From NCBI GenBank assembly GCA_002723275.1, contig PBNZ01000021.1:209308-273307 (forward strand): a stretch of 64,000 bases of DNA, read 5' to 3'. The translations under genes were made by a program, and so were the position numbers. This document shows positions 1 to 64,000 of this stretch, piece by piece. The notes beneath the pieces are model-generated. The model did not search any database and had not been told where the DNA came from. It saw only the letters and a program-made list of their open reading frames with translations. The first letter of the stretch is position 1. Each line of letters starts with the position of its first letter. The stretch comes from Planctomycetaceae bacterium. GTDB lineage: Bacteria; Planctomycetota; Planctomycetia; Pirellulales; Pirellulaceae.

Positions 1-2502
1 GACTTTGGGGATATTGAATTTGCCCCCGCCAGCGGGAATCAGGGTGAAGAGTACATTCAGCTGGTCAACAATCATGATTTCTCAGTTGATATTTCCGACT
101 GGCATCTAACTGGGGACGTCCAATGGACCTTTGACCCTGGAACAGTTCTAGTAGCAGGCGGAACACTTTATGCAACTCCGAATGCCAAGGCCTTCCGAGC
201 ACGGTCCGAAGGGCCTACCGGTGGCATGCGTTTGTTTGTGCAGGGTAATTACGACGGCAACCTTCCCAATGAGGGCGGTAGCTTCCAACTGGTGGCTCCC
301 GATGGCGAAGTTGTCTCAGTCGCCAACTACACGGGTGAGGCGACGATTGTCCAAGAGAATCTCCGCATCTCGGAGGTCATGTACAATCCGCTGAATCCAA
401 GCGAAGCTGAGTTGGCGATCGACAGCAGTCTTGTCAGCGATGATTTTGAATACATCGAGCTGGTTAACATTTCGACGAGTTCGACCATCGACCTGTCAGG
501 CACGCAACTCCGAAACGGGATCACGTTTGACTTCGACACCGGCTCCGTCAAACAACTTGCACCGGGTGAACGTACGCTCGTCGTTCGCAATGCTGATGCG
601 TTCCGAATTCGCTACGGCGACGACTTGATGAGTCTCGTCACGGGCGAATTCAGTCTTAGCACCGGACTTGCAAACGAAGGCGAATTGATCACTTTGGTCG
701 ACGGCAGCGGCGCTGTCGTCAACGAATTCGAATATCGGGACCAGGTCGACCAGGGTTGGCCTGTGACTGCGGATGGCATCGGCAGTTCACTGGAAGCGCG
801 TGACTTTGCTGGAGATTACAACGACGGCGCGAACTGGGCCGCCAGTAACAAGCTTCACGGAACGCCGGGAACCGCCTATCAGGCTCCTGCTGCAGGTCTT
901 CGCATTAATGAGTTCCTGACTCGTGCTATCGATCCGGCCGTCGATCAGATCGAACTCTATAATGCCAGCAATCTTTCCATTGATCTGGGGAACTATTACC
1001 TGAGCGATGCGAGCGACAACGTTAATGCTTTGCAGAAATTCAAACTTCCAGACCAAAGCCTCTCGCCCGGCGCATACATCGTCTTCGATGAATCCGCCTT
1101 CAACGCGGAAGAGAATCCCAACGGCTTTGGCCTGAACGGTCTTCGCGGTGAACAACTGGTGCTCTCCCGAGGAAACGGTAACTCGATCACTCATCTGGTC
1201 GATTTCGTCGAATTCGGTGCGGCAGCCGAAGGAGAATCGTTCGGTCGCGTCATCGATTACCAGTCAGTAATCGCTCCCATGAAGGAAAACAGCTTCGGAG
1301 CCGCCAATGGCGAAGCTCGTGTAGGTCCGGTCGTTGTCAGTGAAATTAACTACGCACCGGGGAATCCGAGTGAAGCTGCACTAGCACTCGACGCGGATCT
1401 GAGTTCGGAAGACCTGGAATTCGTCGAAATCCAGAACAGCTCATCCGGCGACGTCTCACTGAAGGACTGGAGACTCCGACTGGGTATTGATTACAACTTC
1501 GAAGACGACGCCACGATCGCATCCGGTGCAACCCTGGTCATCGTACCCTTTAATCCGGATCGAGTTGATAACGCGAATCGAACGGCCGCCTTCCGTGCCC
1601 ATTACGGCATTGGCGAAAACGTCACGCTCGTCGGCGGCTACGAAGGACAGCTCCGCGATTTGGGTGAAGGCGTGAGACTGCAAAGAGCAGGTCAGCCAAC
1701 GGAAGATGATCCCAACTACATTCCTCGGTTGCTTGAAGACGAAGTGGTCTACGACGAATCCGCACCGTGGCCCACCGATGCCCTTGGTAGCGGCATGTCG
1801 CTGACCCGCACGGTTCTTCAGGGCTTGGGCAGCGACCCATCCAATTGGACCGCTGCGACTCCGAGTCCAGGTTCATCGGCAGATCAACCGGGCGATGTTA
1901 CTGGAGACGGTGTCGTCGACGCGACTGACATCGACGCTGTTTGTGGTGGGCGCACGTCGGGCGACCTGCAATTCGACCTGACGAACGACGGCCTCGTCGA
2001 CGAAGCCGACACAAATTTCCTGATTCAAAATGTGTTGCAGACAAGTTTTGGAGACGTCAACCTCGACGGCAAGTTCAACTCGAGCGACCTGGTGCTGATT
2101 TTCCAAGCCGGCGAGTACGAGGACAATCTGGCCAGTAACTCAACCTGGGCTACGGGCGACTGGAATTGCGACGGCGATTTCACCTCGAGAGATTTCACTT
2201 ATGCATTAACGTATGGTGAATATGATACCGACGAACCTGTGATTGAACCGGCCGCTGCTGCCGTGGCAGCCGCTATTCACAATCGCGACAACATAGCCAA
2301 AGACAGTTCGGACAAGCCACGACAACTTGTCACAAACGCAGGTCTCGTTTTACACTCACAAGAGAGCGCTCGTCATCACGATGCCGTGTTTGAAGACGAC
2401 ACCGAACGCACGTTTGAATTGAGGAATGTTGATGAGGAACCAGCAGAAGATCTGCTTCAGAGCCTCGATGATGACAGCTTCAAAAATAACGCTGCGATCT
2501 AG
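1..2502 (+). CDS. Lamin-tail-domain / dockerin-type extracellular protein (5' partial)
   Basis: The frame is open from the first base of the window, so the true start lies upstream; 833 residues are visible. Four lamin-tail-like beta domains follow one another (about residues 1-115, 120-295, 299-435 and 441-620), recognisable by repeats such as RISEVMYNP, LRINEFLT and VVSEINYAP followed by FEYIELVN-type strands. The C-terminal part has dockerin-like calcium loops (GDVTGDG near 631, GDVNLDG near 684, GDWNCDG near 720). An acidic tail ends the protein. The family is known from large secreted planctomycete surface proteins, often with a CotH kinase upstream; that part cannot be seen here. The role is probably structural or adhesive at the cell surface (inference). 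Family assignment is good; function is unknown. Confidence 0.85.
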   Translation, partial: DFGDIEFAPASGNQGEEYIQLVNNHDFSVDISDWHLTGDVQWTFDPGTVLVAGGTLYATPNAKAFRARSEGPTGGMRLFVQGNYDGNLPNEGGSFQLVAPDGEVVSVANYTGEATIVQENLRISEVMYNPLNPSEAELAIDSSLVSDDFEYIELVNISTSSTIDLSGTQLRNGITFDFDTGSVKQLAPGERTLVVRNADAFRIRYGDDLMSLVTGEFSLSTGLANEGELITLVDGSGAVVNEFEYRDQVDQGWPVTADGIGSSLEARDFAGDYNDGANWAASNKLHGTPGTAYQAPAAGLRINEFLTRAIDPAVDQIELYNASNLSIDLGNYYLSDASDNVNALQKFKLPDQSLSPGAYIVFDESAFNAEENPNGFGLNGLRGEQLVLSRGNGNSITHLVDFVEFGAAAEGESFGRVIDYQSVIAPMKENSFGAANGEARVGPVVVSEINYAPGNPSEAALALDADLSSEDLEFVEIQNSSSGDVSLKDWRLRLGIDYNFEDDATIASGATLVIVPFNPDRVDNANRTAAFRAHYGIGENVTLVGGYEGQLRDLGEGVRLQRAGQPTEDDPNYIPRLLEDEVVYDESAPWPTDALGSGMSLTRTVLQGLGSDPSNWTAATPSPGSSADQPGDVTGDGVVDATDIDAVCGGRTSGDLQFDLTNDGLVDEADTNFLIQNVLQTSFGDVNLDGKFNSSDLVLIFQAGEYEDNLASNSTWATGDWNCDGDFTSRDFTYALTYGEYDTDEPVIEPAAAAVAAAIHNRDNIAKDSSDKPRQLVTNAGLVLHSQESARHHDAVFEDDTERTFELRNVDEEPAEDLLQSLDDDSFKNNAAI

Positions 2503-2542
2503 TTAGCGTTCGGCAGACCGCCGATGCGTTCTTACCGCGATC

Positions 2543-3097
2543 TTGACCCTGGCTTGTTTCAGGAACTATGGAATGGGCCAGAAAGGCGAACGTCCGGCGA
2601 AAAAGTGGACGTCTAAAAAGCTCAGTTCTGCGATAAGTGATCTACAAGGCGGTCGTTCCTTTGAAAAGGGACGCATGCTCTACAAACAAATTAAGTGTAC
2701 GGCTTGTCATCGCATGGATGGCGAGGGCAACGAGTTTGGGCCCGATCTCTCACTCCTCAACGAGTCATGAACAGCCGCAAAGATACTACGGCACGCACTC
2801 GAGCCCTCTCTTGAGATCAACAAAGAATTCACAGCGTACCATTTCGAATTGAAAGACGGCCGCACGATCAACGGCCTGGTCGTTGCTAAAGGTCCCAGCT
2901 TTGTAAAAGTCGTGGACCAACCTCTCAAGAGCTTGCGTTCGATCCGTATTTGATTAGATTCGATTCTTGACCGCCAAGCATCACGTGCTTCTTTCATGCC
3001 CGAGAAAATGCTCAACCGCCTTTCCCACGATGAAATTCTGGACCTGATTGCCTACGTTGCATCGCGAGGCAACAATCAACATTCGATCTTCCAATAA
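2543..3097 (+). pseudogene. Decayed Pirellula-type heme-binding (cytochrome c) C-terminal domain
   Basis: The frame encodes the C-terminal cytochrome module found at the end of planctomycete/verrucomicrobial membrane-bound dehydrogenase proteins. It holds a CTACH heme site, then FGPDLS, then ELKDGRTINGLVV, then MPEKMLNRLSHDEILDLIAYVASRG. The frame is interrupted by two in-frame TGA codons (2768-2770 and 2951-2953) with no frameshift. Family similarity continues across both, and the frame ends at TAA 3095-3097. The large N-terminal dehydrogenase part is missing. A TTG at 2543 is the only upstream start-like codon and has no clear ribosome site. Both TGA codons could come from CGA by C-to-T change. 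No SECIS-like hairpin follows either one. It is best read as a remnant. Confidence 0.72.
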
Positions 3098-3189
3098 ACA
3101 GGGAGCCGCTGACACCTTAACAACGACGCTGCATTCTAAAGAACAAAGACGATCCCCGAATCTGTAACCGCACGGAATGCTTCACGCAG

Positions 3190-5493
3190 CTACTGTTGAT
3201 TTGAGTTCGGTGCTGCTTCAGTTAATTTTGTTTTCGGGGCAAAACGTGCGAGCAACGCGGGCAGAAACACAAGATCACCAAACAGCGCCGCACTGATGGT
3301 GAGCATCCCCATCAGCGCGAAGATCCGATAAATTCTGGCATCACTCCAAAGCACCGTACTAAACCCGGCCACCAAAACGATCGTGGTCATCACCAATGCG
3401 GTACCGACGCCTGTGAAGGCACGTCGTATTGCCTCATCACGGCTTGGCTGTCGCGCTCGTTCTTCTTCGAAACGAGTGAGAAAATGGATCGTATCATCGA
3501 CCGCAATGCCCAGACAAACCGTGAAAGCACAAACGGTCACCATTTCGAGTGGTTGCCCCAGGAACACTAAAAAGCTACCTGTCACAGCCAGCGGAAACAG
3601 GTTCGGCAAAAGGGAAATGAGCCCCATCCGCAACGATCGATAAACAAAGGTGAGCACCACAAAGATGATGACGATCGCGGTCCCCAAACTGGTCGCCAAA
3701 TCCATCACAATCTTGTAGAGGTTCTCCCATCGCCAAACAGCGGAGCCTGAAAGTTCGATAGTGAATCTCGGATTGGTCTCACTGATCTCCTCCAAGCCCT
3801 GTTGAACCCGTTCGAACACAGGACCATAAGCGGCAATCCCCAGATCCTGAACACGAAAGCTAACCTTGGCACTGCGTCGCTCTGGCGTATAGAACGCTCG
3901 TTTCAATGGAGGCGGCATGAGCTCCAACAACGACATTCGATCTCTCACTGGGCCATCACCTGGCAATGACTTCAGGAGATTCAAGATTGAAAGCGGATTA
4001 CCGATCAGTTCTTCTTGACGAATAACTTGATCAATTTGCTCAAGGACATCGAGGATTTCTGGGGATTGGGTATCGACCCCATCGTTCCAGGAGAGATCAA
4101 CATAGGCAAACTCAAGTCCCCCCAAAGCACGATCCAAAAACTGCATCCCAACGGCAGCTTCACTCCGTTCCGGTAAAGAATCGGTTCGTCTTTCGTCAGG
4201 CCTAAGTTGCAGAGAAATCGCGCAAAGCACTAGGGTCACCACAATCCCAAGGATTGCCATCCGCCTTTGCCGCCTGAGGACAAACTCGACGATACTGCCG
4301 ACGCGACTCAAATGTCGATCAACAAATCCCTTATCGTGTCCCACATGCACGTGTTTTCCGAGCCAAGTTATACACGCAAGCGGGATACTGGAAATCACCG
4401 CAATGAATGTCAACAGCACACCAATCACGCAGGCCTCGCCAAACTCTCTAACACTTTCATGATGAGCCAACATCAGTGATCCCAGGCCGATTGCAGTCGT
4501 CAATGAAGTCAGACCACATGCCAACCCTACCTCGCGCAATCCTTTACGGGCCGCATCTCGACGGGAAAGCCCTTTCGCACGATAGTTTCGAATCTGGACC
4601 ATCAAATGGACGCCATCCGTAAGACCGATCAGACTCAACAGGATGGGCAAGACGACATCGTTAAGAAGACTGTCTCGATACTCAAAAAAGTTGAGCATAC
4701 CAAGAGTCCAGAAGACGCCCAGCGTCGGAGCTATGGCGACCACGATTACCGCCCACACACCCCGAAACAGGATGAGCGACATGATGGCAATCATGGTGTA
4801 GGCAATCAGTCTATAGTTTGCCTGATTACCGACCCGTGAATCCTCAGCTGCAATTTCCAGGGGAATTCGTCCTGTTACGAGGAAATTAAAATCGACTTCG
4901 TTTTGCGCCGCAATTTCTTCGGCGGTTTGTCGGATCCTGAGGGTGCAATCCTCATCACTTTCGGCCATCAAAGTGTCGAAACGAAGCAGCATTAACAGGG
5001 TGCGCCCATCGCGAGAGAGTAGCTGACCACCGACGAGCGGATTATCAATTGCTTGCTGTCGAGCCCTCTCAAATCGCTCTTCCGATGCTGTCGACCTGGG
5101 CAGCAATGGTTCAGGGAAACCAAAGATATTCAAAACGGGGGCATTATCGAGCCACAGCACACTTCGAACGTGCTTTAAGGATTCCAGGCCCGTGACGATT
5201 GACCGGAGTGCGGCGGCGCCCTGCGGTGAAAACAGGTTGTCTGACTCAATAATCAAAATCGCATCGGAACGAGCCAGATTGACGGGATCGACTGCCGGAG
5301 GTTCTTGGGTAGATTTCCTGGAAGTGGTCTCACCCGCAGCGTCCTCTGCAGCTGCTCGGGGAAATCTATCGGTGATGATTTCCGGATTGACATATCCCAC
5401 AATGGCCAGGGTCGTGATGGCCAACAGCATCACTGCTGTGATCCAAGGTTTCTCAACGATCCAACCCACACTTCGATCAAACGCTTCAATCAC
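3190..5493 (-). CDS. MMPL/RND-superfamily transporter
   Basis: This 767-residue membrane protein has a GTG start. It shows the duplicated RND layout: one N-terminal helix (about residues 17-37), a periplasmic domain, a block of five to six helices, then the same plan again, with the C-terminal block beginning near the VMDLATSLGTAIVIIF segment. The sequence GIAVDDTIHFLTRFEEER in the second half is typical of the sterol-sensing-like MMPL permeases, with the charged pair expected for proton coupling. Family members export lipids, hopanoids or drugs. The substrate here is unknown. The gene starts 16 bp downstream of the redoxin/copper-monooxygenase gene on the same strand, so the two are probably one transcript. 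Confidence 0.85.
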   Translation of the reverse strand: MIEAFDRSVGWIVEKPWITAVMLLAITTLAIVGYVNPEIITDRFPRAAAEDAAGETTSRKSTQEPPAVDPVNLARSDAILIIESDNLFSPQGAAALRSIVTGLESLKHVRSVLWLDNAPVLNIFGFPEPLLPRSTASEERFERARQQAIDNPLVGGQLLSRDGRTLLMLLRFDTLMAESDEDCTLRIRQTAEEIAAQNEVDFNFLVTGRIPLEIAAEDSRVGNQANYRLIAYTMIAIMSLILFRGVWAVIVVAIAPTLGVFWTLGMLNFFEYRDSLLNDVVLPILLSLIGLTDGVHLMVQIRNYRAKGLSRRDAARKGLREVGLACGLTSLTTAIGLGSLMLAHHESVREFGEACVIGVLLTFIAVISSIPLACITWLGKHVHVGHDKGFVDRHLSRVGSIVEFVLRRQRRMAILGIVVTLVLCAISLQLRPDERRTDSLPERSEAAVGMQFLDRALGGLEFAYVDLSWNDGVDTQSPEILDVLEQIDQVIRQEELIGNPLSILNLLKSLPGDGPVRDRMSLLELMPPPLKRAFYTPERRSAKVSFRVQDLGIAAYGPVFERVQQGLEEISETNPRFTIELSGSAVWRWENLYKIVMDLATSLGTAIVIIFVVLTFVYRSLRMGLISLLPNLFPLAVTGSFLVFLGQPLEMVTVCAFTVCLGIAVDDTIHFLTRFEEERARQPSRDEAIRRAFTGVGTALVMTTIVLVAGFSTVLWSDARIYRIFALMGMLTISAALFGDLVFLPALLARFAPKTKLTEAAPNSNQQ

Positions 5494-5509
5494 TGCACGT
5501 CATCCTTTG

Positions 5510-7486
5510 TCAGCGACCTGTTCGTCTTCGAAATGCTGCTTTCAATTCGTCGGGTGACAGCTTGCCGTCACGATCTTTATCTACCTGACGAAACCCACTT
5601 CGCCTGAGGGCGATGGTCGATTCGTCACGAGAGACAGTTCCATTTTTGTTCTTGTCAAATCGCTCCAAGAACTCTTCGACGAATTGATTCTCCTGATCTT
5701 GCAGCGAATTCGTTTGAGTCTGACGACGCGGTGACAGGGCCTTTCGATCCAAGTCTCGGGGAATGGCAACTTCCAGCATGACGAGCGCCATCTCTTGCCA
5801 CGTTTGCTCTCCCCAATAGATATATTCGTCGGGATTTGGATTATTTGGATTAGCCTCTGAATTATCGAACGTCGCTTCGAATTCAATTCGATCGATATCG
5901 GCTAACGATATAGGATCCGTCAATTGGTATGAGTGCTGCCAATTAAAATCGTAAGCGGGAACATCCAACATAATTTCTGATGTGGATCCTCGCGTGGCGA
6001 CAACGCGAAAGCTTTTTCCACGGAAGTGCATGTGCGGAATAATCGACAATAGCTGTCCGCCGCGTGGTAAATAGCTCACCTTACTCTTAACAACGAGATT
6101 GGGATCTCCTGGTGGAATCTCGAAATCTTGGTCGATGCCGAGGATGGTGTATTTTTCGTCCGTAACCTGGGAGTCGTCCGCGAAAAAGAGTTCGGCCTTG
6201 GTCAGATCGGACTGAACACGACCATTGGGCGTATAGTGTTGCTGGAAGACAAGCTTGGAACCGGCAGGGATGCGTTTTGCTTGAGTGTCACTGATAGGTT
6301 CCATACGTTTGCCAGGGATGTAATCTGCCAACCATCCCAAACCTCGGAAAGGCGCTCCATCCGGCGGTCTTACAAAAACGATGCTGTGGTGAACCACGGA
6401 TGGATTTCCGGGAACGACCTTGATCGCTTTCACCCACTTGTCTTCCGTGAATTCAGGATCGACGACGAAATACTGATAGTCAACTACACCATCCGCCGGA
6501 ACTTCAAAAGGGCTGTCTCGCATGGGAATGACAAGATCTGGTTCTTGAGTCGTGTCACCAAACTGGAAGGAATCGGATTGCGGCAGCTCAGCGACGTCTC
6601 CGTAGGGCGTACCCGCCTCAACCCATTTCCGCAACAACTCTTTTTCGTGAGATGGCATGTGACGCGCATTGGCAAAATGCCCGAAATCCGGATTCGCATG
6701 CCAAGGCGGCATTCTGCCCTGATCGACGACCTCGAGCATCATCTCTGCCCAGCCTGTCACTTCGTCGTAATCCGTCATCGCAAACGGACCGATCTCGCCT
6801 TCACGATGACACTCGAGACAATGTTTTTGCAGAATGCGTGAGATCTGTTTGGAATAGGTTACGGAGCTCGTGGCGAGCGGTTTTTTCACTCGACCAATGA
6901 TACAACCGACCGCTTGAGTTCTTGGAACCGATACGGACTCTCCCGCCAAAAGCTGATCGATCGCCTCGCGCAGATCTCGGCGCCGCGGTTCTGAACGGGT
7001 AATTCCCGGAAAAAACTGGTCATCAATTCGACCTCGGTATTTGATTTCAAGCTCGCGATCAAGAACGAAGACTTCGGGAGTTCGCTCGGCCTGAAACTGA
7101 TCGGCAATTCGATTCTCGTCGTCCTTGATGAAGGTAAACTTGCACTCATGTTTGTTGGCAAATTCCTGAAGGTCGGCCAGCGAGTCCTGGCTGTTACTGT
7201 CCACTGCAATCAGTCGGACTCGACCCTCGTAATCGTCAACCATCCGATTGAGCCGAGGTGTGTAAAGTTTGGCGAGCGGACACTCAACCCCGAAGAAACA
7301 CACCACGACGAGTTCGGCCTCAAACCCTGGTTCGAGCTTAAAACCTTCGCCATCGATCGTCGCGGCGGTAAAACTGCGCCCATTCGTTTTCGCGGGTGCA
7401 TCACTCGCTGCTGAACCAACGTCATCGGCCAAAGTCGGCTCTGAGACAATAAGTGCGACGGCAAGAATCGCAACGATACGCATCAT
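5510..7486 (-). CDS. Redoxin - cytochrome c - Cu(II) monooxygenase-like fusion with EF-hands
   Basis: I chose the ATG at 7486 because a signal peptide (MMRIVAILAVALIVSEPTLA) begins there; an in-frame start further upstream would add 34 non-secretory residues. The domains in order are: a thioredoxin-fold redoxin with FFGVECPLAKLY (near residue 60); a cytochrome-like module with HCLECH near 220; then a copper type II ascorbate-dependent monooxygenase-like beta region with VVHHSIVF, QQHYTPNG and IPHMHFRG histidine clusters; and two C-terminal EF-hand loops (DKNKNGTVSRDE and DKDRDGKLSPDE). The protein is probably periplasmic. The combination recurs in planctomycetes but the substrate is not known. 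The MMPL transporter follows by 16 bp. Confidence 0.82.
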   Translation of the reverse strand: MMRIVAILAVALIVSEPTLADDVGSAASDAPAKTNGRSFTAATIDGEGFKLEPGFEAELVVVCFFGVECPLAKLYTPRLNRMVDDYEGRVRLIAVDSNSQDSLADLQEFANKHECKFTFIKDDENRIADQFQAERTPEVFVLDRELEIKYRGRIDDQFFPGITRSEPRRRDLREAIDQLLAGESVSVPRTQAVGCIIGRVKKPLATSSVTYSKQISRILQKHCLECHREGEIGPFAMTDYDEVTGWAEMMLEVVDQGRMPPWHANPDFGHFANARHMPSHEKELLRKWVEAGTPYGDVAELPQSDSFQFGDTTQEPDLVIPMRDSPFEVPADGVVDYQYFVVDPEFTEDKWVKAIKVVPGNPSVVHHSIVFVRPPDGAPFRGLGWLADYIPGKRMEPISDTQAKRIPAGSKLVFQQHYTPNGRVQSDLTKAELFFADDSQVTDEKYTILGIDQDFEIPPGDPNLVVKSKVSYLPRGGQLLSIIPHMHFRGKSFRVVATRGSTSEIMLDVPAYDFNWQHSYQLTDPISLADIDRIEFEATFDNSEANPNNPNPDEYIYWGEQTWQEMALVMLEVAIPRDLDRKALSPRRQTQTNSLQDQENQFVEEFLERFDKNKNGTVSRDESTIALRRSGFRQVDKDRDGKLSPDELKAAFRRRTGR

Positions 7487-7678
7487 GAATTTGCTCTCAA
7501 GTAGAAAATTCGTTACACCAGACCTTGATGGGACACAAACCGTACTACGAGGCGAAGGCCAGTCGTTGCAAGATCCAGTCAGCAACAAACGCGGAGTCCG
7601 GACCAGGGATTATATAACGAACGCAGCTGATTTTGACTATATTGTGGTGCATTCCGCCCAAAACAAAGGCAGTTCTCC

Positions 7679-9895
7679 ATGTGTCGGCTCATTTTGCTTG
7701 TTCTCTTTACCTTCTTCACAACCTGGTGCTACGCGACAGATCTTCGAGCTGAAAAACCTTTAACGCTCGCAACCTTCGACGTAGACGCCTCACCGCCGCT
7801 TCAAAGTCCGGTCGCCTACGCACTCGCCAAGGAAATCACCGATCCGCTGAGCGCTCGGGGGATTGTGCTAAGAGGTTCTGGACCACCGATTGTGGTCTGC
7901 GCAGTCGATTTTCTGGGGATCGGAAACAGTGGCTATGATCAGTGGCGTGAACGACTGGCCGAAGCAGCGGGAACCACCGCTGATCGTGTAGCCTTGCACG
8001 CGTTACATCAACACGACGGTCCTCGCTGTGATTTTGCCGTAGCCGAAGTTCTGGCAGGCTACGGAATGTCAGGCGAACGATTCGATGGCGAGTTTTGCGG
8101 CCAACTGATGGATCGAGTAGCGACGGAGGTCGCGCGTGTTTGCCAGGAGGAACAACAACCGATTACCCACGTGGGACTGGGGAAAGCAAAGGTCGAAAAG
8201 GTCGCCTCCAACCGCCGAGTTCTGGGGCAGGAGGGCAAGGTGTCGATCGTTCGGTACAGTCGAACCACGGATCCCAAAGCGATTGCGGCCCCCGAGGGAG
8301 TCATCGATCCTTGGCTCAAATCCGTCACCTTCTGGAACGAAGATGCACCGGTTGCCATTCTGACCTATTACGCGACGCATCCGCAAAGCTATTATGGGGA
8401 CGGTGAGGTAACCTCCGAGTTTGTTGGGCTCGCACGCGATGCGCGACAGGAGTCTCTGCAAGTCCCTCATATTCACTTCACGGGAGCAAGTGGGAATGTC
8501 GCGGCGGGCAAATACAACGACGGATCGCGCGAGATGCGTCCCTTGCTGACCCAACGTTTAGCGGCGGCCATGAAAACGGCGTGGCAGGACTCCCAACGGC
8601 AAAAACTGTCAGCGAAGGACATGGACTGGAGGGTCGTGCCTGTCAAACTACCGCCGGCAGAATATTTGAAACGAGATCGGATTCTGGCGGTGCTGCAAGA
8701 TGGTAATGCCGATAGTCGTGCCAAACTTTCGGCGGCCTCGGATCTGGTCTGGCTTGATCGTTGCAATTCAGAACGGCCTATCGAGCTGAGTTGCTTGCGA
8801 TTGGGGAATGCTTATCTTCTACATCTACCCGGAGAGCTATTTGTTGAATACCAACTGGCGGCACAAGCCATGCGTCCCGATGCGTTTGTCGCAACGGCAG
8901 CCTACGGAGAATACTCTCCCGGTTACATCGGTACTGCCATCTCGTATTCCCAAGGTGGTTACGAGGTTCAAGAGGGTGTGTCTCGAGTTTCAGCCGATGC
9001 CGAACAAATCTTAATTGATGGCATACAACAGCTAGTCACGGAGAGCGCAGCCACCCCACAACCTCCCTCCCAAATTGTCGTCGATGGAAAATTCGAGGAT
9101 TGGTCAAAAGTGCCGAGCCGATTCGACCCACTCTACGATACCCATGACACCGCACATTCCGCTGCCGAAGACGAGCCGCATTACGTCGACCATCGCGATG
9201 TCGATCTCTTGGAATACAAGGCGACGAATGACGATGAGAATATCTATTTCTATTTTCGCTCTCGAGGGAAAATTGGTCGCACTCAGCCTGAATCGCCGGG
9301 AAAACGCGCGGGTCGATACTATGCAATCGTCACCATCGACGTCGATCGTGACGACGCCACGGGCTACAACCTGCACGAAGGCGGTTACTATCCGACCACC
9401 GACGGTTACGATGTTAACGCTGAGATTGAATTTTTTGACGGCTCACACAATACAGCTCATTATTTGAATCAGGCTGCCGACGATTCCGAATCGCTTGCTC
9501 TAGCGTTCCAAGAACAATCTCACGGTCGATTCATCAATAATCGAGATGGTCCCTATCCGGCCGGTACCATCGCACTCCGGCACGGCCACTACGATTTCTA
9601 CACCCAATGGGTATATCACGCGGACGATACGATCACATTCGTGCGAGACAAGGGACCAGTCGTGACCGGGATCGCAACGGCTAAAACCTCGGCGGACGGT
9701 CACCAACTAGAGGCCTGTTTTCCACTGAAAGGATTCTTGCCCACGAAGTCGGGAAAACTACTGATCACGCCTGGGGATACTGTAGACCTATCATTCTCAC
9801 TGGAGGCCAGCGGAGAACTGGCGGCAGGCAAAGACTGGGCATCGGATACGGCACAGCCATACACCTTTAAGCTGTTACCTGAGTCACGTCGCTAA
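7679..9895 (+). CDS. Neutral ceramidase-like secreted protein with C-terminal CBM9/DOMON-like domain
   Basis: This 738-residue protein has an N-terminal signal peptide ending near TWCYA. The N-terminal two thirds resemble the neutral/alkaline non-lysosomal ceramidase superfamily as found in planctomycetes. Features are a TFDVDASPP opening, ITDPLSARGIVL, the ALHQHDGPRCD segment with paired histidines, and YYATHPQSYYGDGEVTSEF, which carries a further probable metal-binding histidine. From about residue 460 a second domain begins with IVVDGKFEDWSKV, the usual opening of family-9-type carbohydrate-binding or DOMON-like domains. The gene is transcribed divergently from the redoxin gene (192 bp between starts). 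The reaction, amide hydrolysis of a lipid or glycan, is inferred from the family only. Confidence 0.7.
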   Translation: MCRLILLVLFTFFTTWCYATDLRAEKPLTLATFDVDASPPLQSPVAYALAKEITDPLSARGIVLRGSGPPIVVCAVDFLGIGNSGYDQWRERLAEAAGTTADRVALHALHQHDGPRCDFAVAEVLAGYGMSGERFDGEFCGQLMDRVATEVARVCQEEQQPITHVGLGKAKVEKVASNRRVLGQEGKVSIVRYSRTTDPKAIAAPEGVIDPWLKSVTFWNEDAPVAILTYYATHPQSYYGDGEVTSEFVGLARDARQESLQVPHIHFTGASGNVAAGKYNDGSREMRPLLTQRLAAAMKTAWQDSQRQKLSAKDMDWRVVPVKLPPAEYLKRDRILAVLQDGNADSRAKLSAASDLVWLDRCNSERPIELSCLRLGNAYLLHLPGELFVEYQLAAQAMRPDAFVATAAYGEYSPGYIGTAISYSQGGYEVQEGVSRVSADAEQILIDGIQQLVTESAATPQPPSQIVVDGKFEDWSKVPSRFDPLYDTHDTAHSAAEDEPHYVDHRDVDLLEYKATNDDENIYFYFRSRGKIGRTQPESPGKRAGRYYAIVTIDVDRDDATGYNLHEGGYYPTTDGYDVNAEIEFFDGSHNTAHYLNQAADDSESLALAFQEQSHGRFINNRDGPYPAGTIALRHGHYDFYTQWVYHADDTITFVRDKGPVVTGIATAKTSADGHQLEACFPLKGFLPTKSGKLLITPGDTVDLSFSLEASGELAAGKDWASDTAQPYTFKLLPESRR

Positions 9896-10212
9896 TCATC
9901 CCGACGGACGAAGGAATCCGATGGCATGATCTGTCGGACCAAAGATCGTCCGCGGAGCACAGCAAGGCAGCAGGAACTCGCGCCCAGAAAGGCATCCAAA
10001 GGCCTCAACAAGGATCTGTACGAATCGTCATCCACCCAACTGCAAAGCAGCCAGTAACAACATAGATTATACGCCTCGATAAATTCCCAAGCAAAAAGAC
10101 TAGAATAGGTTGTTCGTTGAACGTACTTGCACTCGAATCTTCGTTCTAAGAAAATATGTCTGATGGATGGGTTACTGAAAATGCACACCGCGGTTTAGCC
10201 AGAACGGATTCG
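9896..10212. other. Intergenic region, no supported gene
   Basis: This 317 bp region lies between the ceramidase-like gene and the PEP-CTERM protein. A reverse-strand frame at 9892-10188 is rich in Cys, Arg and Trp, lacks a ribosome site and resembles no family. It is treated as noise. The region presumably holds the promoter of the PEP-CTERM gene. No clear repeat or hairpin was seen. Confidence 0.6.
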
Positions 10213-10905
10213 ATGTTCAGATCTTCTTTGCTCTTCAGTTTAGCGTTGTCTATTGTCCTCCCAACTGCGACCCATGCCAGTCTTTACGTGCCTGCCGGCC
10301 TATTTCCTGGCGACACCTACCAATTAGTTTTTGTGAGTGATGGGCTTATTGCGGCAACATCCAGCGACGTTTCGACCTACAACAATTTCGTACAGTCCCA
10401 GGCCGCGCTAAGTAGCATCACCGGTAGCGGTGATGGCATCAGTTACAGCGCCATCGTCAGTACTTCAACGGTCGACGCACGAAACAACGCGTTTGTGTTC
10501 GGTCCCGTATACAGTATGAATGGTGAACTCGTTGCGACAGGATTCACCGATATTTGGGACGGCGGCTTGGAAAGTGAAATCAATCGTGATCAGTTTGGCG
10601 CTAGCATCGGCGGAAAAATTATTTGGACCGGGTCGGATCAGGATGGATACGGCGTGAGTTCATTCGAACTTGGAAGTGGCGCTGTTTCTGTCAGTGGGAA
10701 TAGCGGCCGAGATGGTGACAAATGGATCGACCAAAATCGCGAATACGCAGCTACAGCAGAACATCGCATCTACGGTCTGAGTAGCGAAATCACCGTCCCT
10801 GGTTCCGAACCAATCCCTGAACCATCGGCAGTTGCTATCTGGACCTTGCTTGGCTGTGCCTCTTGCGCGGCAGTTTTCTGGCGGAAACGGGGCAGCAAAA
10901 TCTAA
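10213..10905 (+). CDS. PEP-CTERM sorting domain protein
   Basis: This is a 230-residue exported protein. I placed the start at the ATG at 10213, directly before a good signal peptide (MFRSSLLFSLALSIVLPTATHA); an in-frame ATG at 10156 would add 19 polar residues. The body is a Ser/Thr/Gly-rich beta protein without a recognised enzyme motif. The C-terminus is a textbook PEP-CTERM signal: IPEPSAVAIWTLLG, then a hydrophobic helix, then a basic tail (WRKRGSK). Such proteins are processed by an exosortase and are usually linked to extracellular polysaccharide. No exosortase gene lies in this window. Confidence 0.85.
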   Translation: MFRSSLLFSLALSIVLPTATHASLYVPAGLFPGDTYQLVFVSDGLIAATSSDVSTYNNFVQSQAALSSITGSGDGISYSAIVSTSTVDARNNAFVFGPVYSMNGELVATGFTDIWDGGLESEINRDQFGASIGGKIIWTGSDQDGYGVSSFELGSGAVSVSGNSGRDGDKWIDQNREYAATAEHRIYGLSSEITVPGSEPIPEPSAVAIWTLLGCASCAAVFWRKRGSKI

Positions 10906-11130
10906 GCCTTCGGGTCAGCAAGTCAATTAACTCTGGCGTGATCACTTCTGGAAACTCCAGGATGCGATCGATCGGAGCCACCCTCGAAGACGATCTTCTT
11001 GAAAAAAACTGTTCTCCCTAGGGGTGAGCGGAAGCCTGTGGTTTAATAATAGTAGGTAGAAACACTGGACGGTTTGGATGAATGTCCTAACGTGTTCCAA
11101 TTCGTTCCATCCACAGATGAGGTTCCATAA

Positions 11131-12870
11131 TTGTTCGGGCGAAACGCTTGTGTCATTCTGACGTTAATCGCATGCCTTGGCTCCTCGCGACAGGTTGATG
11201 CCAAGGATTATCAATCCAACCAACGACTGCGGCGACCGGTTTGTCTGGACTGGATCGGTTCCACGCAGGCCGCCATTGGCAATCGAACTGGTTCGATTTC
11301 CATCTTGGATCTGTCGAGTCGCGAGATCGTCGATGAGGTTGACCTTGGACAGTCCATTACAGATCTCGCAGTGATCGACGCCACAACGATGGTGGTTATT
11401 TCAAACGAGTCTCACTCATTATTGGTGCTCTCAAGAGACACAGCTGGTTGGTCTGTCATTGCGCGTCACCCGCTATCGCAGGAGCCAGTCGATCTTCAAT
11501 TGAATTCGGATCGCACGATCGCGACTGTCAGCTCTCTCTGGTCACATCGGCTGACAACGTTGAATCTCGCGACGCCCAACCGCCCTGAAACACTGGTCGT
11601 AACCGACCTGCCATTTGCCCCAAAGCTGCACGCGTGGATCAACGATCGCGAGGCCTTGGTCGCCGCGGCCTTTGGCGGCGAACTGGCAATCGTCGATTTC
11701 ATGAATGGTCGGATCGTTCGCCAGCGAGAATTACTCGCCACTCACAACATATCCGGGATCAACATCGAAGGGCAGGAGGTGAAATTGACACACCTCATGC
11801 TGAATCACGAGCAGGCAACGACCGGTTCGAACGTCCACTGGGGCGACATTATGTCAAACGTGGTACGCACCATGGATCTCGATTGGTTCCTGTCATCGAA
11901 GCCGGAAGAAACGACTGCAGCAGACATTTATTACCTTGGTCACCCCGACGACGCAACCGGTGACCCCGAGGGGATCCTCACCACGAAAGACAGGCGGCAG
12001 ATCATCGCCTTTGCGGGCATTGATGAAATTGGCATCAGCGACCCAGGCGCGAATTATTACCGACGAGTCCCTGTCGGTCGGCGTCCATCAGCTTTCGCTC
12101 TCAATCACGACGAAAGCCTGCTGTTAGTCACTAACCGTTTTGATGATTCTATCTCATTCATTGACACGCAACGACGTAAACCGATCACCACCGTCTCCTT
12201 AGGTCCTACCCGGGAGCTTACGCTCGAAGAAGAGGGAGAACTGCTTTTCTATGACTCAAATCTGTCAAGTGATGGCTGGTTTAGTTGCCATAGCTGCCAC
12301 ACCGATGGTCATTCGAACGGGCAACTGAGCGATACCTTTGGAGATGGATATCGTGGTTCTCCCAAGCGAGTTTTGACCTTATTGGGTGCTCATCAAAGCG
12401 GCCCCTATGCGTGGAATGGTCAAGTCACAACGCTGGCGGAGCAAGTTGAGAAATCGATCAAAACGACGATGCGAGGGCCACAACCAACACCCCAGCAGGT
12501 GGCGGCAATCACCGCCTTTGTCGAGACACTCGTTCCACCGCCGGGTGTCAGTCTTGCTCGATCCGAAGTCGATTTAACCAAGCAAAAACAAGGGCGAGCG
12601 ATTTTTGAATCGGCTGGATGCGTCGAATGCCATCGAGAAAATCAGAAGTACACGACGGCTGAAAATTATGACGTAGGCCTGGTCGACGTCGAGGGGAATC
12701 GAGAATTCAACCCTCCATCACTGCGAGGTGTCAGTCAAAAACCGCGTTTACTGCACGACCGTTCGGCCCACGACTACCGCGAGGCGTTACAAATTCACCC
12801 GAATGGTAAGCCGCTTGAACTGAGTGCTGATGAATGGGACGCATTGACTCACTTCCTTAATTCACTCTAA
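11131..12870 (+). CDS. Beta-propeller protein with C-terminal di-heme cytochrome c
   Basis: This 579-residue protein has a TTG start preceded by a GATGAGG-like ribosome site and a signal peptide ending at VDA. Residues 40-360 are YVTN/WD-like propeller blades (ISILDLSSREIVDEV, TVSSLWSHRLTTLNL, PSAFALNHDESLLLV). Two cytochrome motifs follow: CHSCH near residue 387 and CVECH near 499, in an arrangement like that of methylamine utilisation MauG/cytochrome c peroxidase proteins (GAYNWNG-like PYAWNGQVTTLAEQV, LRGVSQKPRLLHD). It is periplasmic and probably transfers electrons, with the propeller binding a partner or substrate. The CRTAC1 lipoprotein follows 110 bp downstream on the same strand. Confidence 0.8.
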   Translation: MFGRNACVILTLIACLGSSRQVDAKDYQSNQRLRRPVCLDWIGSTQAAIGNRTGSISILDLSSREIVDEVDLGQSITDLAVIDATTMVVISNESHSLLVLSRDTAGWSVIARHPLSQEPVDLQLNSDRTIATVSSLWSHRLTTLNLATPNRPETLVVTDLPFAPKLHAWINDREALVAAAFGGELAIVDFMNGRIVRQRELLATHNISGINIEGQEVKLTHLMLNHEQATTGSNVHWGDIMSNVVRTMDLDWFLSSKPEETTAADIYYLGHPDDATGDPEGILTTKDRRQIIAFAGIDEIGISDPGANYYRRVPVGRRPSAFALNHDESLLLVTNRFDDSISFIDTQRRKPITTVSLGPTRELTLEEEGELLFYDSNLSSDGWFSCHSCHTDGHSNGQLSDTFGDGYRGSPKRVLTLLGAHQSGPYAWNGQVTTLAEQVEKSIKTTMRGPQPTPQQVAAITAFVETLVPPPGVSLARSEVDLTKQKQGRAIFESAGCVECHRENQKYTTAENYDVGLVDVEGNREFNPPSLRGVSQKPRLLHDRSAHDYREALQIHPNGKPLELSADEWDALTHFLNSL

Positions 12871-12980
12871 GAATACTGAACTTTTCATTGGTGAAGAGGT
12901 GAACCCTGACATCCCTCGTGATACTCTAAAGAACTATTATCGGGCAATCAAAACCAACGCACGATTATCCTTTGGATACC

Positions 12981-15368
12981 ATGTCTTCGTTTTCTTTTCA
13001 GCCAATCACGCGAGTCCTCGTTTTCGGTTCACTCCTGATCCTTGGGGCTTGCCGCGCGGAATCTCCCACGCCAAACACAAGCGATTCGAACGCATCTCAA
13101 GAGGCATCCAATCCGGGAGAGGCTGATGAGGTTCAGGCGTTCCAACAACAACGTCCGACATCGGCTGAGGACAAACATGTACTCGTGGCTCAACGCCAGG
13201 AACTTGACGAGACCGTTTGGCGACAAGAAGTGGTGGCTCAGCAATACGAACAAGCATTGGTCCAATTATGGGATGCCTTGTTGGACGAAGCCCGCGTTCC
13301 GGATGGAGACGAGCTATCGGTCTTGGCAAATCAGGTCCGCTTCAATGAGATGCAGATCGGGAGTGCAGGCCCGACGGAACAGTGGGACCATGGGATCACC
13401 GTTACCCCGCTCAACAAGACCCCGCGCAATTTGAGCGAAAGCGAATGGAAGGGATTGGTCGGCCTCGCGAAAACTCAGGGCTATCGCATCGTTCAAACTG
13501 AATGGCATCATGCCGAATTCGATAGGCATGACTCGGGGCAGGCACGATCTAAAATCTCGATGGCGATTTATGCACGCCACACTTCGGGCAACGAGCGGGT
13601 TGTGATCCGAGGCAATTTGGAAGTGACCTGGCGTCCCCGTCCCGATCCCAAGTCGATTCCCATACCGGATCGCATCGACACGACGGATTTAGAGATTTTG
13701 CGGCAGCAGGGTTCTGTTGCTTTCGAAAAAGTGTTGACGATTGACCATGCCAGTCCTTCCAACCGTGCCGGTATTCAACCGATCATCACTTATGATTTGA
13801 ACGATGACGGTTTGTCAGAGATTCTGCTCGTCGGCAGCAATGAACTTCTTTGGAACGAAGGCGATGGGAATTTTTCAAAACGAACACTATGTACGCATCG
13901 GGAACGAGGATTTGAAACTGCACTCGCCGCGGATTTGACCGGGGATGGCAACGTCGACCTCATGTTGCCCGGTCGACGTGGTGATTTATTGCTTTACCAA
14001 GGCGACCAGGGGCATTTCTCGACCCCTCCCTTGGGAAAGGCCCGCGAGGGAGGTCCTCTGATTCAACCTCAGGTGATTACCGCAGGCGATATCGACAAAG
14101 ATGGGGATCTTGATCTTTGGATAGGCCAATACAAGATCGCGTATATCGGTGGTCAGATGCCGACTCCATATTACGACGCCAACGATGGCTTTCCGGCCTA
14201 TCTTCTCTTCAATGATGGAAAGGGCCGCTTCAGTCCCGCCACGGAAGAGACGGGGCTGGCTGAAAAACGATTTCGCCGCAGCTACGGCGGTTCGTTCGTG
14301 GATCTTGATACCGATGGCGATTTAGACCTGCTAGTCGTCAGCGACTTTGCCGGAGTCGACCTCTATCAAAACGACGGGAGCGGCTATTTTCGGGATGTCA
14401 CGGAAGAGACCTTTGACGATCGCCATCTTTTTGGCATGTCGGTATCGTTTGCTGACTTCGATCTCGATGGTCGCACGGATCTATTCGTCACAGGAATGGC
14501 CTCAACAACGGCAAGGCGGCTCGAGCACATGCGACTTGGACGCGTGGATCGACCCGACATTCACTTGATGCGATCTCGGATGGGTTACGGGAATCGAATG
14601 TATCTGTCACAGTCGAATCGCTTTGTTCAACCCGAATTTCGGGATCAGGTCGCGAGAACGGGCTGGTCCTGGGGATCAACAGCTTTTGACTTTGACAACG
14701 ACAGCGATGTCGACATTTATGTGGCGAATGGTCACAGCAGTGGCAAATCCACCAAAGACCATTGCACTCATTTCTGGTGTCACGACATCTACGAAGGAGA
14801 CTCGAAACCGAACCCCGCTAACCAGGCACTCTTCCAGGATGTCTTGGCTGGCTATTTTGATCGCAGTGAATCCTGGGACGGATACCAGAAAAACTCCCTA
14901 CTCATGAACCAAGACGGCTCAGGATTTGAAAGCATCGCCTTTTTGCTCGGAGTCGGCCAGGAGTTTGACGGACGAGCTGTGATCAGCGACGACATCGATG
15001 GAGATGGGCGGATGGATCTACTCGTGATTGAAGACCAGTGGAATGATGGGCAACGGCTCCACATCTTCCGAAATCAATTGGATACGGGAAACCACTGGGT
15101 GGGTATTCGCTTGCAGGACGAACCGGGTCATAGCGTGCTCGGATGTCGCGTCACTGTCGATGCAGCGGGCAAAAAGCGGACTCGCGAAATCCTAGCCGGC
15201 GATTCGATTCATGCTCAACACGCACCCACCGCTCACTTTGGTCTTGGAGCAACAGACAAGATTAACGCGATCGAAGTAAGCTGGATCGACGGACACGTGG
15301 AACGGATTAAATTACCTGCTTGCGATCAATACCACGTCATCACTCGCTCCAGCGTGGCGAAGCCCTGA
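12981..15368 (+). CDS. CRTAC1-family FG-GAP/ASPIC-UnbV lipoprotein (cysteine form)
   Basis: This 795-residue lipoprotein starts at ATG 12981, with lipobox LGAC at Cys24. The N-terminal 250 residues are helical and unassigned. From about 270 onward there are FG-GAP/VCBS repeats with calcium-type loops (DLNDDGLSEIL, DIDKDGDLDLW, DLDTDGDLDLL, DFDLDGRTDLF, DFDNDSDVDIY). An ASPIC/UnbV domain closes the protein (HWVGIRLQDEPGHSVLGCRVTV, HAQHAPTAHFGLG, VSWIDGHVERI). Between the repeats and ASPIC lies the segment DHCTHFWCHDIY. Cys595 in it aligns with the in-frame TGA of the second CRTAC1 gene at 53729-56773. It is probably exported and anchored on the outer face. Its function is unknown. Confidence 0.85.
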   Translation: MSSFSFQPITRVLVFGSLLILGACRAESPTPNTSDSNASQEASNPGEADEVQAFQQQRPTSAEDKHVLVAQRQELDETVWRQEVVAQQYEQALVQLWDALLDEARVPDGDELSVLANQVRFNEMQIGSAGPTEQWDHGITVTPLNKTPRNLSESEWKGLVGLAKTQGYRIVQTEWHHAEFDRHDSGQARSKISMAIYARHTSGNERVVIRGNLEVTWRPRPDPKSIPIPDRIDTTDLEILRQQGSVAFEKVLTIDHASPSNRAGIQPIITYDLNDDGLSEILLVGSNELLWNEGDGNFSKRTLCTHRERGFETALAADLTGDGNVDLMLPGRRGDLLLYQGDQGHFSTPPLGKAREGGPLIQPQVITAGDIDKDGDLDLWIGQYKIAYIGGQMPTPYYDANDGFPAYLLFNDGKGRFSPATEETGLAEKRFRRSYGGSFVDLDTDGDLDLLVVSDFAGVDLYQNDGSGYFRDVTEETFDDRHLFGMSVSFADFDLDGRTDLFVTGMASTTARRLEHMRLGRVDRPDIHLMRSRMGYGNRMYLSQSNRFVQPEFRDQVARTGWSWGSTAFDFDNDSDVDIYVANGHSSGKSTKDHCTHFWCHDIYEGDSKPNPANQALFQDVLAGYFDRSESWDGYQKNSLLMNQDGSGFESIAFLLGVGQEFDGRAVISDDIDGDGRMDLLVIEDQWNDGQRLHIFRNQLDTGNHWVGIRLQDEPGHSVLGCRVTVDAAGKKRTREILAGDSIHAQHAPTAHFGLGATDKINAIEVSWIDGHVERIKLPACDQYHVITRSSVAKP

Positions 15369-15394
15369 CCTGTCACCGCGGCAGCGTTAATCTG

Positions 15395-16897
15395 CTATGA
15401 CCCCGGCAACAACTTCCGGATTCGCTGAATCGTTTCCTGCAATACGTCGGGAGATAGCTGGCGGATACCAAGAATGTAAACGATCGCTCCAACAGTCCCA
15501 ATCACAACACACTGGACGATGTAGAGCGGTATACCTTCAAGTCCTGTTCTTGGGACGAGGATATAACCGGCGGCACAGGCCACTGCAACAGCCAGCAGGC
15601 CGGCCACGAGGGGTGACAAAAACACATCGCGGAAATCGACCAGCAACCTTCGCGGTCGTTTCAGTGCAAAGGCAAATTCAACAATCGTCGCAAGAGTATA
15701 GAAGACAGCAACGGCGATCGTGAGGCCGACAACCGAACCGAGTAACGTACCGAGGATGGTGAGTGGAAAAAAGAAAAGGAGGGAACCACCGACGACAAGC
15801 ATGTGAGTCCGAAACCGTCCCTGAGCTTTCATGAGACTCGCAATAGGCCAACTCATTGATCGAAAGGTCATTCCCAGGCAGATGATTTGAATGAGTGGAA
15901 TAGCGTCATACCAGCGTGGCTCAAATAACAGTCTCACTAATGGATCGGCGATGGCAGACATCGCAAAGCAAACGGGGATGCAGACAACTGCGATGATCTG
16001 AGCAGCGCGAATAAACGCATTCACCTGTTTGTCGGCTTCCGACGGCAAACTACTCAACGCCGACAACAGCACCTTGGAGATTTGCAAGGTCAACAGAGTC
16101 ATTACATGACGCGAGATACGAAAGGCGAAAAAGTATAGGCCCACAACACCAACCGCTTCAAATCGCCCCAGAACAATGTAGTCGCCCTCTTCAATCACCC
16201 ACGCGAAGAACATTGATCCGACAACCATCATTCCGTCGTTCAAGAGATACTTCCAGCGGCGAAATTGTGGTCGCCAACGAATCGGTACGGGTGCTACAAA
16301 CCAACAAAGAGCGAGATTCAAAAGATTTGCAATGATAGCGCCATATGCAAAACTGAATGCTCCCAGCCCTTGATTTGCGAAGTAGATCTTCAGCAACGCA
16401 TCGACACTCATCGTCACCGCACCGATGATGGCCAGCTCACGAAATCGCATTTCGATCTGCATTTTTGCGCGGTTGACCGCACCGAGTGTCCCGATGGGAA
16501 AGATACAGGCCATCACACAAATCAGATTGGTGAGCTTCTCGGGGTCGGGATAGTGATAAAATTTTGCTGCGAGTGGCGCAAAGAGCACAGTCATACCGAA
16601 AGCCACAAGCCCACTCACCAGCGACAACCAAAACGCAATACCACTCCAGATATGAAATGATTTTTGTCGCTGGACAAGTACTTCCAGGACGCCCGCTTGA
16701 TGAAACATTGCGGCAAACGAATAGACGGTTAAGGCAAGACTATAGAGTCCAAAATCATCTCGAAGCAGTAGCTTGGCCATCACCAACTGCAGCAGCAAAC
16801 CCAACAACTTGATGTAGAGCACTTGTGCCGACATCCAAGCAGCACCACGCGAAACGTTTTGGCCAAGGGAGCTTTTGGATGGATTGCTTGCAGACAT
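15395..16897 (-). CDS. Oligosaccharide flippase / lipopolysaccharide biosynthesis protein (Wzx-type, MOP superfamily)
   Basis: This 500-residue integral membrane protein has about 12-14 helices. It opens with NVSRGAAWMSAQVLYIKLLGLLL and has LLRDDFGLYSLALTVYSF in helix 2, which is characteristic of the polysaccharide biosynthesis/MATE-like flippases (TuaB, WzxC). Its job would be to flip undecaprenyl-linked saccharide units across the inner membrane. No polymerase or priming transferase is adjacent. The divergent neighbour is a small methyltransferase. It converges with the CRTAC1 gene with only 26 bp between stop codons. Confidence 0.85.
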   Translation of the reverse strand: MSASNPSKSSLGQNVSRGAAWMSAQVLYIKLLGLLLQLVMAKLLLRDDFGLYSLALTVYSFAAMFHQAGVLEVLVQRQKSFHIWSGIAFWLSLVSGLVAFGMTVLFAPLAAKFYHYPDPEKLTNLICVMACIFPIGTLGAVNRAKMQIEMRFRELAIIGAVTMSVDALLKIYFANQGLGAFSFAYGAIIANLLNLALCWFVAPVPIRWRPQFRRWKYLLNDGMMVVGSMFFAWVIEEGDYIVLGRFEAVGVVGLYFFAFRISRHVMTLLTLQISKVLLSALSSLPSEADKQVNAFIRAAQIIAVVCIPVCFAMSAIADPLVRLLFEPRWYDAIPLIQIICLGMTFRSMSWPIASLMKAQGRFRTHMLVVGGSLLFFFPLTILGTLLGSVVGLTIAVAVFYTLATIVEFAFALKRPRRLLVDFRDVFLSPLVAGLLAVAVACAAGYILVPRTGLEGIPLYIVQCVVIGTVGAIVYILGIRQLSPDVLQETIQRIRKLLPGS

Positions 16898-17258
16898 AGA
16901 TCGTTAGGGTTCAATTCGACGGCTTACCAGCCGAAGCTCGGATGAAGATTGGCATCCTATAAATTGGCATCCTCGGAATGCTCCATCACGAGAACTGGCC
17001 ATCGTGAGGAGGAATCATCAAATGGGCTCATCTCAGCTCGAGAAAACAGCGAAAAAACTATCGACAGCTGCAAGTTCTTCAATCCTGAACTGCGTTTCTT
17101 TCGCTACGATCGGTTCAGTCAACGCAATTCGATCGAACCATTCTCATATCGCTACGTACGACAGTCCGTTCAACTTCGCCCGTGTTTGTTATGATTTATA
17201 ATGCATTATCGAAACTTTACCGGCTCAGCACCCATCTTTTACTGAGGATCATGTCGCG
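16898..17258. other. Divergent intergenic region with an 11-bp direct repeat
   Basis: This 361 bp region separates the flippase and the methyltransferase, which are transcribed away from each other, so both promoters should be here. The 11-mer ATTGGCATCCT occurs twice, at 16948-16958 and 16963-16973, 15 bp apart and close to the flippase start. No gene is supported. Confidence 0.5.
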
Positions 17259-18029
17259 ATGAGTGATTCAACTTCTAGCTGGACGGTCGCGCAACAGCGT
17301 GAACGCCACTATTACGAGACCCGAGCAGCATCGCACGGCGACCACCAGCAAGTGTACGCCGAATTTCATGCTCCTTTTTGGCGAGGCATTCTCGAGCGAT
17401 TGACCGAACTGGAGTTTCACGACGGCGGCTATTATCTCGACGTCGGTTGCGGTCCCAACCCGATCGTCGCTTTTATCGATAAAGGCACTCGAATCGGCGT
17501 TGATCCGCTGATGCCCTTTTACCGAGAAAATTTTGTCTTCCCACCCGATCTCGAAGTTCACGAAGGCACGATCGAGGAACTTTCGCCGGTTCCCGACGGG
17601 TCGGCCGACGTCATCTTCTCGATGAATAACATTGACCACATCAAGGATCTTGGGTCAGCCGTGAAAACACTTCGCCGCAAGATCAAGGAAGACGGTCATC
17701 TCGTGATTTCCGTCAATATCGTCAAAAGTGCCTGGGCTGCTGGGTTATCGAAGGTCGTCGACATCTACAAGGTCGTCGATCCGACTCACACCTACCACTT
17801 CCACTCTCCCCAAGAAGTCGCCGATCAGATTTCGGACCACTTCGAAATGGTCCGCTACGAAAACATCGACGCATTGGCTGAGGAGATGGCGGAATTGAAG
17901 AAGTCGAAGGACACCGAAGCCACCTCCATGAAGGGGCGCGTCCGCGACAGTCTGAAGTTCCTCAAGAACGACATGCTTCTGAGAGAGGATCTCTTCTTGC
18001 TGCTCTTTAAGCCCAAGCCGGGTACGTAA
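17259..18029 (+). CDS. Class I SAM-dependent methyltransferase
   Basis: This 256-residue protein has the Rossmann methyltransferase signature. Motif I is LDVGCGPNP at residues 60-68, the acidic end of strand 2 is GVDPL near 82, and a post-motif region (SADVIFSMNNIDHIKDL) resembles type-11 methyltransferases. The N-terminal region (RERHYYETRAASHGDHQ) is like that of small-molecule or sugar-lipid methyltransferases. The substrate cannot be told. Its position opposite a polysaccharide flippase is weak evidence for surface-glycan modification. Confidence 0.8.
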   Translation: MSDSTSSWTVAQQRERHYYETRAASHGDHQQVYAEFHAPFWRGILERLTELEFHDGGYYLDVGCGPNPIVAFIDKGTRIGVDPLMPFYRENFVFPPDLEVHEGTIEELSPVPDGSADVIFSMNNIDHIKDLGSAVKTLRRKIKEDGHLVISVNIVKSAWAAGLSKVVDIYKVVDPTHTYHFHSPQEVADQISDHFEMVRYENIDALAEEMAELKKSKDTEATSMKGRVRDSLKFLKNDMLLREDLFLLLFKPKPGT

Positions 18030-18091
18030 CGGACAGAGCTCAAGCTTTAAAGGTACATGCCCAAGAATCCCCCGGATTCATCGCTTTCCTG

Positions 18092-18495
18092 TTAAATCGG
18101 ATCGATGCATTTCTGGGCTTTTTGCAGATCGCCGGCTCGCACATATCGATCGAACTCGACGGCGACCGATCGCTTGACGGTGCCTTTAAACCACTGCACG
18201 AATGGCTCAGTTAGCCAATCACAGGTCTCCGCAGCCAATTCGACGTCCCGATCACACGTCTTGCACAGTTGGTCATCTTGTTCGGTGAGAAGCGGAACTC
18301 GATCGCACCTCGTTGCTCATCGTGCATCAGTCGATAGGTGCAACGTGCGTTGTACAGATAATAGGTATTGTGAGAGCCGTGCCGTTCGATGGCCTGTTTA
18401 GCCTCTCGCAGAATGCCCGATATTTCGGCGACGCGTCCATGGGTACTTCCAGTCGCGTAATCGAATGAAGCGGCAACAATCGAATGTGATATCAA
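18092..18495 (-). pseudogene. Frameshifted small conserved gene (hypothetical)
   Basis: Two reverse frames each carry protein-like sequence and join only through a frameshift near 18296-18285. The first (from TTG 18495) reads GRVAEISGILREAKQAIERH, then NTYYLYNARCTYRLMHDE, then AIEFRF. The second reads LTEQDDQLCKTCDRDVELAAE, then TCDWLTEPFVQWFKGTVK, then AVEFDRYVRAGDLQKAQKCID, and ends at TAA 18092-18094. A strand-rich N-terminus followed by a helical CDWLTEP half looks like one domain of about 135 residues with a few residues lost at the break. I think similar small proteins occur in planctomycetes but I cannot confirm it here. It could be a pseudogene or a sequencing error. Confidence 0.5.
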
Positions 18496-18655
18496 CCCAA
18501 CGAATCATGACATCACCCTAACGTTGAAACCCTGTCGACCGTTCCCTGATACCGAAACTCCCTGTTCTTCGAGTTTCGGCAATTGCGGGGAATCCATCCC
18601 AAGCGAGAAACTAATTGCTCACGCCGCACTCCTCAACGTTACTTCGTCCTGTGGC

Positions 18656-20716
18656 TTAATTCCACCCCAGAGAAAGCCAGCCATTGTCTGCGGAGATGTG
18701 ATCGAGTTTCAGATCTTCCAATTCTTTCAGACGTTCTGGCAATTTAAGCCCTTCCCCCTCAATCTCCGGTTTGAAGAGACCTTCGAATTTGTTCGTCATA
18801 AAGGTCTTGTTTCGCAACTCTGTCAAACTCAGCCGTTGCCCTTCCTTTCCGGGATAGGTCACATCAATTTCCCCCTGCCGAACCAGCTTGACGCGACCTT
18901 CATTAACCTCGATGGAATAGGTAGCAGCGACCTCCATCGGCTGTCGCACAACCTGATCAGCACGAGTAAAGCGTCTTCCCCGAATGGCAATAACAACCTT
19001 ATTGTCATTGAAGGAAATGGTGAGTGGGTGGAGCCGATCGAAGGTAATGGACCAGGGATCATCATCTTCACTGATCACTAATTCCTCAGGAATTTCACCG
19101 GTTACCTCTTCTACCAGATCCTGAGCCCGTTCATCCGTCATCAGATATCCGCCAATTGCGTTAACTGCGGAATTCAAGAACAACGACTCATGCACCTGAA
19201 CGACGACATCCGTTTCAGGTGCTTCGGGCGGTGAAGTGCTCGCAGCAAGCTGCACATTTCGTCCCTGCAAAGCGTGCAACTTAAGGCGATTATCCGTCGT
19301 CCAAAGCCGCAACATGCGTGGGAAGATGTTGCGCTGCTGCAGCGGCTTTTGGATTTCCGACCGCAACCTTTCGTTCGTGGTCGCAATCATCTCGCGAGCC
19401 TGATCGTCCATCATCTTGGCCACGCGCTGTTCAGCTCGACGAGACGAGATTTGCTCGGCCTCTGGCTGTTGCTGTCTGGCTCGACTCCAGGCAATCTTCT
19501 CGATCATCTGTGAACCCACTCCCTGTTTCACGCGGATTCCTGTAATCGTTGAATCCATTGAACAGGAAGCCGTGGCTGGCATCCCAACCACCTCATCAGC
19601 CCCAACCATCAACAGTTTTCGGCCAAGCACTTGTGTCGTACCGTTACTGAAGATGGAGACTCCGGATTGTCGGCCAACGGTTTCGGAGTTGGAGACACCA
19701 TTCAAGACAATCTCGATCATCGCCTTTTTCGGATCCGGAATTAATCTCGCAGTCACCTTTCCGACCGTGCGGGCAACACCGCGAATGTTGGTTCCTAGAA
19801 TGACTTCGTTGACGGGAGTCTCTTCGTCGACCGGCTGTGACAGGCCCCTGGAAATCACATCGGCGGAAGCCGAAAAATACAGATTGGGCTGGTTGTATTG
19901 TGCGCGGATTGCATCGACCATGGTCTCGGCCTGACCCAATTGGTCGAACCATTCCAGTTGCGCGGCGAGTTCTGCGAGTGAGAGCTCACCCGCTGCTAAA
20001 CCTTTGGAAAGATTAGCCAGTTGAGCAGCGTAACGAGCTTGGACTTCAGGATCCGATTTGGCAATCAACAACCTGCGATATTCGAGTAGTGCCTCTCGTG
20101 CCTGCACAAACTCCTTGAACTCCAAACCGGCATTACCACTGTAATATTTGGCGATAATCTTGCCGAGTTCATCGACATTGGGATCATCCAACGCCAATTG
20201 TTGCTGAGCGAGATCTGAAAGTAGAAAATCTTGCCAGGCAGTCGTGTTCTCATCGGAACCGTATGACAGGAAATCATTCAGCTCCTGAACGGCTACTGCT
20301 GCCTTTTCGCGCGCTGCCGCCAAACGTTCATCGGTAATCGGGCGGAATTCGTCCGATTGTTGCGAGATCCACTCTGCCCATACCTCGTTCGTCATCGTCG
20401 CGTTCAGCCAATTCTTCAGCGCATCACGAACGGCGGCAAACTCGGGAGTATCCAAACCCGATACTGGCTGCTGAAAACGCCTCAAGACTGCCATCATTTC
20501 GATGGGATTGGCGTTATCGCCTTCCGAAAGCAATCGCTGCAACTCTTCGACGTGAAGATATTGCCTCCAAGCATCAGCATTCACATCTGTACCGAGCCAT
20601 TCATCCATGGCAGTCGTTGCATGACGAACCGCCTGAAGCTGGTCGGCCCTCGCCTCCCCGATCATGGAAACTGCGAGAAACGAGATCAACAACATCGCAC
20701 AGCCGAGACATCGCAT
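18656..20716 (-). CDS. Large exported protein of unknown function
   Basis: This 686-residue protein has an ATG start with an AAGGAG ribosome site at 20724-20729, 7 nt upstream. A signal peptide ends near GEARA. Residues 25-270 are helical and rich in Ala, Leu, Glu and Gln (coiled-coil-like). Residues 275-450 look like a beta region (GTNIRGVARTVGKVTARLIP, MIEIVLNGVSNSETVG, VGMPATASCSMDSTITGIRV). The rest alternates, with RRFTRADQVVRQPMEVAATYSIEV near 600. No enzyme motif is visible. I do not recognise a named family; it appears to be a conserved planctomycete periplasmic or outer-membrane-associated protein. Confidence 0.75.
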   Translation of the reverse strand: MRCLGCAMLLISFLAVSMIGEARADQLQAVRHATTAMDEWLGTDVNADAWRQYLHVEELQRLLSEGDNANPIEMMAVLRRFQQPVSGLDTPEFAAVRDALKNWLNATMTNEVWAEWISQQSDEFRPITDERLAAAREKAAVAVQELNDFLSYGSDENTTAWQDFLLSDLAQQQLALDDPNVDELGKIIAKYYSGNAGLEFKEFVQAREALLEYRRLLIAKSDPEVQARYAAQLANLSKGLAAGELSLAELAAQLEWFDQLGQAETMVDAIRAQYNQPNLYFSASADVISRGLSQPVDEETPVNEVILGTNIRGVARTVGKVTARLIPDPKKAMIEIVLNGVSNSETVGRQSGVSIFSNGTTQVLGRKLLMVGADEVVGMPATASCSMDSTITGIRVKQGVGSQMIEKIAWSRARQQQPEAEQISSRRAEQRVAKMMDDQAREMIATTNERLRSEIQKPLQQRNIFPRMLRLWTTDNRLKLHALQGRNVQLAASTSPPEAPETDVVVQVHESLFLNSAVNAIGGYLMTDERAQDLVEEVTGEIPEELVISEDDDPWSITFDRLHPLTISFNDNKVVIAIRGRRFTRADQVVRQPMEVAATYSIEVNEGRVKLVRQGEIDVTYPGKEGQRLSLTELRNKTFMTNKFEGLFKPEIEGEGLKLPERLKELEDLKLDHISADNGWLSLGWN

Positions 20717-21151
20717 CCGGAAACTCCTTCAGTCAGATAGGGACGCCGTCAACGCAATTCATGCGTCTGAACGTCCGGCAGGGTCCGTCCCGTCGGATGC
20801 ATTCCGACTGGGCCCTCGATTCGATGTTTCGCATCTTAGACCGCATCCCATTTCAGAGCAACCTAAATTGCGTAGTTTGTCCAATGACATTGCCCCCTAA
20901 ATCCCCTGAACGCGAGGTTTCGTCGATACCCCCATCGTAGCCCGTAGACAGCCAAGAAGCCCATCTGGAGTGGCCGAAAGCATTCAGCCATCGTTGTAAC
21001 CGTTAGGATCCTTACCGCTGACCTAGCTGTTTGATTTTTTCAACAGATCATGATGCGAATTCGCCTCACCGGCTGGACAGGGAGGTACGTTTGCCATGGA
21101 CAAAAGGTGGCGTTCACTGAGCGTCACGGTAGGAGTAAGGAGACAAGCGTC
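20717..21151. other. Divergent intergenic region without a supported gene
   Basis: This 435 bp region lies between the leftward 686-residue protein gene and the rightward DUF11 lipoprotein gene. Short forward frames exist but are Arg/Ser-rich and have no ribosome site. Promoters for both flanking genes are expected here; none could be assigned with confidence. Confidence 0.5.
21137..21143 (+). promoter_or_regulatory. Ribosome binding site deciding a GTG start
   Basis: AAGGAGA lies 8 nt before the GTG at 21152. Translation from there gives an immediate lipoprotein signal. An in-frame ATG at 21050 would add 34 basic, non-secretory residues and has no comparable site. This supports GTG 21152 as the start of the DUF11 lipoprotein. 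Confidence 0.7.
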
Positions 21152-23935
21152 GTGAGACGTTGGATCGTGCAAACGCGAATTCTGTGGCTACTGTTCGTGC
21201 TGAACACGACAGTGGGCTGTTCTACATTGCGGCTCCCCGCCATCGATCCGTCGGGAGAACGGATTTTCTTACCCGCTCCAAGCTACACCACGTTGAATCG
21301 CAATCATTCTTCGGACTATGTAAAACCTTCACGCCCGGGCAACGTCTGCAACGGTCCTGTTTTCGAACAACCAGACGCCCCCGATTGCGAACTTCCACCG
21401 ATTCTTCCAAACACAACGAAGGCAAAATCCCCACCAATCACCATGGTGGCAGACAGCACGCCGACCACTGCGCGGATTCTCGTTCCAGGTCCTTTCCAAA
21501 ATACAAAAAGTGAGCTGTATGAGAGCTGTCCCCAAAAGGAAGAGACCGACAATCGACAACGCGTGTTGTTAACGCCGCGTCGACACATTGCGCCAGTAGG
21601 CAGTGAAGTGATCTTGATCGGTGGTCTTTGCGACAGTGACGGATACTATCGCATGCATGAACAGCTCGAATGGAGCCTCACTCAGGGAAGTGTCGGTCAA
21701 TTTGTGGAGCCTGGAAAAGCGGCAGTCGGAAAACTTCGAGTTCGCGGTCACCTGGCCGCGTTGAAGGGCGAACCACTTCCAATACTACTCTCGAACAACT
21801 ACGCTCTGGCGACGAGTTCCAAACGCGTGCAAGTTCTCACTCGCGGAACAGCACGACCGAGTGACGACATCTTCATTCTTCAGGGGCAAGCCTGGATCAG
21901 CGTCACTTCGGCAACCGAAGGCGAAACGTATGTGACATTAGTGGCTCCTAAGGTTGACGGCTGGGAACAGCGACAGGAAATGGCGGTTGTACATTGGATC
22001 GATGGACAATGGACGTTACCGGCCTCCGTCCATTCCCGCACCATCGATCCGATCACACTCACAACGACGATTAATCGGAAGTTGACCGCCGCCCCCGTCC
22101 TTGGCTGGATCGTGCGATATGAAATCGTCTCAGGCGAAGCCACCTTTCAGGGCTCGACCACAACAGTCGAAGTTGAGACGGATGAGATGGGTGAAGCGCC
22201 GGTCCGCGTGATTCCAAATTCCGCACGGGGAGGATCTGCCAAGGTCAAGGCAACCATCATTCGCCCAGCCGGCATTGGGAGCGGCGTCACCGATCGTCTG
22301 ATTGTCGGTGAAGGCACCGCTGACGTATCGTGGAGCACCGCCATGCTCGACGTGCAACTGACGGGCCCGGAAACGATAGAGGTTAACGAAACGGGCGTCT
22401 ATCGCATTAACGTCACCAATTCTGGCACCATGCAAGCCGACAGCTCACTGGTTCGTGTCATGATTCCACCGGGTGTCGATCTGGTGTCGAGCACTCCAAC
22501 GGCAACCCTGTTTGGCCGCCGACTGGATTGGAATCTCGGGCCTATGGCACCCGGCGAAAGTCGCTCGATCGAGCTAACCTATATCGCCACTCAACCCGGC
22601 GTCATTCGACATTGTGCTTCAGCTCAACCCGCTGGTGGAACAACCATCGAAAGCTGCATCACCACCTTAGTTACCGCAGACTTCCTCTACATCGAAATGG
22701 TGGGGCCCAATCCCGACATTCCGTTGTTAGTTGGGCAAAACATACAATATCAAGTCACGATCACCAATCGTGGCAACCAACGCCTGAACGACGTGATCTT
22801 GAGCGATCGATTCGACGCCGGTCTTCAACATAGCGAAAGCCCCAGTCCCATCGAACGATCCATCGGAGCTCTTGATCCTGGAGAATCGCGACAGCTTGGC
22901 CTTACCTTCCAGGTAGTGGCGCCGGGCCGTCACTGTCACACGCTGGAAGCAACGGCATCCGGTACGAAACCGGCACGCGCCAGCGCTTGCATCACAGCAG
23001 AAGTGCAACCACAAATACCGGCTGGTTCGTTGAACGTAAGCAAGTCCGGACCTCAGCAAGCGATGGTTGGCGAACAAATCACGTTCAACGTCACAATTCA
23101 AAACACCGGACAAGGTACTGTCAACAACATTCAGATTATCGATCAATACGATCCTGAATTCCGTCCAGTATCGACGAATCCGATTCCCGCAAATTCCAAC
23201 CAGAATCAAATCATCTGGTACCTTTCCAAACTCGATCCGGGCGAACAAAAAACGTTCCAGGTCACATGTCAGGCACTGTATGACGCACCGAATTCCTGTA
23301 GCCGCGTCACCGTTCAAAGCGGCGACGACATCAAGGTGAATGACGAAACGTGCATTCCCATCCTGAAACAACCGGGAGGTGCAGCCACTCCAATTCCCGG
23401 TGCAAATATTCCCGGTGCAAATACTCCCGGTCCGGGTGTTCCCCCTGCGACCGCTCCTGGACCGGTGCCTGGAACTGGAGCCGCTCCCCCTGCTAGCGCG
23501 GGTCAGCCTGGTTCAACCTCAACAGCACCTCCGAATTTCGGGACGGGTTCGGGAACCGCGACCGATGCGACCGGATTGACACTCAGCATTGAAGATCGTG
23601 GTGATCGGTTTCAGGTCGGCAATGATATTGAATACTTCATTTCGATTCGTAACGATTCCCAGTCCCCCGACACGAATGTCAATTTGACGATCAAGCTGCC
23701 ACCCCAATTGCGTCTGAAGGAATACTCTGGTCCAACCACGGCAAGCTCCAATAGCGCGGACTGGCGGACGATCAACATGGCACCCATCCGTAGCTTACGG
23801 GCGGGTGAGTCGGTGCAGTACACCATTCGTGCGACGGTCGAACAGGCGGGTGAAATCGCAACCCGGGCCGAGGTGACCAGCTTCAGATCTGTGCAAGCCA
23901 CCGTTCAAGAAGCACGATCGCTGGCAACTCCCTGA
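21152..23935 (+). CDS. DUF11-repeat surface lipoprotein
   Basis: This 927-residue protein starts at GTG 21152 with a lipoprotein signal (ILWLLFVLNTTVGC). After a variable N-terminal third come Ig-like beta domains. At least three DUF11-type repeats are visible: LTGPETIEVNETGVYRINVTN, IEMVGPNPDIPLLVGQNIQY and LNVSKSGPQQAMVGEQITFN, each ending in a DPGE or APGE motif. A flexible Pro/Gly/Ala-rich linker of about 65 residues (coded about 23370-23565) precedes one more divergent repeat that begins LTLSIEDRGDRFQVGND. Such architecture is typical of wall- or envelope-spanning structural proteins in planctomycetes. It has no enzymatic motif. Confidence 0.82.
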   Translation: MRRWIVQTRILWLLFVLNTTVGCSTLRLPAIDPSGERIFLPAPSYTTLNRNHSSDYVKPSRPGNVCNGPVFEQPDAPDCELPPILPNTTKAKSPPITMVADSTPTTARILVPGPFQNTKSELYESCPQKEETDNRQRVLLTPRRHIAPVGSEVILIGGLCDSDGYYRMHEQLEWSLTQGSVGQFVEPGKAAVGKLRVRGHLAALKGEPLPILLSNNYALATSSKRVQVLTRGTARPSDDIFILQGQAWISVTSATEGETYVTLVAPKVDGWEQRQEMAVVHWIDGQWTLPASVHSRTIDPITLTTTINRKLTAAPVLGWIVRYEIVSGEATFQGSTTTVEVETDEMGEAPVRVIPNSARGGSAKVKATIIRPAGIGSGVTDRLIVGEGTADVSWSTAMLDVQLTGPETIEVNETGVYRINVTNSGTMQADSSLVRVMIPPGVDLVSSTPTATLFGRRLDWNLGPMAPGESRSIELTYIATQPGVIRHCASAQPAGGTTIESCITTLVTADFLYIEMVGPNPDIPLLVGQNIQYQVTITNRGNQRLNDVILSDRFDAGLQHSESPSPIERSIGALDPGESRQLGLTFQVVAPGRHCHTLEATASGTKPARASACITAEVQPQIPAGSLNVSKSGPQQAMVGEQITFNVTIQNTGQGTVNNIQIIDQYDPEFRPVSTNPIPANSNQNQIIWYLSKLDPGEQKTFQVTCQALYDAPNSCSRVTVQSGDDIKVNDETCIPILKQPGGAATPIPGANIPGANTPGPGVPPATAPGPVPGTGAAPPASAGQPGSTSTAPPNFGTGSGTATDATGLTLSIEDRGDRFQVGNDIEYFISIRNDSQSPDTNVNLTIKLPPQLRLKEYSGPTTASSNSADWRTINMAPIRSLRAGESVQYTIRATVEQAGEIATRAEVTSFRSVQATVQEARSLATP

Positions 23936-24109
23936 CCGAAACAGGATCTTTTCGATTGATTGATTGGCGGATCGTGGCCAACATTCGATGTTGGCTGGCT
24001 GATTCGGCACCGTTGCATCCTCACGGTCATCCGGTATGTCGGTCGACAAACTGAGCCAGGAGCCTAAAATCGGGTCACTCAGGAATCTCCGAAAATCAAG
24101 GTTCAGCTG

Positions 24110-24475
24110 ATGCCCCGATTCGTCATTTTGCGACACGAACTTCCCAGTCATCGATCGCGCGAATCACACTGGGATCTCATGTTTGAGCAAGGCGGAGTAT
24201 TGCGAACTTGGGCCGTGCGAGAGATTCCGCCACTGGACACTTGGATCGAAGCCGACCTGCTTCCCGATCACCGCGTCGCCTATCTCGATTATGAAGGTCC
24301 GATTTCAGAAGACCGCGGCACCGTCAGCCAATGGGATACCGGCACCTTCGAATGGCTTGAAGAAACCGAGGCGGAAATCAAAATAGCTCTATCCGGCAAG
24401 CATCTCGATTGTACTGCAAGATTCCGACACCCCGCAGCCAATCATGGCTGGCGTTTCGTTTTGGATTCGAAATAA
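24110..24475 (+). CDS. Stand-alone LigD N-terminal-type 3'-phosphoesterase domain protein
   Basis: This 121-residue protein matches the phosphoesterase domain of bacterial DNA ligase D over its whole length. It has RFVILRHELP, then HWDLMFEQGGVLRTWAV, then HRVAYLDYEGPISEDRGTV, then WDTGTFEW. The conserved histidines and the Asp of the HWD motif are present. In the NHEJ pathway this domain trims 3' ends, but here no ligase, polymerase or Ku gene is nearby, so the cellular role is open. The last 34 bp overlap the convergent gene at 24442-25203. Confidence 0.75.
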   Translation: MPRFVILRHELPSHRSRESHWDLMFEQGGVLRTWAVREIPPLDTWIEADLLPDHRVAYLDYEGPISEDRGTVSQWDTGTFEWLEETEAEIKIALSGKHLDCTARFRHPAANHGWRFVLDSK

Positions 24476-25203
24476 TTGGCAACTCGATTCACGTCGGCAT
24501 CGAAACCAGCCTGCGGAAACGCAAACGATTTATCGGATCGCCCCGCAATGTAAAGCTGTCCGTCATCGATACGAATAGTATCGATGATGACTCCCGTACT
24601 GAGCTGTTCATGACTTTGGGGAATCTGCACGATGGCAACCGGATCTCCGTCCTCTTGGGCCCAGTGGAGCGGGACCTCCACCTCCATCGCGACCTCGGAA
24701 ACCTGATTGAGCAATTCCTTCAACGGCACCGGCACCCTGCCAGCCCGAACATGATCGATCCGGACAGCAAGTTCGTTGGGGGTCTCTGTCAGGTATGGCT
24801 CTAGTGCCATCGACAAAACGGTCGTCACGTTCGGTGTTTCTAGACGACATGCAACACGAGTTTCACCATCCTGAAATGCAACTCGTGGTTGCTTCACTTC
24901 AGGAGGCAATAACCCCGGAAATCTCTGATCAAGATCGGCGGCAAGCCATCCGTTAATCTGCTTGGCCGTGACGACAATTTCCCAACGAGAACCTTGCTCA
25001 AGTTCTTGATGAAGTTCTTCGACCTGCTGCTCCAATTCATCGCCCGCCTTGCTTGCAACATCGCGTTCTAGTTCAAGAGCGGCGGTATAGAATTCAGGTA
25101 CCGATTGGCTTGCACGAAATACGGAATAGAAAGCCAAGCCGACCATGATGGCAAGGACAACAAGACAAAGTAACATTCGGCGAAAGAATCGCATCAAAGC
25201 CAC
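24442..25203 (-). CDS. Single-pass membrane protein of unknown function
   Basis: This 253-residue protein has an N-terminal transmembrane helix (MLLCLVVLAIMVGLAFYSVF, about residues 10-29), a coiled-coil-like stretch (ELERDVASKAGDELEQQVEELHQEL) and then a beta-rich extracytoplasmic domain. The region TAKQINGWLAADLDQRFPGLLP resembles the ligand-binding-like domain of YpmS/DUF2140-type proteins; this likeness is weak. It is probably anchored in the inner membrane, facing the periplasm. The 3' end overlaps the phosphoesterase gene tail to tail. Confidence 0.65.
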   Translation of the reverse strand: MALMRFFRRMLLCLVVLAIMVGLAFYSVFRASQSVPEFYTAALELERDVASKAGDELEQQVEELHQELEQGSRWEIVVTAKQINGWLAADLDQRFPGLLPPEVKQPRVAFQDGETRVACRLETPNVTTVLSMALEPYLTETPNELAVRIDHVRAGRVPVPLKELLNQVSEVAMEVEVPLHWAQEDGDPVAIVQIPQSHEQLSTGVIIDTIRIDDGQLYIAGRSDKSFAFPQAGFDADVNRVANYFESKTKRQP

Positions 25204-25595
25204 CCTCGGTTTTCCTGGAATGGAACTGCCACCCGTTGAATGACCGCTTCACAATTGCCTGACCGTGACGAATGATCGAACGGTCGAATAAGAGTCACTC
25301 TCGACAGGTCATCACACCCCCAAGGGGTGTGGCAGGCGAGAAGACTCGTTCGGCCGCATTCAGGTTACGTGTCTCGTGGGATCCTAGTTCGCTTGAGAAA
25401 GCAGGTCAATTGAAGCTATCGTCGACGAAACAGCGTGGCAACCGGTTTTGTGGGCATCCGCGGAATGGGAACTGTCAGAAAAAATCACGATTTGTCGACG
25501 TTCGTGATCGCTTCTACCGCCAATGCTGGCATCGGCGAGAAAGTTCCGGCATACCCGATGCAGTTTGGGCCGATCACAGCTTGCCCATTTCCAGC
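25204..25595. other. Intergenic region between the membrane protein gene and tyrS
   Basis: This 392 bp region lies downstream of tyrS and upstream of the 24442-25203 gene, all on the minus strand. A forward frame covering much of it has no ribosome site and is dense in Arg and Ser, so it is not accepted. The only structure seen is the hairpin at 25312-25332. Confidence 0.5.
25312..25332. repeat. GC-rich inverted repeat (hairpin)
   Basis: CACACCCC, a CAA loop and GGGGTGTG form an 8-bp perfect stem (extendable by one G-T pair) about 265 bp past the tyrS stop. It lacks a T-tract on either strand, so it is not a standard intrinsic terminator. It could still act as an RNA 3'-end stabiliser. Confidence 0.45.
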
Positions 25596-26879
25596 TTATT
25601 GAAATCGCAGCAGCGCGTACTTTTTCTTTCCGGAACGGAGAACGATTGTGGTCTCACTGGCAAGATCCGATTCTGAAAGCATCCGATCGAGATCCGTCAC
25701 TCTCTGATTGTTGATGTAAGCTCCACCTTGTTTGAGAGTCCGGCGTGCTTCGCTCTTACTCTTGGCGAGTCCTGCGTCAACCATTGCATCACTCAACGAC
25801 AATCCATCTCCGCCGAGTACATCTCGGTTGAACGAACAACTGGGGACATCGGCAAATATTTGAGCAAGATCGTTATCACTCAGGTCATTGATCTCAGCGC
25901 CGAATAGCACTTCTTTCGCACGTTTCGCAGCGTCAAGCCCTGCTGACCCGTGAACCAACATCGTGAGCTCTTCGGCTAATCGAGTTTGGCTTTCACGTTT
26001 TTGGGGCTCCGATTCACGAGACGAGTCCAGGGCTTGAATTTCCTCACGATTAAGATCGGTGAGAAACCTCAAACACTTACCTGCATCGTCATCGGCCACG
26101 TTGTACCAATACTGGTAGAAGTCGTAGGGGCTGGTTCGATCCGCTGAGAGCCAGATCGTACCGGATTCGGTTTTCCCCATTTTTGATCCGTCACTTTTGG
26201 TGAGCAGAGGGCAGGTGATGCCATACAGCTGCGCACTATACATTCTTCTTCCCAGGTCGATGCCGGCCGTAATATTCCCCCATTGATCGCTTCCACCAAC
26301 CTGCAAATGGCAATCGTATTGGTCGTAAAGATGCACAAAGTCATAGGCTTGTAGCAGCATATAGCTGAATTCTGTGTAGCTCAGCCCGGCGTCCGTGCGC
26401 TCCAATCGCCCTTTCACAGAATCCTTTGTCATCATCACATTCACAGGAAAGTTCTTGCCGATATCCCGCAAGAAATCCAGATACGAGAACGACTTCATCC
26501 AGTCGAAGTTATTAAGCAAGACAGCAGAAGATTCCCCGCAATCGAAATCGAGAATCGACTGCATTTGAGAACGAATTCCCTGAACATTAGCTTCCAGTTG
26601 TTCGACGGAGAGCAGATTTCGTTCCTGACTTTTTCCGCTGGGATCACCGATCATTCCCGTCGCACCGCCGACCAGGGCGATCGGACGGTGGCCTGCTTTT
26701 TGAAAACGTCGCAAATAGAGCAAAGGCATGAGGCTACCGACGTGGAGACTATCCGCGGTGGGATCGAAACCTACGTACACGGTACGGCAACCCTCGTTGA
26801 GCCATTGGGGGATGAACTCATCATCGGTGCATTGATGAATCAATCCTCTCCAGGCAAGTTCTTCGTAGATTTTTTGCAT
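25596..26879 (-). CDS. tyrS: Tyrosyl-tRNA synthetase
   Basis: This is a class I aminoacyl-tRNA synthetase of 427 residues, the usual length. The ATP-binding HIGH-type motif is HVGS at residues 46-49 (GFDPTADSLHVGSLMPLL). The tyrosine pocket is seen in SYTEFSYMLLQAYDF and QVGGSDQWGN, and the KMSKS-type loop reads KMGKT. An S4 RNA-binding domain closes the protein (LSDAMVDAGLAKSKSEARRTLKQGGAYINNQRV). It charges tRNA-Tyr in the cytoplasm. It lies between the DUF1877 gene (33 bp upstream) and the membrane protein gene. No T-box-like leader was seen. Confidence 0.97.
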   Translation of the reverse strand: MQKIYEELAWRGLIHQCTDDEFIPQWLNEGCRTVYVGFDPTADSLHVGSLMPLLYLRRFQKAGHRPIALVGGATGMIGDPSGKSQERNLLSVEQLEANVQGIRSQMQSILDFDCGESSAVLLNNFDWMKSFSYLDFLRDIGKNFPVNVMMTKDSVKGRLERTDAGLSYTEFSYMLLQAYDFVHLYDQYDCHLQVGGSDQWGNITAGIDLGRRMYSAQLYGITCPLLTKSDGSKMGKTESGTIWLSADRTSPYDFYQYWYNVADDDAGKCLRFLTDLNREEIQALDSSRESEPQKRESQTRLAEELTMLVHGSAGLDAAKRAKEVLFGAEINDLSDNDLAQIFADVPSCSFNRDVLGGDGLSLSDAMVDAGLAKSKSEARRTLKQGGAYINNQRVTDLDRMLSESDLASETTIVLRSGKKKYALLRFQ

Positions 26880-26912
26880 ATTTGCGATATCTTTCGTTCA
26901 ATCAGCTCTGCG

Positions 26913-27425
26913 TTACGCTTTCTGATGCACGCAGAAGACAACCGCAGCTCGTTCTCGAGCCGCCGTATCGTAAAGCTCCGTAACCTGCCCTAACAAAGCG
27001 CTCAGTTGCTGTTGAGCGGCTTCATCGTTGGGCTCATCGGCGGCAGCAGCAGCCGCTTCGAATCGACTTTGAACCTCGGCGGCACCCAACTCGGCCAATG
27101 CCGTAGCAATGTGAGTCACAGTGTCAGGTCGCACTAATCGGACAGTCATGGACTCGCCAGCATCCATCGGTCGCCCACCGAGCACACAATGATTCAGAGG
27201 CAATTCTCCCCCTTGCGGATCGAGCGATCCATCGCCGAGTAGACGATGAAGCATTCCCCATTTCCCTTGACAATCAACAGCGACCGCGCCTTCGGCCGCA
27301 GCAATTTCGTTCAACTCCTGCTGCAACAAAGTTGCATCACGAGCTTTAAAAGTACGCTTGGCATTATCACGGCCAAGCAACAACAAGATACCGTTTGTAA
27401 AGGTCTCTTCCACGGCGCTGGCCAT
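26913..27425 (-). CDS. DUF1877 (YfbM-like) family protein
   Basis: This 170-residue protein starts at ATG 27425; a GTG directly before it is also possible. The pattern of the DUF1877 family is visible: KWGMLHRLLGDGS for the usual KAWHGIHYLLTG, PLNHCVLGGRPM for the conserved GG-containing strand, then RLVRPDTVTHIATALAEL and a helical C-terminus QVTELYDTAARERAAVVFCV. The family is structurally known from E. coli YfbM but has no assigned function. A poly-Ala stretch (EAAAAAADE) sits before the C-terminal helix. It is 33 bp upstream of tyrS on the same strand. Confidence 0.72.
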   Translation of the reverse strand: MASAVEETFTNGILLLLGRDNAKRTFKARDATLLQQELNEIAAAEGAVAVDCQGKWGMLHRLLGDGSLDPQGGELPLNHCVLGGRPMDAGESMTVRLVRPDTVTHIATALAELGAAEVQSRFEAAAAAADEPNDEAAQQQLSALLGQVTELYDTAARERAAVVFCVHQKA

Positions 27426-27467
27426 CACATAAAGGAACGAGTTCAGAAAAGCCCGACAGGAGTTAGC

Positions 27468-28547
27468 TTAACCAACATCAAAGATGTCGACGATTCCAAA
27501 TGGCTTGGGTTTATCGCGTGATGAGGATTGTTTTTTGCATCCAGACAGAAAAAGCTGTTTTCCATTCTGCCGGAAGCACGAGTCACAGATGCGACCTCCA
27601 AATTTCACAACTTCGACGCGTTCACCTGATTGCCAGTCGAAGAGTGCTGCATTCCATTTTCCGCCCCGCAGACGACCTCCCATGAGGAAAACCTCGCCTT
27701 CCGGATGGAAAGTAAGCGTCTCCATCAAACCTTCGCCGCTCTGTCCCTCATGCGTTTGATCGATCAAGCGAGGCACTTCCTCTCGCCACGCGAAACGCTG
27801 CCAAAGCTGCCGTCCATTACCAGCCATCGGATCTCGCATCGGCCCCATCCCCGCCAGAAACAGTTCTTGGCTGTCAGGCGAAAAACTCATCGCAAAGATA
27901 CCACCGATGTAACAATGGCTCTTGATGATTCCCCAGCTGGTAAACGCATCGGTCGTCCATTGTTTGACTTGTTCGCCACGAGTCAGATCCCAAACGCGAA
28001 CCTCACCCATGAGATTGCCGGCGGCGACGTATTGGTTGTCTGGACTAATCGCCACGGACAGGACGGGTGGCACATGTTCGAATTCATGCAACAGGGTTCC
28101 GTCTTTGGCATCATAAACTTTCACCGAAGGCTCGTTTTCAGGACGAGGCTCATACTTCTCGCCACCTGCGAGATATTGGCCGGTGGCCGAAGCGATCAGG
28201 CTCTCATCAGGCGAAGCACACATCTTCCACGACCAGAATTGGTGAGCATCAACCTGACGAGTCACCGTGTCACTTGCCAGGTCATACCAGTGCAAAGCTC
28301 CGTCATAGCCCGCCGACACGAGTGTATTATGGGTTGGCAAGTAGGCCACTGATGAGACGTAGCTTTGGTGTTCGTAAAGGCGTCGATGCTTGCCATCGGA
28401 AAGAGACAACTCGTAAACACCATCGATACAGGCAGCAAAGAGTCGATCCTCATCCGCTCCATGAGCGATTCCCAGGACACCAGACGGAATCTCGTGAGAC
28501 GCTTGCTTGGTGAGCTTCATAGACTTGGTTTCGGGTGTTTCGTTCAT
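27468..28547 (-). CDS. WD40-repeat protein
   Basis: This 359-residue protein is built from about seven WD40-type blades (YVSSVAYLPTHNTLVSAGYDGALHWYDL, VLSVAISPDNQYVAAGNLMGEVRVWDL, IFAMSFSPDSQELFLAGMG). It has no signal peptide. It is the last gene of the DUF1549-DUF1501-WD40 set, starting 8 bp after the DUF1501 stop, and such trios are common in planctomycetes. A scaffold role for the two partners is inferred. Confidence 0.85.
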   Translation of the reverse strand: MNETPETKSMKLTKQASHEIPSGVLGIAHGADEDRLFAACIDGVYELSLSDGKHRRLYEHQSYVSSVAYLPTHNTLVSAGYDGALHWYDLASDTVTRQVDAHQFWSWKMCASPDESLIASATGQYLAGGEKYEPRPENEPSVKVYDAKDGTLLHEFEHVPPVLSVAISPDNQYVAAGNLMGEVRVWDLTRGEQVKQWTTDAFTSWGIIKSHCYIGGIFAMSFSPDSQELFLAGMGPMRDPMAGNGRQLWQRFAWREEVPRLIDQTHEGQSGEGLMETLTFHPEGEVFLMGGRLRGGKWNAALFDWQSGERVEVVKFGGRICDSCFRQNGKQLFLSGCKKQSSSRDKPKPFGIVDIFDVG

Positions 28548-28555
28548 CACTCAAC

Positions 28556-29866
28556 CTACGCCAGTATCTCATGAATAGGTTCTGCCTGTTCCTCGACGCG
28601 AGCGAAGGTAGGCAGTCCCGGTAGTTCATATTCCCGGTACGGATCCAATCCCAACGCGGTGAAAATCGTCGCAAACAGGTGACGCTGATCGACAGGATTA
28701 TCGGCAACTCCAAATCCATCCTCGTCAGTCGCACCAAAGACAACACCTGGCTTGATTCCACATCCTGCCATCGCCAGACTCCAGGCGTTTGGATAATGAT
28801 CGCGACCGCGAGCTTCGTTTAACCAAGGCGTCCTGCCAAATTCACCCATCGCAATGACAAGTGTGTTTTCGAGCATGCCACGTTCGTCCAGATCTTGCAC
28901 GAGGTGGAACAAGACCTCGTCCAATTCGGGCACTAACATCTGATGGATTTCGTGGTTAAAAACATGACAATCCCAGGGCATGCCATTGGAGACCATCACA
29001 AAAGGCGCACCATTTTCGACCAGATGTCGTGCCAGTAACGTGTGTCGCCCGAAAATACCCGGACCGTATCGATCAAGATCAGCCTGAGGCAATCGCTCCA
29101 TATCGAATAATGACGCACAACTCATCATGCCATTGACCCGTTCGAAGGCTGCATTGTGTGCGGACGCAGCGGCACTTTTGCGATCGTTTTCAAACTTCTT
29201 GCTGAAGAATCTGCGAAGGGCTTCGCGATCAGAACGGTCCAACTCCGACAGCTCTTCCGGGGAGACAACGTTTTCCAGTTTGTATTCACCACCGACGCGA
29301 ACCGGACCGTACTCGGCACCCAACCACCCGGCCCAATTACCCGCCTTGAAACGTCGGTATTCATTACCTTCGGGACACGGGTCGAGTAAAACAAAACTCG
29401 GCAGCGGAGAATCCAATTGATGCAGCGATTGCCCGAGAACCGAACCCAATGTCGGGCGAACGAAGGGCGGCCGAGGGCCGTCTCCACGATTCAGTAAACT
29501 GATCGCCTGAAAGTGTTCTTTTTCGCTCGTATTCATCGATCGAATCACCGAAAACTTATCGTTGATCGTCGCACAACGAGGCATCAGTTCGCTAAAGCGT
29601 ATTCCGGGCAGTTGAGTCGGAATCGAACCGAAGGGACCACTGGTCGGACGTCCGGTTTTCGGGTCCCAAGTTTCAAATTGGCTGGGGGCACCACATAACC
29701 AGAGCAGAATACAGTGCTTTTGCTCACGTTTCGCTGCTTCCGCAAACGCGGGTATCGAGAACAGCCCCGAGAAGCTTCCCACCGAAGCTATACCGGCAGC
29801 CGATCCTTGCAAAAACAATCGTCGATGAAATTCGTGATCGGGACTTCCGCAATCGCGTTGATTCAT
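28556..29866 (-). CDS. DUF1501 family protein (sulfatase/alkaline phosphatase-like fold, Tat-exported)
   Basis: This 436-residue protein opens with the Tat-type segment HRRLFLQGSAAGIASVGSFSG. The DUF1501 core is complete: ILLWLCGAPSQFETWDPK near residue 53, SELMPRCATINDKFSVIRSM, a central VMVSNGMPWDCH, and the C-terminal metal region MGEFGRTPWLNEARGRDHYPN. The fold is related to the alkaline phosphatase/sulfatase superfamily, but activity is not established. It almost always travels with DUF1549/DUF1553 proteins, as here (39 bp downstream of that gene). Confidence 0.93.
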   Translation of the reverse strand: MNQRDCGSPDHEFHRRLFLQGSAAGIASVGSFSGLFSIPAFAEAAKREQKHCILLWLCGAPSQFETWDPKTGRPTSGPFGSIPTQLPGIRFSELMPRCATINDKFSVIRSMNTSEKEHFQAISLLNRGDGPRPPFVRPTLGSVLGQSLHQLDSPLPSFVLLDPCPEGNEYRRFKAGNWAGWLGAEYGPVRVGGEYKLENVVSPEELSELDRSDREALRRFFSKKFENDRKSAAASAHNAAFERVNGMMSCASLFDMERLPQADLDRYGPGIFGRHTLLARHLVENGAPFVMVSNGMPWDCHVFNHEIHQMLVPELDEVLFHLVQDLDERGMLENTLVIAMGEFGRTPWLNEARGRDHYPNAWSLAMAGCGIKPGVVFGATDEDGFGVADNPVDQRHLFATIFTALGLDPYREYELPGLPTFARVEEQAEPIHEILA

Positions 29867-29905
29867 GACCAGGTATCCTGAATGAGGCTCAACTCTCGTG
29901 ACGCC

Positions 29906-31906
29906 TCAATGGTTAACTCGAAACTCGGAACTGGCAATCATGGCCCATACCATCTGACCAAGGGCTTCGGGGGCACTCTGACGAGCCTTCAGGTAGCCCA
30001 CCGCCTGCTCAAACTCATCGTCATCTGGCTGACGTCCAAAAATCGCCATAAAGGCATGCCGCACTTGCTGCTCGACATCTTTCGTCTCCCGCAGCCTGGT
30101 CATAATCCCAGGTCGTTCAGCATCAAACAAAGCGAAAAATTTCGGGCTGTTCGTCAACAACAGAGCTTGCGATAAGGTCGCTGTCGGCTCCTCGGGAAAT
30201 ACGTCCGGAAACTCACTTCGGAACAGCGTCATGATCTCACTATTGTCAGATTCGTTTTGATCCAAAGCAACCAAAATCGAATTTAAATAGCTTTCCGCAA
30301 TTAACGGCTTGTGCAATGCATGAGCGAAGTCTTCCGGAAGCTGACCTTCGCCGATCGAAGCTGATTCCAATTGATAAGCGCGCGTCCGCGCCAAGCTGCG
30401 GAGCAGTCTGCGAATGTCATAATCGTTATTTCGAAAATCGTTAGAAAGCCACTCGAGCAACTCTGGATGGGACGCCGCATGCATCGAATCCATTTGATCA
30501 ACAGGGTGCACAATCCCACGTCCCAACATGAGAGCCCACGCTCGATTGACGAAAGACCGCGCGAGCAACGGATGATCGGAGAGAACTTCGTCGGCAAATT
30601 GTTGTCGTCGGGAAAAACGAGGAACTCTGGGTTCACCCACGGGCGCCCCCCCCTGGCCGTTGAAGTAATTGCTGTCATCATCCTTGACTTCGGTTTCCTC
30701 GCCAGGGATTTCTTCACGGATCGTGGCACTGGCGAAATACGTCAACAAGGCATCGTGAGCATTACCGCCAAGATCCGTGTACTTATTGAAACCACCAATG
30801 GCCGATTCGACGACTCGCGGACCGTTCTTGGACCCATCGTTTTTGCCACGATTAAAGAACGCGACCAGGCCCCAATAATGTCGTTGCTCGATCTCTGCAG
30901 CTAACGGATGGTCGTGGCACTGAGCACACTCGATACGCAGCCCGAAAAAGCTAGGCGACACCGACTCGGCAATCGCCTGAAAATCATTCTTCCGTTCGTA
31001 CAGAAACCAACCGGCTCGAACGTCGGTCGAGTCGGTTGCCCGAGCGAGCACCATTTCTCTCGCCATTTGATTCCATGGTCGATTGCTCGCAAAACTCGAC
31101 TCCAGATATTCGCGCCAACCGTGCTGGGTTCTTTCATTCAGCTTGCCATCATCCCCGCGTCCCAAGAGAACAACATCGAAGATGTCCGCCAAATGTCGGG
31201 CATGCAGTTCCGACTCTAGTAATTGGTCAATCAACCGATCACGTTTGTCAGAATTCGTATCGGCGAGAAATTTATTGAGTTGCTCGAGAGTCGGGATACG
31301 TCCTGTGAGATCCAAATACAGTCGACGTGCAAACGTGGCATCATCTGTCGGCGAACTTGGTTCAACATTTCGCTCCTGCCAACGTTTTGCCACCATGAAA
31401 TCAATGGCCAACGTCGGATCGATGCCCTCAGGTATCATTGCGGGAGACGAAGAACTGGTTTCATGAGGTGTCTCTTCGACCTCTTTCGTCGATTGAGCAA
31501 TCAGTTCCGGCGAAAGTTGATCCACCCAAGCAGCCAAAGCTTCAATCTGTTGATCCTCGAGTTGCTGCTTGCCCGGTGGCATGTGGGGCTTTGCCCCCGG
31601 TCGAACAAACTCGACCAGAAGGCTTTCCGAGGCGTTTCCAGGAACGATGGCAGGCCCGCGTAAGCCGCCGGCCAACATCGACTCGATACTTCTCAGGTCA
31701 AGCTTCCCCGATGTTTTTTCCGAACCGTGGCAGCGAAAACAATGATCACTGAGAACTTCTCTCGCTGCGTTTTCGATTCCTGCTGGATCAATCTCGACCG
31801 TTGCTTCATCCGCAGATTCGACTTCCGCCAACACGGCCACATTTTGCGTCACGAGGATGCACAGGCCGACGAGAAACACGGAGATACGAAAGCGAGTATC
31901 GATCAT
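29906..31906 (-). CDS. PSCyt1-DUF1549-DUF1553 cytochrome protein
   Basis: This 666-residue exported protein has a signal peptide ending at VLA. A Planctomycete cytochrome C domain (CFRCHG at residues 56-61, then MPPGKQQLEDQQIEALAAWV) is followed by DUF1549 (DFMVAKRWQERNVEP, FARRLYLDLTGRIPTLEQ, ECAQCHDHPLA) and DUF1553 (HPLLARSFVNRAWALMLGRGIVHPVDQM, RLLRSLARTRAYQL, LLLTNSPKF). It is the first gene of the leftward set with DUF1501 and WD40 genes. It probably carries out periplasmic redox chemistry on an unknown polymer-derived substrate. Confidence 0.95.
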   Translation of the reverse strand: MIDTRFRISVFLVGLCILVTQNVAVLAEVESADEATVEIDPAGIENAAREVLSDHCFRCHGSEKTSGKLDLRSIESMLAGGLRGPAIVPGNASESLLVEFVRPGAKPHMPPGKQQLEDQQIEALAAWVDQLSPELIAQSTKEVEETPHETSSSSPAMIPEGIDPTLAIDFMVAKRWQERNVEPSSPTDDATFARRLYLDLTGRIPTLEQLNKFLADTNSDKRDRLIDQLLESELHARHLADIFDVVLLGRGDDGKLNERTQHGWREYLESSFASNRPWNQMAREMVLARATDSTDVRAGWFLYERKNDFQAIAESVSPSFFGLRIECAQCHDHPLAAEIEQRHYWGLVAFFNRGKNDGSKNGPRVVESAIGGFNKYTDLGGNAHDALLTYFASATIREEIPGEETEVKDDDSNYFNGQGGAPVGEPRVPRFSRRQQFADEVLSDHPLLARSFVNRAWALMLGRGIVHPVDQMDSMHAASHPELLEWLSNDFRNNDYDIRRLLRSLARTRAYQLESASIGEGQLPEDFAHALHKPLIAESYLNSILVALDQNESDNSEIMTLFRSEFPDVFPEEPTATLSQALLLTNSPKFFALFDAERPGIMTRLRETKDVEQQVRHAFMAIFGRQPDDDEFEQAVGYLKARQSAPEALGQMVWAMIASSEFRVNH

Positions 31907-32092
31907 CTTGTTCCAAGCAGAATTAATCGGGGCGAGAAAACAACTTTTCGCGCCCTTTAGTTTCCCTGATCACGCAGCCAGCGCCAAGCGCAAGCGGCCG
32001 ACCTGGACCGAAGATCTGCCCCCTCATGAGGCGATGAGAAGCAAATTTAACCTGGCCGCTACGACGGGAAAATGACGGATAATCGCAGCAGT

Positions 32093-34111
32093 TCAGCCGA
32101 GAAGTGCGGCTCCATGCTGTTTTTCACACGCAGAAATGATCGCCTGCCGAATCTCGTCCGCTTGCTCACCGGTTAAGGTTTGTTGGTCAGAACGCAAACG
32201 AACCGACAACATCAAACGTTTACGTCCAGATCCGTCTCGTTCGGGATCGCGATAAGTTTCCTGATAATGAATATCCTCAAGACATTCACCGCCGGCTTCG
32301 CCAACAGTTCCTGCGATCTCAGCCCAAGCCACATTCTCATCGACGATGAAATTGAAGTCGTAATTGATCGCCGGATAAGGACTCAATGGATTGAATTGTG
32401 GAACCAATCGCGATGTTTTCTGAAGAACGTCCATTCGGATTTCCGCGATGGTGGTTGGGTTCCGGAGCGAAGCTGCTTTGGTCGAAGCCGCACTAACGAC
32501 ACCAAGGAATCCGAACGCTTCGTCATCGATCAACAATTGACAACTCTGCTGGGTGTCAAGAAACGGATCGTTCACGGGGACCGTTTTCAGAGTTCCGTCC
32601 ACATGGAGAGCGGAGAGAATCGCTTCGATGACGCCTTTCACTGCAAAAAAATCACGCCCGCTCGTGAGGGAGATCATAACGGGTTCTTCCGGCAGCTGCC
32701 CTTCGCGTGGCAGGTAGACCTTCGCCGTTTCGAACAACTCAATCGTGTCATTCGCCAACGATTCATTAATGCGGCGTGACTCGAGCAGACTGGGAATCAG
32801 GCTCCGACGCAAGCAATCGGCCCCTCGCAACATGGGTGTGCTTGACCGAATCGGTTCGGCCTGGCTCCAGGGGCTGTACGCGGATGAACTTTTTTCATCG
32901 ACGACGCTCGCGGTCATGGCTTCGCTAAAGCCGGAGGCAAGCAGGACCTGCCGAACGATCTGTTTGACACGATCTACATCGCGTCGATTCGAAGGCGCCA
33001 TCGGCACACCGACATCTTCGGGGATTTCATCGTAACCATGAATACGTGCGACTTCTTCGATCAGGTCGATTTCGCGCGTGAGATCTCGACGCCACGTGGG
33101 CGCCACAAATTGAGCACTTTGCTTGTCGCCTTTAACTCGGTCCATCCCTAGCCGACTCAGGATACCCTCAACTCGACTTGCCTCTAATTCAATTCCCAGA
33201 ATGCGTTTCACCTGTGAAAAGCGAAAGACGACAGGCTCCCGTGCAGCGGGAGGATCAGGCTCAACATCAATCACACCATCCGACAGTTCACCACCGGCGA
33301 GGTCGAGGATCATCTCGCAAGCTCGACGACTGGCCCAATCGATCCCTGCTGGATCAACGCCTCTTTCGAAACGATATGAGGAAGGACTATGAAGCCTGAG
33401 GGCGCGAGCAGTGGAACGAATGGCCAGCGGAGTAAAATCGGCGGCCTCAATCAACACGTCGACGGTCGATTCACTTACCTCGCTATCAGCGCCGCCCATG
33501 ACACCTCCGAGGGCGACGGGTCGCGACTCGTCGGCGATGACACACATGCCGGGACGAAGAACATACTGGCGATGGTCGATTGCCATAAAGGGCTCGTCTT
33601 TGGTCGCACCGCGAACGATGATCTTACCACCCTTCAAATGCGCGAAGTCGAACGCATGCAACGGCTGACCACACTCCATCATCACGTAATTCGTAATATC
33701 CACAACGTTGCTGATCACGGCTAAGCCAAGAGTTTTCAAGCGTTGAGCGAGCCAGTCAGGGCTGGGACCAACCTTCACCCCGCGAATCAGTCGAGCGTTG
33801 TATCGGGAACACAGTTCGGGTGCCTCAATGCTGACACTGGCGACATCAGAGATTCCGGTCGCAGAAGTGGCAGGCGTTGGATTCGGGACCGTCAAATTCT
33901 CATCCCAGAGTACGGCGATTTCTCGAGCGACACCGACGTGGCCCAGACAATCCGGACGGTTGCTGGTGACCTCAAGATCAATCGCAAAATCATCTCCAAT
34001 CTTTTCGGTACCCTCATGATTAAGCCCAGCCATCGCCAAGCGTTCCTCAGCCTCCGACAAGGGCATGTTTAAGGGGACGTAGTCTTTTAACCAATTCCAG
34101 GAAACGATCAT
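32093..34111 (-). CDS. pheT: Phenylalanyl-tRNA synthetase beta subunit, short form without the EMAPII-like domain
   Basis: This 672-residue subunit contains the B1, B3/B4 ([33 protein letters not shown]), B5, catalytic-like ([24 protein letters not shown]) and FDX-ACB ([20 protein letters not shown]) regions. The usual tRNA-binding EMAPII/OB domain, normally inserted after the first 40 residues, is absent: [10 protein letters not shown] runs almost directly into [22 protein letters not shown]. coli PheT has about 795 residues, so the loss accounts for the length difference. It pairs with PheS (57 bp upstream). Confidence 0.95.
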
Positions 34112-34168
34112 CGCAATAAACCCGAGGGCGGAATTTTGTGGCTTTGATTGAAGGAAATTCGAAACGAA

Positions 34169-35200
34169 CTAGAACTGCTGCAGGAATCGCACATCGTTCT
34201 TGTAAAACTCACGAATGTCGCTGACACCGTGTCTTCGCATGCACAGTCGTTCGACGCCTAGACCGAAGGCAAAACCGGTGACTTCATCAGGGTCATAACC
34301 GACAGCCTTAAGGACATTGGGATCAACCATTCCGGCACCACCAAACTCAATCCAATTGTCATTCCAACTGAAGTCCGCCTCCACACTCGGTTCGGTGAAG
34401 GGGAAGAAGGATGGTCGGAACCGGATGTGAACTTCGGATCCAAGATAGCTCGTCGCGAACAATCGCAACACGCTTTTGAGATCCGCCATCGTCACCTGCT
34501 TGTCAATCAGTAGTCCTTCCATTTGATGGAACATGGGATAGTGCGTCGCGTCGGCAGTATCAGGCCGATAAACACGCCCCAACGAAATGATTCGAATCGG
34601 CGGTGGAGTTTTACTCATCACACGAATCTGCACGGTACTTGTCTGACTGCGTAACAGGAGCACATCATCAGGTGCATTAGCATTCTGTTTCGCGGTAGAC
34701 AGGTAGAAGTTATCAAGTGGATCACGTGCCGGATGTTCACGTGGAATATTCAGAGCTTCGAAGTTGTGCCAATCGTCTTCGATTTCAGGGCCTTCGGCAG
34801 CGGAGAATCCCAAGCGTCCCATAATGTCCATCAACTCATCAATCGTTTGAGAGATGGGATGGAGTCGGCCGAAGGCGAGCGATGTTCCTGGCAACGAGGT
34901 ATCAAATACCACATCGCTACTGCCGGCAGTGTCGCCTGAAGCCAGACGCTCACTGGCCTCGGTAAAGGTTTCTTCAATCGCTTGCTTGACCTCATTCAGA
35001 CGCTTGCCTGCTGCCGGCTTATCAGCTTTATCGACCTTTCCCATCTGCTTCTGGATCGCTTTTAGGCGACCGCTTTTGGCGCCCAAGAACTCAATCCGAG
35101 CCGCTTCGAGAGTTTCCTGGGAGCTCGCCGCATCAAAGGCTTCTTGAGCCTGAGCGGCAAGTTGATCGAGTTCTGCAACGAAGTCACTAAGAGCCATCAT
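34169..35200 (-). CDS. pheS: Phenylalanyl-tRNA synthetase alpha subunit
   Basis: This 343-residue class II synthetase subunit has an N-terminal coiled-coil tRNA-binding arm (about residues 1-90). The catalytic domain shows the class II motifs: [35 protein letters not shown] (motif 2 region follows with [25 protein letters not shown]), and [20 protein letters not shown] for motif 3. Two adjacent ATG codons open the gene. It forms the alpha2beta2 enzyme with the downstream pheT product. Confidence 0.97.
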
Positions 35201-35335
35201 GAAGCCCCAAATTAATTCAGCAATTTGAATTCAACGAGTCAGACACCGGATGGTTTCGATTAGAGGGATAATCAACGAGCCGCCAAGATGACTCGGCGGC
35301 TCGTTCACAAGTGTCCGTTAATGCTGCAGCCACAG

Positions 35336-35692
35336 CTACGCGGCCAACGCGTCCTTAGCCTCTTGCACAATCTTGTCGAAACCATCCGGATCGGAGACAG
35401 CGATTTCCGCCAAAGACTTGCGATCGAGTTCGATACCTGCCTTGTTGAGACCGTGCACGAATTCACTGTATCTCAAACCACGCTCACGACAGGCTGCGTT
35501 GATACGAATGATCCACAGCTTGCGAAATTCGCGTTTTCGCGTGCGACGATCACGGTATGCGTACTGACCGCTCCGCAGCAATGTTTCCTTGACAGTTCGC
35601 AACAGATTGTTACGACCACCGCGATAACCCTTGGCTTTTCGAAAAAGCCGTCGTTTGGCTCGATTTCGAGCCGAACCCTTGGTAGTTCTCAT
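35336..35692 (-). CDS. rplT: 50S ribosomal protein L20
   Basis: This 118-residue, strongly basic protein has the L20 sequence throughout ([63 protein letters not shown], then [15 protein letters not shown]), given here in parts of the same segment. It assembles early on 23S rRNA and in many bacteria represses its own operon. It lies 155 bp after rpmI, an unusually long gap for this pair, and 135 bp before pheS. Confidence 0.97.
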
Positions 35693-35847
35693 CGTTTCTC
35701 AAACTCTCATTTATTTTCGTCCGCCAGGCCCCGATTCAATCGAATCAGCGTTGTCCCGCCCGCGTACGTGACATGGTTCGCCTCCTCAGGAAACGAACTC
35801 CAGAGCTTATTCCTGCAACCTAGCGTTTTCACCGACAGAGATCGGGA

Positions 35848-36051
35848 TTAGTAGCTGTTGCCGTTCAAAGCCGTGCGGATCGAGGCTTCGACTGTCTTGT
35901 CGAGAACCGTCGTACCGCGAAGATTTCGTTTACGCTTTTGGCTCATCCGGGCAGCCAAGTGGCTGGTGCCAGATTGCCGGTGCATTGCCTTTCCAGACGC
36001 CGACAGGCGAAAACGCTTCTTCGTACCTTTGTGGGTTTTCATTTTGGGCAT
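35848..36051 (-). CDS. rpmI: 50S ribosomal protein L35
   Basis: This 67-residue basic protein has the L35 signature [19 protein letters not shown] and the C-terminal [18 protein letters not shown]. It is the first gene of the separated rpmI-rplT-pheS-pheT part. Since infC lies on the far side of two opposite-strand genes, rpmI must have its own promoter in 36052-36263. Confidence 0.97.
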
Positions 36052-36176
36052 TGCACTGTCCCAGTTACGGATTATGGACTCATTGGAAGCTCATTAGTTT
36101 ATGCTTTTTTCGGCGATTCAGCTAGGTGAGCTAGAAGCAAAAGGCGAGAAGGCTAAAACAGGGACTTAAGCCCTTA

Positions 36177-36212
36177 CAGCCGAATAAGTTACAGCAGCCG
36201 AATAAATTACAG
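36177..36212. repeat. Tandem 18-bp repeat in the rpmI upstream region
   Basis: CAGCCGAATAAGTTACAG (36177-36194) is followed at once by CAGCCGAATAAATTACAG (36195-36212), with a single mismatch. It lies 126 bp before the rpmI start on the minus strand and just upstream of the rightward membrane-protein gene. It could be an operator for either promoter, part of the rpmI leader, or an insertion scar. Confidence 0.6.
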
Positions 36213-36263
36213 CCCAGCACTCAGCCCCCTCAATTCACGTAGAATTCAGGAGGTTGGCAGAGG

Positions 36264-36827
36264 TTGCCGGCTTTGAAGATCAAACTCACACGAGAACGTG
36301 AGCACGTGATGCCCGGTGAACTGTGGATTCAATGGACGATTCGAATCTCGATGCTCTGCTATGCAGCGTATCTGATTCTGAGCGTGACTCGACGTCCGGG
36401 AGAGAATCGTTCATCGTTGTTGCGTTTTTTCTGGACGGCGGGTTGCGTGGTATTTTTGGCCCATTTCATTGCGGCCTTTGAGTTTGCACATGGCTGGAGT
36501 AATCAACACGCGGTGGAAGACACCGCCCGTCAGACGCGAGAGCTACTGGGCTGGGAGTTCGGTAAGGGCATCTATTTCAGTTATCTGTTTTTGGTGCTTT
36601 GGATTGTGGATGTCGTCTGGTGGTGGAGTCGGCCAAACGGCTACTCAAGCCGCCCGATCTGGCTATCATTCTTGGTGAACGGCTACATCCTGTTTATCGC
36701 TTTCAACGGTTGCATTATTTTCGAACCCGGTGTCACTCGCTGGGGCGGCCTTTTTGTGATCATCGTGTTGGCCGTCTTGTTGTTTCTGCGTCGCCGGCCC
36801 TTCCGAGCAGTTACTTGCCATGAATGA
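36264..36827 (+). CDS. Multi-pass membrane protein of unknown function
   Basis: The 187-residue protein has five predicted helices (IQWTIRISMLCYAAYLILSV, FWTAGCVVFLAHFIAAFEF, GIYFSYLFLVLWIVDVVWWW, IWLSFLVNGYILFIAFNG, LFVIIVLAVLLFL). The start is uncertain. The TTG at 36264 has a strong AGGAGG at 36248-36253, 10 nt upstream, while the ATG at 36309 would begin right before the first helix. The stop overlaps the ATG of the glycosyltransferase gene by 8 bp, indicating translational coupling. I do not recognise the family. Confidence 0.7.
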   Translation: MPALKIKLTREREHVMPGELWIQWTIRISMLCYAAYLILSVTRRPGENRSSLLRFFWTAGCVVFLAHFIAAFEFAHGWSNQHAVEDTARQTRELLGWEFGKGIYFSYLFLVLWIVDVVWWWSRPNGYSSRPIWLSFLVNGYILFIAFNGCIIFEPGVTRWGGLFVIIVLAVLLFLRRRPFRAVTCHE

Positions 36828-38130
36828 CGACTCTCGCTCTAAGATCGCCTACATCACTGCCGGCGCGGCAGGCATGTATTGTGGTAGTTGCATTCACGAC
36901 AACACGCTAGCCTCCGCGTTGCTCACCAAAGATGTCGACATTGCGTTAATCCCGACTTATACGCCAATTCGCACGGACGAACACGACGTCAGCCTCGACC
37001 ATGTTTTTTTTGGTGGCATCAACGTTTACCTGCAACAACGAATCCCGCTGTTTCGATACTTACCCGCTTTTTTAGATCGGTTACTCGATCGCCCCAGCGT
37101 CATCCGCTGGCTGGCGAGCGGCGACATTGAGACTCGCCCCGAACATTTGGGCGATTTAACATTATCCATGCTTCGTGGCGAGGCAGGGTTTCAAGCGAAA
37201 GAGGTTCATAAGCTCACGCGTTGGCTGAAGGACGACTATCGTCCCGATATCATCAACTTGAGTAATCTTTTAATCGCAGGATGCGTCCCTCACCTGAAGG
37301 AGGAACTCAAAGTTCCCGTCATCATCACACTGCAAGGCGACGATATCTTTTTGGAGTCTCTGCCCGAGTCCTATCGGAACCAGGCCATCAAACTCGCCCA
37401 GGATCTGGTGGAACATGTCGATGGTTTCATTGTGTTCAGCCAGTTCTACGGTGAGTTCATGCGAGACTATTTCCAGATCCCCGAAGAAAAGCTGTTTCAG
37501 GTTCCGTTAGGTATTAACACGCAAGGTTTTGCGGAGGTCGAACGAGCCCAAGAAACGAAGCGGGCAATCGGGTATCTGGCACGACTAGCACCTGAGAAAG
37601 GGCTGCATCTGCTGGTCGACGCCTTCTTGAAGCTGCGTCAAGAGTCGGAATTTGAAGATGTCGAATTACGAATTGCCGGCTGGCTTGGCAAGCAGAACGA
37701 CGCCTACGTCAAGGAACAATTCCAGCGACTGGAAGCGGCTGGACTCGGTAATGACTATCAATACTTTGGCACTGTCGATCGCGAGGAAAAGCTCGACTTT
37801 CTACGCCAACTCGACCTCTTGTCGGTCCCCACGACGTACCACGAGCCCAAGGGCTTATTCGTTCTGGAAGCGCTGGCCGCCGGCGTTCCCGTGGTGCAAC
37901 CTCATCATGGCGCGTTTCCGGAAATCCTTAGCAATACGGGCGGTGGGTTGCTTTGCAAACCGGATGACACCCACGAATTGGCTCAACAGCTGGCCAATCT
38001 GCTACGCGACGAAGAACAGCGTCAACAGCATCGTCGGCAGGGGAGACAGGCTTTGACGGAACGCTTTGATGCCAGCACGATGGCCGATCAAACCATCGAC
38101 GTCTACCGACGGTTCATCAAAATCGACTAA
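36820..38130 (+). CDS. Glycosyltransferase family 4 protein
   Basis: This 436-residue GT-B fold protein has an N-terminal acceptor domain with YITAGAAGMYCGSCIHDNTLA. The C-terminal nucleotide-sugar domain has the usual GT4 pattern: IGYLARLAPEKGLHLLVDAF, then LRIAGWLG, then VPTTYHEPKGLFVLEALAAGVPVVQPHHGAFPEI with the conserved ExxG-type Glu region, then GLLCKPDD. It transfers a sugar from an activated donor, probably at the inner face of the membrane with its overlapping membrane-protein partner. Both genes sit inverted inside the thrS-pheT series. Confidence 0.9.
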   Translation: MNDDSRSKIAYITAGAAGMYCGSCIHDNTLASALLTKDVDIALIPTYTPIRTDEHDVSLDHVFFGGINVYLQQRIPLFRYLPAFLDRLLDRPSVIRWLASGDIETRPEHLGDLTLSMLRGEAGFQAKEVHKLTRWLKDDYRPDIINLSNLLIAGCVPHLKEELKVPVIITLQGDDIFLESLPESYRNQAIKLAQDLVEHVDGFIVFSQFYGEFMRDYFQIPEEKLFQVPLGINTQGFAEVERAQETKRAIGYLARLAPEKGLHLLVDAFLKLRQESEFEDVELRIAGWLGKQNDAYVKEQFQRLEAAGLGNDYQYFGTVDREEKLDFLRQLDLLSVPTTYHEPKGLFVLEALAAGVPVVQPHHGAFPEILSNTGGGLLCKPDDTHELAQQLANLLRDEEQRQQHRRQGRQALTERFDASTMADQTIDVYRRFIKID

Positions 38131-38161
38131 AAGTCGAGGAGAGTTCTTCTCGCAACTCCTC
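38123..38161 (+). terminator. Overlapping hairpins at the end of the glycosyltransferase gene
   Basis: TCGACT-AAA-AGTCGA (38123-38137) spans the stop codon. A second imperfect hairpin follows, GAGGA paired with TCCTC and GTT with AAC (38136-38161). There is no T-tract, so intrinsic termination is uncertain. The position, between the converging glycosyltransferase and infC genes, suits a transcription boundary. Confidence 0.35.
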
Positions 38162-38322
38162 AACGGGGCTGGAGTCGATCACGGCGCGAGGCAGGTCGCT
38201 GAGGTCCATCGACCAGCAGAGACAAGATCCCAGAGTTCACTGGTCCAATTGCGCGTACACGTCATGCGCGCATAACGCAGGCATCAAGCTCAATCGCACA
38301 AAGCTCGCTCAGACAAAGCTAC

Positions 38323-38826
38323 CTACTTGGGTGCGATCGTTGCAACGATACGTCGGCCTTGTTGGGACGGTGGAACTTCCAGCTTTCCACAATCCATGAG
38401 ACCGTCAATCACACCTTGGATCACGCGGCGACCTTCCTCCACATGGACAATCTCCCGACCACGGAAGACAACGGAGACTTGCACCTTGTCCTTGCTCGCG
38501 AGAAAAGATCGAGCCTGCTTAACCTTGAATTCAATATCGTGCTGCCCAGTTTTGGGGCGCAGCCTGATTTCCTTGGTTTTGGTGTGATGGACTTTTCCCG
38601 AGGCGTGCTTCTTACGTTGCTGGTATTTGTATTTGCCATAATCCATTACACGGCAAACAGGAGGAGATTCGTTGGGAGCCACCTCCACCAAATCCAGGTC
38701 GGATTCTTGAGCAATCCCCAAAGCTTCCTCGGTGGGGATAATTCCTAGCTGAGCACCATCCGCTGCAATGACACGGATCGGAGAAACTCGGATCTGATCA
38801 TTGATCCTGACAAACTTGCGATCGAT
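38323..38826 (-). CDS. infC: Translation initiation factor IF-3, with AUC start codon
   Basis: This 167-residue protein has both IF-3 domains. The N-terminal domain reads [21 protein letters not shown], then [23 protein letters not shown]; the C-terminal domain reads [21 protein letters not shown] and ends RRIVATIAP. No ATG, GTG or TTG upstream gives the full N-domain: an in-frame TTG at 38721 would remove 35 conserved residues. The ATC at 38826 follows AGGAAAGGG by 8 nt and gives the full family length. IF-3 genes in other bacteria start with AUU, AUC or similar rare codons, which IF-3 itself discriminates against, giving autoregulation. thrS lies 249 bp upstream. Confidence 0.93.
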
Positions 38827-38834
38827 TTTTGCAA

Positions 38835-38843
38835 CCCTTTCCT
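38835..38843 (-). promoter_or_regulatory. Shine-Dalgarno sequence for the AUC start of infC
   Basis: AGGAAAGGG on the minus strand is 8 nt before the ATC at 38826-38824. A TAG stop in the same frame overlaps it, so translation of infC cannot begin further upstream. Together these fix the start at the ATC codon. Confidence 0.7.
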
Positions 38844-39075
38844 AATCAACAAACTGAAAAACAACCGCCCGAAGGCAAAAAACGCATCCGCAAAGTATTT
38901 GCATTCAAACGGTACCACGTCAACTAGATTCACCGGTCAACTTCTACCGGAAATGCTGAAATTGCGGTCGCTTGATTTCACACGCAAAGCGATTCTGCGC
39001 CGACGAGGCCGGCCGGCCGACCCCGCAAAAACACCGCAAACCCAGATCACATATAGGCTTACGAATTCACCCAAA

Positions 39076-41076
39076 TCAATATTCGTTGGTCGCTCCCCGG
39101 TCTCCGAGCCCCGCTGAACCGCTAAACGACTGCCGAACGGTCCTGGCTTCAATTTCACCAAGAAGTTTCTCTTTTGCCTCTTCCAGCGTCATCGCCCCTA
39201 AATCACCGTCAATTCGGTCGCGTACGGAAACGGTTCCGCTTTCGGCATCTCGAGGGCCGACGATGAGCATATAAGGAATCAGTTCGAGCTGTGCATCACG
39301 GATTTTGGCACCGAGTTTCTCCGCGCGGAAGTCTCCGGTTGCTCGCAGACCAGCACTCGTGAGTTGCTGCAGGACATCGCGACCATACTCTTCTGACTTT
39401 TCGCTGACCGTCAACAACCGAACTTGCTCGGGTGCCAACCAGAGCGGAAAAGCACCCGCGAAGTGTTCAATCAAGACGGCAATGAACCGTTCCATGGACC
39501 CCAAGGGGGCACGATGAATCATCACCGGTTGATGCGCCTGGTTGTCGGCTCCGATGTATTCCAGGTTGAATCGTTGTTCACTTGGCAGGTTGTAATCCAG
39601 TTGGACCGTACCCAACTGCCATTCACGTCCGATGCAATCGGTAATCACAAAGTCGGCTTTGGGACCATAGAAGGCAGCCTCGCCGGCCTCTTGATCTGCT
39701 TGAATACCAAGCGATTCGCAAACCTCGATCAGCGATTGTTCAGCACGATCCCAGTTTTCCGGTGAGCCAACGTACTTGTCACTATCGGGGTCGCGGAAGC
39801 CAAGTCGCACTCGATAATCATTCAATCCCAGACACTGCAGAATGTATTGGGTCATCTCAATACAGCCCCGAAATTCATCGGCAACTTGATCTGACGTACA
39901 GAAAATATGGGCATCGTCCTGAGTGAAACCACGGACACGGGTCATTCCGGATAGCTCACCCGATTTCTCGTAGCGGTAGACCGTTCCGAACTCTGCCAGG
40001 CGTACAGGAAGTTCCCGGTAACTGCGTGGGCGAGACTTATAGATCATGATGTGATGGGGGCAATTCATCGGTTTGAGAATGTATTGCTCTTCTTCTTCCA
40101 TCACGATCGGGGTGAACATGCTATCCGAATAGTACGGGTAATGCCCGGATGTTTCATACAATTCGACACGGCCGACGTTGGGCGTGTAAACCGGTTGATA
40201 ACCGCGACGGGTCAGTTCATCCCGAACAAAGTTTTCCAGCAGGCCTCGGATGATGGCACCTTTGGGCAACCACAGCACCAATCCAGATCCGACGAGGGGA
40301 TTAATCGCGAACAATTCAAGCTGCTTACCGAGCACACGATGATCGCGCCGCTTGGCTTCTTCAATGCGAGCCAGATGCTCTTCTAAATCCTTTTTGTTGA
40401 AGAAGGCAGTCCCATAGACCCGCTGCAACTGATTCCGATTGGCATCTCCCTTCCAATAAGCGCCGGCTACCGACAACAACTTGAAGGCTCCGATCGCAGA
40501 TGGCTTCACGACATGAGGCCCTCGGCACAGATCCAGGAACTCACCCTGCCGGTAGAAGGACAGGGTGGGATCACCCGAGAGTCGCCCCTCGATATGTTCG
40601 ATCTTATACTGCTGCCCCAAGTCGCGACAGATTTTCATAGCATCGTCGCGTGGTTCCTCAAGTCGTTCGAATGGCTCATTCAGCTTAATGATCTTCGCCA
40701 TCTCTTTTTCGATGTTGGCAAAATCATCCTCAGTGAGCGGATGCTCGAGATCAAAGTCATAGTAGAATCCACCATCAATAGTTGGACCAAAGGCAAGCTG
40801 CACGCCGTCAAAGAGGCGCATCACGGCCCGAGCCATGACGTGGGCACAACTGTGTCTCATCACCCCGAGAGCTTCAGCATCCTTCTTGGTGAGGATTCGG
40901 AGAGCGACGGCTCCCTCCTCGGGCAGTCGATAGTCGAGGCCAACGACTTGGCCGTCGACTTCCGCGGCAACGGCGGCCTTGACGAGCCCGGGCCCAATAT
41001 CGGCAGCGACATCGGCTGGGGTGGCCTGTGATTCGAACTGTTTTTCTGATCCGTCGGGTAGATTGACCTTCAGCAT
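39076..41076 (-). CDS. thrS: Threonyl-tRNA synthetase
   Basis: This 666-residue class II synthetase has an N-terminal TGS domain ([22 protein letters not shown]), the editing domain with HSCAH near residue 76, the catalytic core ([21 protein letters not shown], with zinc-binding Cys and His, then [14 protein letters not shown]) and the C-terminal anticodon-binding domain ([20 protein letters not shown]). A GGAG ribosome site precedes the ATG. It is the first gene of the thrS-infC part; infC follows 249 bp downstream. Confidence 0.97.
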
Positions 41077-41209
41077 GACTCCGTTTTCAAACCTTCCGCA
41101 ATAGAAGACGCATACTCAGCTGAGGGCGTCGATACAAAGGACGACCGGAAAATTCAGCTGGGCGTGTGAGAAGACGTAAAGTATAGAGAGTGTGGCACTT
41201 GGAACAAGC

Positions 41210-41250
41210 CGAACTGCCAACAGGCTGTCCCTTGCGGAGGCGGCAGTTCG
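41210..41250. promoter_or_regulatory. Inverted repeat in the thrS leader region
   Basis: CGAACTGCC (41210-41218) and GGCAGTTCG (41242-41250) form a perfect 9-bp stem with a 23-nt loop, about 135 nt before the thrS start. In E. coli thrS is controlled by leader structures that mimic tRNA-Thr. Whether this hairpin plays a similar part is speculation. It has no T-tract. Confidence 0.4.
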
Positions 41251-41362
41251 ATTCTGTCCAGCCAGCACAGCTCCTGATTTTCACCCCTGAAAAACAGAGC
41301 CGTTGGCCGGGCTATTCCGAATGCTCATCGCTTGGTTATAATCAGGAGCTCTGATAGCTTGA

Positions 41363-41437
41363 GGGCGATTAGCTCAGTTGGTTTAGAGTGCTTGCTTGAC
41401 ATGCAAGAGGTCACTGGTTCAAGTCCAGTATCGCCCA
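41363..41437 (+). tRNA. tRNA-Val (anticodon GAC)
   Basis: A full cloverleaf can be drawn. The acceptor stem is GGGCGAT with ATCGCCC and discriminator A. The D arm is GCTC with GAGT around AGTTGGTTTA. The anticodon stem is CTTGC with GCAAG and loop TTGACAT (anticodon GAC, valine). The variable loop is AGGTC and the T arm is ACTGG-TTCAAGT-CCAGT. The 3' CCA is not encoded (CTT follows the discriminator base). Confidence 0.93.
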
Positions 41438-41585
41438 CTTCTTTTTTCGTTTTCCGAGGGCCGAATCTTTGCAGGCCGAATCTTTGCAGGAAACGTGTAT
41501 CCCAGCGGCATCAATCTCCTCTGATTATTGAATTCGCCGTTCGCTGCTTGATACCCATTAATTTCCAAGAGCGGAACTGAACGAA

Positions 41586-42131
41586 TCAACGCCGGATCGA
41601 CTCGAGCCACTCAGCGAGCTCTTTAAGGTCATGAGGTTCCATTCCCAGCACGATTTCCTTCCGATGACTACCGTGAACGGCAAGGATATGGTCTTCGTGA
41701 AAGAAAATGGGATCCCCTAGCTGGAGCTCGTGAAGCCGTGTTTCGACCAGTGGATTATCGACCACTGCCCGAAAATGATTTTCGTCGCGTTCGATCACTT
41801 GGACCCAAAAATCTTCACCCCAGCCTCTGGAGGGCACATCCTGCGTCGGAAGCGGCATCAGAGCAGCCGGGTGTTCGTGTCCCAGGATTGGCTTGTTGGC
41901 TTCACCGTTGCACAACGAGCAGTAACACTTTTCGACGGCGTCATCGTGGACCGAAAAACGAAGAGAATCGATTCGTAATTCAATGAAGTGACCAACCTTC
42001 ACATGTCTCTTGAGAACGGGCGGGGGAATCTGGAAGTTGCCAGGATTCTCGGCGTTCATCTTCACGCCATCTACCAATGCATAACCATTCGCAAAAGACT
42101 GGTCAGATAATTGTTGTGTCAGGCTTGTCAT
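41586..42131 (-). CDS. Conserved hypothetical protein with a CxxC site
   Basis: This 181-residue cytoplasmic protein has no signal peptide or helix. The middle contains KCYCSLCNGEANKPILGHEHP, a possible metal site (two to three Cys plus His residues). The C-terminal half, DFWVQVIERDENHFRAVVDNPLVETRLHELQLGDPIFFHEDHI, resembles the DUF2314-like and related domains that carry a WV-type strand followed by GD/PI; this is a weak likeness. The ATG directly follows the hydrolase stop (1 bp gap), so it is probably cotranscribed with it. Confidence 0.7.
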   Translation of the reverse strand: MTSLTQQLSDQSFANGYALVDGVKMNAENPGNFQIPPPVLKRHVKVGHFIELRIDSLRFSVHDDAVEKCYCSLCNGEANKPILGHEHPAALMPLPTQDVPSRGWGEDFWVQVIERDENHFRAVVDNPLVETRLHELQLGDPIFFHEDHILAVHGSHRKEIVLGMEPHDLKELAEWLESIRR

Positions 42132-42132
42132 T

Positions 42133-43284
42133 TCAATCCTTCAAAACATCCATCAGGTATGGCCACATCAGATGCGAATAAAAGCGGTGTCCTTCAGCGC
42201 CCCACCGATGCTGAAACCGTTCGGGATATCCGGAGGCCAAATAGGCTGCCTTAACCTGGGCAATTGCTCGTTCAATCGCCGACACCGAGAAGAGAGGGTC
42301 CTGGCGACCGTTGACAGCGAGCAAGCGTCTGGGAGCGATCAATCGAGCGACCCCCGGGAGCCCATCGAATTCGAGTAAGCCAGGTACCATGTTGCAATCG
42401 CAATGAAAGATATACCCCGACTCGCTTACCGAAGGTGCAAACGAACAGCTGGGAACGGCAATCTTCACACGTTCATCGCAAGCAGCGGTGAACAAAGTCA
42501 CCATTCCGCCGCCAGAATTACCCATCATCATGAGGTGTTGCGAGTTGACGTTGTCGAGCTGAGTTGCCCAGTCGATGATGCGTTGCATATCCCAAACTCT
42601 TTCACCGATTGCGGTACGGCCGGCCAACAAACAATGCATCAAATGACTACGACAATCGCGACGGCCATGTCGTTCGTGGAGATCCGGAACGCCGTTGGTC
42701 GACAGACCGCGAATAGCCGGAGCAATGGCAAGGAATCCACGCTTTACGGCTTGCACGGCAACATCCCGATCTTCAGCGAGCGCCCGCTGTTGCTGCTGCT
42801 CATTGTCGTAAACACCGGCGGTCGTCTTGTGCCCGATGCGATCATGCCCATGCGGAAACAGCGCTAGCGGCCAAGGTCCTTCGCTTTTGGGTTGAAGCAT
42901 CCAGAATGCAATGGTCACGTTTGGCTCGGTCTCAATCACCCCGGCTCGCCGGACGTAATCCCCCAGATCCTGCGGGGGATCGAGTTGCACCGTCGGTTGA
43001 TGTTCGCCAACCGAAGTTACCATCTGCGGTATTCCTAATTGACGGTGAAGTTTTTCACGCATCGGTCGCTGCCAGTCATCCCATGACTTAGGACTCTCGT
43101 CGCGAACTTGCGGGTGTATGCCGGCGCGACGCCGACTCTTTTCGTAGACTCGTTCGAGATATTTGGCAACTTGATCGGGATAGTCATTAAAGTCTTTCTG
43201 CTGACCAAGGCTGTCCTTGGAGAACGCTGACAACCAGAGGCATGAAAGGAGGAAAAGCGAGCGAATTGTAATCAGCATTCTCAC
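42133..43284 (-). CDS. Secreted alpha/beta hydrolase (dienelactone hydrolase / acetyl xylan esterase type)
   Basis: This 383-residue protein starts at GTG 43284, which has GAGG 8 nt upstream; an ATG lies two codons later. A signal peptide ends near LGQ. The hydrolase core shows PLALFPHGHDRIGH, the nucleophile elbow GNSGGG in MMMGNSGGGMVTLF, an Asp in NGRQDPLF and a His in AEGHRFYSH near the C-terminus, so the catalytic triad is complete. The resemblance is to the Abhydrolase_7 group common in planctomycetes. It is probably a periplasmic esterase, substrate unknown. Confidence 0.82.
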   Translation of the reverse strand: MRMLITIRSLFLLSCLWLSAFSKDSLGQQKDFNDYPDQVAKYLERVYEKSRRRAGIHPQVRDESPKSWDDWQRPMREKLHRQLGIPQMVTSVGEHQPTVQLDPPQDLGDYVRRAGVIETEPNVTIAFWMLQPKSEGPWPLALFPHGHDRIGHKTTAGVYDNEQQQQRALAEDRDVAVQAVKRGFLAIAPAIRGLSTNGVPDLHERHGRRDCRSHLMHCLLAGRTAIGERVWDMQRIIDWATQLDNVNSQHLMMMGNSGGGMVTLFTAACDERVKIAVPSCSFAPSVSESGYIFHCDCNMVPGLLEFDGLPGVARLIAPRRLLAVNGRQDPLFSVSAIERAIAQVKAAYLASGYPERFQHRWGAEGHRFYSHLMWPYLMDVLKD

Positions 43285-43653
43285 GAGAGGATCCTCACGA
43301 CAAAGTTCTCCTGAATCCTAAAACCCTCAAAAAACACCTGGTTTCCGCCGGCCAGACGTGACATTTTTTGCACCAGCAGATCCGTGGCAATCCCGCAGCA
43401 GATTGTCGACGATTCGTTGGGAAGCGACTTTAATTCTTGCCGGGGGGCCAGTCGGCAATGAAACGCTTTTATGTTATCGTGTTTTTTCCGAGAAGACCCG
43501 AAAAAGCTCGAAAGAAGATTGAATCGCGAGCGAATTCGAATCAGGCAGGAGCTCGGTCGGACACCGTCCCAATCGTTCCATTCAGATCGCCACCCACGGA
43601 TGGCAATCTGTAATTCTCTGGCGCACCTGGAACGCGAGTGACATCGCGACATT
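43285..43653. other. Divergent intergenic region
   Basis: This 369 bp region lies between the hydrolase and the phosphatidylserine decarboxylase gene, which point away from each other. A reverse-strand frame across it is rich in Ser and Arg and has no family likeness. Promoters for both sides are expected, but none could be placed with confidence. Confidence 0.5.
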
Positions 43654-44646
43654 ATGGAAGAAACAGAAGACCTATCAGCACGTGTCGAGCCGTTGCCTGC
43701 CGACATCAAGGACATCCAGCCGGGCGGTGGCGCATGCATGAGGATCGAACTCGCCTGGGGACGTTGGCGTCGATGGTATCTCAAAACATTTCGTCGAGGT
43801 TACGTGGCCAAGATGCAGCAGACGCGGGAAGGTACCGCAAATGACTGTCCGCACGAAGTCCTTGATCCACGAGACGTCAAATTCTATCGGAATCAGGGAG
43901 GCTACACCTGGTCTCCTGAAAACGATCCCTTTACGTGGCGCGATCGCTTGCCGTTCGCTCGTGCGGGACTCGCTGAACTATTGATTTTGGGCGGTTCGAT
44001 ATTTGCCTTGACCGCGGCACTCGCGTTTCTCTTCTGGCCACTGGCAATTCCACTCGCAGTCGTTGGAATTCTGGTCGTCTGGTTTTTCCGGGACCCCAAG
44101 CGACAGGTTCCGACGGACCCGTTGTGTGTGGTTTCTCCAGCTGACGGTCACATCTCCAGCATTGAAGAGGTGGACGACGAGTTCATAGGACGTCCTGCCG
44201 TATTGATTGGGATCTTTCTTTCGATCTTCGATGTCCACATCAATCGTATGCCGATGGACGCCAAGGTCGTGGGACTACGTTATCGTCGCGGCAAGTTCTT
44301 AAATGCCTTGCGGCCTGAATCAGCTCGCGAAAACGAGCAGATGGAAATTCGCCTCGTTAGAAACAGCGCACCTCATTATCCGATCATCGTACGTCAAATT
44401 GCCGGAGCAATCGCGCGTCGGATCGTTTGTTGGGTGGGGCCTGGCGAAACACTCAACCGCGGAGACCAATTTGGCATGATCAAATTGGGTTCGCGAACCG
44501 AATTAATCGTACCGAAGGAAGACGGTCTCGAAATTCTCGTTTCGATGGGCCAGAAAGTGGAAGCAGGATCGACCATCCTGGCCCAATACTCACTCGCTCA
44601 AGAAGAAAAAGCGGCTGAGGCAGACACGGAACAAGATCCCCACTAA
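43654..44646 (+). CDS. psd: Phosphatidylserine decarboxylase proenzyme
   Basis: This 330-residue protein has two close transmembrane helices (about residues 108-150) and the decarboxylase domain. Seen are VSPADGHISSIEEV, FLSIFDVHINRMP and the self-cleavage site KLGSRTEL, where cleavage before Ser280 would create the pyruvoyl group. It makes phosphatidylethanolamine from phosphatidylserine at the inner membrane. The start could also be the ATG at 43738 (residue 29), which precedes the first clearly conserved stretch WRRWYLKTFRRGYV. pssA follows 27 bp downstream, so the two form an operon for the two steps. Confidence 0.92.
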   Translation: MEETEDLSARVEPLPADIKDIQPGGGACMRIELAWGRWRRWYLKTFRRGYVAKMQQTREGTANDCPHEVLDPRDVKFYRNQGGYTWSPENDPFTWRDRLPFARAGLAELLILGGSIFALTAALAFLFWPLAIPLAVVGILVVWFFRDPKRQVPTDPLCVVSPADGHISSIEEVDDEFIGRPAVLIGIFLSIFDVHINRMPMDAKVVGLRYRRGKFLNALRPESARENEQMEIRLVRNSAPHYPIIVRQIAGAIARRIVCWVGPGETLNRGDQFGMIKLGSRTELIVPKEDGLEILVSMGQKVEAGSTILAQYSLAQEEKAAEADTEQDPH

Positions 44647-44673
44647 CGACCGATCAAGCGTTGGAATCCAAAC

Positions 44674-45510
44674 ATGTTCGAAATGACTCGTAAAAAATCC
44701 AATTTCGTCGTCGTCCCGACTCTGTTGACGCTCGGCAATGGCGCCTGCGGACTCGGAAGCATCTCGCTCGCCACATTCGGCTGGGAACAGCTTGGTGCAA
44801 CGAATGCGATCTTCGGCGCGGGCGTGTTCATCTTTGTCGGTATGCTGTTCGATGGATTAGATGGATACGTTGCTCGGATGTTGAAGCAAACGAGCAAATT
44901 TGGGGCCGAGCTGGACAGCCTATGCGACGTGATTACATTCACCGTCGCACCGGTGTTTATCATGCTCCGAATAGCCGACATCATCCCGCTGCGATTCCTC
45001 TGGGGCGTCGGCGTGCTGTTTATGCTATGCGGGTTATTGAGATTAGCGAGGTTTAACGTTGAGGTGAATCCGGACGAAGATCCCGAATGGTTTCGAGGAT
45101 TGCCGACTCCGGCAGCCGCAGGAACTCTCGCCTCTTTTGCTTTGGCATTGCCCGCAGTCACTGGGCACCTTTCAGCACCCTCGTCCGAAGCATCGCGTCA
45201 GCTAGCGGAACAAACCCTGTATTTCACAGCGTACATTCTTCCTGTCCTGACATTAGCTTTGGCCGGATTAATGGTGTCGCGGATCCGATATCCGCATATT
45301 CTGAGTCAGTGGACCAAGGGACAGTGGAACTTTTCAAATCTGGTCGGGCTCATCTTTGCGGCAGTGGCCTTGATCACCATCCACGAGCTGGCGCTACCGT
45401 TAGTCTTTTGCTGTTTCGCATTGGTTCGCCCTGCCACGCTCTGGATGCGATTCCTGGGACGAAGCTTCCGAAATGGCCTCGCCTCTTTGCGCGTGACGGA
45501 GAACGGGTAA
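44674..45510 (+). CDS. pssA: CDP-diacylglycerol--serine O-phosphatidyltransferase
   Basis: This 278-residue membrane protein carries the CDP-alcohol phosphotransferase signature: D60, D63-G64, A67-R68, G77, D81 and D85 in DGLDGYVARMLKQTSKFG followed by AELDSLCD. About eight helices are visible. It condenses CDP-diacylglycerol with serine to phosphatidylserine, the substrate of the upstream psd product. An AT-rich spacer of 27 bp separates the two genes. Confidence 0.95.
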   Translation: MFEMTRKKSNFVVVPTLLTLGNGACGLGSISLATFGWEQLGATNAIFGAGVFIFVGMLFDGLDGYVARMLKQTSKFGAELDSLCDVITFTVAPVFIMLRIADIIPLRFLWGVGVLFMLCGLLRLARFNVEVNPDEDPEWFRGLPTPAAAGTLASFALALPAVTGHLSAPSSEASRQLAEQTLYFTAYILPVLTLALAGLMVSRIRYPHILSQWTKGQWNFSNLVGLIFAAVALITIHELALPLVFCCFALVRPATLWMRFLGRSFRNGLASLRVTENG

Positions 45511-45572
45511 CGACGCGCACCGTGATCGTCAAAATGGCTTGGAGACAGCTGCTCGCGCCTAAGGCCGATGCG

Positions 45573-46172
45573 TTAGAGTCGGCACTGGTAAACGAACGCG
45601 GGTAGTACGTTTGTCCATACTGTGCGGCTAGGTTCTACCTGATCGAACAGGCCATCGAGCTTTCGATGAAAACGATGCGCTGCCGGCAAAGCCATTCCCG
45701 ACAGGTAGGCGAAGGTCGCAAAATAGCCGCCTGGCTTGAGCACCTTTAGCATCGCTTCTAACAACTCTGTTTGCAGCTCGTCCGAAAACGTGGCCCAGGG
45801 CAAACCGCAAATGACGGCATCGAGCTGATCAACATTTTGCTGCTGACAGATTTTCTCAATGTTGCCCACGCTATCGCGGAAGAGCGTCACGTCTGGAAAT
45901 CGTTCAGCAAAAGTATTCGCAAAATCCTCGTTCAATTCGACGGCGAAAAACTGCGAATCCGGACGCTTCTGTTGCAAGATTTCGGTGGTAAACACACCCG
46001 TACCGGGACCATATTCCGCCACCGCGTTAACGGAGTCCCAATCAACCCATTCGACCATCCGATTGGCCAGTCGCGGAGAACTCGGTGCGATGGCTCCGAC
46101 GCAGGAAGGATTCAGCAGAAACTCACGAATAAATCGGCCGTAGTCTTTTAACACCAATCGAAATCTCACCAA
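45573..46172 (-). CDS. Phospholipid N-methyltransferase-like SAM methyltransferase
   Basis: The protein resembles the PmtA-like/COG3963 group. It has FIREFLLNPSCVGAIAPSSPRLANRMV, then motif I VAEYGPGTGVFTTEIL, then AVELNEDFANTFAERFP, then VICGLPWATFSDELQ and a C-terminal VWTNVLPAFVYQC. The start is uncertain: TTG at 46172 (used here), GTG at 46169 or a GTG at 46244, none with a strong ribosome site. The family methylates phosphatidylethanolamine toward phosphatidylcholine or, in some members, other lipids. It converges on the psd-pssA pair, which supports a lipid substrate (inference). Confidence 0.75.
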   Translation of the reverse strand: MVRFRLVLKDYGRFIREFLLNPSCVGAIAPSSPRLANRMVEWVDWDSVNAVAEYGPGTGVFTTEILQQKRPDSQFFAVELNEDFANTFAERFPDVTLFRDSVGNIEKICQQQNVDQLDAVICGLPWATFSDELQTELLEAMLKVLKPGGYFATFAYLSGMALPAAHRFHRKLDGLFDQVEPSRTVWTNVLPAFVYQCRL

Positions 46173-46465
46173 GCAAATGTCTGTTTTTCCAGATAAAACA
46201 GGGCAAGCCCGACGGATCCATGTCGCCACTGTCCAGGTAAGCACTCTAATATCGGCATCTTCCGCTGAGAGTCAACGAGGGGCAAAGACAGTCGAGCCAC
46301 CATTCCCCGGCAGAACGGCATTAAAATCGAAAGAGTTTCAGCGATTCAGGTCGAGATAAGCTGACGATTCAATTCGACATTGTGAGCTTCGCGCGGTAGA
46401 AAGCGGACCGCAACTATCGTCTTTTTAATCCGCACAACCATCATCCAAACATTGGAAGGTTCGCC

Positions 46466-47536
46466 ATGCCACCGAGCGTTGCTGAACAAAACCCCAGTCG
46501 AAAATCAAGTTCGCACTTCGTCATCGATCGACGACAGGCGCTCTCGATGGGGCTCGCCACGGCATCGACGTTGCTGCTCCCGAAAAAGAGTTTCGCTAAC
46601 GCAGACGCGACAAAACCGGTTCGCTTCGGAATCATCTCCGACATCCATAAAGACGTAATGCACGATGCGGATAGCAGGTTAGACACCTTTGTGAAGGCGA
46701 TGATTGAACAGGACGTCGATTTCATTTTGCAATTGGGAGACTTCTGCATCCCAGCAACCTACAACTTACCCTTTATGAAAATATGGAATTCGTTCTCTGG
46801 ACCGCGTCATCATGTCCTGGGCAATCACGACATGGATGGTAACGGAACCGAACGTCCTGATGTTGCTTACGGTTGGAGGCGAGCTGAAACGGTCGAGTAT
46901 TGGGGCATGAAGTCACCCTATTATTCGTTCGATCACAGCGGAGTGCATTTCATCATCCTCGACGGCAATGACAAGAAGCCAGAGGGTCAGAGTGGCTATC
47001 GTCGCTGGGTGGGTGAGAAACAACTTGAATGGCTTGAAAAAGATCTTCAACAAACCAAACTGGCGACTTTCGTTTTCATTCACCAAAGTCCCGAAAATAT
47101 CGCCGATGGAGGCGTTGAAAACGGAAAACAGGTTCAAGCGGTACTCGAGAAAGCAAACGCAGAAGGTGATCGCAAGGTCATCGCCTGCTTTACGGGTCAC
47201 CACCATCGAGATTACCTGCGACGACTAGGCTCGATTTGGTACCCACAAATCAACAGTGCGTCATACTACTGGCTGGGAGGTAAGTATCTTCAGGTGCGAT
47301 ACAGCGAAGAAATCGATGCTGAGTATCCGTACATCAAATACACCGTGCCGTATAAGGATCCGCTGTTCGCCGTGGTGACGGTCGACCTTGCCAATCAGGC
47401 GATGTCCATCACAGGTGGGAAAACGGAGTTTGTGGGACCATCGCCTTGGGAACAAGGAGCATCACGAGAAGAACTTGATGCAGAAAGCCTGGTCGCTCAA
47501 ATCTCAAACCGGCAGATCTCTCTTGAGCGAAAATAA
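46466..47536 (+). CDS. Calcineurin-like metallophosphoesterase, exported
   Basis: This 356-residue protein has a Tat-like N-terminus (IDRRQALSMGLATASTLLLP) and the complete metallophosphoesterase metal set: DIH in GIISDIHKDV, GDF in ILQLGDFC, GNHD in HVLGNHDMD, FIHQSP and GHHH in ACFTGHHHRDYL. It binds two metal ions and hydrolyses phosphomono- or diesters, in the periplasm. The substrate is unknown. No operon partner is seen. Confidence 0.9.
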   Translation: MPPSVAEQNPSRKSSSHFVIDRRQALSMGLATASTLLLPKKSFANADATKPVRFGIISDIHKDVMHDADSRLDTFVKAMIEQDVDFILQLGDFCIPATYNLPFMKIWNSFSGPRHHVLGNHDMDGNGTERPDVAYGWRRAETVEYWGMKSPYYSFDHSGVHFIILDGNDKKPEGQSGYRRWVGEKQLEWLEKDLQQTKLATFVFIHQSPENIADGGVENGKQVQAVLEKANAEGDRKVIACFTGHHHRDYLRRLGSIWYPQINSASYYWLGGKYLQVRYSEEIDAEYPYIKYTVPYKDPLFAVVTVDLANQAMSITGGKTEFVGPSPWEQGASREELDAESLVAQISNRQISLERK

Positions 47537-47598
47537 CCGCCGAGGATGTGCCGACGCCGAGGATCTTAAAACTCTCGGAGAGGGTAGGGGACCCTGGA

Positions 47599-48060
47599 CT
47601 AGACGGATTGATCCTCCACAGCTAACGGTCCCATTTCAGGCTCATCACTTTCCGGCAAAAGCGAAAAGGAATAAACAAGTTCTGGAGGAACTCGTTTTGG
47701 ACGACGCGATTTCGTATCGATCAAGGTCCAATGAGTTCGTGCAACGACGAGCAAAGCATCATCGGATGACCTGATGATTCTGTATTTGCGCGTGGATTTC
47801 GCCTTATCGAAGCAGGCCACCCAAGTCTGAATGACGACCTCTTCGCCCACAAACGCTGGCTGACGATAGTGGATTTCGTGAGATCGAACGACCCAAGCCG
47901 CGTCGATATTGCGATATCGTTCCGGGGGCCAATCCCGAGCAGTCGAATGTGCGATCGCCGCGTATCGAGTCCAATTCAGATAGGCCAGACAATTGGCATT
48001 CCCTTCAGGTTCGACCTCCGTATCAAGCACTTTATGTTCATAGGTAAAGATGTTCGACAT
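47599..48060 (-). CDS. Acyl-CoA thioesterase, hotdog fold (4HBT type)
   Basis: This 153-residue protein starts at ATG 48060, preceded by AAGGCGGG; frames further upstream add non-conserved residues. Hotdog features are EGNANCLAYLNWTRYAAIAHS (in which the usual catalytic Asp of the helix is Asn/Asn-like), EIHYRQPAFVGEEVVIQTWV and TRKYRIIRSSDDALLVVARTHWTLID. It would hydrolyse an acyl-CoA or acyl-ACP thioester. It is the last gene of the leftward acyl-modifying array, 177 bp after the carrier protein gene. Confidence 0.82.
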   Translation of the reverse strand: MSNIFTYEHKVLDTEVEPEGNANCLAYLNWTRYAAIAHSTARDWPPERYRNIDAAWVVRSHEIHYRQPAFVGEEVVIQTWVACFDKAKSTRKYRIIRSSDDALLVVARTHWTLIDTKSRRPKRVPPELVYSFSLLPESDEPEMGPLAVEDQSV

Positions 48061-48237
48061 ATTCCCGCCTTGATATTCGCGTCTAGGAATCTTCGAGAGA
48101 AAGTCATGTCGTGCAACTCGGAAATGTCGCACTGTGCAACGTAAACGTAAGAAGAGCCGACCCTTTCCCGTGCAAGTATCAACTCTTACGCATTTCTTGG
48201 GGTTCCAGAATATCTCTCACCAAACTTGAAGTGAGCG

Positions 48238-48513
48238 TCAAGACTTATCTTGTGCAATGCAAGCTAATTGGCTCGCAAGCTCGTCAATCGTTAGATCTGC
48301 GTACATCAGGTCAGGATCAATACGAATTCCGAGTTTCTCTTCGAGTTCGAGCAGGACGCCCATTATCGCTGCGGAATCCAAACCGAAAGAACTGAGAGGC
48401 AAATTCACGTCGATATGCATCTCATCAAGACCAACGATCTGGGCAATCAATTGTTTGATCAGCTGAGAAATATCGGATTTGTCAGGATAGACGTCTTGGT
48501 TCATGGAATTCAT
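48238..48513 (-). CDS. Acyl carrier protein
   Basis: This 91-residue protein has the phosphopantetheine attachment site in SSFGLDSAAIMGVLLELEE, with Ser47 in the DSx motif. The helical pattern and acidic C-terminus are typical. It differs from housekeeping AcpP sequences and lies 2 bp downstream of the acyl-AMP ligase, so it is probably the dedicated carrier loaded by that ligase. Confidence 0.9.
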   Translation of the reverse strand: MNSMNQDVYPDKSDISQLIKQLIAQIVGLDEMHIDVNLPLSSFGLDSAAIMGVLLELEEKLGIRIDPDLMYADLTIDELASQLACIAQDKS

Positions 48514-48515
48514 TC

Positions 48516-50246
48516 TCAGCTTAGTTGTTCATCGTGAACCGTTTCCTGGTCCTGTAATTGCTTGAGATATTTTTCGCGATTAACTTGTCTTGCTAATTTA
48601 CCGCTGGTCGTGACATGCACCCAACCGCGTGGGACGAAGAGGATTTCCCGCAGCGTAATGTTGATCTCTTCCGCCAACCGCTGCCGAATTCTCAAGCTGA
48701 GTTGCGATAAATCTTCGCGTCCGAGCGGTCGCCGTTGCTCGCACACAATCACAGGAGCTTCAGTTCCCTGGACGTTATCACCGACCCCAAAGGCAACGAC
48801 GCGGCCCGCATTTTGTCCCATTTCTTCATGAACGACCGCCTCGAGCGCGTCGGGATAGATATTGATTCCACGAACGATAATCAGATCTTTTTTACGATCG
48901 CAAATAAATAACCCCTGGTTTGTCATGTAACCAAGGTCACCGGTATCAAACCAACCGTCACGCATCACTTGCTTAGTACGCTCTGGCTGGTTGTAGTAAC
49001 CAGAAAACAAGAATCGGCTTCGCAGCAGCACCGTTCCTACGTGTCGATCGTCGAGCGATTTGCCCTGATCATTGACAATTTTTATCTCAGTTCCGGGTAT
49101 CAAAAACCCGGAACTGACAACGTCCCGAGTCTCGTATTCGGGATCCGAAACCGGAACGGCAAGATTCTCTTCCTGTAAGGCCTTGAGCGATATCCTGTCA
49201 ACGTGAGGTTTATCACCTGGATTTGTACGAGCGACACCCAATACGTTTTCAGCAAGTCCGTACCCGGACAACAGCGCGCCTCGGGATAAACCATTCGCCT
49301 CAAATCGATCTGCAAAAGCACGCATACACTCGGAACTTACCGATTCACTACCATTCCCAATCACTTTCCAAGAGGATAAGTCGAGCGACTGCAAATCATC
49401 ATCTCGTATGCTTCGCTGACAGTGAGTAAAGGCGAAGTTTGGCATCCACGTCATCGTGCCGCGATGGCGATGTACTGCTTTGAAGAGACTGACCGGCCGA
49501 CGAATCCAACGATTCGGTGCAATCAAAACAGAGGAGGCATCCAGCAGCAACGGCCATAGCACTTGGCCAACGAGCCCCATATCGTGGTACAACGGCAACC
49601 AACCAACACTGACGTCTCCCGCTCCAAACGGAAAGATACCGCGGCATGCATCAATGAAATTGAGCACAGCTCGGTGGGACAACATGACACCGCGAGGTGG
49701 ACCGGTCGTGCCACTCGTGAACTGAATGTAGGCCAAGTCTTGGCCTTGATAATCCGGCCGTTCCCAGCCATCAACCGACGCCGATTCTACGTCTGTTGAT
49801 GCCGCACTGAAAACCTTCGTCTCACACTCCGAAAGGAGCTCTCGGAGGCTCTCGCAGGAGTCCTGAGCTGTTAGAGTGGCTGACACATTTGTTCTCTCGA
49901 TCAGCTCTTTCACGCGTTCTCCACTTGCTGATCCAATCGCACTCGAAGTCAAATAGGGCAAGATTGACGGCACTGCCCCGCGCAGCATTGAGCCAATGAA
50001 AGCGGCGATCAGGTCGCTGGAATGATTGAATACCAGATGCACCAAATCTCCATATCCGACATGGTTCTCCTTCAAAGTCTGCGCAAAGCGGAGAGACTCG
50101 GACCAAATTTGAGAATTAGAAATCTCATGGGCTGTCTCATCAGCCTCCATCAAGACAAATGCTGTAGCATCAGGCGACCTTTGCACTCGCTCATGAAGCA
50201 CATCCGGAATGGATTCAAACTTTTCAAACGACGTTGGATAATTCAT
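48516..50246 (-). CDS. Fatty acyl-AMP ligase (FAAL-type)
   Basis: This 576-residue ANL-superfamily enzyme has an ATP loop FTSGTTGPPRG at 177-187, then GWLPLYHDMGLVGQVLWPLL, then TMTWMPNFAF and a YGLAEN A5-type motif, and RGINIYPDALEAVVHE in the C-terminal domain. The WLPLYHDMGLVG and PNFAF segments are those of FAALs, which activate fatty acids as adenylates and pass them to carrier proteins rather than CoA. The acyl carrier protein gene 2 bp downstream fits this. It follows the PaaK-like gene by 33 bp. Confidence 0.85.
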   Translation of the reverse strand: MNYPTSFEKFESIPDVLHERVQRSPDATAFVLMEADETAHEISNSQIWSESLRFAQTLKENHVGYGDLVHLVFNHSSDLIAAFIGSMLRGAVPSILPYLTSSAIGSASGERVKELIERTNVSATLTAQDSCESLRELLSECETKVFSAASTDVESASVDGWERPDYQGQDLAYIQFTSGTTGPPRGVMLSHRAVLNFIDACRGIFPFGAGDVSVGWLPLYHDMGLVGQVLWPLLLDASSVLIAPNRWIRRPVSLFKAVHRHRGTMTWMPNFAFTHCQRSIRDDDLQSLDLSSWKVIGNGSESVSSECMRAFADRFEANGLSRGALLSGYGLAENVLGVARTNPGDKPHVDRISLKALQEENLAVPVSDPEYETRDVVSSGFLIPGTEIKIVNDQGKSLDDRHVGTVLLRSRFLFSGYYNQPERTKQVMRDGWFDTGDLGYMTNQGLFICDRKKDLIIVRGINIYPDALEAVVHEEMGQNAGRVVAFGVGDNVQGTEAPVIVCEQRRPLGREDLSQLSLRIRQRLAEEINITLREILFVPRGWVHVTTSGKLARQVNREKYLKQLQDQETVHDEQLS

Positions 50247-50279
50247 AAACGCAAGATCTCTTGAAAGGACATCCGATCA

Positions 50280-51587
50280 TTAAACCTGTTCTTCACACCG
50301 TCGGTCAAAGACTCTTCGAGCTTTCCCTTCACTGCGTGCCAACGTCATCGACTCAGCCAGAGTAATGGTGGCCTTGATGCCCATTACCTGGTGAAGACGC
50401 TTCGCCAGCTGATCACAGACTTGATCCGTGTTGCCCAAATCGTCACGGTCGATCTCAACTCGCACTTGGATTTGGTCGAGACTTCTGTCACGAGTCAGGT
50501 GAATCTCATAGTGAGGACTGACGCATTCGGAGGACAGCAACACATCTTCGATCTGTGCCGGATAAATATTGACACCTCGGACAATAAGCATGTCATCACA
50601 ACGATGAGTCACTCGTCGAATGCGAGTCGTGGTTCTACCACAAGGACATGGATCGGAAATCAAGGCAGTTATGTCACCTGTCCGATAGCGGATCGCGGGA
50701 ACAGCTTCTCTCGAGAGGGTCGTCAACACAAGCTCTCCCTCCTCCCCAACAGGAAGAGGATCACCGCTGTCTGGATCAACGATTTCGGGGAAGAAGTGAT
50801 CTTCGAAAACATGAAGACCGTCTTGTTCCTCGCAGGCGCTCGCCACTCCAGGTCCAATGATCTCTGACAATCCGTAAATGTCATAAGCACGAATACCAGC
50901 CGCGTCTTCGATGCGTTGCCGCATCGGTTCGGACCAGGGCTCTGCTCCGAAGATTCCCGTTTGCAGAGGCAGTTCACGGAGGTTAATCCCAAGATCGTCA
51001 GCCCGTTCAAGCAAATGCAAAAAGTAGCTAGGCGTACAACAGATCGTCGTTACATTCAGATCACGCAAAAGTTGGATTTGCCGATCTGATTGACCTCCGG
51101 AAACCGGAATGACGGTCGCGCCGAGGGATTCGGCACCGTAGTGTACACCGAGCCCTCCGGTGAACAGGCCATAACCAAAGGCGACTTGGACGACATCGGA
51201 CGGAGTTACTCCACAAAGTCTCAACGTCCGCTCCATGACGCTGGTCCACAGATCAATATCATTCTGGGTATAACCGACAACCGTCGGCATTCCCGTGGTA
51301 CCACTTGACGAGTGCAATCTCACAACCTGCTGAAGTGGCGTGGCAAAGAGACCGTAAGGAGACTGTTCTCGATAATCCGACTTGAAGAGAAACGGCAATC
51401 GAGGAAGGTCCTCAATTCCGGAAACCGATTCTGGAGCGACACCACAAGCTTGAAATCGTTCACGATAAAGCGGCACATTTTGAACCGCGTGCTGCACCGT
51501 TGCGCGCAATCGCTCATCTTGCCGCTTCCGCAATTTATCGGCGGACAGGCAATCGGCTGATTCAACGTTAGTGGACCATTCAATCAT
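50280..51587 (-). CDS. Phenylacetate-CoA ligase-like adenylating enzyme (PaaK family)
   Basis: This 435-residue protein has PaaK-family features: FLFKSDYREQSPYGLFA, the ATP loop HSSSGTTGMPTVVGYT, GLFTGGLGVHYGAESLGATVIP, TICCTPSYFLHLLE, and the GYTQND-type and C-terminal RGVNIYPAQIEDVLL segments. It activates a carboxylic acid to its CoA thioester via an adenylate. The ATG overlaps the stop of the E1 gene by 4 bp. The substrate may be an aromatic or branched-chain acid; it cannot be told from sequence. Confidence 0.88.
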   Translation of the reverse strand: MIEWSTNVESADCLSADKLRKRQDERLRATVQHAVQNVPLYRERFQACGVAPESVSGIEDLPRLPFLFKSDYREQSPYGLFATPLQQVVRLHSSSGTTGMPTVVGYTQNDIDLWTSVMERTLRLCGVTPSDVVQVAFGYGLFTGGLGVHYGAESLGATVIPVSGGQSDRQIQLLRDLNVTTICCTPSYFLHLLERADDLGINLRELPLQTGIFGAEPWSEPMRQRIEDAAGIRAYDIYGLSEIIGPGVASACEEQDGLHVFEDHFFPEIVDPDSGDPLPVGEEGELVLTTLSREAVPAIRYRTGDITALISDPCPCGRTTTRIRRVTHRCDDMLIVRGVNIYPAQIEDVLLSSECVSPHYEIHLTRDRSLDQIQVRVEIDRDDLGNTDQVCDQLAKRLHQVMGIKATITLAESMTLARSEGKARRVFDRRCEEQV

Positions 51588-53683
51588 TCGACAGGATCAG
51601 TCTTCAATAGCTTGATGATTCGATCACCAATTTTTTTCGCATCAGGCACTAGCGACAGAGCAAGATTGGCGTTGTACGGAATTGGGCAATCGGTCGTGGC
51701 GAGACGTTGAGGCGCCATCTTCAGGCAGGAGAAGCAATTGGCGGCAACAGTGGCAACGATCTCAGCTCCAAAACCACAGGTCAGGGTATCTTCGTGAACC
51801 ACAAGCAGCCGTCCCGTTTCTCGAACGCTTGTCATCACTGCCTCGCGATCCCAGGGCATGATCGTCCGAAGATCAATGACGGTCACCTGACCTTCCAGAT
51901 CTCGACAAGCTTCGACACAGGCGTGCACGGAGGCTCCCCAGGTGACCAGTGTCAACTCGCTGCCACGCTGACGTATCGCGGCTTTTCCAAACGGCACAGC
52001 GTGATCTTCGCTCGGCATAGGCGAACGAGCCTCAGTTGCTCGGATCAGCTTTAGGTGTTCAAGGAAGACACACGGATGCTTTCCACGCAGAGCTGTTCGC
52101 AACAACCCAACGGCATCCTCGGCCGTCGACGGAAAAGCGACGACGAGACCGGGAGAATGAGCAAAAATCGCCTCATCACAAGCGCTATGCCATGGATCGC
52201 CACCCTTTTCTCTCATGCCGACGGGCATGCGAATGACGACGGGAGCCTGGAATTTTCCGTTGGTCCGCCAGTGGATCGTCCCGGTATCAATGATTCTTTC
52301 CAGACCCGCATCGGCGTACCGGCGGAATTGAATTTCAGTGACAGGTCGTAAGCCGGCGAATGCCATTCCGACCGCACGACCCACAATGCCTTCTTCGGAA
52401 AGAGAAGTGTCGAACACACGTTCATCACCGAATTCTTGCTGCAAACCGCGAGTGAAGCCATGCAGTCCACCAAGAACACCGACGTCCTGACCAAACAAAA
52501 CCACTCGATCGTTTTGTTCAAGTTCTGAATAGAACGTACGTTGGACGGCTTCTCGAAAGTCGACTCTCTCTGCAGGATCATTTCTTTCGGCAGCCGAATT
52601 AAGCTGACCATCATCGTTATTAGAAACTTGAACACCGGCGGTCGAATCGGCTTCTAGTAAAGTCGTTGGAAGTGTTTCAACGGTTGGTTCTTCAGCGGCA
52701 TCAGCTTCCTTCAACGCCTCACTCACATCGCACGCTACCTCATCGCACATATCTTCGAAGAGTTGAGCCGGTAGCTGTTCATGTGCCAACCAGGTTCGGA
52801 ACTGGAAAATAGGATCACGGACCTCTTCTGATCGCAACTGCTCTCCGGTTTTGTAGCGTTGATCATCCGCGTAAGAGTGACCGTTCAGGCGAGGTACGGT
52901 TACCCTCAAGAGACAAGGTCCTTGTCCACTGCGAACGTGTCGCACAGCGTCTTGCACGTCACACGACGCAACCCATGGACAAGCGCCATCGGTTTCCAGA
53001 ATCCTCAACCCTCGAAAGGACTCCAGGTTGCGTGCGATGTTACCTCCGGGTGTTTGCATCTCAGAGGGAACAGAAATCGCAAAGCCGTTATCCTCAATGA
53101 CAAACAAAACCGGCAAATTCAACGTGGTCGCAATGTTCAACGCCGCCCAGAATCCATTACTCGCGGTGCTCCCCTCACCTCCCATAGCAACGGCAATGGC
53201 TCCATCCCACTCGGAACGCCCCAGGGAATGGGCGTAATATCGGATCGCCTGAGCCCACCCGACTGCCGGAGTAAATTGGGCGCCAACATTTCCTGAAGTC
53301 GGCAATACAGTGGCGCCAGATCGTTTTTGCATATTGAAGATGACACCAACATCTCGCCCCTCACTGGGACTTCCAACCTTTGCCAAACTGGCTTTTAGAG
53401 CCTCTGCTGGCGACAGCCCACTGGCGAGTAGAAACGGACGAGAGCGATAGTAGATGGACGCAGCGTCATGGGAATGATCGAGTGAAAGAGCGACCAGGAT
53501 TTGAGCCAGCTCATGTCCTTGCGCGGACAATTGCAACCGCACTCGGTCAGTCATTTCATTCTCTTCCAGCCGGTCCAGAGAGCGTGACAACAGAATCAAT
53601 CGCGCAACCTCGATCCAATTAAATTGGCTGGCGAGATCATCACTTCGTTGGATGAATGGGTTGGATGACACTTGCTGATTCAA
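51584..53683 (-). CDS. Fused alpha/beta 2-oxoacid dehydrogenase E1 (TPP-dependent)
   Basis: This 699-residue protein has a TTG start. The alpha half (about 20-320) has the TPP site GGEGSTASNGFWAALN and NLPVLFVIEDNGFAIS. The beta half (about 376-699) has VDFREAVQRTFYSEL, VFDTSLSEEGIVGRAVGMA and RMPVGMREKGGDPWHSACDEAI. A Glu/Asp/Ala-rich linker joins them. E1 of branched-chain or pyruvate type normally occurs as two subunits with E2 and E3 partners; none is in the window. In this setting it could supply an acyl group to the ligases and carrier protein (inference). Overlaps the next gene by 4 bp. Confidence 0.88.
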   Translation of the reverse strand: MNQQVSSNPFIQRSDDLASQFNWIEVARLILLSRSLDRLEENEMTDRVRLQLSAQGHELAQILVALSLDHSHDAASIYYRSRPFLLASGLSPAEALKASLAKVGSPSEGRDVGVIFNMQKRSGATVLPTSGNVGAQFTPAVGWAQAIRYYAHSLGRSEWDGAIAVAMGGEGSTASNGFWAALNIATTLNLPVLFVIEDNGFAISVPSEMQTPGGNIARNLESFRGLRILETDGACPWVASCDVQDAVRHVRSGQGPCLLRVTVPRLNGHSYADDQRYKTGEQLRSEEVRDPIFQFRTWLAHEQLPAQLFEDMCDEVACDVSEALKEADAAEEPTVETLPTTLLEADSTAGVQVSNNDDGQLNSAAERNDPAERVDFREAVQRTFYSELEQNDRVVLFGQDVGVLGGLHGFTRGLQQEFGDERVFDTSLSEEGIVGRAVGMAFAGLRPVTEIQFRRYADAGLERIIDTGTIHWRTNGKFQAPVVIRMPVGMREKGGDPWHSACDEAIFAHSPGLVVAFPSTAEDAVGLLRTALRGKHPCVFLEHLKLIRATEARSPMPSEDHAVPFGKAAIRQRGSELTLVTWGASVHACVEACRDLEGQVTVIDLRTIMPWDREAVMTSVRETGRLLVVHEDTLTCGFGAEIVATVAANCFSCLKMAPQRLATTDCPIPYNANLALSLVPDAKKIGDRIIKLLKTDPVE

Positions 53684-53728
53684 TCCAGGTTTTGGAGGTG
53701 CGCTAAATTAAACGCCGCCTGTGGGAAC

Positions 53729-56700
53729 TTACTTTTTGTTGTCCGGAACGTTCATAAGTCCATCGAAAATCAATGGAAGCATTTCTTCTGTCATTTCTAG
53801 CGGTGGCAGCAATTCAAATTTCCGCCAAGCCAAATGATCGGGTTCAGGCGAATCCAGCTTACTTCGGATGGTAGAAATCGACGGCAGCCCCAGATTCACG
53901 TGGAGAATTCGTCCCGTCTCATCGACGAGTACTGCTGCGGGAAGTACCTGTTCATCAAATGCATGAAGAACCACGTCCGAGATCCAAGTCCGCTGTTCGA
54001 CCGACGCGTTGACGAGTAATTCATAAGGCGGCTTCACTTGATCCTGATAGGACGACAGCTTGTCCGATGTGTCCTCCAGATCTATGGGCACACCCACGAT
54101 CTTTAAATCTTGCGCTAAGAAACTATCCCGTAATCGTCCGACTTCCGGCAACTTGGCCAGGCATGCCTCGCACCATGTCGCTGTCGTCACATAGAGCGTC
54201 AGTCTTGCATCGCCGTAGGGCAGGGGACACTCGGAGGTTGAATTAGCCGACAACGATTCAGGGATTTCGATCGGTGTCGCTGGCCGATAATCTTCGGTCA
54301 CTAAACCTGTGGAATTTGGCGCATCCTGCGGGTTTTCATAAACGGTCAGCAGCTCACCGGCATTGAGACCCGTGAACATCTGCGTTTTGCCCGATGGCCA
54401 GCGAATCTCCATCGTGTCGATCGAAGCCTGCGATCCAAGTCCGATCAATATCGTCTCGCTGTTCTGCGCGGCCATCCCTTCACCAAGTTGTTTCTGCCGA
54501 TAACGAAGTGTTCCGTCGGGGAGGCTCAGGAGCATCGTCGCGCCAACTCCGTCTCGATTCGTCCAATCCTTTGACGGTTGAGCTTCCTTAGCTCCACCCA
54601 CCACTCTGACTGCAATAAAGTTGCAAGCCTGTGCAGCATCTATCTGATTGCGATAGAGTCGAAATGTAGGGTATCCATGGTTGGTCGCAAACAGATCCGT
54701 CGCCCCATCCCGATCGAAATCCAACATGGCGAAACAACGGCTATCTTGTTCATCATCGAGACCAGAAACACCAGAGACCGTTACAAATTTCGTGGCTGCT
54801 TCACTGAGAAAGGTTTGATTTCGTTCGTGTCCGGACCATGGGATTTTCGCGCGTTGGACGGTCTGCAGCGGCGATCCTTTACGGATCGGGACAAGAGATT
54901 TCGATCTTTTGTTACGCACGACCGTGCGCCACCATTCACTTCACAAGTCTTCCGGGTATTCGAACTTAGCCGGTGGCGTGTAATAGCCGCTCAACGAATG
55001 AATATCAAGAAACCCATCGTTATTGATGTCCGCGAACTGGCCACACCATGACCAACCTGCTTTTTCGACACAGAGAGCAGGCGGCTTCGCCCCTGACACT
55101 TTTTCAAACAAAGCATCATTGTTTCGAAAGAGCGAGTTCCCTCTGGCCGCGTTTGACCACGCCGCTTGGAGTTGAGGCAATTTCGCGGTTATTCGCTGTC
55201 CAGCTTTACTGAACATATTCGTTACGTAGAGATCCAAGTCGGCATCATTATCGAAGTCTCCCCAACTCACTCCCATCCCAAAGCCGACATCGGCAGTTTG
55301 CGTACGTTCTGTAACGTCAACAAAACTCTCACCTTCATTTCGCAACATATTATTGGGAGCAAAGTCGTTCGACAGATAAAGATCTGGGTCGCCGTCTTTA
55401 TCGTAATCCGCCCAACCACCGTGAAACGTCGATCGATTGATAGCCGTCGTGGCATCGTTCTCATGGAGATTCTCAAACTTTCCACCGCCAACGTTTGTCA
55501 AAAGAACATTGACACTCGTTCTTCGATCAAGCAACTCCGGTAAACCCGTCGATCCTCGCAATGCCGGATCATCCGTCAATTTCCATTGATACGTCGCGCA
55601 ATAGATATCGAGCAAACCGTCCATGTTGTAGTCGGCTACGGAGATGGACGTGACGTGATCGACCGGTAGAATCTGCCGCTCAACCCATTCACCATCGACG
55701 TTCTCAAACAAGATCGACGAATGATTGACACAGCCTACCACCACATCAGCGTCGCCATCATTATCAACATCACAGAAGCAGGTAACGTTGATTTGGAAGA
55801 ACTCGGGAAGGCTTTCTGATTTCAGTTTTTTGGAAACGACGTCAAACTGTCCATTTTGTTGGTTCAACAGAATCGTGATCGTTCCATCTCGAAAGGTGAA
55901 GGCAACGTCATCCCAACCGTCCTCATCAAAGTCCAGAACGGATACGAAGCCATTCCGCAGCCCAACCGTCGAAAAGGAGTTGCATCTCCGACCTTCTTCA
56001 ATCAAGTCTTGAATACCTCGCTTGACTAAAGAATCTGCGATTTGCGACTTCGTCATTGGATCCGAGATGACGACCGGCAAAACATCTCGAAACATTTTTC
56101 GAGGTGCCATCAACATCTCAAGCGAATTCGTACTCCAGGAATGGATACGCCATTGAGACTCACTCGCATCGTCTTCCTGTCTCCAGGTCACATCGATCTT
56201 TCCTTCGATCGCCGCGACCTCACCAGTCTTTAACCTTGCGACGCCAGTAAACCCGACAACGCTCACCCATTCGTTCACTTTCTCGGAATTAAAGTCACCG
56301 CGCACAAAGTAGAACTTATTGTGCTCAAAGAAATCGACTTTCTCAAAAAGTTCCTGCCAGATCTGTAGGGATGCCCGTTCTACATTCGACGTGGCAGAAG
56401 CAGTCTGATACTGGAACCGGGTAAGGTTGACTGCCGGTATCGAAAGCGATTCCGACGAGCGATTTGAGGCAACCTTCGTCAGCTCGACAAGAGGCGCAAA
56501 CGCATCGCTTCCCAGGCCCGGCAAGTTTAGATTTGCAGCTTCCCGACTCAGTGTTTTCAAGTACGGGTTTAAACTGAGAAGCAGTTCTTCAGATCGTTCA
56601 ACTTGAGCATATTCTGGGGATGAGACAATCTTGTCGACCAAGCCGTGTCGAGCGACTCGTTGAGTACGCTGAGATGGAACATCTTCTACCGGCTGCTGAG

Positions 56701-56773
56701 CATTCTGACATCCAATGATTGCGATGCAGAGAATTAACAAGATTTGTCTTGGATGACGGAACGAGTTGGACAT
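53729..56773 (-). CDS. CRTAC1-family lipoprotein with thioredoxin domain, probable selenoprotein (TGA = Sec)
   Basis: One open frame of 1014 codons, interrupted only by TGA at 54943-54941 (residue 611). Parts in order: lipobox IIGC (Cys22, start ATG 56773), FG-GAP/VCBS repeats with calcium loops (DFDEDGWDD, DVDNDGDADV, DYDKDGDPDLYLSND, DFDNDADLDLYVTN), the segment YPEDL-U-SEWWRTVV, one more loop (DFDRDGATDLF), an ASPIC/UnbV domain (about 739-813), and a thioredoxin-like domain with WCEAC (Cys868 and Cys871). In the homologue at 12981-15368 the U position is Cys595 (KDHCTHFW). A GGUC-loop hairpin follows the TGA by 17 nt. A separate second gene from GTG 54919 would lack ribosome site and export signal. 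Alternative: a single nonsense mutation. Confidence 0.75.
54911..54932 (-). promoter_or_regulatory. Bacterial SECIS-like hairpin downstream of an in-frame UGA
   Basis: In the mRNA, 17 nt after UGA (54943-54941), the stem GCGCAC pairs with GUGCGU around a four-base apical loop GGUC (54923-54920). Beyond one G-A mismatch two more pairs extend the stem. The E. coli fdhF SECIS also has a GGUC apical region with essential G and U, about 18 nt after its UGA. In bacteria SelB binds this loop to decode UGA as selenocysteine. Its sequence and spacing match; function is inferred. Confidence 0.75.
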
Positions 56774-56788
56774 ATTTGAAGGATTCAA

Positions 56789-57042
56789 AAGGTAGTAACC
56801 ACGAGGATGGTTTCTTCAATCAGAGCCTGGCATTACATCTTCTAATGTTGCGACGACTTAACTTTTGAAAATTGGCAACCCTGAATCCTGAGTCACTCGA
56901 AACGCATGGATGTAGATTGGGAATACGCATTCGCAATACCATTAGCGTTCGCATTGCCATTAGAAGGTGTACGTCAAAACTAAGTTCCCTGAGCATCAAT
57001 TGACGATCACTCACCACCTGCTACGGGGACTTCGGGACCTTC
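56789..57042. other. Intergenic region with imperfect tandem repeat
   Basis: This stretch between the two CRTAC1 genes carries CATTCGCAATACCATTAG (56928-56945) followed by CGTTCGCATTGCCATTAG (56946-56963), 15 of 18 identical. The region is AT-richer than the genes around it. It may hold the promoter of the selenoprotein gene. No gene is supported. Confidence 0.45.
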
Positions 57043-59226
57043 TCATTCGGATCGTTCTAGATCTGACGCATCTGAGGGTTCTACCACCTCAAGATATTGA
57101 TCGACCGGGATATCGACCAGTAACTGTCGAATTCCAGAGGCAGGCCAATCGATCGTGATTTGTTCAATTTTCCTGGCCACGCCCAATCCAATTTCCTGCC
57201 GTAGTGGCACGTATCCAAAGCTACTCATGCCACCCACCGTTCTATGGATTTCCCGCAAGCCAGAATCGGTTTTGACTTCAATTTTTATGCGAGCACCAAC
57301 AGCAGAACGAGTTGACTGTGTCCCCTTGAGCTTGAGGACGATGAACCGATTTCCATGCCCCGGATTCTGGAATAATGCATTTGCAAATTGATCCGCGACA
57401 AAAGCGCCACCCATCTGGGCAAATACATCCTGATCACCATCGTTATCGAGATCAGCAAAACAGATCCCGTGACCTTTTTGCAAGTGACCAAAACCGCCAT
57501 TCGCTGTCACATCTTCAAAGAGGTTTCCGCCGTTATTTCGAAACATCCGATTGGGAACAATTGCAGCAAAGTCGGGTGCTCCCGTACCAAGGTAGATATC
57601 AAGAAATCCATCGTTATCGAGATCCCCGAAACTCGCCCCCATCACTGAGTAAGGCTGATCCAGTCCAAGTTTGGCACTTACATCCTGAAACTCGCGTCCC
57701 TGTAAATTTCGCAAGACTTTGGTATTTCCAGAGGGTCTCCAACTACCATCCCAGGATCCAATGAAGAGATCTTGCCAGCCATCATTATCGTAATCGAAGA
57801 ACCAAGTCGCAAAATTCTTTGCCGCAGGAAAATCCACTTTGTATTTTTCCGTGACGTCGACGAAGACCGCATCACCCACATTTTCGAACAACTGATTGGG
57901 CTGATCATCCTCCCATGCCATATTGGCAATGAAGAGATCGAGATCTCCATCGTTGTCATAATCAGCTGCGGCAGCACCTTTGGTATTTCCTTGGCTGGCG
58001 ACACCCGCATCAACAGCTCGATCGACGAAGTGTCCCCGACCATCGTTCATGAAGAGTTGATTGGGATAAGATTCATGGTTTTCAATCTTCCGTCTCACGC
58101 CGTAGCTCAATTTCGTTGATTCATTTCCGACGAACAGGTCCAAGTGTCCGTCGTTATTGAAGTCGCCCCACACAGCGACCTGTGTGGGGTAAGCGGGTTC
58201 AGCTAAACCTGCTTCAAAGGTAACGTCTTCAAATTTACCGGTGCCGTCATTCCGCATTAATGAATTTCGGATTCTTCCTTGAGCTCCCAACCACGCTCCG
58301 CGTAGGATCAGAATGTCGACATCGCCATCGCTGTCATAATCAGCTGCGGTGCAATTCAAGCTGCTACCGACCTGCGAACTCAACCCAGCCTGTTCCGTCT
58401 TTTCTTGGAACGTTCCATCACGTTTATTTGTAAATAAGCGCACGGGCTCGCGGGGGTCCAAGGACGATGTCACGACATCCAACCAACCGTCGCCGTCGAA
58501 GTCATCGATCACAACGCCGCCTGAAAGATTGATGGTGGCGAGACCCGCTTCCGGCGCGACATCCGTATATTCAACAAATGGCAGCGAGCTCTTGAGCATC
58601 TGTTCACCGGATTCATCACCAAGAAGCTGACGTGTAACGAGCATAAGCCACTCTTTTTTCTGCTCATCCACCGAACTAAGTTCACGACTTTTCAGAAAGT
58701 CATTCAACGCGGCCCGAGTGGGCTCAGCAACGCCGTGCTGGCCTCCGGAGCGGACTGGAAAAATGCAGCTATGGGCGCAATGGTTGCTGATACAATTGTC
58801 CACTTCCGCCTGGCGCAGATGGACAACACCTCGCAAATAGTGCAACTCAGCCTTACTTTTGTCCGGTATTGCTTGATGGATATCAAACATCTGATCGACA
58901 AGGCGCATTGCCTCATCGTTATTGCCTTCGGCAAGATAAGCATTGACTAGAATCTTCTGACTATTCCACAGTTCCCGTTCTGCCAGCTTTTTGTCATTCA
59001 GTCTTTTTTCTAAACGTATGCGACGGGCATTCCCAAGAAAGGTTGACGACTTCAACAGGCGGTCAGATGCTTCTTGCAATCCCTCACTCGTTGGCTGTTC
59101 AGCCACATTTTGTTGGCGGTTATTGCAGCCGCCCCCACAAGTCAGAAGTGTGAGAAGCACGAGAAGAGCAAAACGCTGCGCACGGTGGACCTTCACCTGT
59201 ACATCGCTTTTCGCCAGATCAATCAT
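57043..59226 (-). CDS. CRTAC1-family FG-GAP/ASPIC-UnbV lipoprotein with N-terminal TPR-like region
   Basis: This 727-residue lipoprotein has a lipobox around Cys30-Cys34 (LLTLLTCGGGC). Residues 45-170 are helical and TPR-like, with NCISNHCAHSCIFPV resembling the conserved Cys-rich motif of this family. FG-GAP loops follow (DFDGDGWLDVV, DYDSDGDVDIL, DFNNDGHLDLF, DYDNDGDLDLFIAN, DYDNDGWQDLF, DLDNDGFLDIYLG, DLDNDGDQDVFAQM). An ASPIC/UnbV domain with VGARIKIEVKTDSGL and IDWPASGIRQLL closes the protein. It is exported and anchored. It lies between the MBOAT gene and the selenoprotein gene. Its role in the array is unknown. Confidence 0.87.
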   Translation of the reverse strand: MIDLAKSDVQVKVHRAQRFALLVLLTLLTCGGGCNNRQQNVAEQPTSEGLQEASDRLLKSSTFLGNARRIRLEKRLNDKKLAERELWNSQKILVNAYLAEGNNDEAMRLVDQMFDIHQAIPDKSKAELHYLRGVVHLRQAEVDNCISNHCAHSCIFPVRSGGQHGVAEPTRAALNDFLKSRELSSVDEQKKEWLMLVTRQLLGDESGEQMLKSSLPFVEYTDVAPEAGLATINLSGGVVIDDFDGDGWLDVVTSSLDPREPVRLFTNKRDGTFQEKTEQAGLSSQVGSSLNCTAADYDSDGDVDILILRGAWLGAQGRIRNSLMRNDGTGKFEDVTFEAGLAEPAYPTQVAVWGDFNNDGHLDLFVGNESTKLSYGVRRKIENHESYPNQLFMNDGRGHFVDRAVDAGVASQGNTKGAAAADYDNDGDLDLFIANMAWEDDQPNQLFENVGDAVFVDVTEKYKVDFPAAKNFATWFFDYDNDGWQDLFIGSWDGSWRPSGNTKVLRNLQGREFQDVSAKLGLDQPYSVMGASFGDLDNDGFLDIYLGTGAPDFAAIVPNRMFRNNGGNLFEDVTANGGFGHLQKGHGICFADLDNDGDQDVFAQMGGAFVADQFANALFQNPGHGNRFIVLKLKGTQSTRSAVGARIKIEVKTDSGLREIHRTVGGMSSFGYVPLRQEIGLGVARKIEQITIDWPASGIRQLLVDIPVDQYLEVVEPSDASDLERSE

Positions 59227-59347
59227 TGGTCATCATCTTCCTGTCTATCGCATGTTGAAGCACGACGAGTCATGCGGGCAAAGAGCACTATCAATGCTCA
59301 CCACTCAAAAACGCTCGCAAGGAGAAATTTCGAAGTACGATAAACCA

Positions 59348-60742
59348 CTAGAATTTAAAATAAATGTAAGGCTGTGTTTGATCGACAGCACCATAAATAA
59401 TCAGGAGTATCAAGAAGCTCCAGAAGGCAGCACGCCAAAAAGGATTTAGCGAAATGGGTTCATGCTTTCTACGAAGCCCTCGAACGACGAATACCGTGCC
59501 GACAAAGGCAAGCAGCGCCAGGTGAAAATTATAGAAGTAAGGCCAAGGCCCCCACTGACTGAACAATCCCATATAGACATTTCTGGCGGTTTCGAGATCC
59601 GGAGACCGAAAGAGCACCAGCGTGATATTCAGGAAAACAAAACACATGAGAATGGCGATAGGTTTGGTCCACCACTGATGGCCAAACAGTGGCCTGCCAC
59701 GAAATCCCCACCCACGCACAAAGTTGTAAAACGCCATGGACACCCCCCAAACCAGCCCAAACAGAACGTAGTTCCAGGCGGCACCGTGCCAAAGGCCGAT
59801 TAGCGTCATCACCCCGATCAATTGGAACAGCTTTACAAGAGGTCGACCGCCCAGCGGTAAATACACGTAGTCACGGAACCATCGTGACAACGTCATATGC
59901 CAACGATTCCAAAATTCGCTGGGATTCTTGGAAAAGAATGGCCAATCGAAATTTTCCGAAAGTCGGACACCCAACATTCGAGCAATGCCAATCGCGATAT
60001 CCGTGTACGCCGAGAAATCCAAATAGATTTGAAAGGCAAAGCAAAGCGTGCCGACGATTAATTGCGATCCACTGGCATCCGCAGACCGTAGATATACCTC
60101 GTCAGCAACAATCGCGAGACGGTCCGCGAACACCACCTTCTTGACGACCCCCCAAAGGATTCTTTGAAATCCAGACTCCAGATCACTCAACGTAACTGGT
60201 TGCTTGACGGCTAATTGGGGAATTAGTTGCGAAGGCCTTTCAATCGGTCCGGCCATGAGTTGAGGAAAGAACGCAACATACTGCGCAAATGTTGCCAGGT
60301 CTCGAGTTGCATCCCAGCGACCTCGATAAACTTCAATGGTGTAGCACATCGTCTGAAAAGTGTAGAACGAAATACCGGCAGGCAGGACCCAATCCGGCAA
60401 ATCAATTAATTGATCGTTGAATGACCGAAAGATGACGTTGAGGTTGTCAGCAACAAAATGCGAATATTTAACCACGCAGAGCATGGACATATTGGTGACC
60501 ACGCTGACCACCAAAAATAGCTTTCGTCGCGATGAAGTCGCTGCATCCGAAATCTGAATGGCGGCCCAATAATCGACGACCGTCGACGCCCCCAATAAAA
60601 GGCAATACCACGGGTGAGCTGCTCCGTAGAAAAAGTAAGATCCGCCAATGAGCAGCCAACGGCCCAGCGACCACGGCAACGCGCGAATCAAGAGGAACAT
60701 GCACGCAAAGAAAGGAATAAATGAAAGGTCAACGAAGCTCAT
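59348..60742 (-). CDS. MBOAT-family membrane-bound O-acyltransferase (AlgI/DltB type)
   Basis: This 464-residue protein has about ten helices and the MBOAT core: FYTFQTMCYTIEVYRG, ENFDWPFFSKNPSEFWNRWHMTLSRWF in two overlapping parts, YLPLGGR and the catalytic His region GLWHGAAWNYVLFGLVWG. Such proteins pass an acyl group across the membrane to an exported polysaccharide or similar acceptor, usually with an SGNH partner. The 14-bp overlap with the SGNH-like gene (60729-60742) supports that partnership. Confidence 0.92.
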   Translation of the reverse strand: MSFVDLSFIPFFACMFLLIRALPWSLGRWLLIGGSYFFYGAAHPWYCLLLGASTVVDYWAAIQISDAATSSRRKLFLVVSVVTNMSMLCVVKYSHFVADNLNVIFRSFNDQLIDLPDWVLPAGISFYTFQTMCYTIEVYRGRWDATRDLATFAQYVAFFPQLMAGPIERPSQLIPQLAVKQPVTLSDLESGFQRILWGVVKKVVFADRLAIVADEVYLRSADASGSQLIVGTLCFAFQIYLDFSAYTDIAIGIARMLGVRLSENFDWPFFSKNPSEFWNRWHMTLSRWFRDYVYLPLGGRPLVKLFQLIGVMTLIGLWHGAAWNYVLFGLVWGVSMAFYNFVRGWGFRGRPLFGHQWWTKPIAILMCFVFLNITLVLFRSPDLETARNVYMGLFSQWGPWPYFYNFHLALLAFVGTVFVVRGLRRKHEPISLNPFWRAAFWSFLILLIIYGAVDQTQPYIYFKF

Positions 60743-61910
60743 TACGTATCGCTTCCATCATGAGTTTGCCGAACTCTTGGTGGCCCTTCTCATTAAAGTG
60801 ACTTGAGTCGATAAACCTATCACTTTCAATCGAGTCGGTGAAATCGAGGGTCGACGCACCAATTTCCTTGCTGATGGGACCGATCAATTCCAGAAATTCT
60901 TTTTGGTAACGCCAATTGTGTGACCCTTCCTTGAATGGCATCCAGATCCACAGATAAGGTATCCCTGCTTCCTTGAATCGTTCATCAAACTTTAAATACG
61001 CCTGCCGGAAAACTTCTCCTCTCTCCTCAGCTGGTCGATAATTTTCCTCAACCCGCTTAGCAATCAGCGCTGGTCTTCTCTTTAAATACTCTTCAGCTCG
61101 AAATCGATGCCCTTCCGCCAGCTTCCACTTTGCACGCAGTCGATCCAATTGCAACAGTCTGCTTTCAATCTGTGGCTGTTGTGGCATCAACGTTTTGAGC
61201 TTTGATTTAGCGATGGCTCTCTTTGGAATGTGGCCCCGAAGGTAGTCACGACCGAAGACATAATGATGACATTCCACGGGTAGTCGACTCGCAAGCAACA
61301 CGTGAGCGAACCGGCGACTGCGGACAAGACTTGAATTCATTCTGAAGCATTGATGCAGCAGTTTGTCGGTTGATGCGTGAGACGCCGTCAGCGCGTTGCG
61401 CCATGCAATCCAAGACTCTGGTTCCCCAACGATAAGAGCGACGTCATTGTCATAGCGACCGAGTCCCCAATGATCCGTGGGCGACATCGAGTAGTAACTC
61501 ATGACCATGACCACAAACGTTGCTTTACGATTGATTGCCTTAATGGAAAGAAGTTCGAGGGTGCTTAAATCCAACGCTGGACACGACCAGTTTTCGACAC
61601 GATCAGAAATCCGATCTTGACCTATTGAATCACGGAAATCACAAAACCAAGTATCTTCAGCATCGACTCCGTTCCCCCATCCTTGTGAGTTCGAAATGAC
61701 CGTCACGAGTGGTTCGCCAGGCTTCACGCCGTCGCCGGCCAGATATTCTGGATAGGAAATCGGCCTAAAAGGGTTACGCAGAGTTCGATCGGCAGTCGGA
61801 ACCTTTTCGTGGTAATCGAAATAACGCGAGACTCCTTCAAAGCACGCCAACATCAACAGGCACAAAGTGAAGGGATTCCAGAGCCAGATCGGAGAAAATT
61901 TCATACTCAT
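60729..61910 (-). CDS. SGNH/AlgJ-like membrane-anchored protein, MBOAT partner
   Basis: This 393-residue protein has an N-terminal helix (LWNPFTLCLLMLACFEGVS) and an extracytoplasmic domain. An SGNH-type nucleophile region reads VTVISNSQGWGNGVDAEDTW, and the distal catalytic pair is seen in FIDSSHFNEKGHQEF (Asp/His). The central region is long and basic. Such proteins complete acyl transfer with MBOAT proteins. The gene overlaps the MBOAT gene by 14 bp and follows the glycosyltransferase gene by 30 bp. Confidence 0.8.
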   Translation of the reverse strand: MSMKFSPIWLWNPFTLCLLMLACFEGVSRYFDYHEKVPTADRTLRNPFRPISYPEYLAGDGVKPGEPLVTVISNSQGWGNGVDAEDTWFCDFRDSIGQDRISDRVENWSCPALDLSTLELLSIKAINRKATFVVMVMSYYSMSPTDHWGLGRYDNDVALIVGEPESWIAWRNALTASHASTDKLLHQCFRMNSSLVRSRRFAHVLLASRLPVECHHYVFGRDYLRGHIPKRAIAKSKLKTLMPQQPQIESRLLQLDRLRAKWKLAEGHRFRAEEYLKRRPALIAKRVEENYRPAEERGEVFRQAYLKFDERFKEAGIPYLWIWMPFKEGSHNWRYQKEFLELIGPISKEIGASTLDFTDSIESDRFIDSSHFNEKGHQEFGKLMMEAIRNELR

Positions 61911-61940
61911 TACGATTAGCGAATGCGGCGAATCATTCCT

Positions 61941-63035
61941 TTACGTTCGCGAGAAGAGATTCTTCAGAACGAGTTCACTGCGATGCATCAAGACTTGTTC
62001 CACGACATTACAAAACTCAGCTTCGTTATTGGAAATCATGTGCCGTAGTTGCCCCTCATCAACAAACAACCATTGATTCAGATAGTCCTCAACCGCATCA
62101 TCATCCATCGTTTGACTGATTTCTTTCCAACATTGCTTAGGAAACGGCACCAACGCATTGTTGGCCCAGCGAGAAGGTTCCCAAGCAAGTTGGCGATACT
62201 TGGACTTCCAATGTTCCGCATCGCAAATCACGTAATGTAAATGAAAACCACGGTGCGTCTGCGGAATCGGCAACAACTGAGGATTGGAAACATCCTGATT
62301 CCGCGTCCAACTATGGGAATTGTAAAGCTGAACATCAGCGGATGTACGGACGAAACTCTTCCCAAGTCGATGCCCAATAAACTTGTCAAGGATTACAATC
62401 TCTCCCGTTCTCGGGTCGAGAATCTGCCGGCTGACAGGCGTTTTCTGAACGTAGCGGTGTTCCCAAAACAGACCGGCCGCACCCTTTTGAGTTGGCACAA
62501 CCTCTCGCGTCTTCATTTTCACCATTTCAATATCGTCTGGCACATTCTTCAGCAATGTCGGCAAGTATCCACGACGATTTAGTTCAACGACCGACGGTTT
62601 GGCCTCACCGTGACCCACGTCAGTTTTGTCAATCACATTGTCAGCAAATGCAAATTCGTCTGCGTCAATCATTAACAACCACTCGATCCCCGCTTGACGA
62701 CATCGGCTCAAAGCATCTTGCGAGCAGAACCGATGAAGGGCGGAGACATTGACGCACCCAGATTCTTTCGCATCGACAAGCTGGCACTCAACAAAAGGGA
62801 ACGCGGTTGCAATTTCATGGCAGCGATCGGTACAGCGATCGAGATACACGTAGGCTTTGGAAACACCTAGACAATGATGGTATTGCAGAAACTCTTTCAG
62901 AAATCGCTCTTCATTTCTGGCGACCGTCACTAATGCGACCGTTGGCCCATTGCGACGTTCCCCTGCCAAGGACCTCCATTGCTGCAGTTCATACCACGCA
63001 TTTTTGATTTTCAATGGAGGGATGCGCATGATCAT
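61941..63035 (-). CDS. Glycosyltransferase family 2/92-like protein
   Basis: This 364-residue protein has a GT-A type N-terminal fold: VALVTVARNEERFLKEFLQYHHCLGVSKAYVYLD, shown in part here, then the donor-binding DADEF motif in WLLMIDADEFAFADN. The overall layout (short N-terminus, HYH segment, long C-terminal helical part) is that of DUF23/GT92-like transferases. Donor and acceptor are unknown. It lies 118 bp after the sulfotransferase. Confidence 0.82.
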   Translation of the reverse strand: MIMRIPPLKIKNAWYELQQWRSLAGERRNGPTVALVTVARNEERFLKEFLQYHHCLGVSKAYVYLDRCTDRCHEIATAFPFVECQLVDAKESGCVNVSALHRFCSQDALSRCRQAGIEWLLMIDADEFAFADNVIDKTDVGHGEAKPSVVELNRRGYLPTLLKNVPDDIEMVKMKTREVVPTQKGAAGLFWEHRYVQKTPVSRQILDPRTGEIVILDKFIGHRLGKSFVRTSADVQLYNSHSWTRNQDVSNPQLLPIPQTHRGFHLHYVICDAEHWKSKYRQLAWEPSRWANNALVPFPKQCWKEISQTMDDDAVEDYLNQWLFVDEGQLRHMISNNEAEFCNVVEQVLMHRSELVLKNLFSRT

Positions 63036-63153
63036 CGACCGTCGGTGAATCTTTCGAAAAAGGTCATCCGATTAGTTTCCAAATCGACCTCGTGAAAATC
63101 CATCCTGCTTGTGGAAATGTAATTCACTGCCCTCAGTGGTGGAATGCGCGAGT

Positions 63154-63951
63154 CTAAATGTAGCCAGCCCTCTGCATGCCCAGTTTGGCAACATCTTCAA
63201 TTTCGCCCACTTCCATGGGTGCTAAGGTGGTCTTAAATCGCCCCACGCTGGTACCTTTGAATCCACCGGTAGGAAATCTTTCTGGATCCACATTGAGCCA
63301 TTCACCCAGCTTCACTAATTCCCGCGACGGATTGTGAACGACATCCTCATATCTCAGCATGCACAGGTCGTCAGCATTCCGAAACATCGATTCGATAGAG
63401 GCCACCCATTCCAAAGCCATTTCAACGTGATTGGCCGCAGTTTCTACTTGTCGCCATTTTCCGGCAGCAACCATCTCTGCATAAGAGACGGCCACATCTC
63501 GCACGTCGCGAAAAATAACCAAAGTCTTGGCAGTTTTATCTGCGGCCAAACGATCTATCTCACGAGCGTAAAAAGGGTGCTTGTCCCCCACGACAGAGAC
63601 ATTCGGAAAAATTTCACCAAGAACCGTCCGCACCACTTCGGCGGAGACAATGCCCTCACTTGCGACGGAAATACCGCGGCTGTATTTTTTGACGAACGAG
63701 CGACTCGCAAAACGATTTTTCCATTGCGTCCAGCGATCATTATTTTTTCTGTGGTTTTGAATAATGCGCCGTTTCCACCACTGAGTTCGCAAATTGTTTA
63801 GGTGCTCGTGAACGCTTAGATCAAATCGATGGCAATTTCCAAATTCGAAGGTCATTTTGATATCGGGATGAGCGTTCAACGTCCTGGTCAGCATTGACGT
63901 ACCAGACCTCTCAAATCCCGCCACCACCAATAGTTCAATTTTTTTCGTCAT
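63154..63951 (-). CDS. Sulfotransferase family protein
   Basis: This 265-residue protein has the PAPS-binding 5'-phosphosulfate loop GFERSGTSMLTRTLNAHP (about residues 12-29) and a 3'-phosphate-binding region VIFRDVRDVAVSYAEM (about 141-156). It would transfer sulfate from PAPS to a glycan or lipid hydroxyl. It is the first gene seen of the leftward array. More genes of the array may lie beyond the window edge on the right. Confidence 0.87.
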   Translation of the reverse strand: MTKKIELLVVAGFERSGTSMLTRTLNAHPDIKMTFEFGNCHRFDLSVHEHLNNLRTQWWKRRIIQNHRKNNDRWTQWKNRFASRSFVKKYSRGISVASEGIVSAEVVRTVLGEIFPNVSVVGDKHPFYAREIDRLAADKTAKTLVIFRDVRDVAVSYAEMVAAGKWRQVETAANHVEMALEWVASIESMFRNADDLCMLRYEDVVHNPSRELVKLGEWLNVDPERFPTGGFKGTSVGRFKTTLAPMEVGEIEDVAKLGMQRAGYI

Positions 63952-64000
63952 GCCTTAATTCCAACGCGATAACCTTCATCGAATACCAGAAGAAACGAAA

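Follow-up and report, generated by a model that had tools for sequence, protein, structure and literature searches.

A probable selenoprotein family with selenocysteine in a CRTAC1-type propeller

CRTAC1 and the ASPIC/UnbV proteins (PF13517 and PF07593; murine CRTAC1, 9etn) pair an FG-GAP propeller with an UnbV domain. CRTAC1 relatives are not known to act as enzymes, nor is any bacterial biochemistry known to us for CRTAC1/UnbV proteins. The TlpA/ResA thiol-disulfide oxidoreductases (1jfu, 1st9) have a thioredoxin fold with a WCxxC motif. Catalogued prokaryotic selenoproteins are made with SelA, SelB, and tRNA-Sec, carry a bSECIS hairpin close to the UGA, have Cys homologs, and include U-x-C motifs (PMC13188914). 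Among Planctomycetes associated with Porphyra, the selenoproteins named in the main text of the published description are fdhA and fmdB (PMC4807772).

We analyzed a stretch of 64,000 nucleotides from a Planctomycetaceae bacterium (contig PBNZ01000021.1), referred to here as the window. It holds a gene, P0001, whose family we call Sec-CRTAC1. Relative to CRTAC1, with which it shares the propeller and UnbV domain, the family adds selenocysteine (Sec) in the loop where a helix begins (DLUSFFWRQVV), as well as a TlpA-like domain at the C-terminus. The thioredoxin fold and WCxxC motif are shared with TlpA and ResA, but in Sec-CRTAC1 this domain is fused behind the propeller. Sec lies outside the thioredoxin motif, which sets the family apart from UGC-TlpA and the UxxC redoxins in the selenoprotein catalogue. 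The decoding genes, proximal hairpin, Cys homolog, and (in subfamily B) U-x-C motif are all shared with catalogued selenoproteins, whereas the main motif holds Sec only among the matches listed, rather than a mix of Sec and Cys, and the family is heavily paralogous. Decoding of Sec in planctomycetes is common to this family and the selenoproteins in the main text of the Porphyra work.

The preliminary description of this locus knew of no described selenoprotein of this family, and none came to light in the sources searched here. A catalogue published in 2026, covering 119 families of prokaryotic selenoproteins, has no CRTAC1, FG-GAP, ASPIC, or propeller entry (PMC13188914). NCBIfam has no matching model for Sec-CRTAC1, and deep-Sep makes no mention of CRTAC1, FG-GAP, or ASPIC families. 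Searching the main text of open-licence papers for selenocysteine paired with CRTAC1, FG-GAP, ASPIC, or VCBS returned nothing relevant. We consider it likely that Sec-CRTAC1 is a previously uncatalogued family. The apparent reason it was overlooked is that routine annotation ends each gene at its TGA, so databases may contain many of its genes in split or truncated form.

A single reading frame with an in-frame TGA

Two leftward open reading frames, 54941-56788(-) and 53729-54919(-), were confirmed by the reading-frame list to form one frame whose sole interruption is a TGA at 54943-54941. The complete gene spans 53729-56773(-), ends at a stop codon at 53731-53729, and encodes 1,014 amino acids including Sec at residue 611 (U611), in the motif DL-U-SEWWRTVV. 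Homology to relatives runs on through both sides of the TGA in sequence searches and BLAST. The first start codon 3' of the TGA is a GTG at 54919, within the hairpin discussed below and with no evident Shine-Dalgarno sequence. As had been noted beforehand, the segment after the TGA has neither an export signal nor a ribosome site. The full-length product begins with a probable lipoprotein signal peptide (MSNSFRHPRQILLILCIAIIGC; 56708-56773(-)), in which a lipobox-like IIGC at residues 19-22, read by eye, would place lipid attachment at Cys22. P0001 is a probable lipoprotein.

The proposed architecture of the joined protein, CRTAC1 followed by a thioredoxin-like WCEAC domain, was recovered in profile searches. 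Pfam detected five FG-GAP_3 stretches and an UnbV/ASPIC domain at residues 742-809 (54347-54550(-); E 2.6e-13). Together, Pfam, an AlphaFold2 model, and structural matching delimit an FG-GAP beta-propeller of the integrin-alpha/CRTAC1 type at residues 226-710 (54644-56098(-)). The model, built with 60 family members (pTM 0.77, mean pLDDT 75), matched murine CRTAC1 (9etn) over 450 residues with a Z of 41.1 and an rmsd of 2.4. It positions Sec at the N-terminus of helix 610-619, in a propeller loop. The TlpA/ResA-like thioredoxin domain occupies residues 858-974 (53852-54202(-)), with C868-E-A-C871 at 54161-54172. In P0001 itself the AhpC-TSA/Trx match fell below the Pfam cut-off (20 versus 26 bits), while its orthologs were above it; the family profile matched TlpA (1jfu; E 3.7e-18), and the C-terminal domain of the model matched ResA (1st9) in structure comparison. 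At least one family member has TPRs after the TlpA-like domain.

The gene is flanked by a fused 2-oxo-acid dehydrogenase E1 gene (51584-53683(-)), and genes for an AMP-binding ligase (50280-51587(-)) and an MBOAT acyltransferase (59348-60742(-)) lie nearby. A neighboring CRTAC1 protein (57043-59226(-)) has neither the Sec/Cys motif nor a thioredoxin domain. Across about 15 Sec-CRTAC1 loci there was no constant neighbor gene; the surroundings varied, with PQQ-propeller and peptidase genes, occasional planctomycete cytochrome genes (PSD/PSCyt), and others.

Conservation of the TGA and its hairpin

Among the matches from a search of 60 relatives, more than 80 contained one and only one internal TGA, and BLAST placed the TGA at the U611 column in all loci examined. 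At least about 200 homologous genes carry the same-column TGA, including 15 in the host genome, all of subfamily A. Weaker pattern matches in that genome were rejected as family members on inspection. Because TGA occupies the same column in every recovered motif-carrying homolog, its presence in P0001 is far beyond chance. The preliminary description had named a sequencing error as one way to refute the reading; with the same TGA kept at about 200 loci in several phyla, such an error can in practice be excluded.

When the third base of the codon was left open in a scan of contigs from about 85,000 species, 110 of the 111 matches listed read TGA. The remaining match, a TGC in Pseudomonas, was judged to be chance; aside from it, no Cys or Trp codon occurred in that motif among the matches listed. 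By phylum, the matches listed comprised about 63 from Verrucomicrobiota, 26 from Planctomycetota, 17 from Acidobacteriota, and one from a metagenome-assembled genome (MAG) labelled Proteobacteria (L187; SXRM01000014.1), which carries a second FG-GAP/UnbV gene alongside its Sec-CRTAC1 gene. As judged from these alignments, P0001 is a member of a large, paralogous family spanning at least three phyla. The selenoprotein reading of the preliminary description stood, while its single-gene scale gave way to a multi-phylum family. Paralogs often lay close together, in groups of two or three that fit into about 13 kb, as in L053, L059, and L061 of the host genome (G000:C24:140560-153240) and in clusters around L064 (G001:C50:61000-74000) and L098 (G057:C21).

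A SECIS-type hairpin had also been predicted after the TGA. The candidate lies at 54911-54932(-), with a 6-bp upper stem (54914-54929), a GGUC loop (54920-54923), and two outer pairs. Published bSECIS criteria specify a loop of 3-9 nt, a stem of 4-16 bp, a G in the first two loop positions, a distance of 16-37 nt from the UGA, and a minimum free energy of at most -7.5 (PMC13188914). The P0001 hairpin, CGCAC-GGUC-GUGCG, falls within all of these constraints at 17 nt after the UGA and -10.2 kcal/mol. Its register is shifted by one nucleotide relative to the main family (a GGUC rather than a GGUCG loop), and its energy z-score was modest (-1.9). Energy z-scores are weak because the region is GC-rich, and therefore we used covariation and codon freezing as evidence for the hairpin. 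An Rfam scan of the window for known SECIS or tRNA-Sec families found ordinary tRNA only.

Covariation was pronounced in subfamily A, where the stem reads GCGACA-GGUCG-UGUCGC. Standard pairs filled 95.5% of the pair cells in a set of 177 distinct sequences versus 93% in shuffles, with 0 of 5,000 shuffles reaching the observed value. Double-change cells numbered 40, compared with a shuffle mean of 0.8 and a maximum of 5; these shuffle statistics ignore relatedness among sequences and are supportive rather than exact. The mixture of phyla argues against simple inheritance as the source of this covariation. When the partner was offset by one to three columns, pairing came to 67% at most. Loci with Ala (GCG) in place of Ser (TCG) at the ninth codon usually have CGC as the Arg codon (p 2e-8), and those with Pro (CCG) there usually have CGG. 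At three loci AGG..CCT stands in place of CGG..CCG, a swap that is synonymous on both sides. Constraint on the protein would not readily explain such hairpin-matching codon swaps. The freeze on synonymous choice was confined to codons -1 to +9 (Leu TTG in 149/177, Val GTG in 156/162, Ser TCG in 134/138), and outside this span the same amino acids use codons freely. Subfamily B has a hairpin of its own type, GGCUGU/ACAGCC, for which 19 sequences gave no covariation signal beyond shuffles.

These patterns bear on whether the UGA is simply a stop, leaving two genes or a truncated propeller and a remnant. A standard gene caller would split the locus in this way, and the GTG at 54919 is at hand as a start for the second part. 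Such a stop would have to recur in the same column of about 200 genes in three phyla, ahead of a part without a signal or ribosome site, despite conserved UnbV and CxxC sequences beyond it and a covarying hairpin with frozen codons around it. We regard a genuine stop as extremely improbable.

Selenocysteine machinery in the host and other genomes

All four genes of the decoding pathway listed for checking are present in the host genome (6.8 Mb, 96.6% complete). Its tRNA-Sec reached 71.3 bits, well above the gathering score of 47, and was called SeC(tca) by ARAGORN, and profile searches found selA (578 bits) and selB (386 bits) on the same contig (C29). A selD gene (L282; G000:C44:1006-1932) scored 356 bits and has its own in-frame TGA. 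This TGA is at the apparent catalytic position, with GU-AGK replacing the catalytic Cys, and the host SelD is probably itself a selenoprotein.

The gene and the machinery also co-occur across genomes. The true motif was found in about 16 of the 398 genomes of the class, 15 of which passed the selA cut-off, as compared to 193 of the 382 others (p 4e-4). Among 37 genomes checked for tRNA-Sec, 26/30 carriers and 2/7 non-carriers scored at least 60 bits (p 0.005). The four carriers seemingly lacking tRNA-Sec all have selA, and one without selA has tRNA-Sec, such that tRNA-Sec and/or selA is present in 30/30 tested genomes carrying the gene.

Conservation as such strongly implies read-through, which could in principle insert Trp, Cys, or Gly via a reassigned code or suppression. 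However, homologous matches typically contain one TGA, always in the same column, and neither TGG nor TGY ever takes its place in the 110 matches listed. The Sec-specific tRNA, SelA, SelB, and SelD are present, and a SECIS-type hairpin lies 3' of the UGA. We therefore give insertion of another amino acid hardly any weight. The family-wide TGA, the machinery, and the hairpin together support the original suggestion of a selenoprotein, and we conclude that the UGA at 54943-54941 is very probably decoded as selenocysteine, giving a full-length secreted protein.

Subfamilies and the possible role of selenocysteine

Two Sec subfamilies were distinguished. Subfamily A, with the motif DLUSFFWRQVVSQSP, includes P0001 (DLUSEWWRTVV). 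In an alignment of 60 subfamily A proteins, U611 never varied, and neither did the CxxC of the TlpA-like domain in the 58 that cover it. Of 141 complete subfamily A proteins, 137 have this CxxC at 244-302 residues beyond Sec. One homolog (L106) reads DC-U-SFFW, with adjacent Cys and Sec. Subfamily B (PDGUTCLWRAVVSQP) comprises 19 proteins whose chains stop some 210 residues past Sec; none of the 19 has a TlpA-type motif. A Cys at +2 (U-x-C) is found in 19/19; the recognition pattern required this Cys, and a BLAST list made without the pattern agrees. Hence, each subfamily has a candidate resolving thiol, because A carries the CxxC domain and B the +2 Cys.

A Cys-containing CRTAC1 relative is encoded elsewhere in the window (12972-15368(+)). 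BLAST aligned it with P0001 over 670 columns at 24% identity and placed the Cys of its DHC-THFWC motif (codon at about 14763-14765) opposite U611, as the preliminary description had suggested. Pfam found no thioredoxin domain in this protein. Inspection of the TGA column in homologs showed TGA or, in one sister group, this DHC-type Cys form (5/60 relatives). The gene directly upstream of the Cys-type one encodes a CCP_MauG/cytochrome c protein (11131-12870(+)) whose N-terminal part is propeller-like. Planctomycetota neighborhoods of hydrazine-synthase-homolog beta-gamma/CRTAC1 have been described (PMC12758564), which the arrangement at 11131-15368(+) resembles, with no alpha-like gene seen just upstream of the pair.

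We propose that SelB and tRNA-Sec would decode the UGA as directed by the hairpin 17 nt downstream. The resulting selenol, at the helix start in the propeller loop, may act as the catalytic nucleophile of an oxidoreductase reaction in the envelope. Oxidized selenium would then be reduced by the CxxC of the protein's own TlpA-like domain in subfamily A, while in the short subfamily B proteins the Cys two residues past Sec might take over this reduction. Sec and the thioredoxin domain are co-conserved, and we see about an even chance that Sec performs redox chemistry with the thioredoxin domain in cis.

The main rival to this redox mechanism accepts the Sec protein but makes Sec a ligand for a metal such as copper or mercury, or a structural residue, with the TlpA-like domain maintaining it in reduced form so that metal can be loaded. 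FG-GAP propellers serve as scaffolds for binding. Among solved structures, TlpA is the nearest relative of the C-terminal domain, and its known role is to reduce copper-site proteins. No conserved cluster of His, Met, or Cys is apparent immediately around Sec in the subfamily A alignment, and characterized selenoproteins are mostly redox proteins (PMC13188914). We consider a metal-binding or structural role unlikely, although less so than a selenium-dependent switch in which, without selenium, termination at the UGA would release a functional propeller lacking the thioredoxin domain. Supply could limit read-through because 15 paralogs make the total demand for Sec high. Yet the truncated form would not be expected to fold, because the cut falls inside the predicted propeller (226-710), making a switch improbable.

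Sec-CRTAC1 places selenocysteine in an integrin-like propeller, a fold absent from the current catalogue, and implies that several environmental phyla need more Sec than was known. CRTAC1/UnbV proteins gain a testable redox center, and DL-U-S-x-x-W-R with its embedded hairpin offers a simple search key for re-annotation. With evenly divided confidence, we suggest that, of the selenoprotein families in Planctomycetota, Verrucomicrobiota, and Acidobacteriota, Sec-CRTAC1 may be one of those with more copies. It may represent a new class of envelope selenoenzyme in which a near-obligate propeller Sec works with a thioredoxin domain of the same polypeptide, and could largely explain why these lineages retain the Sec machinery.
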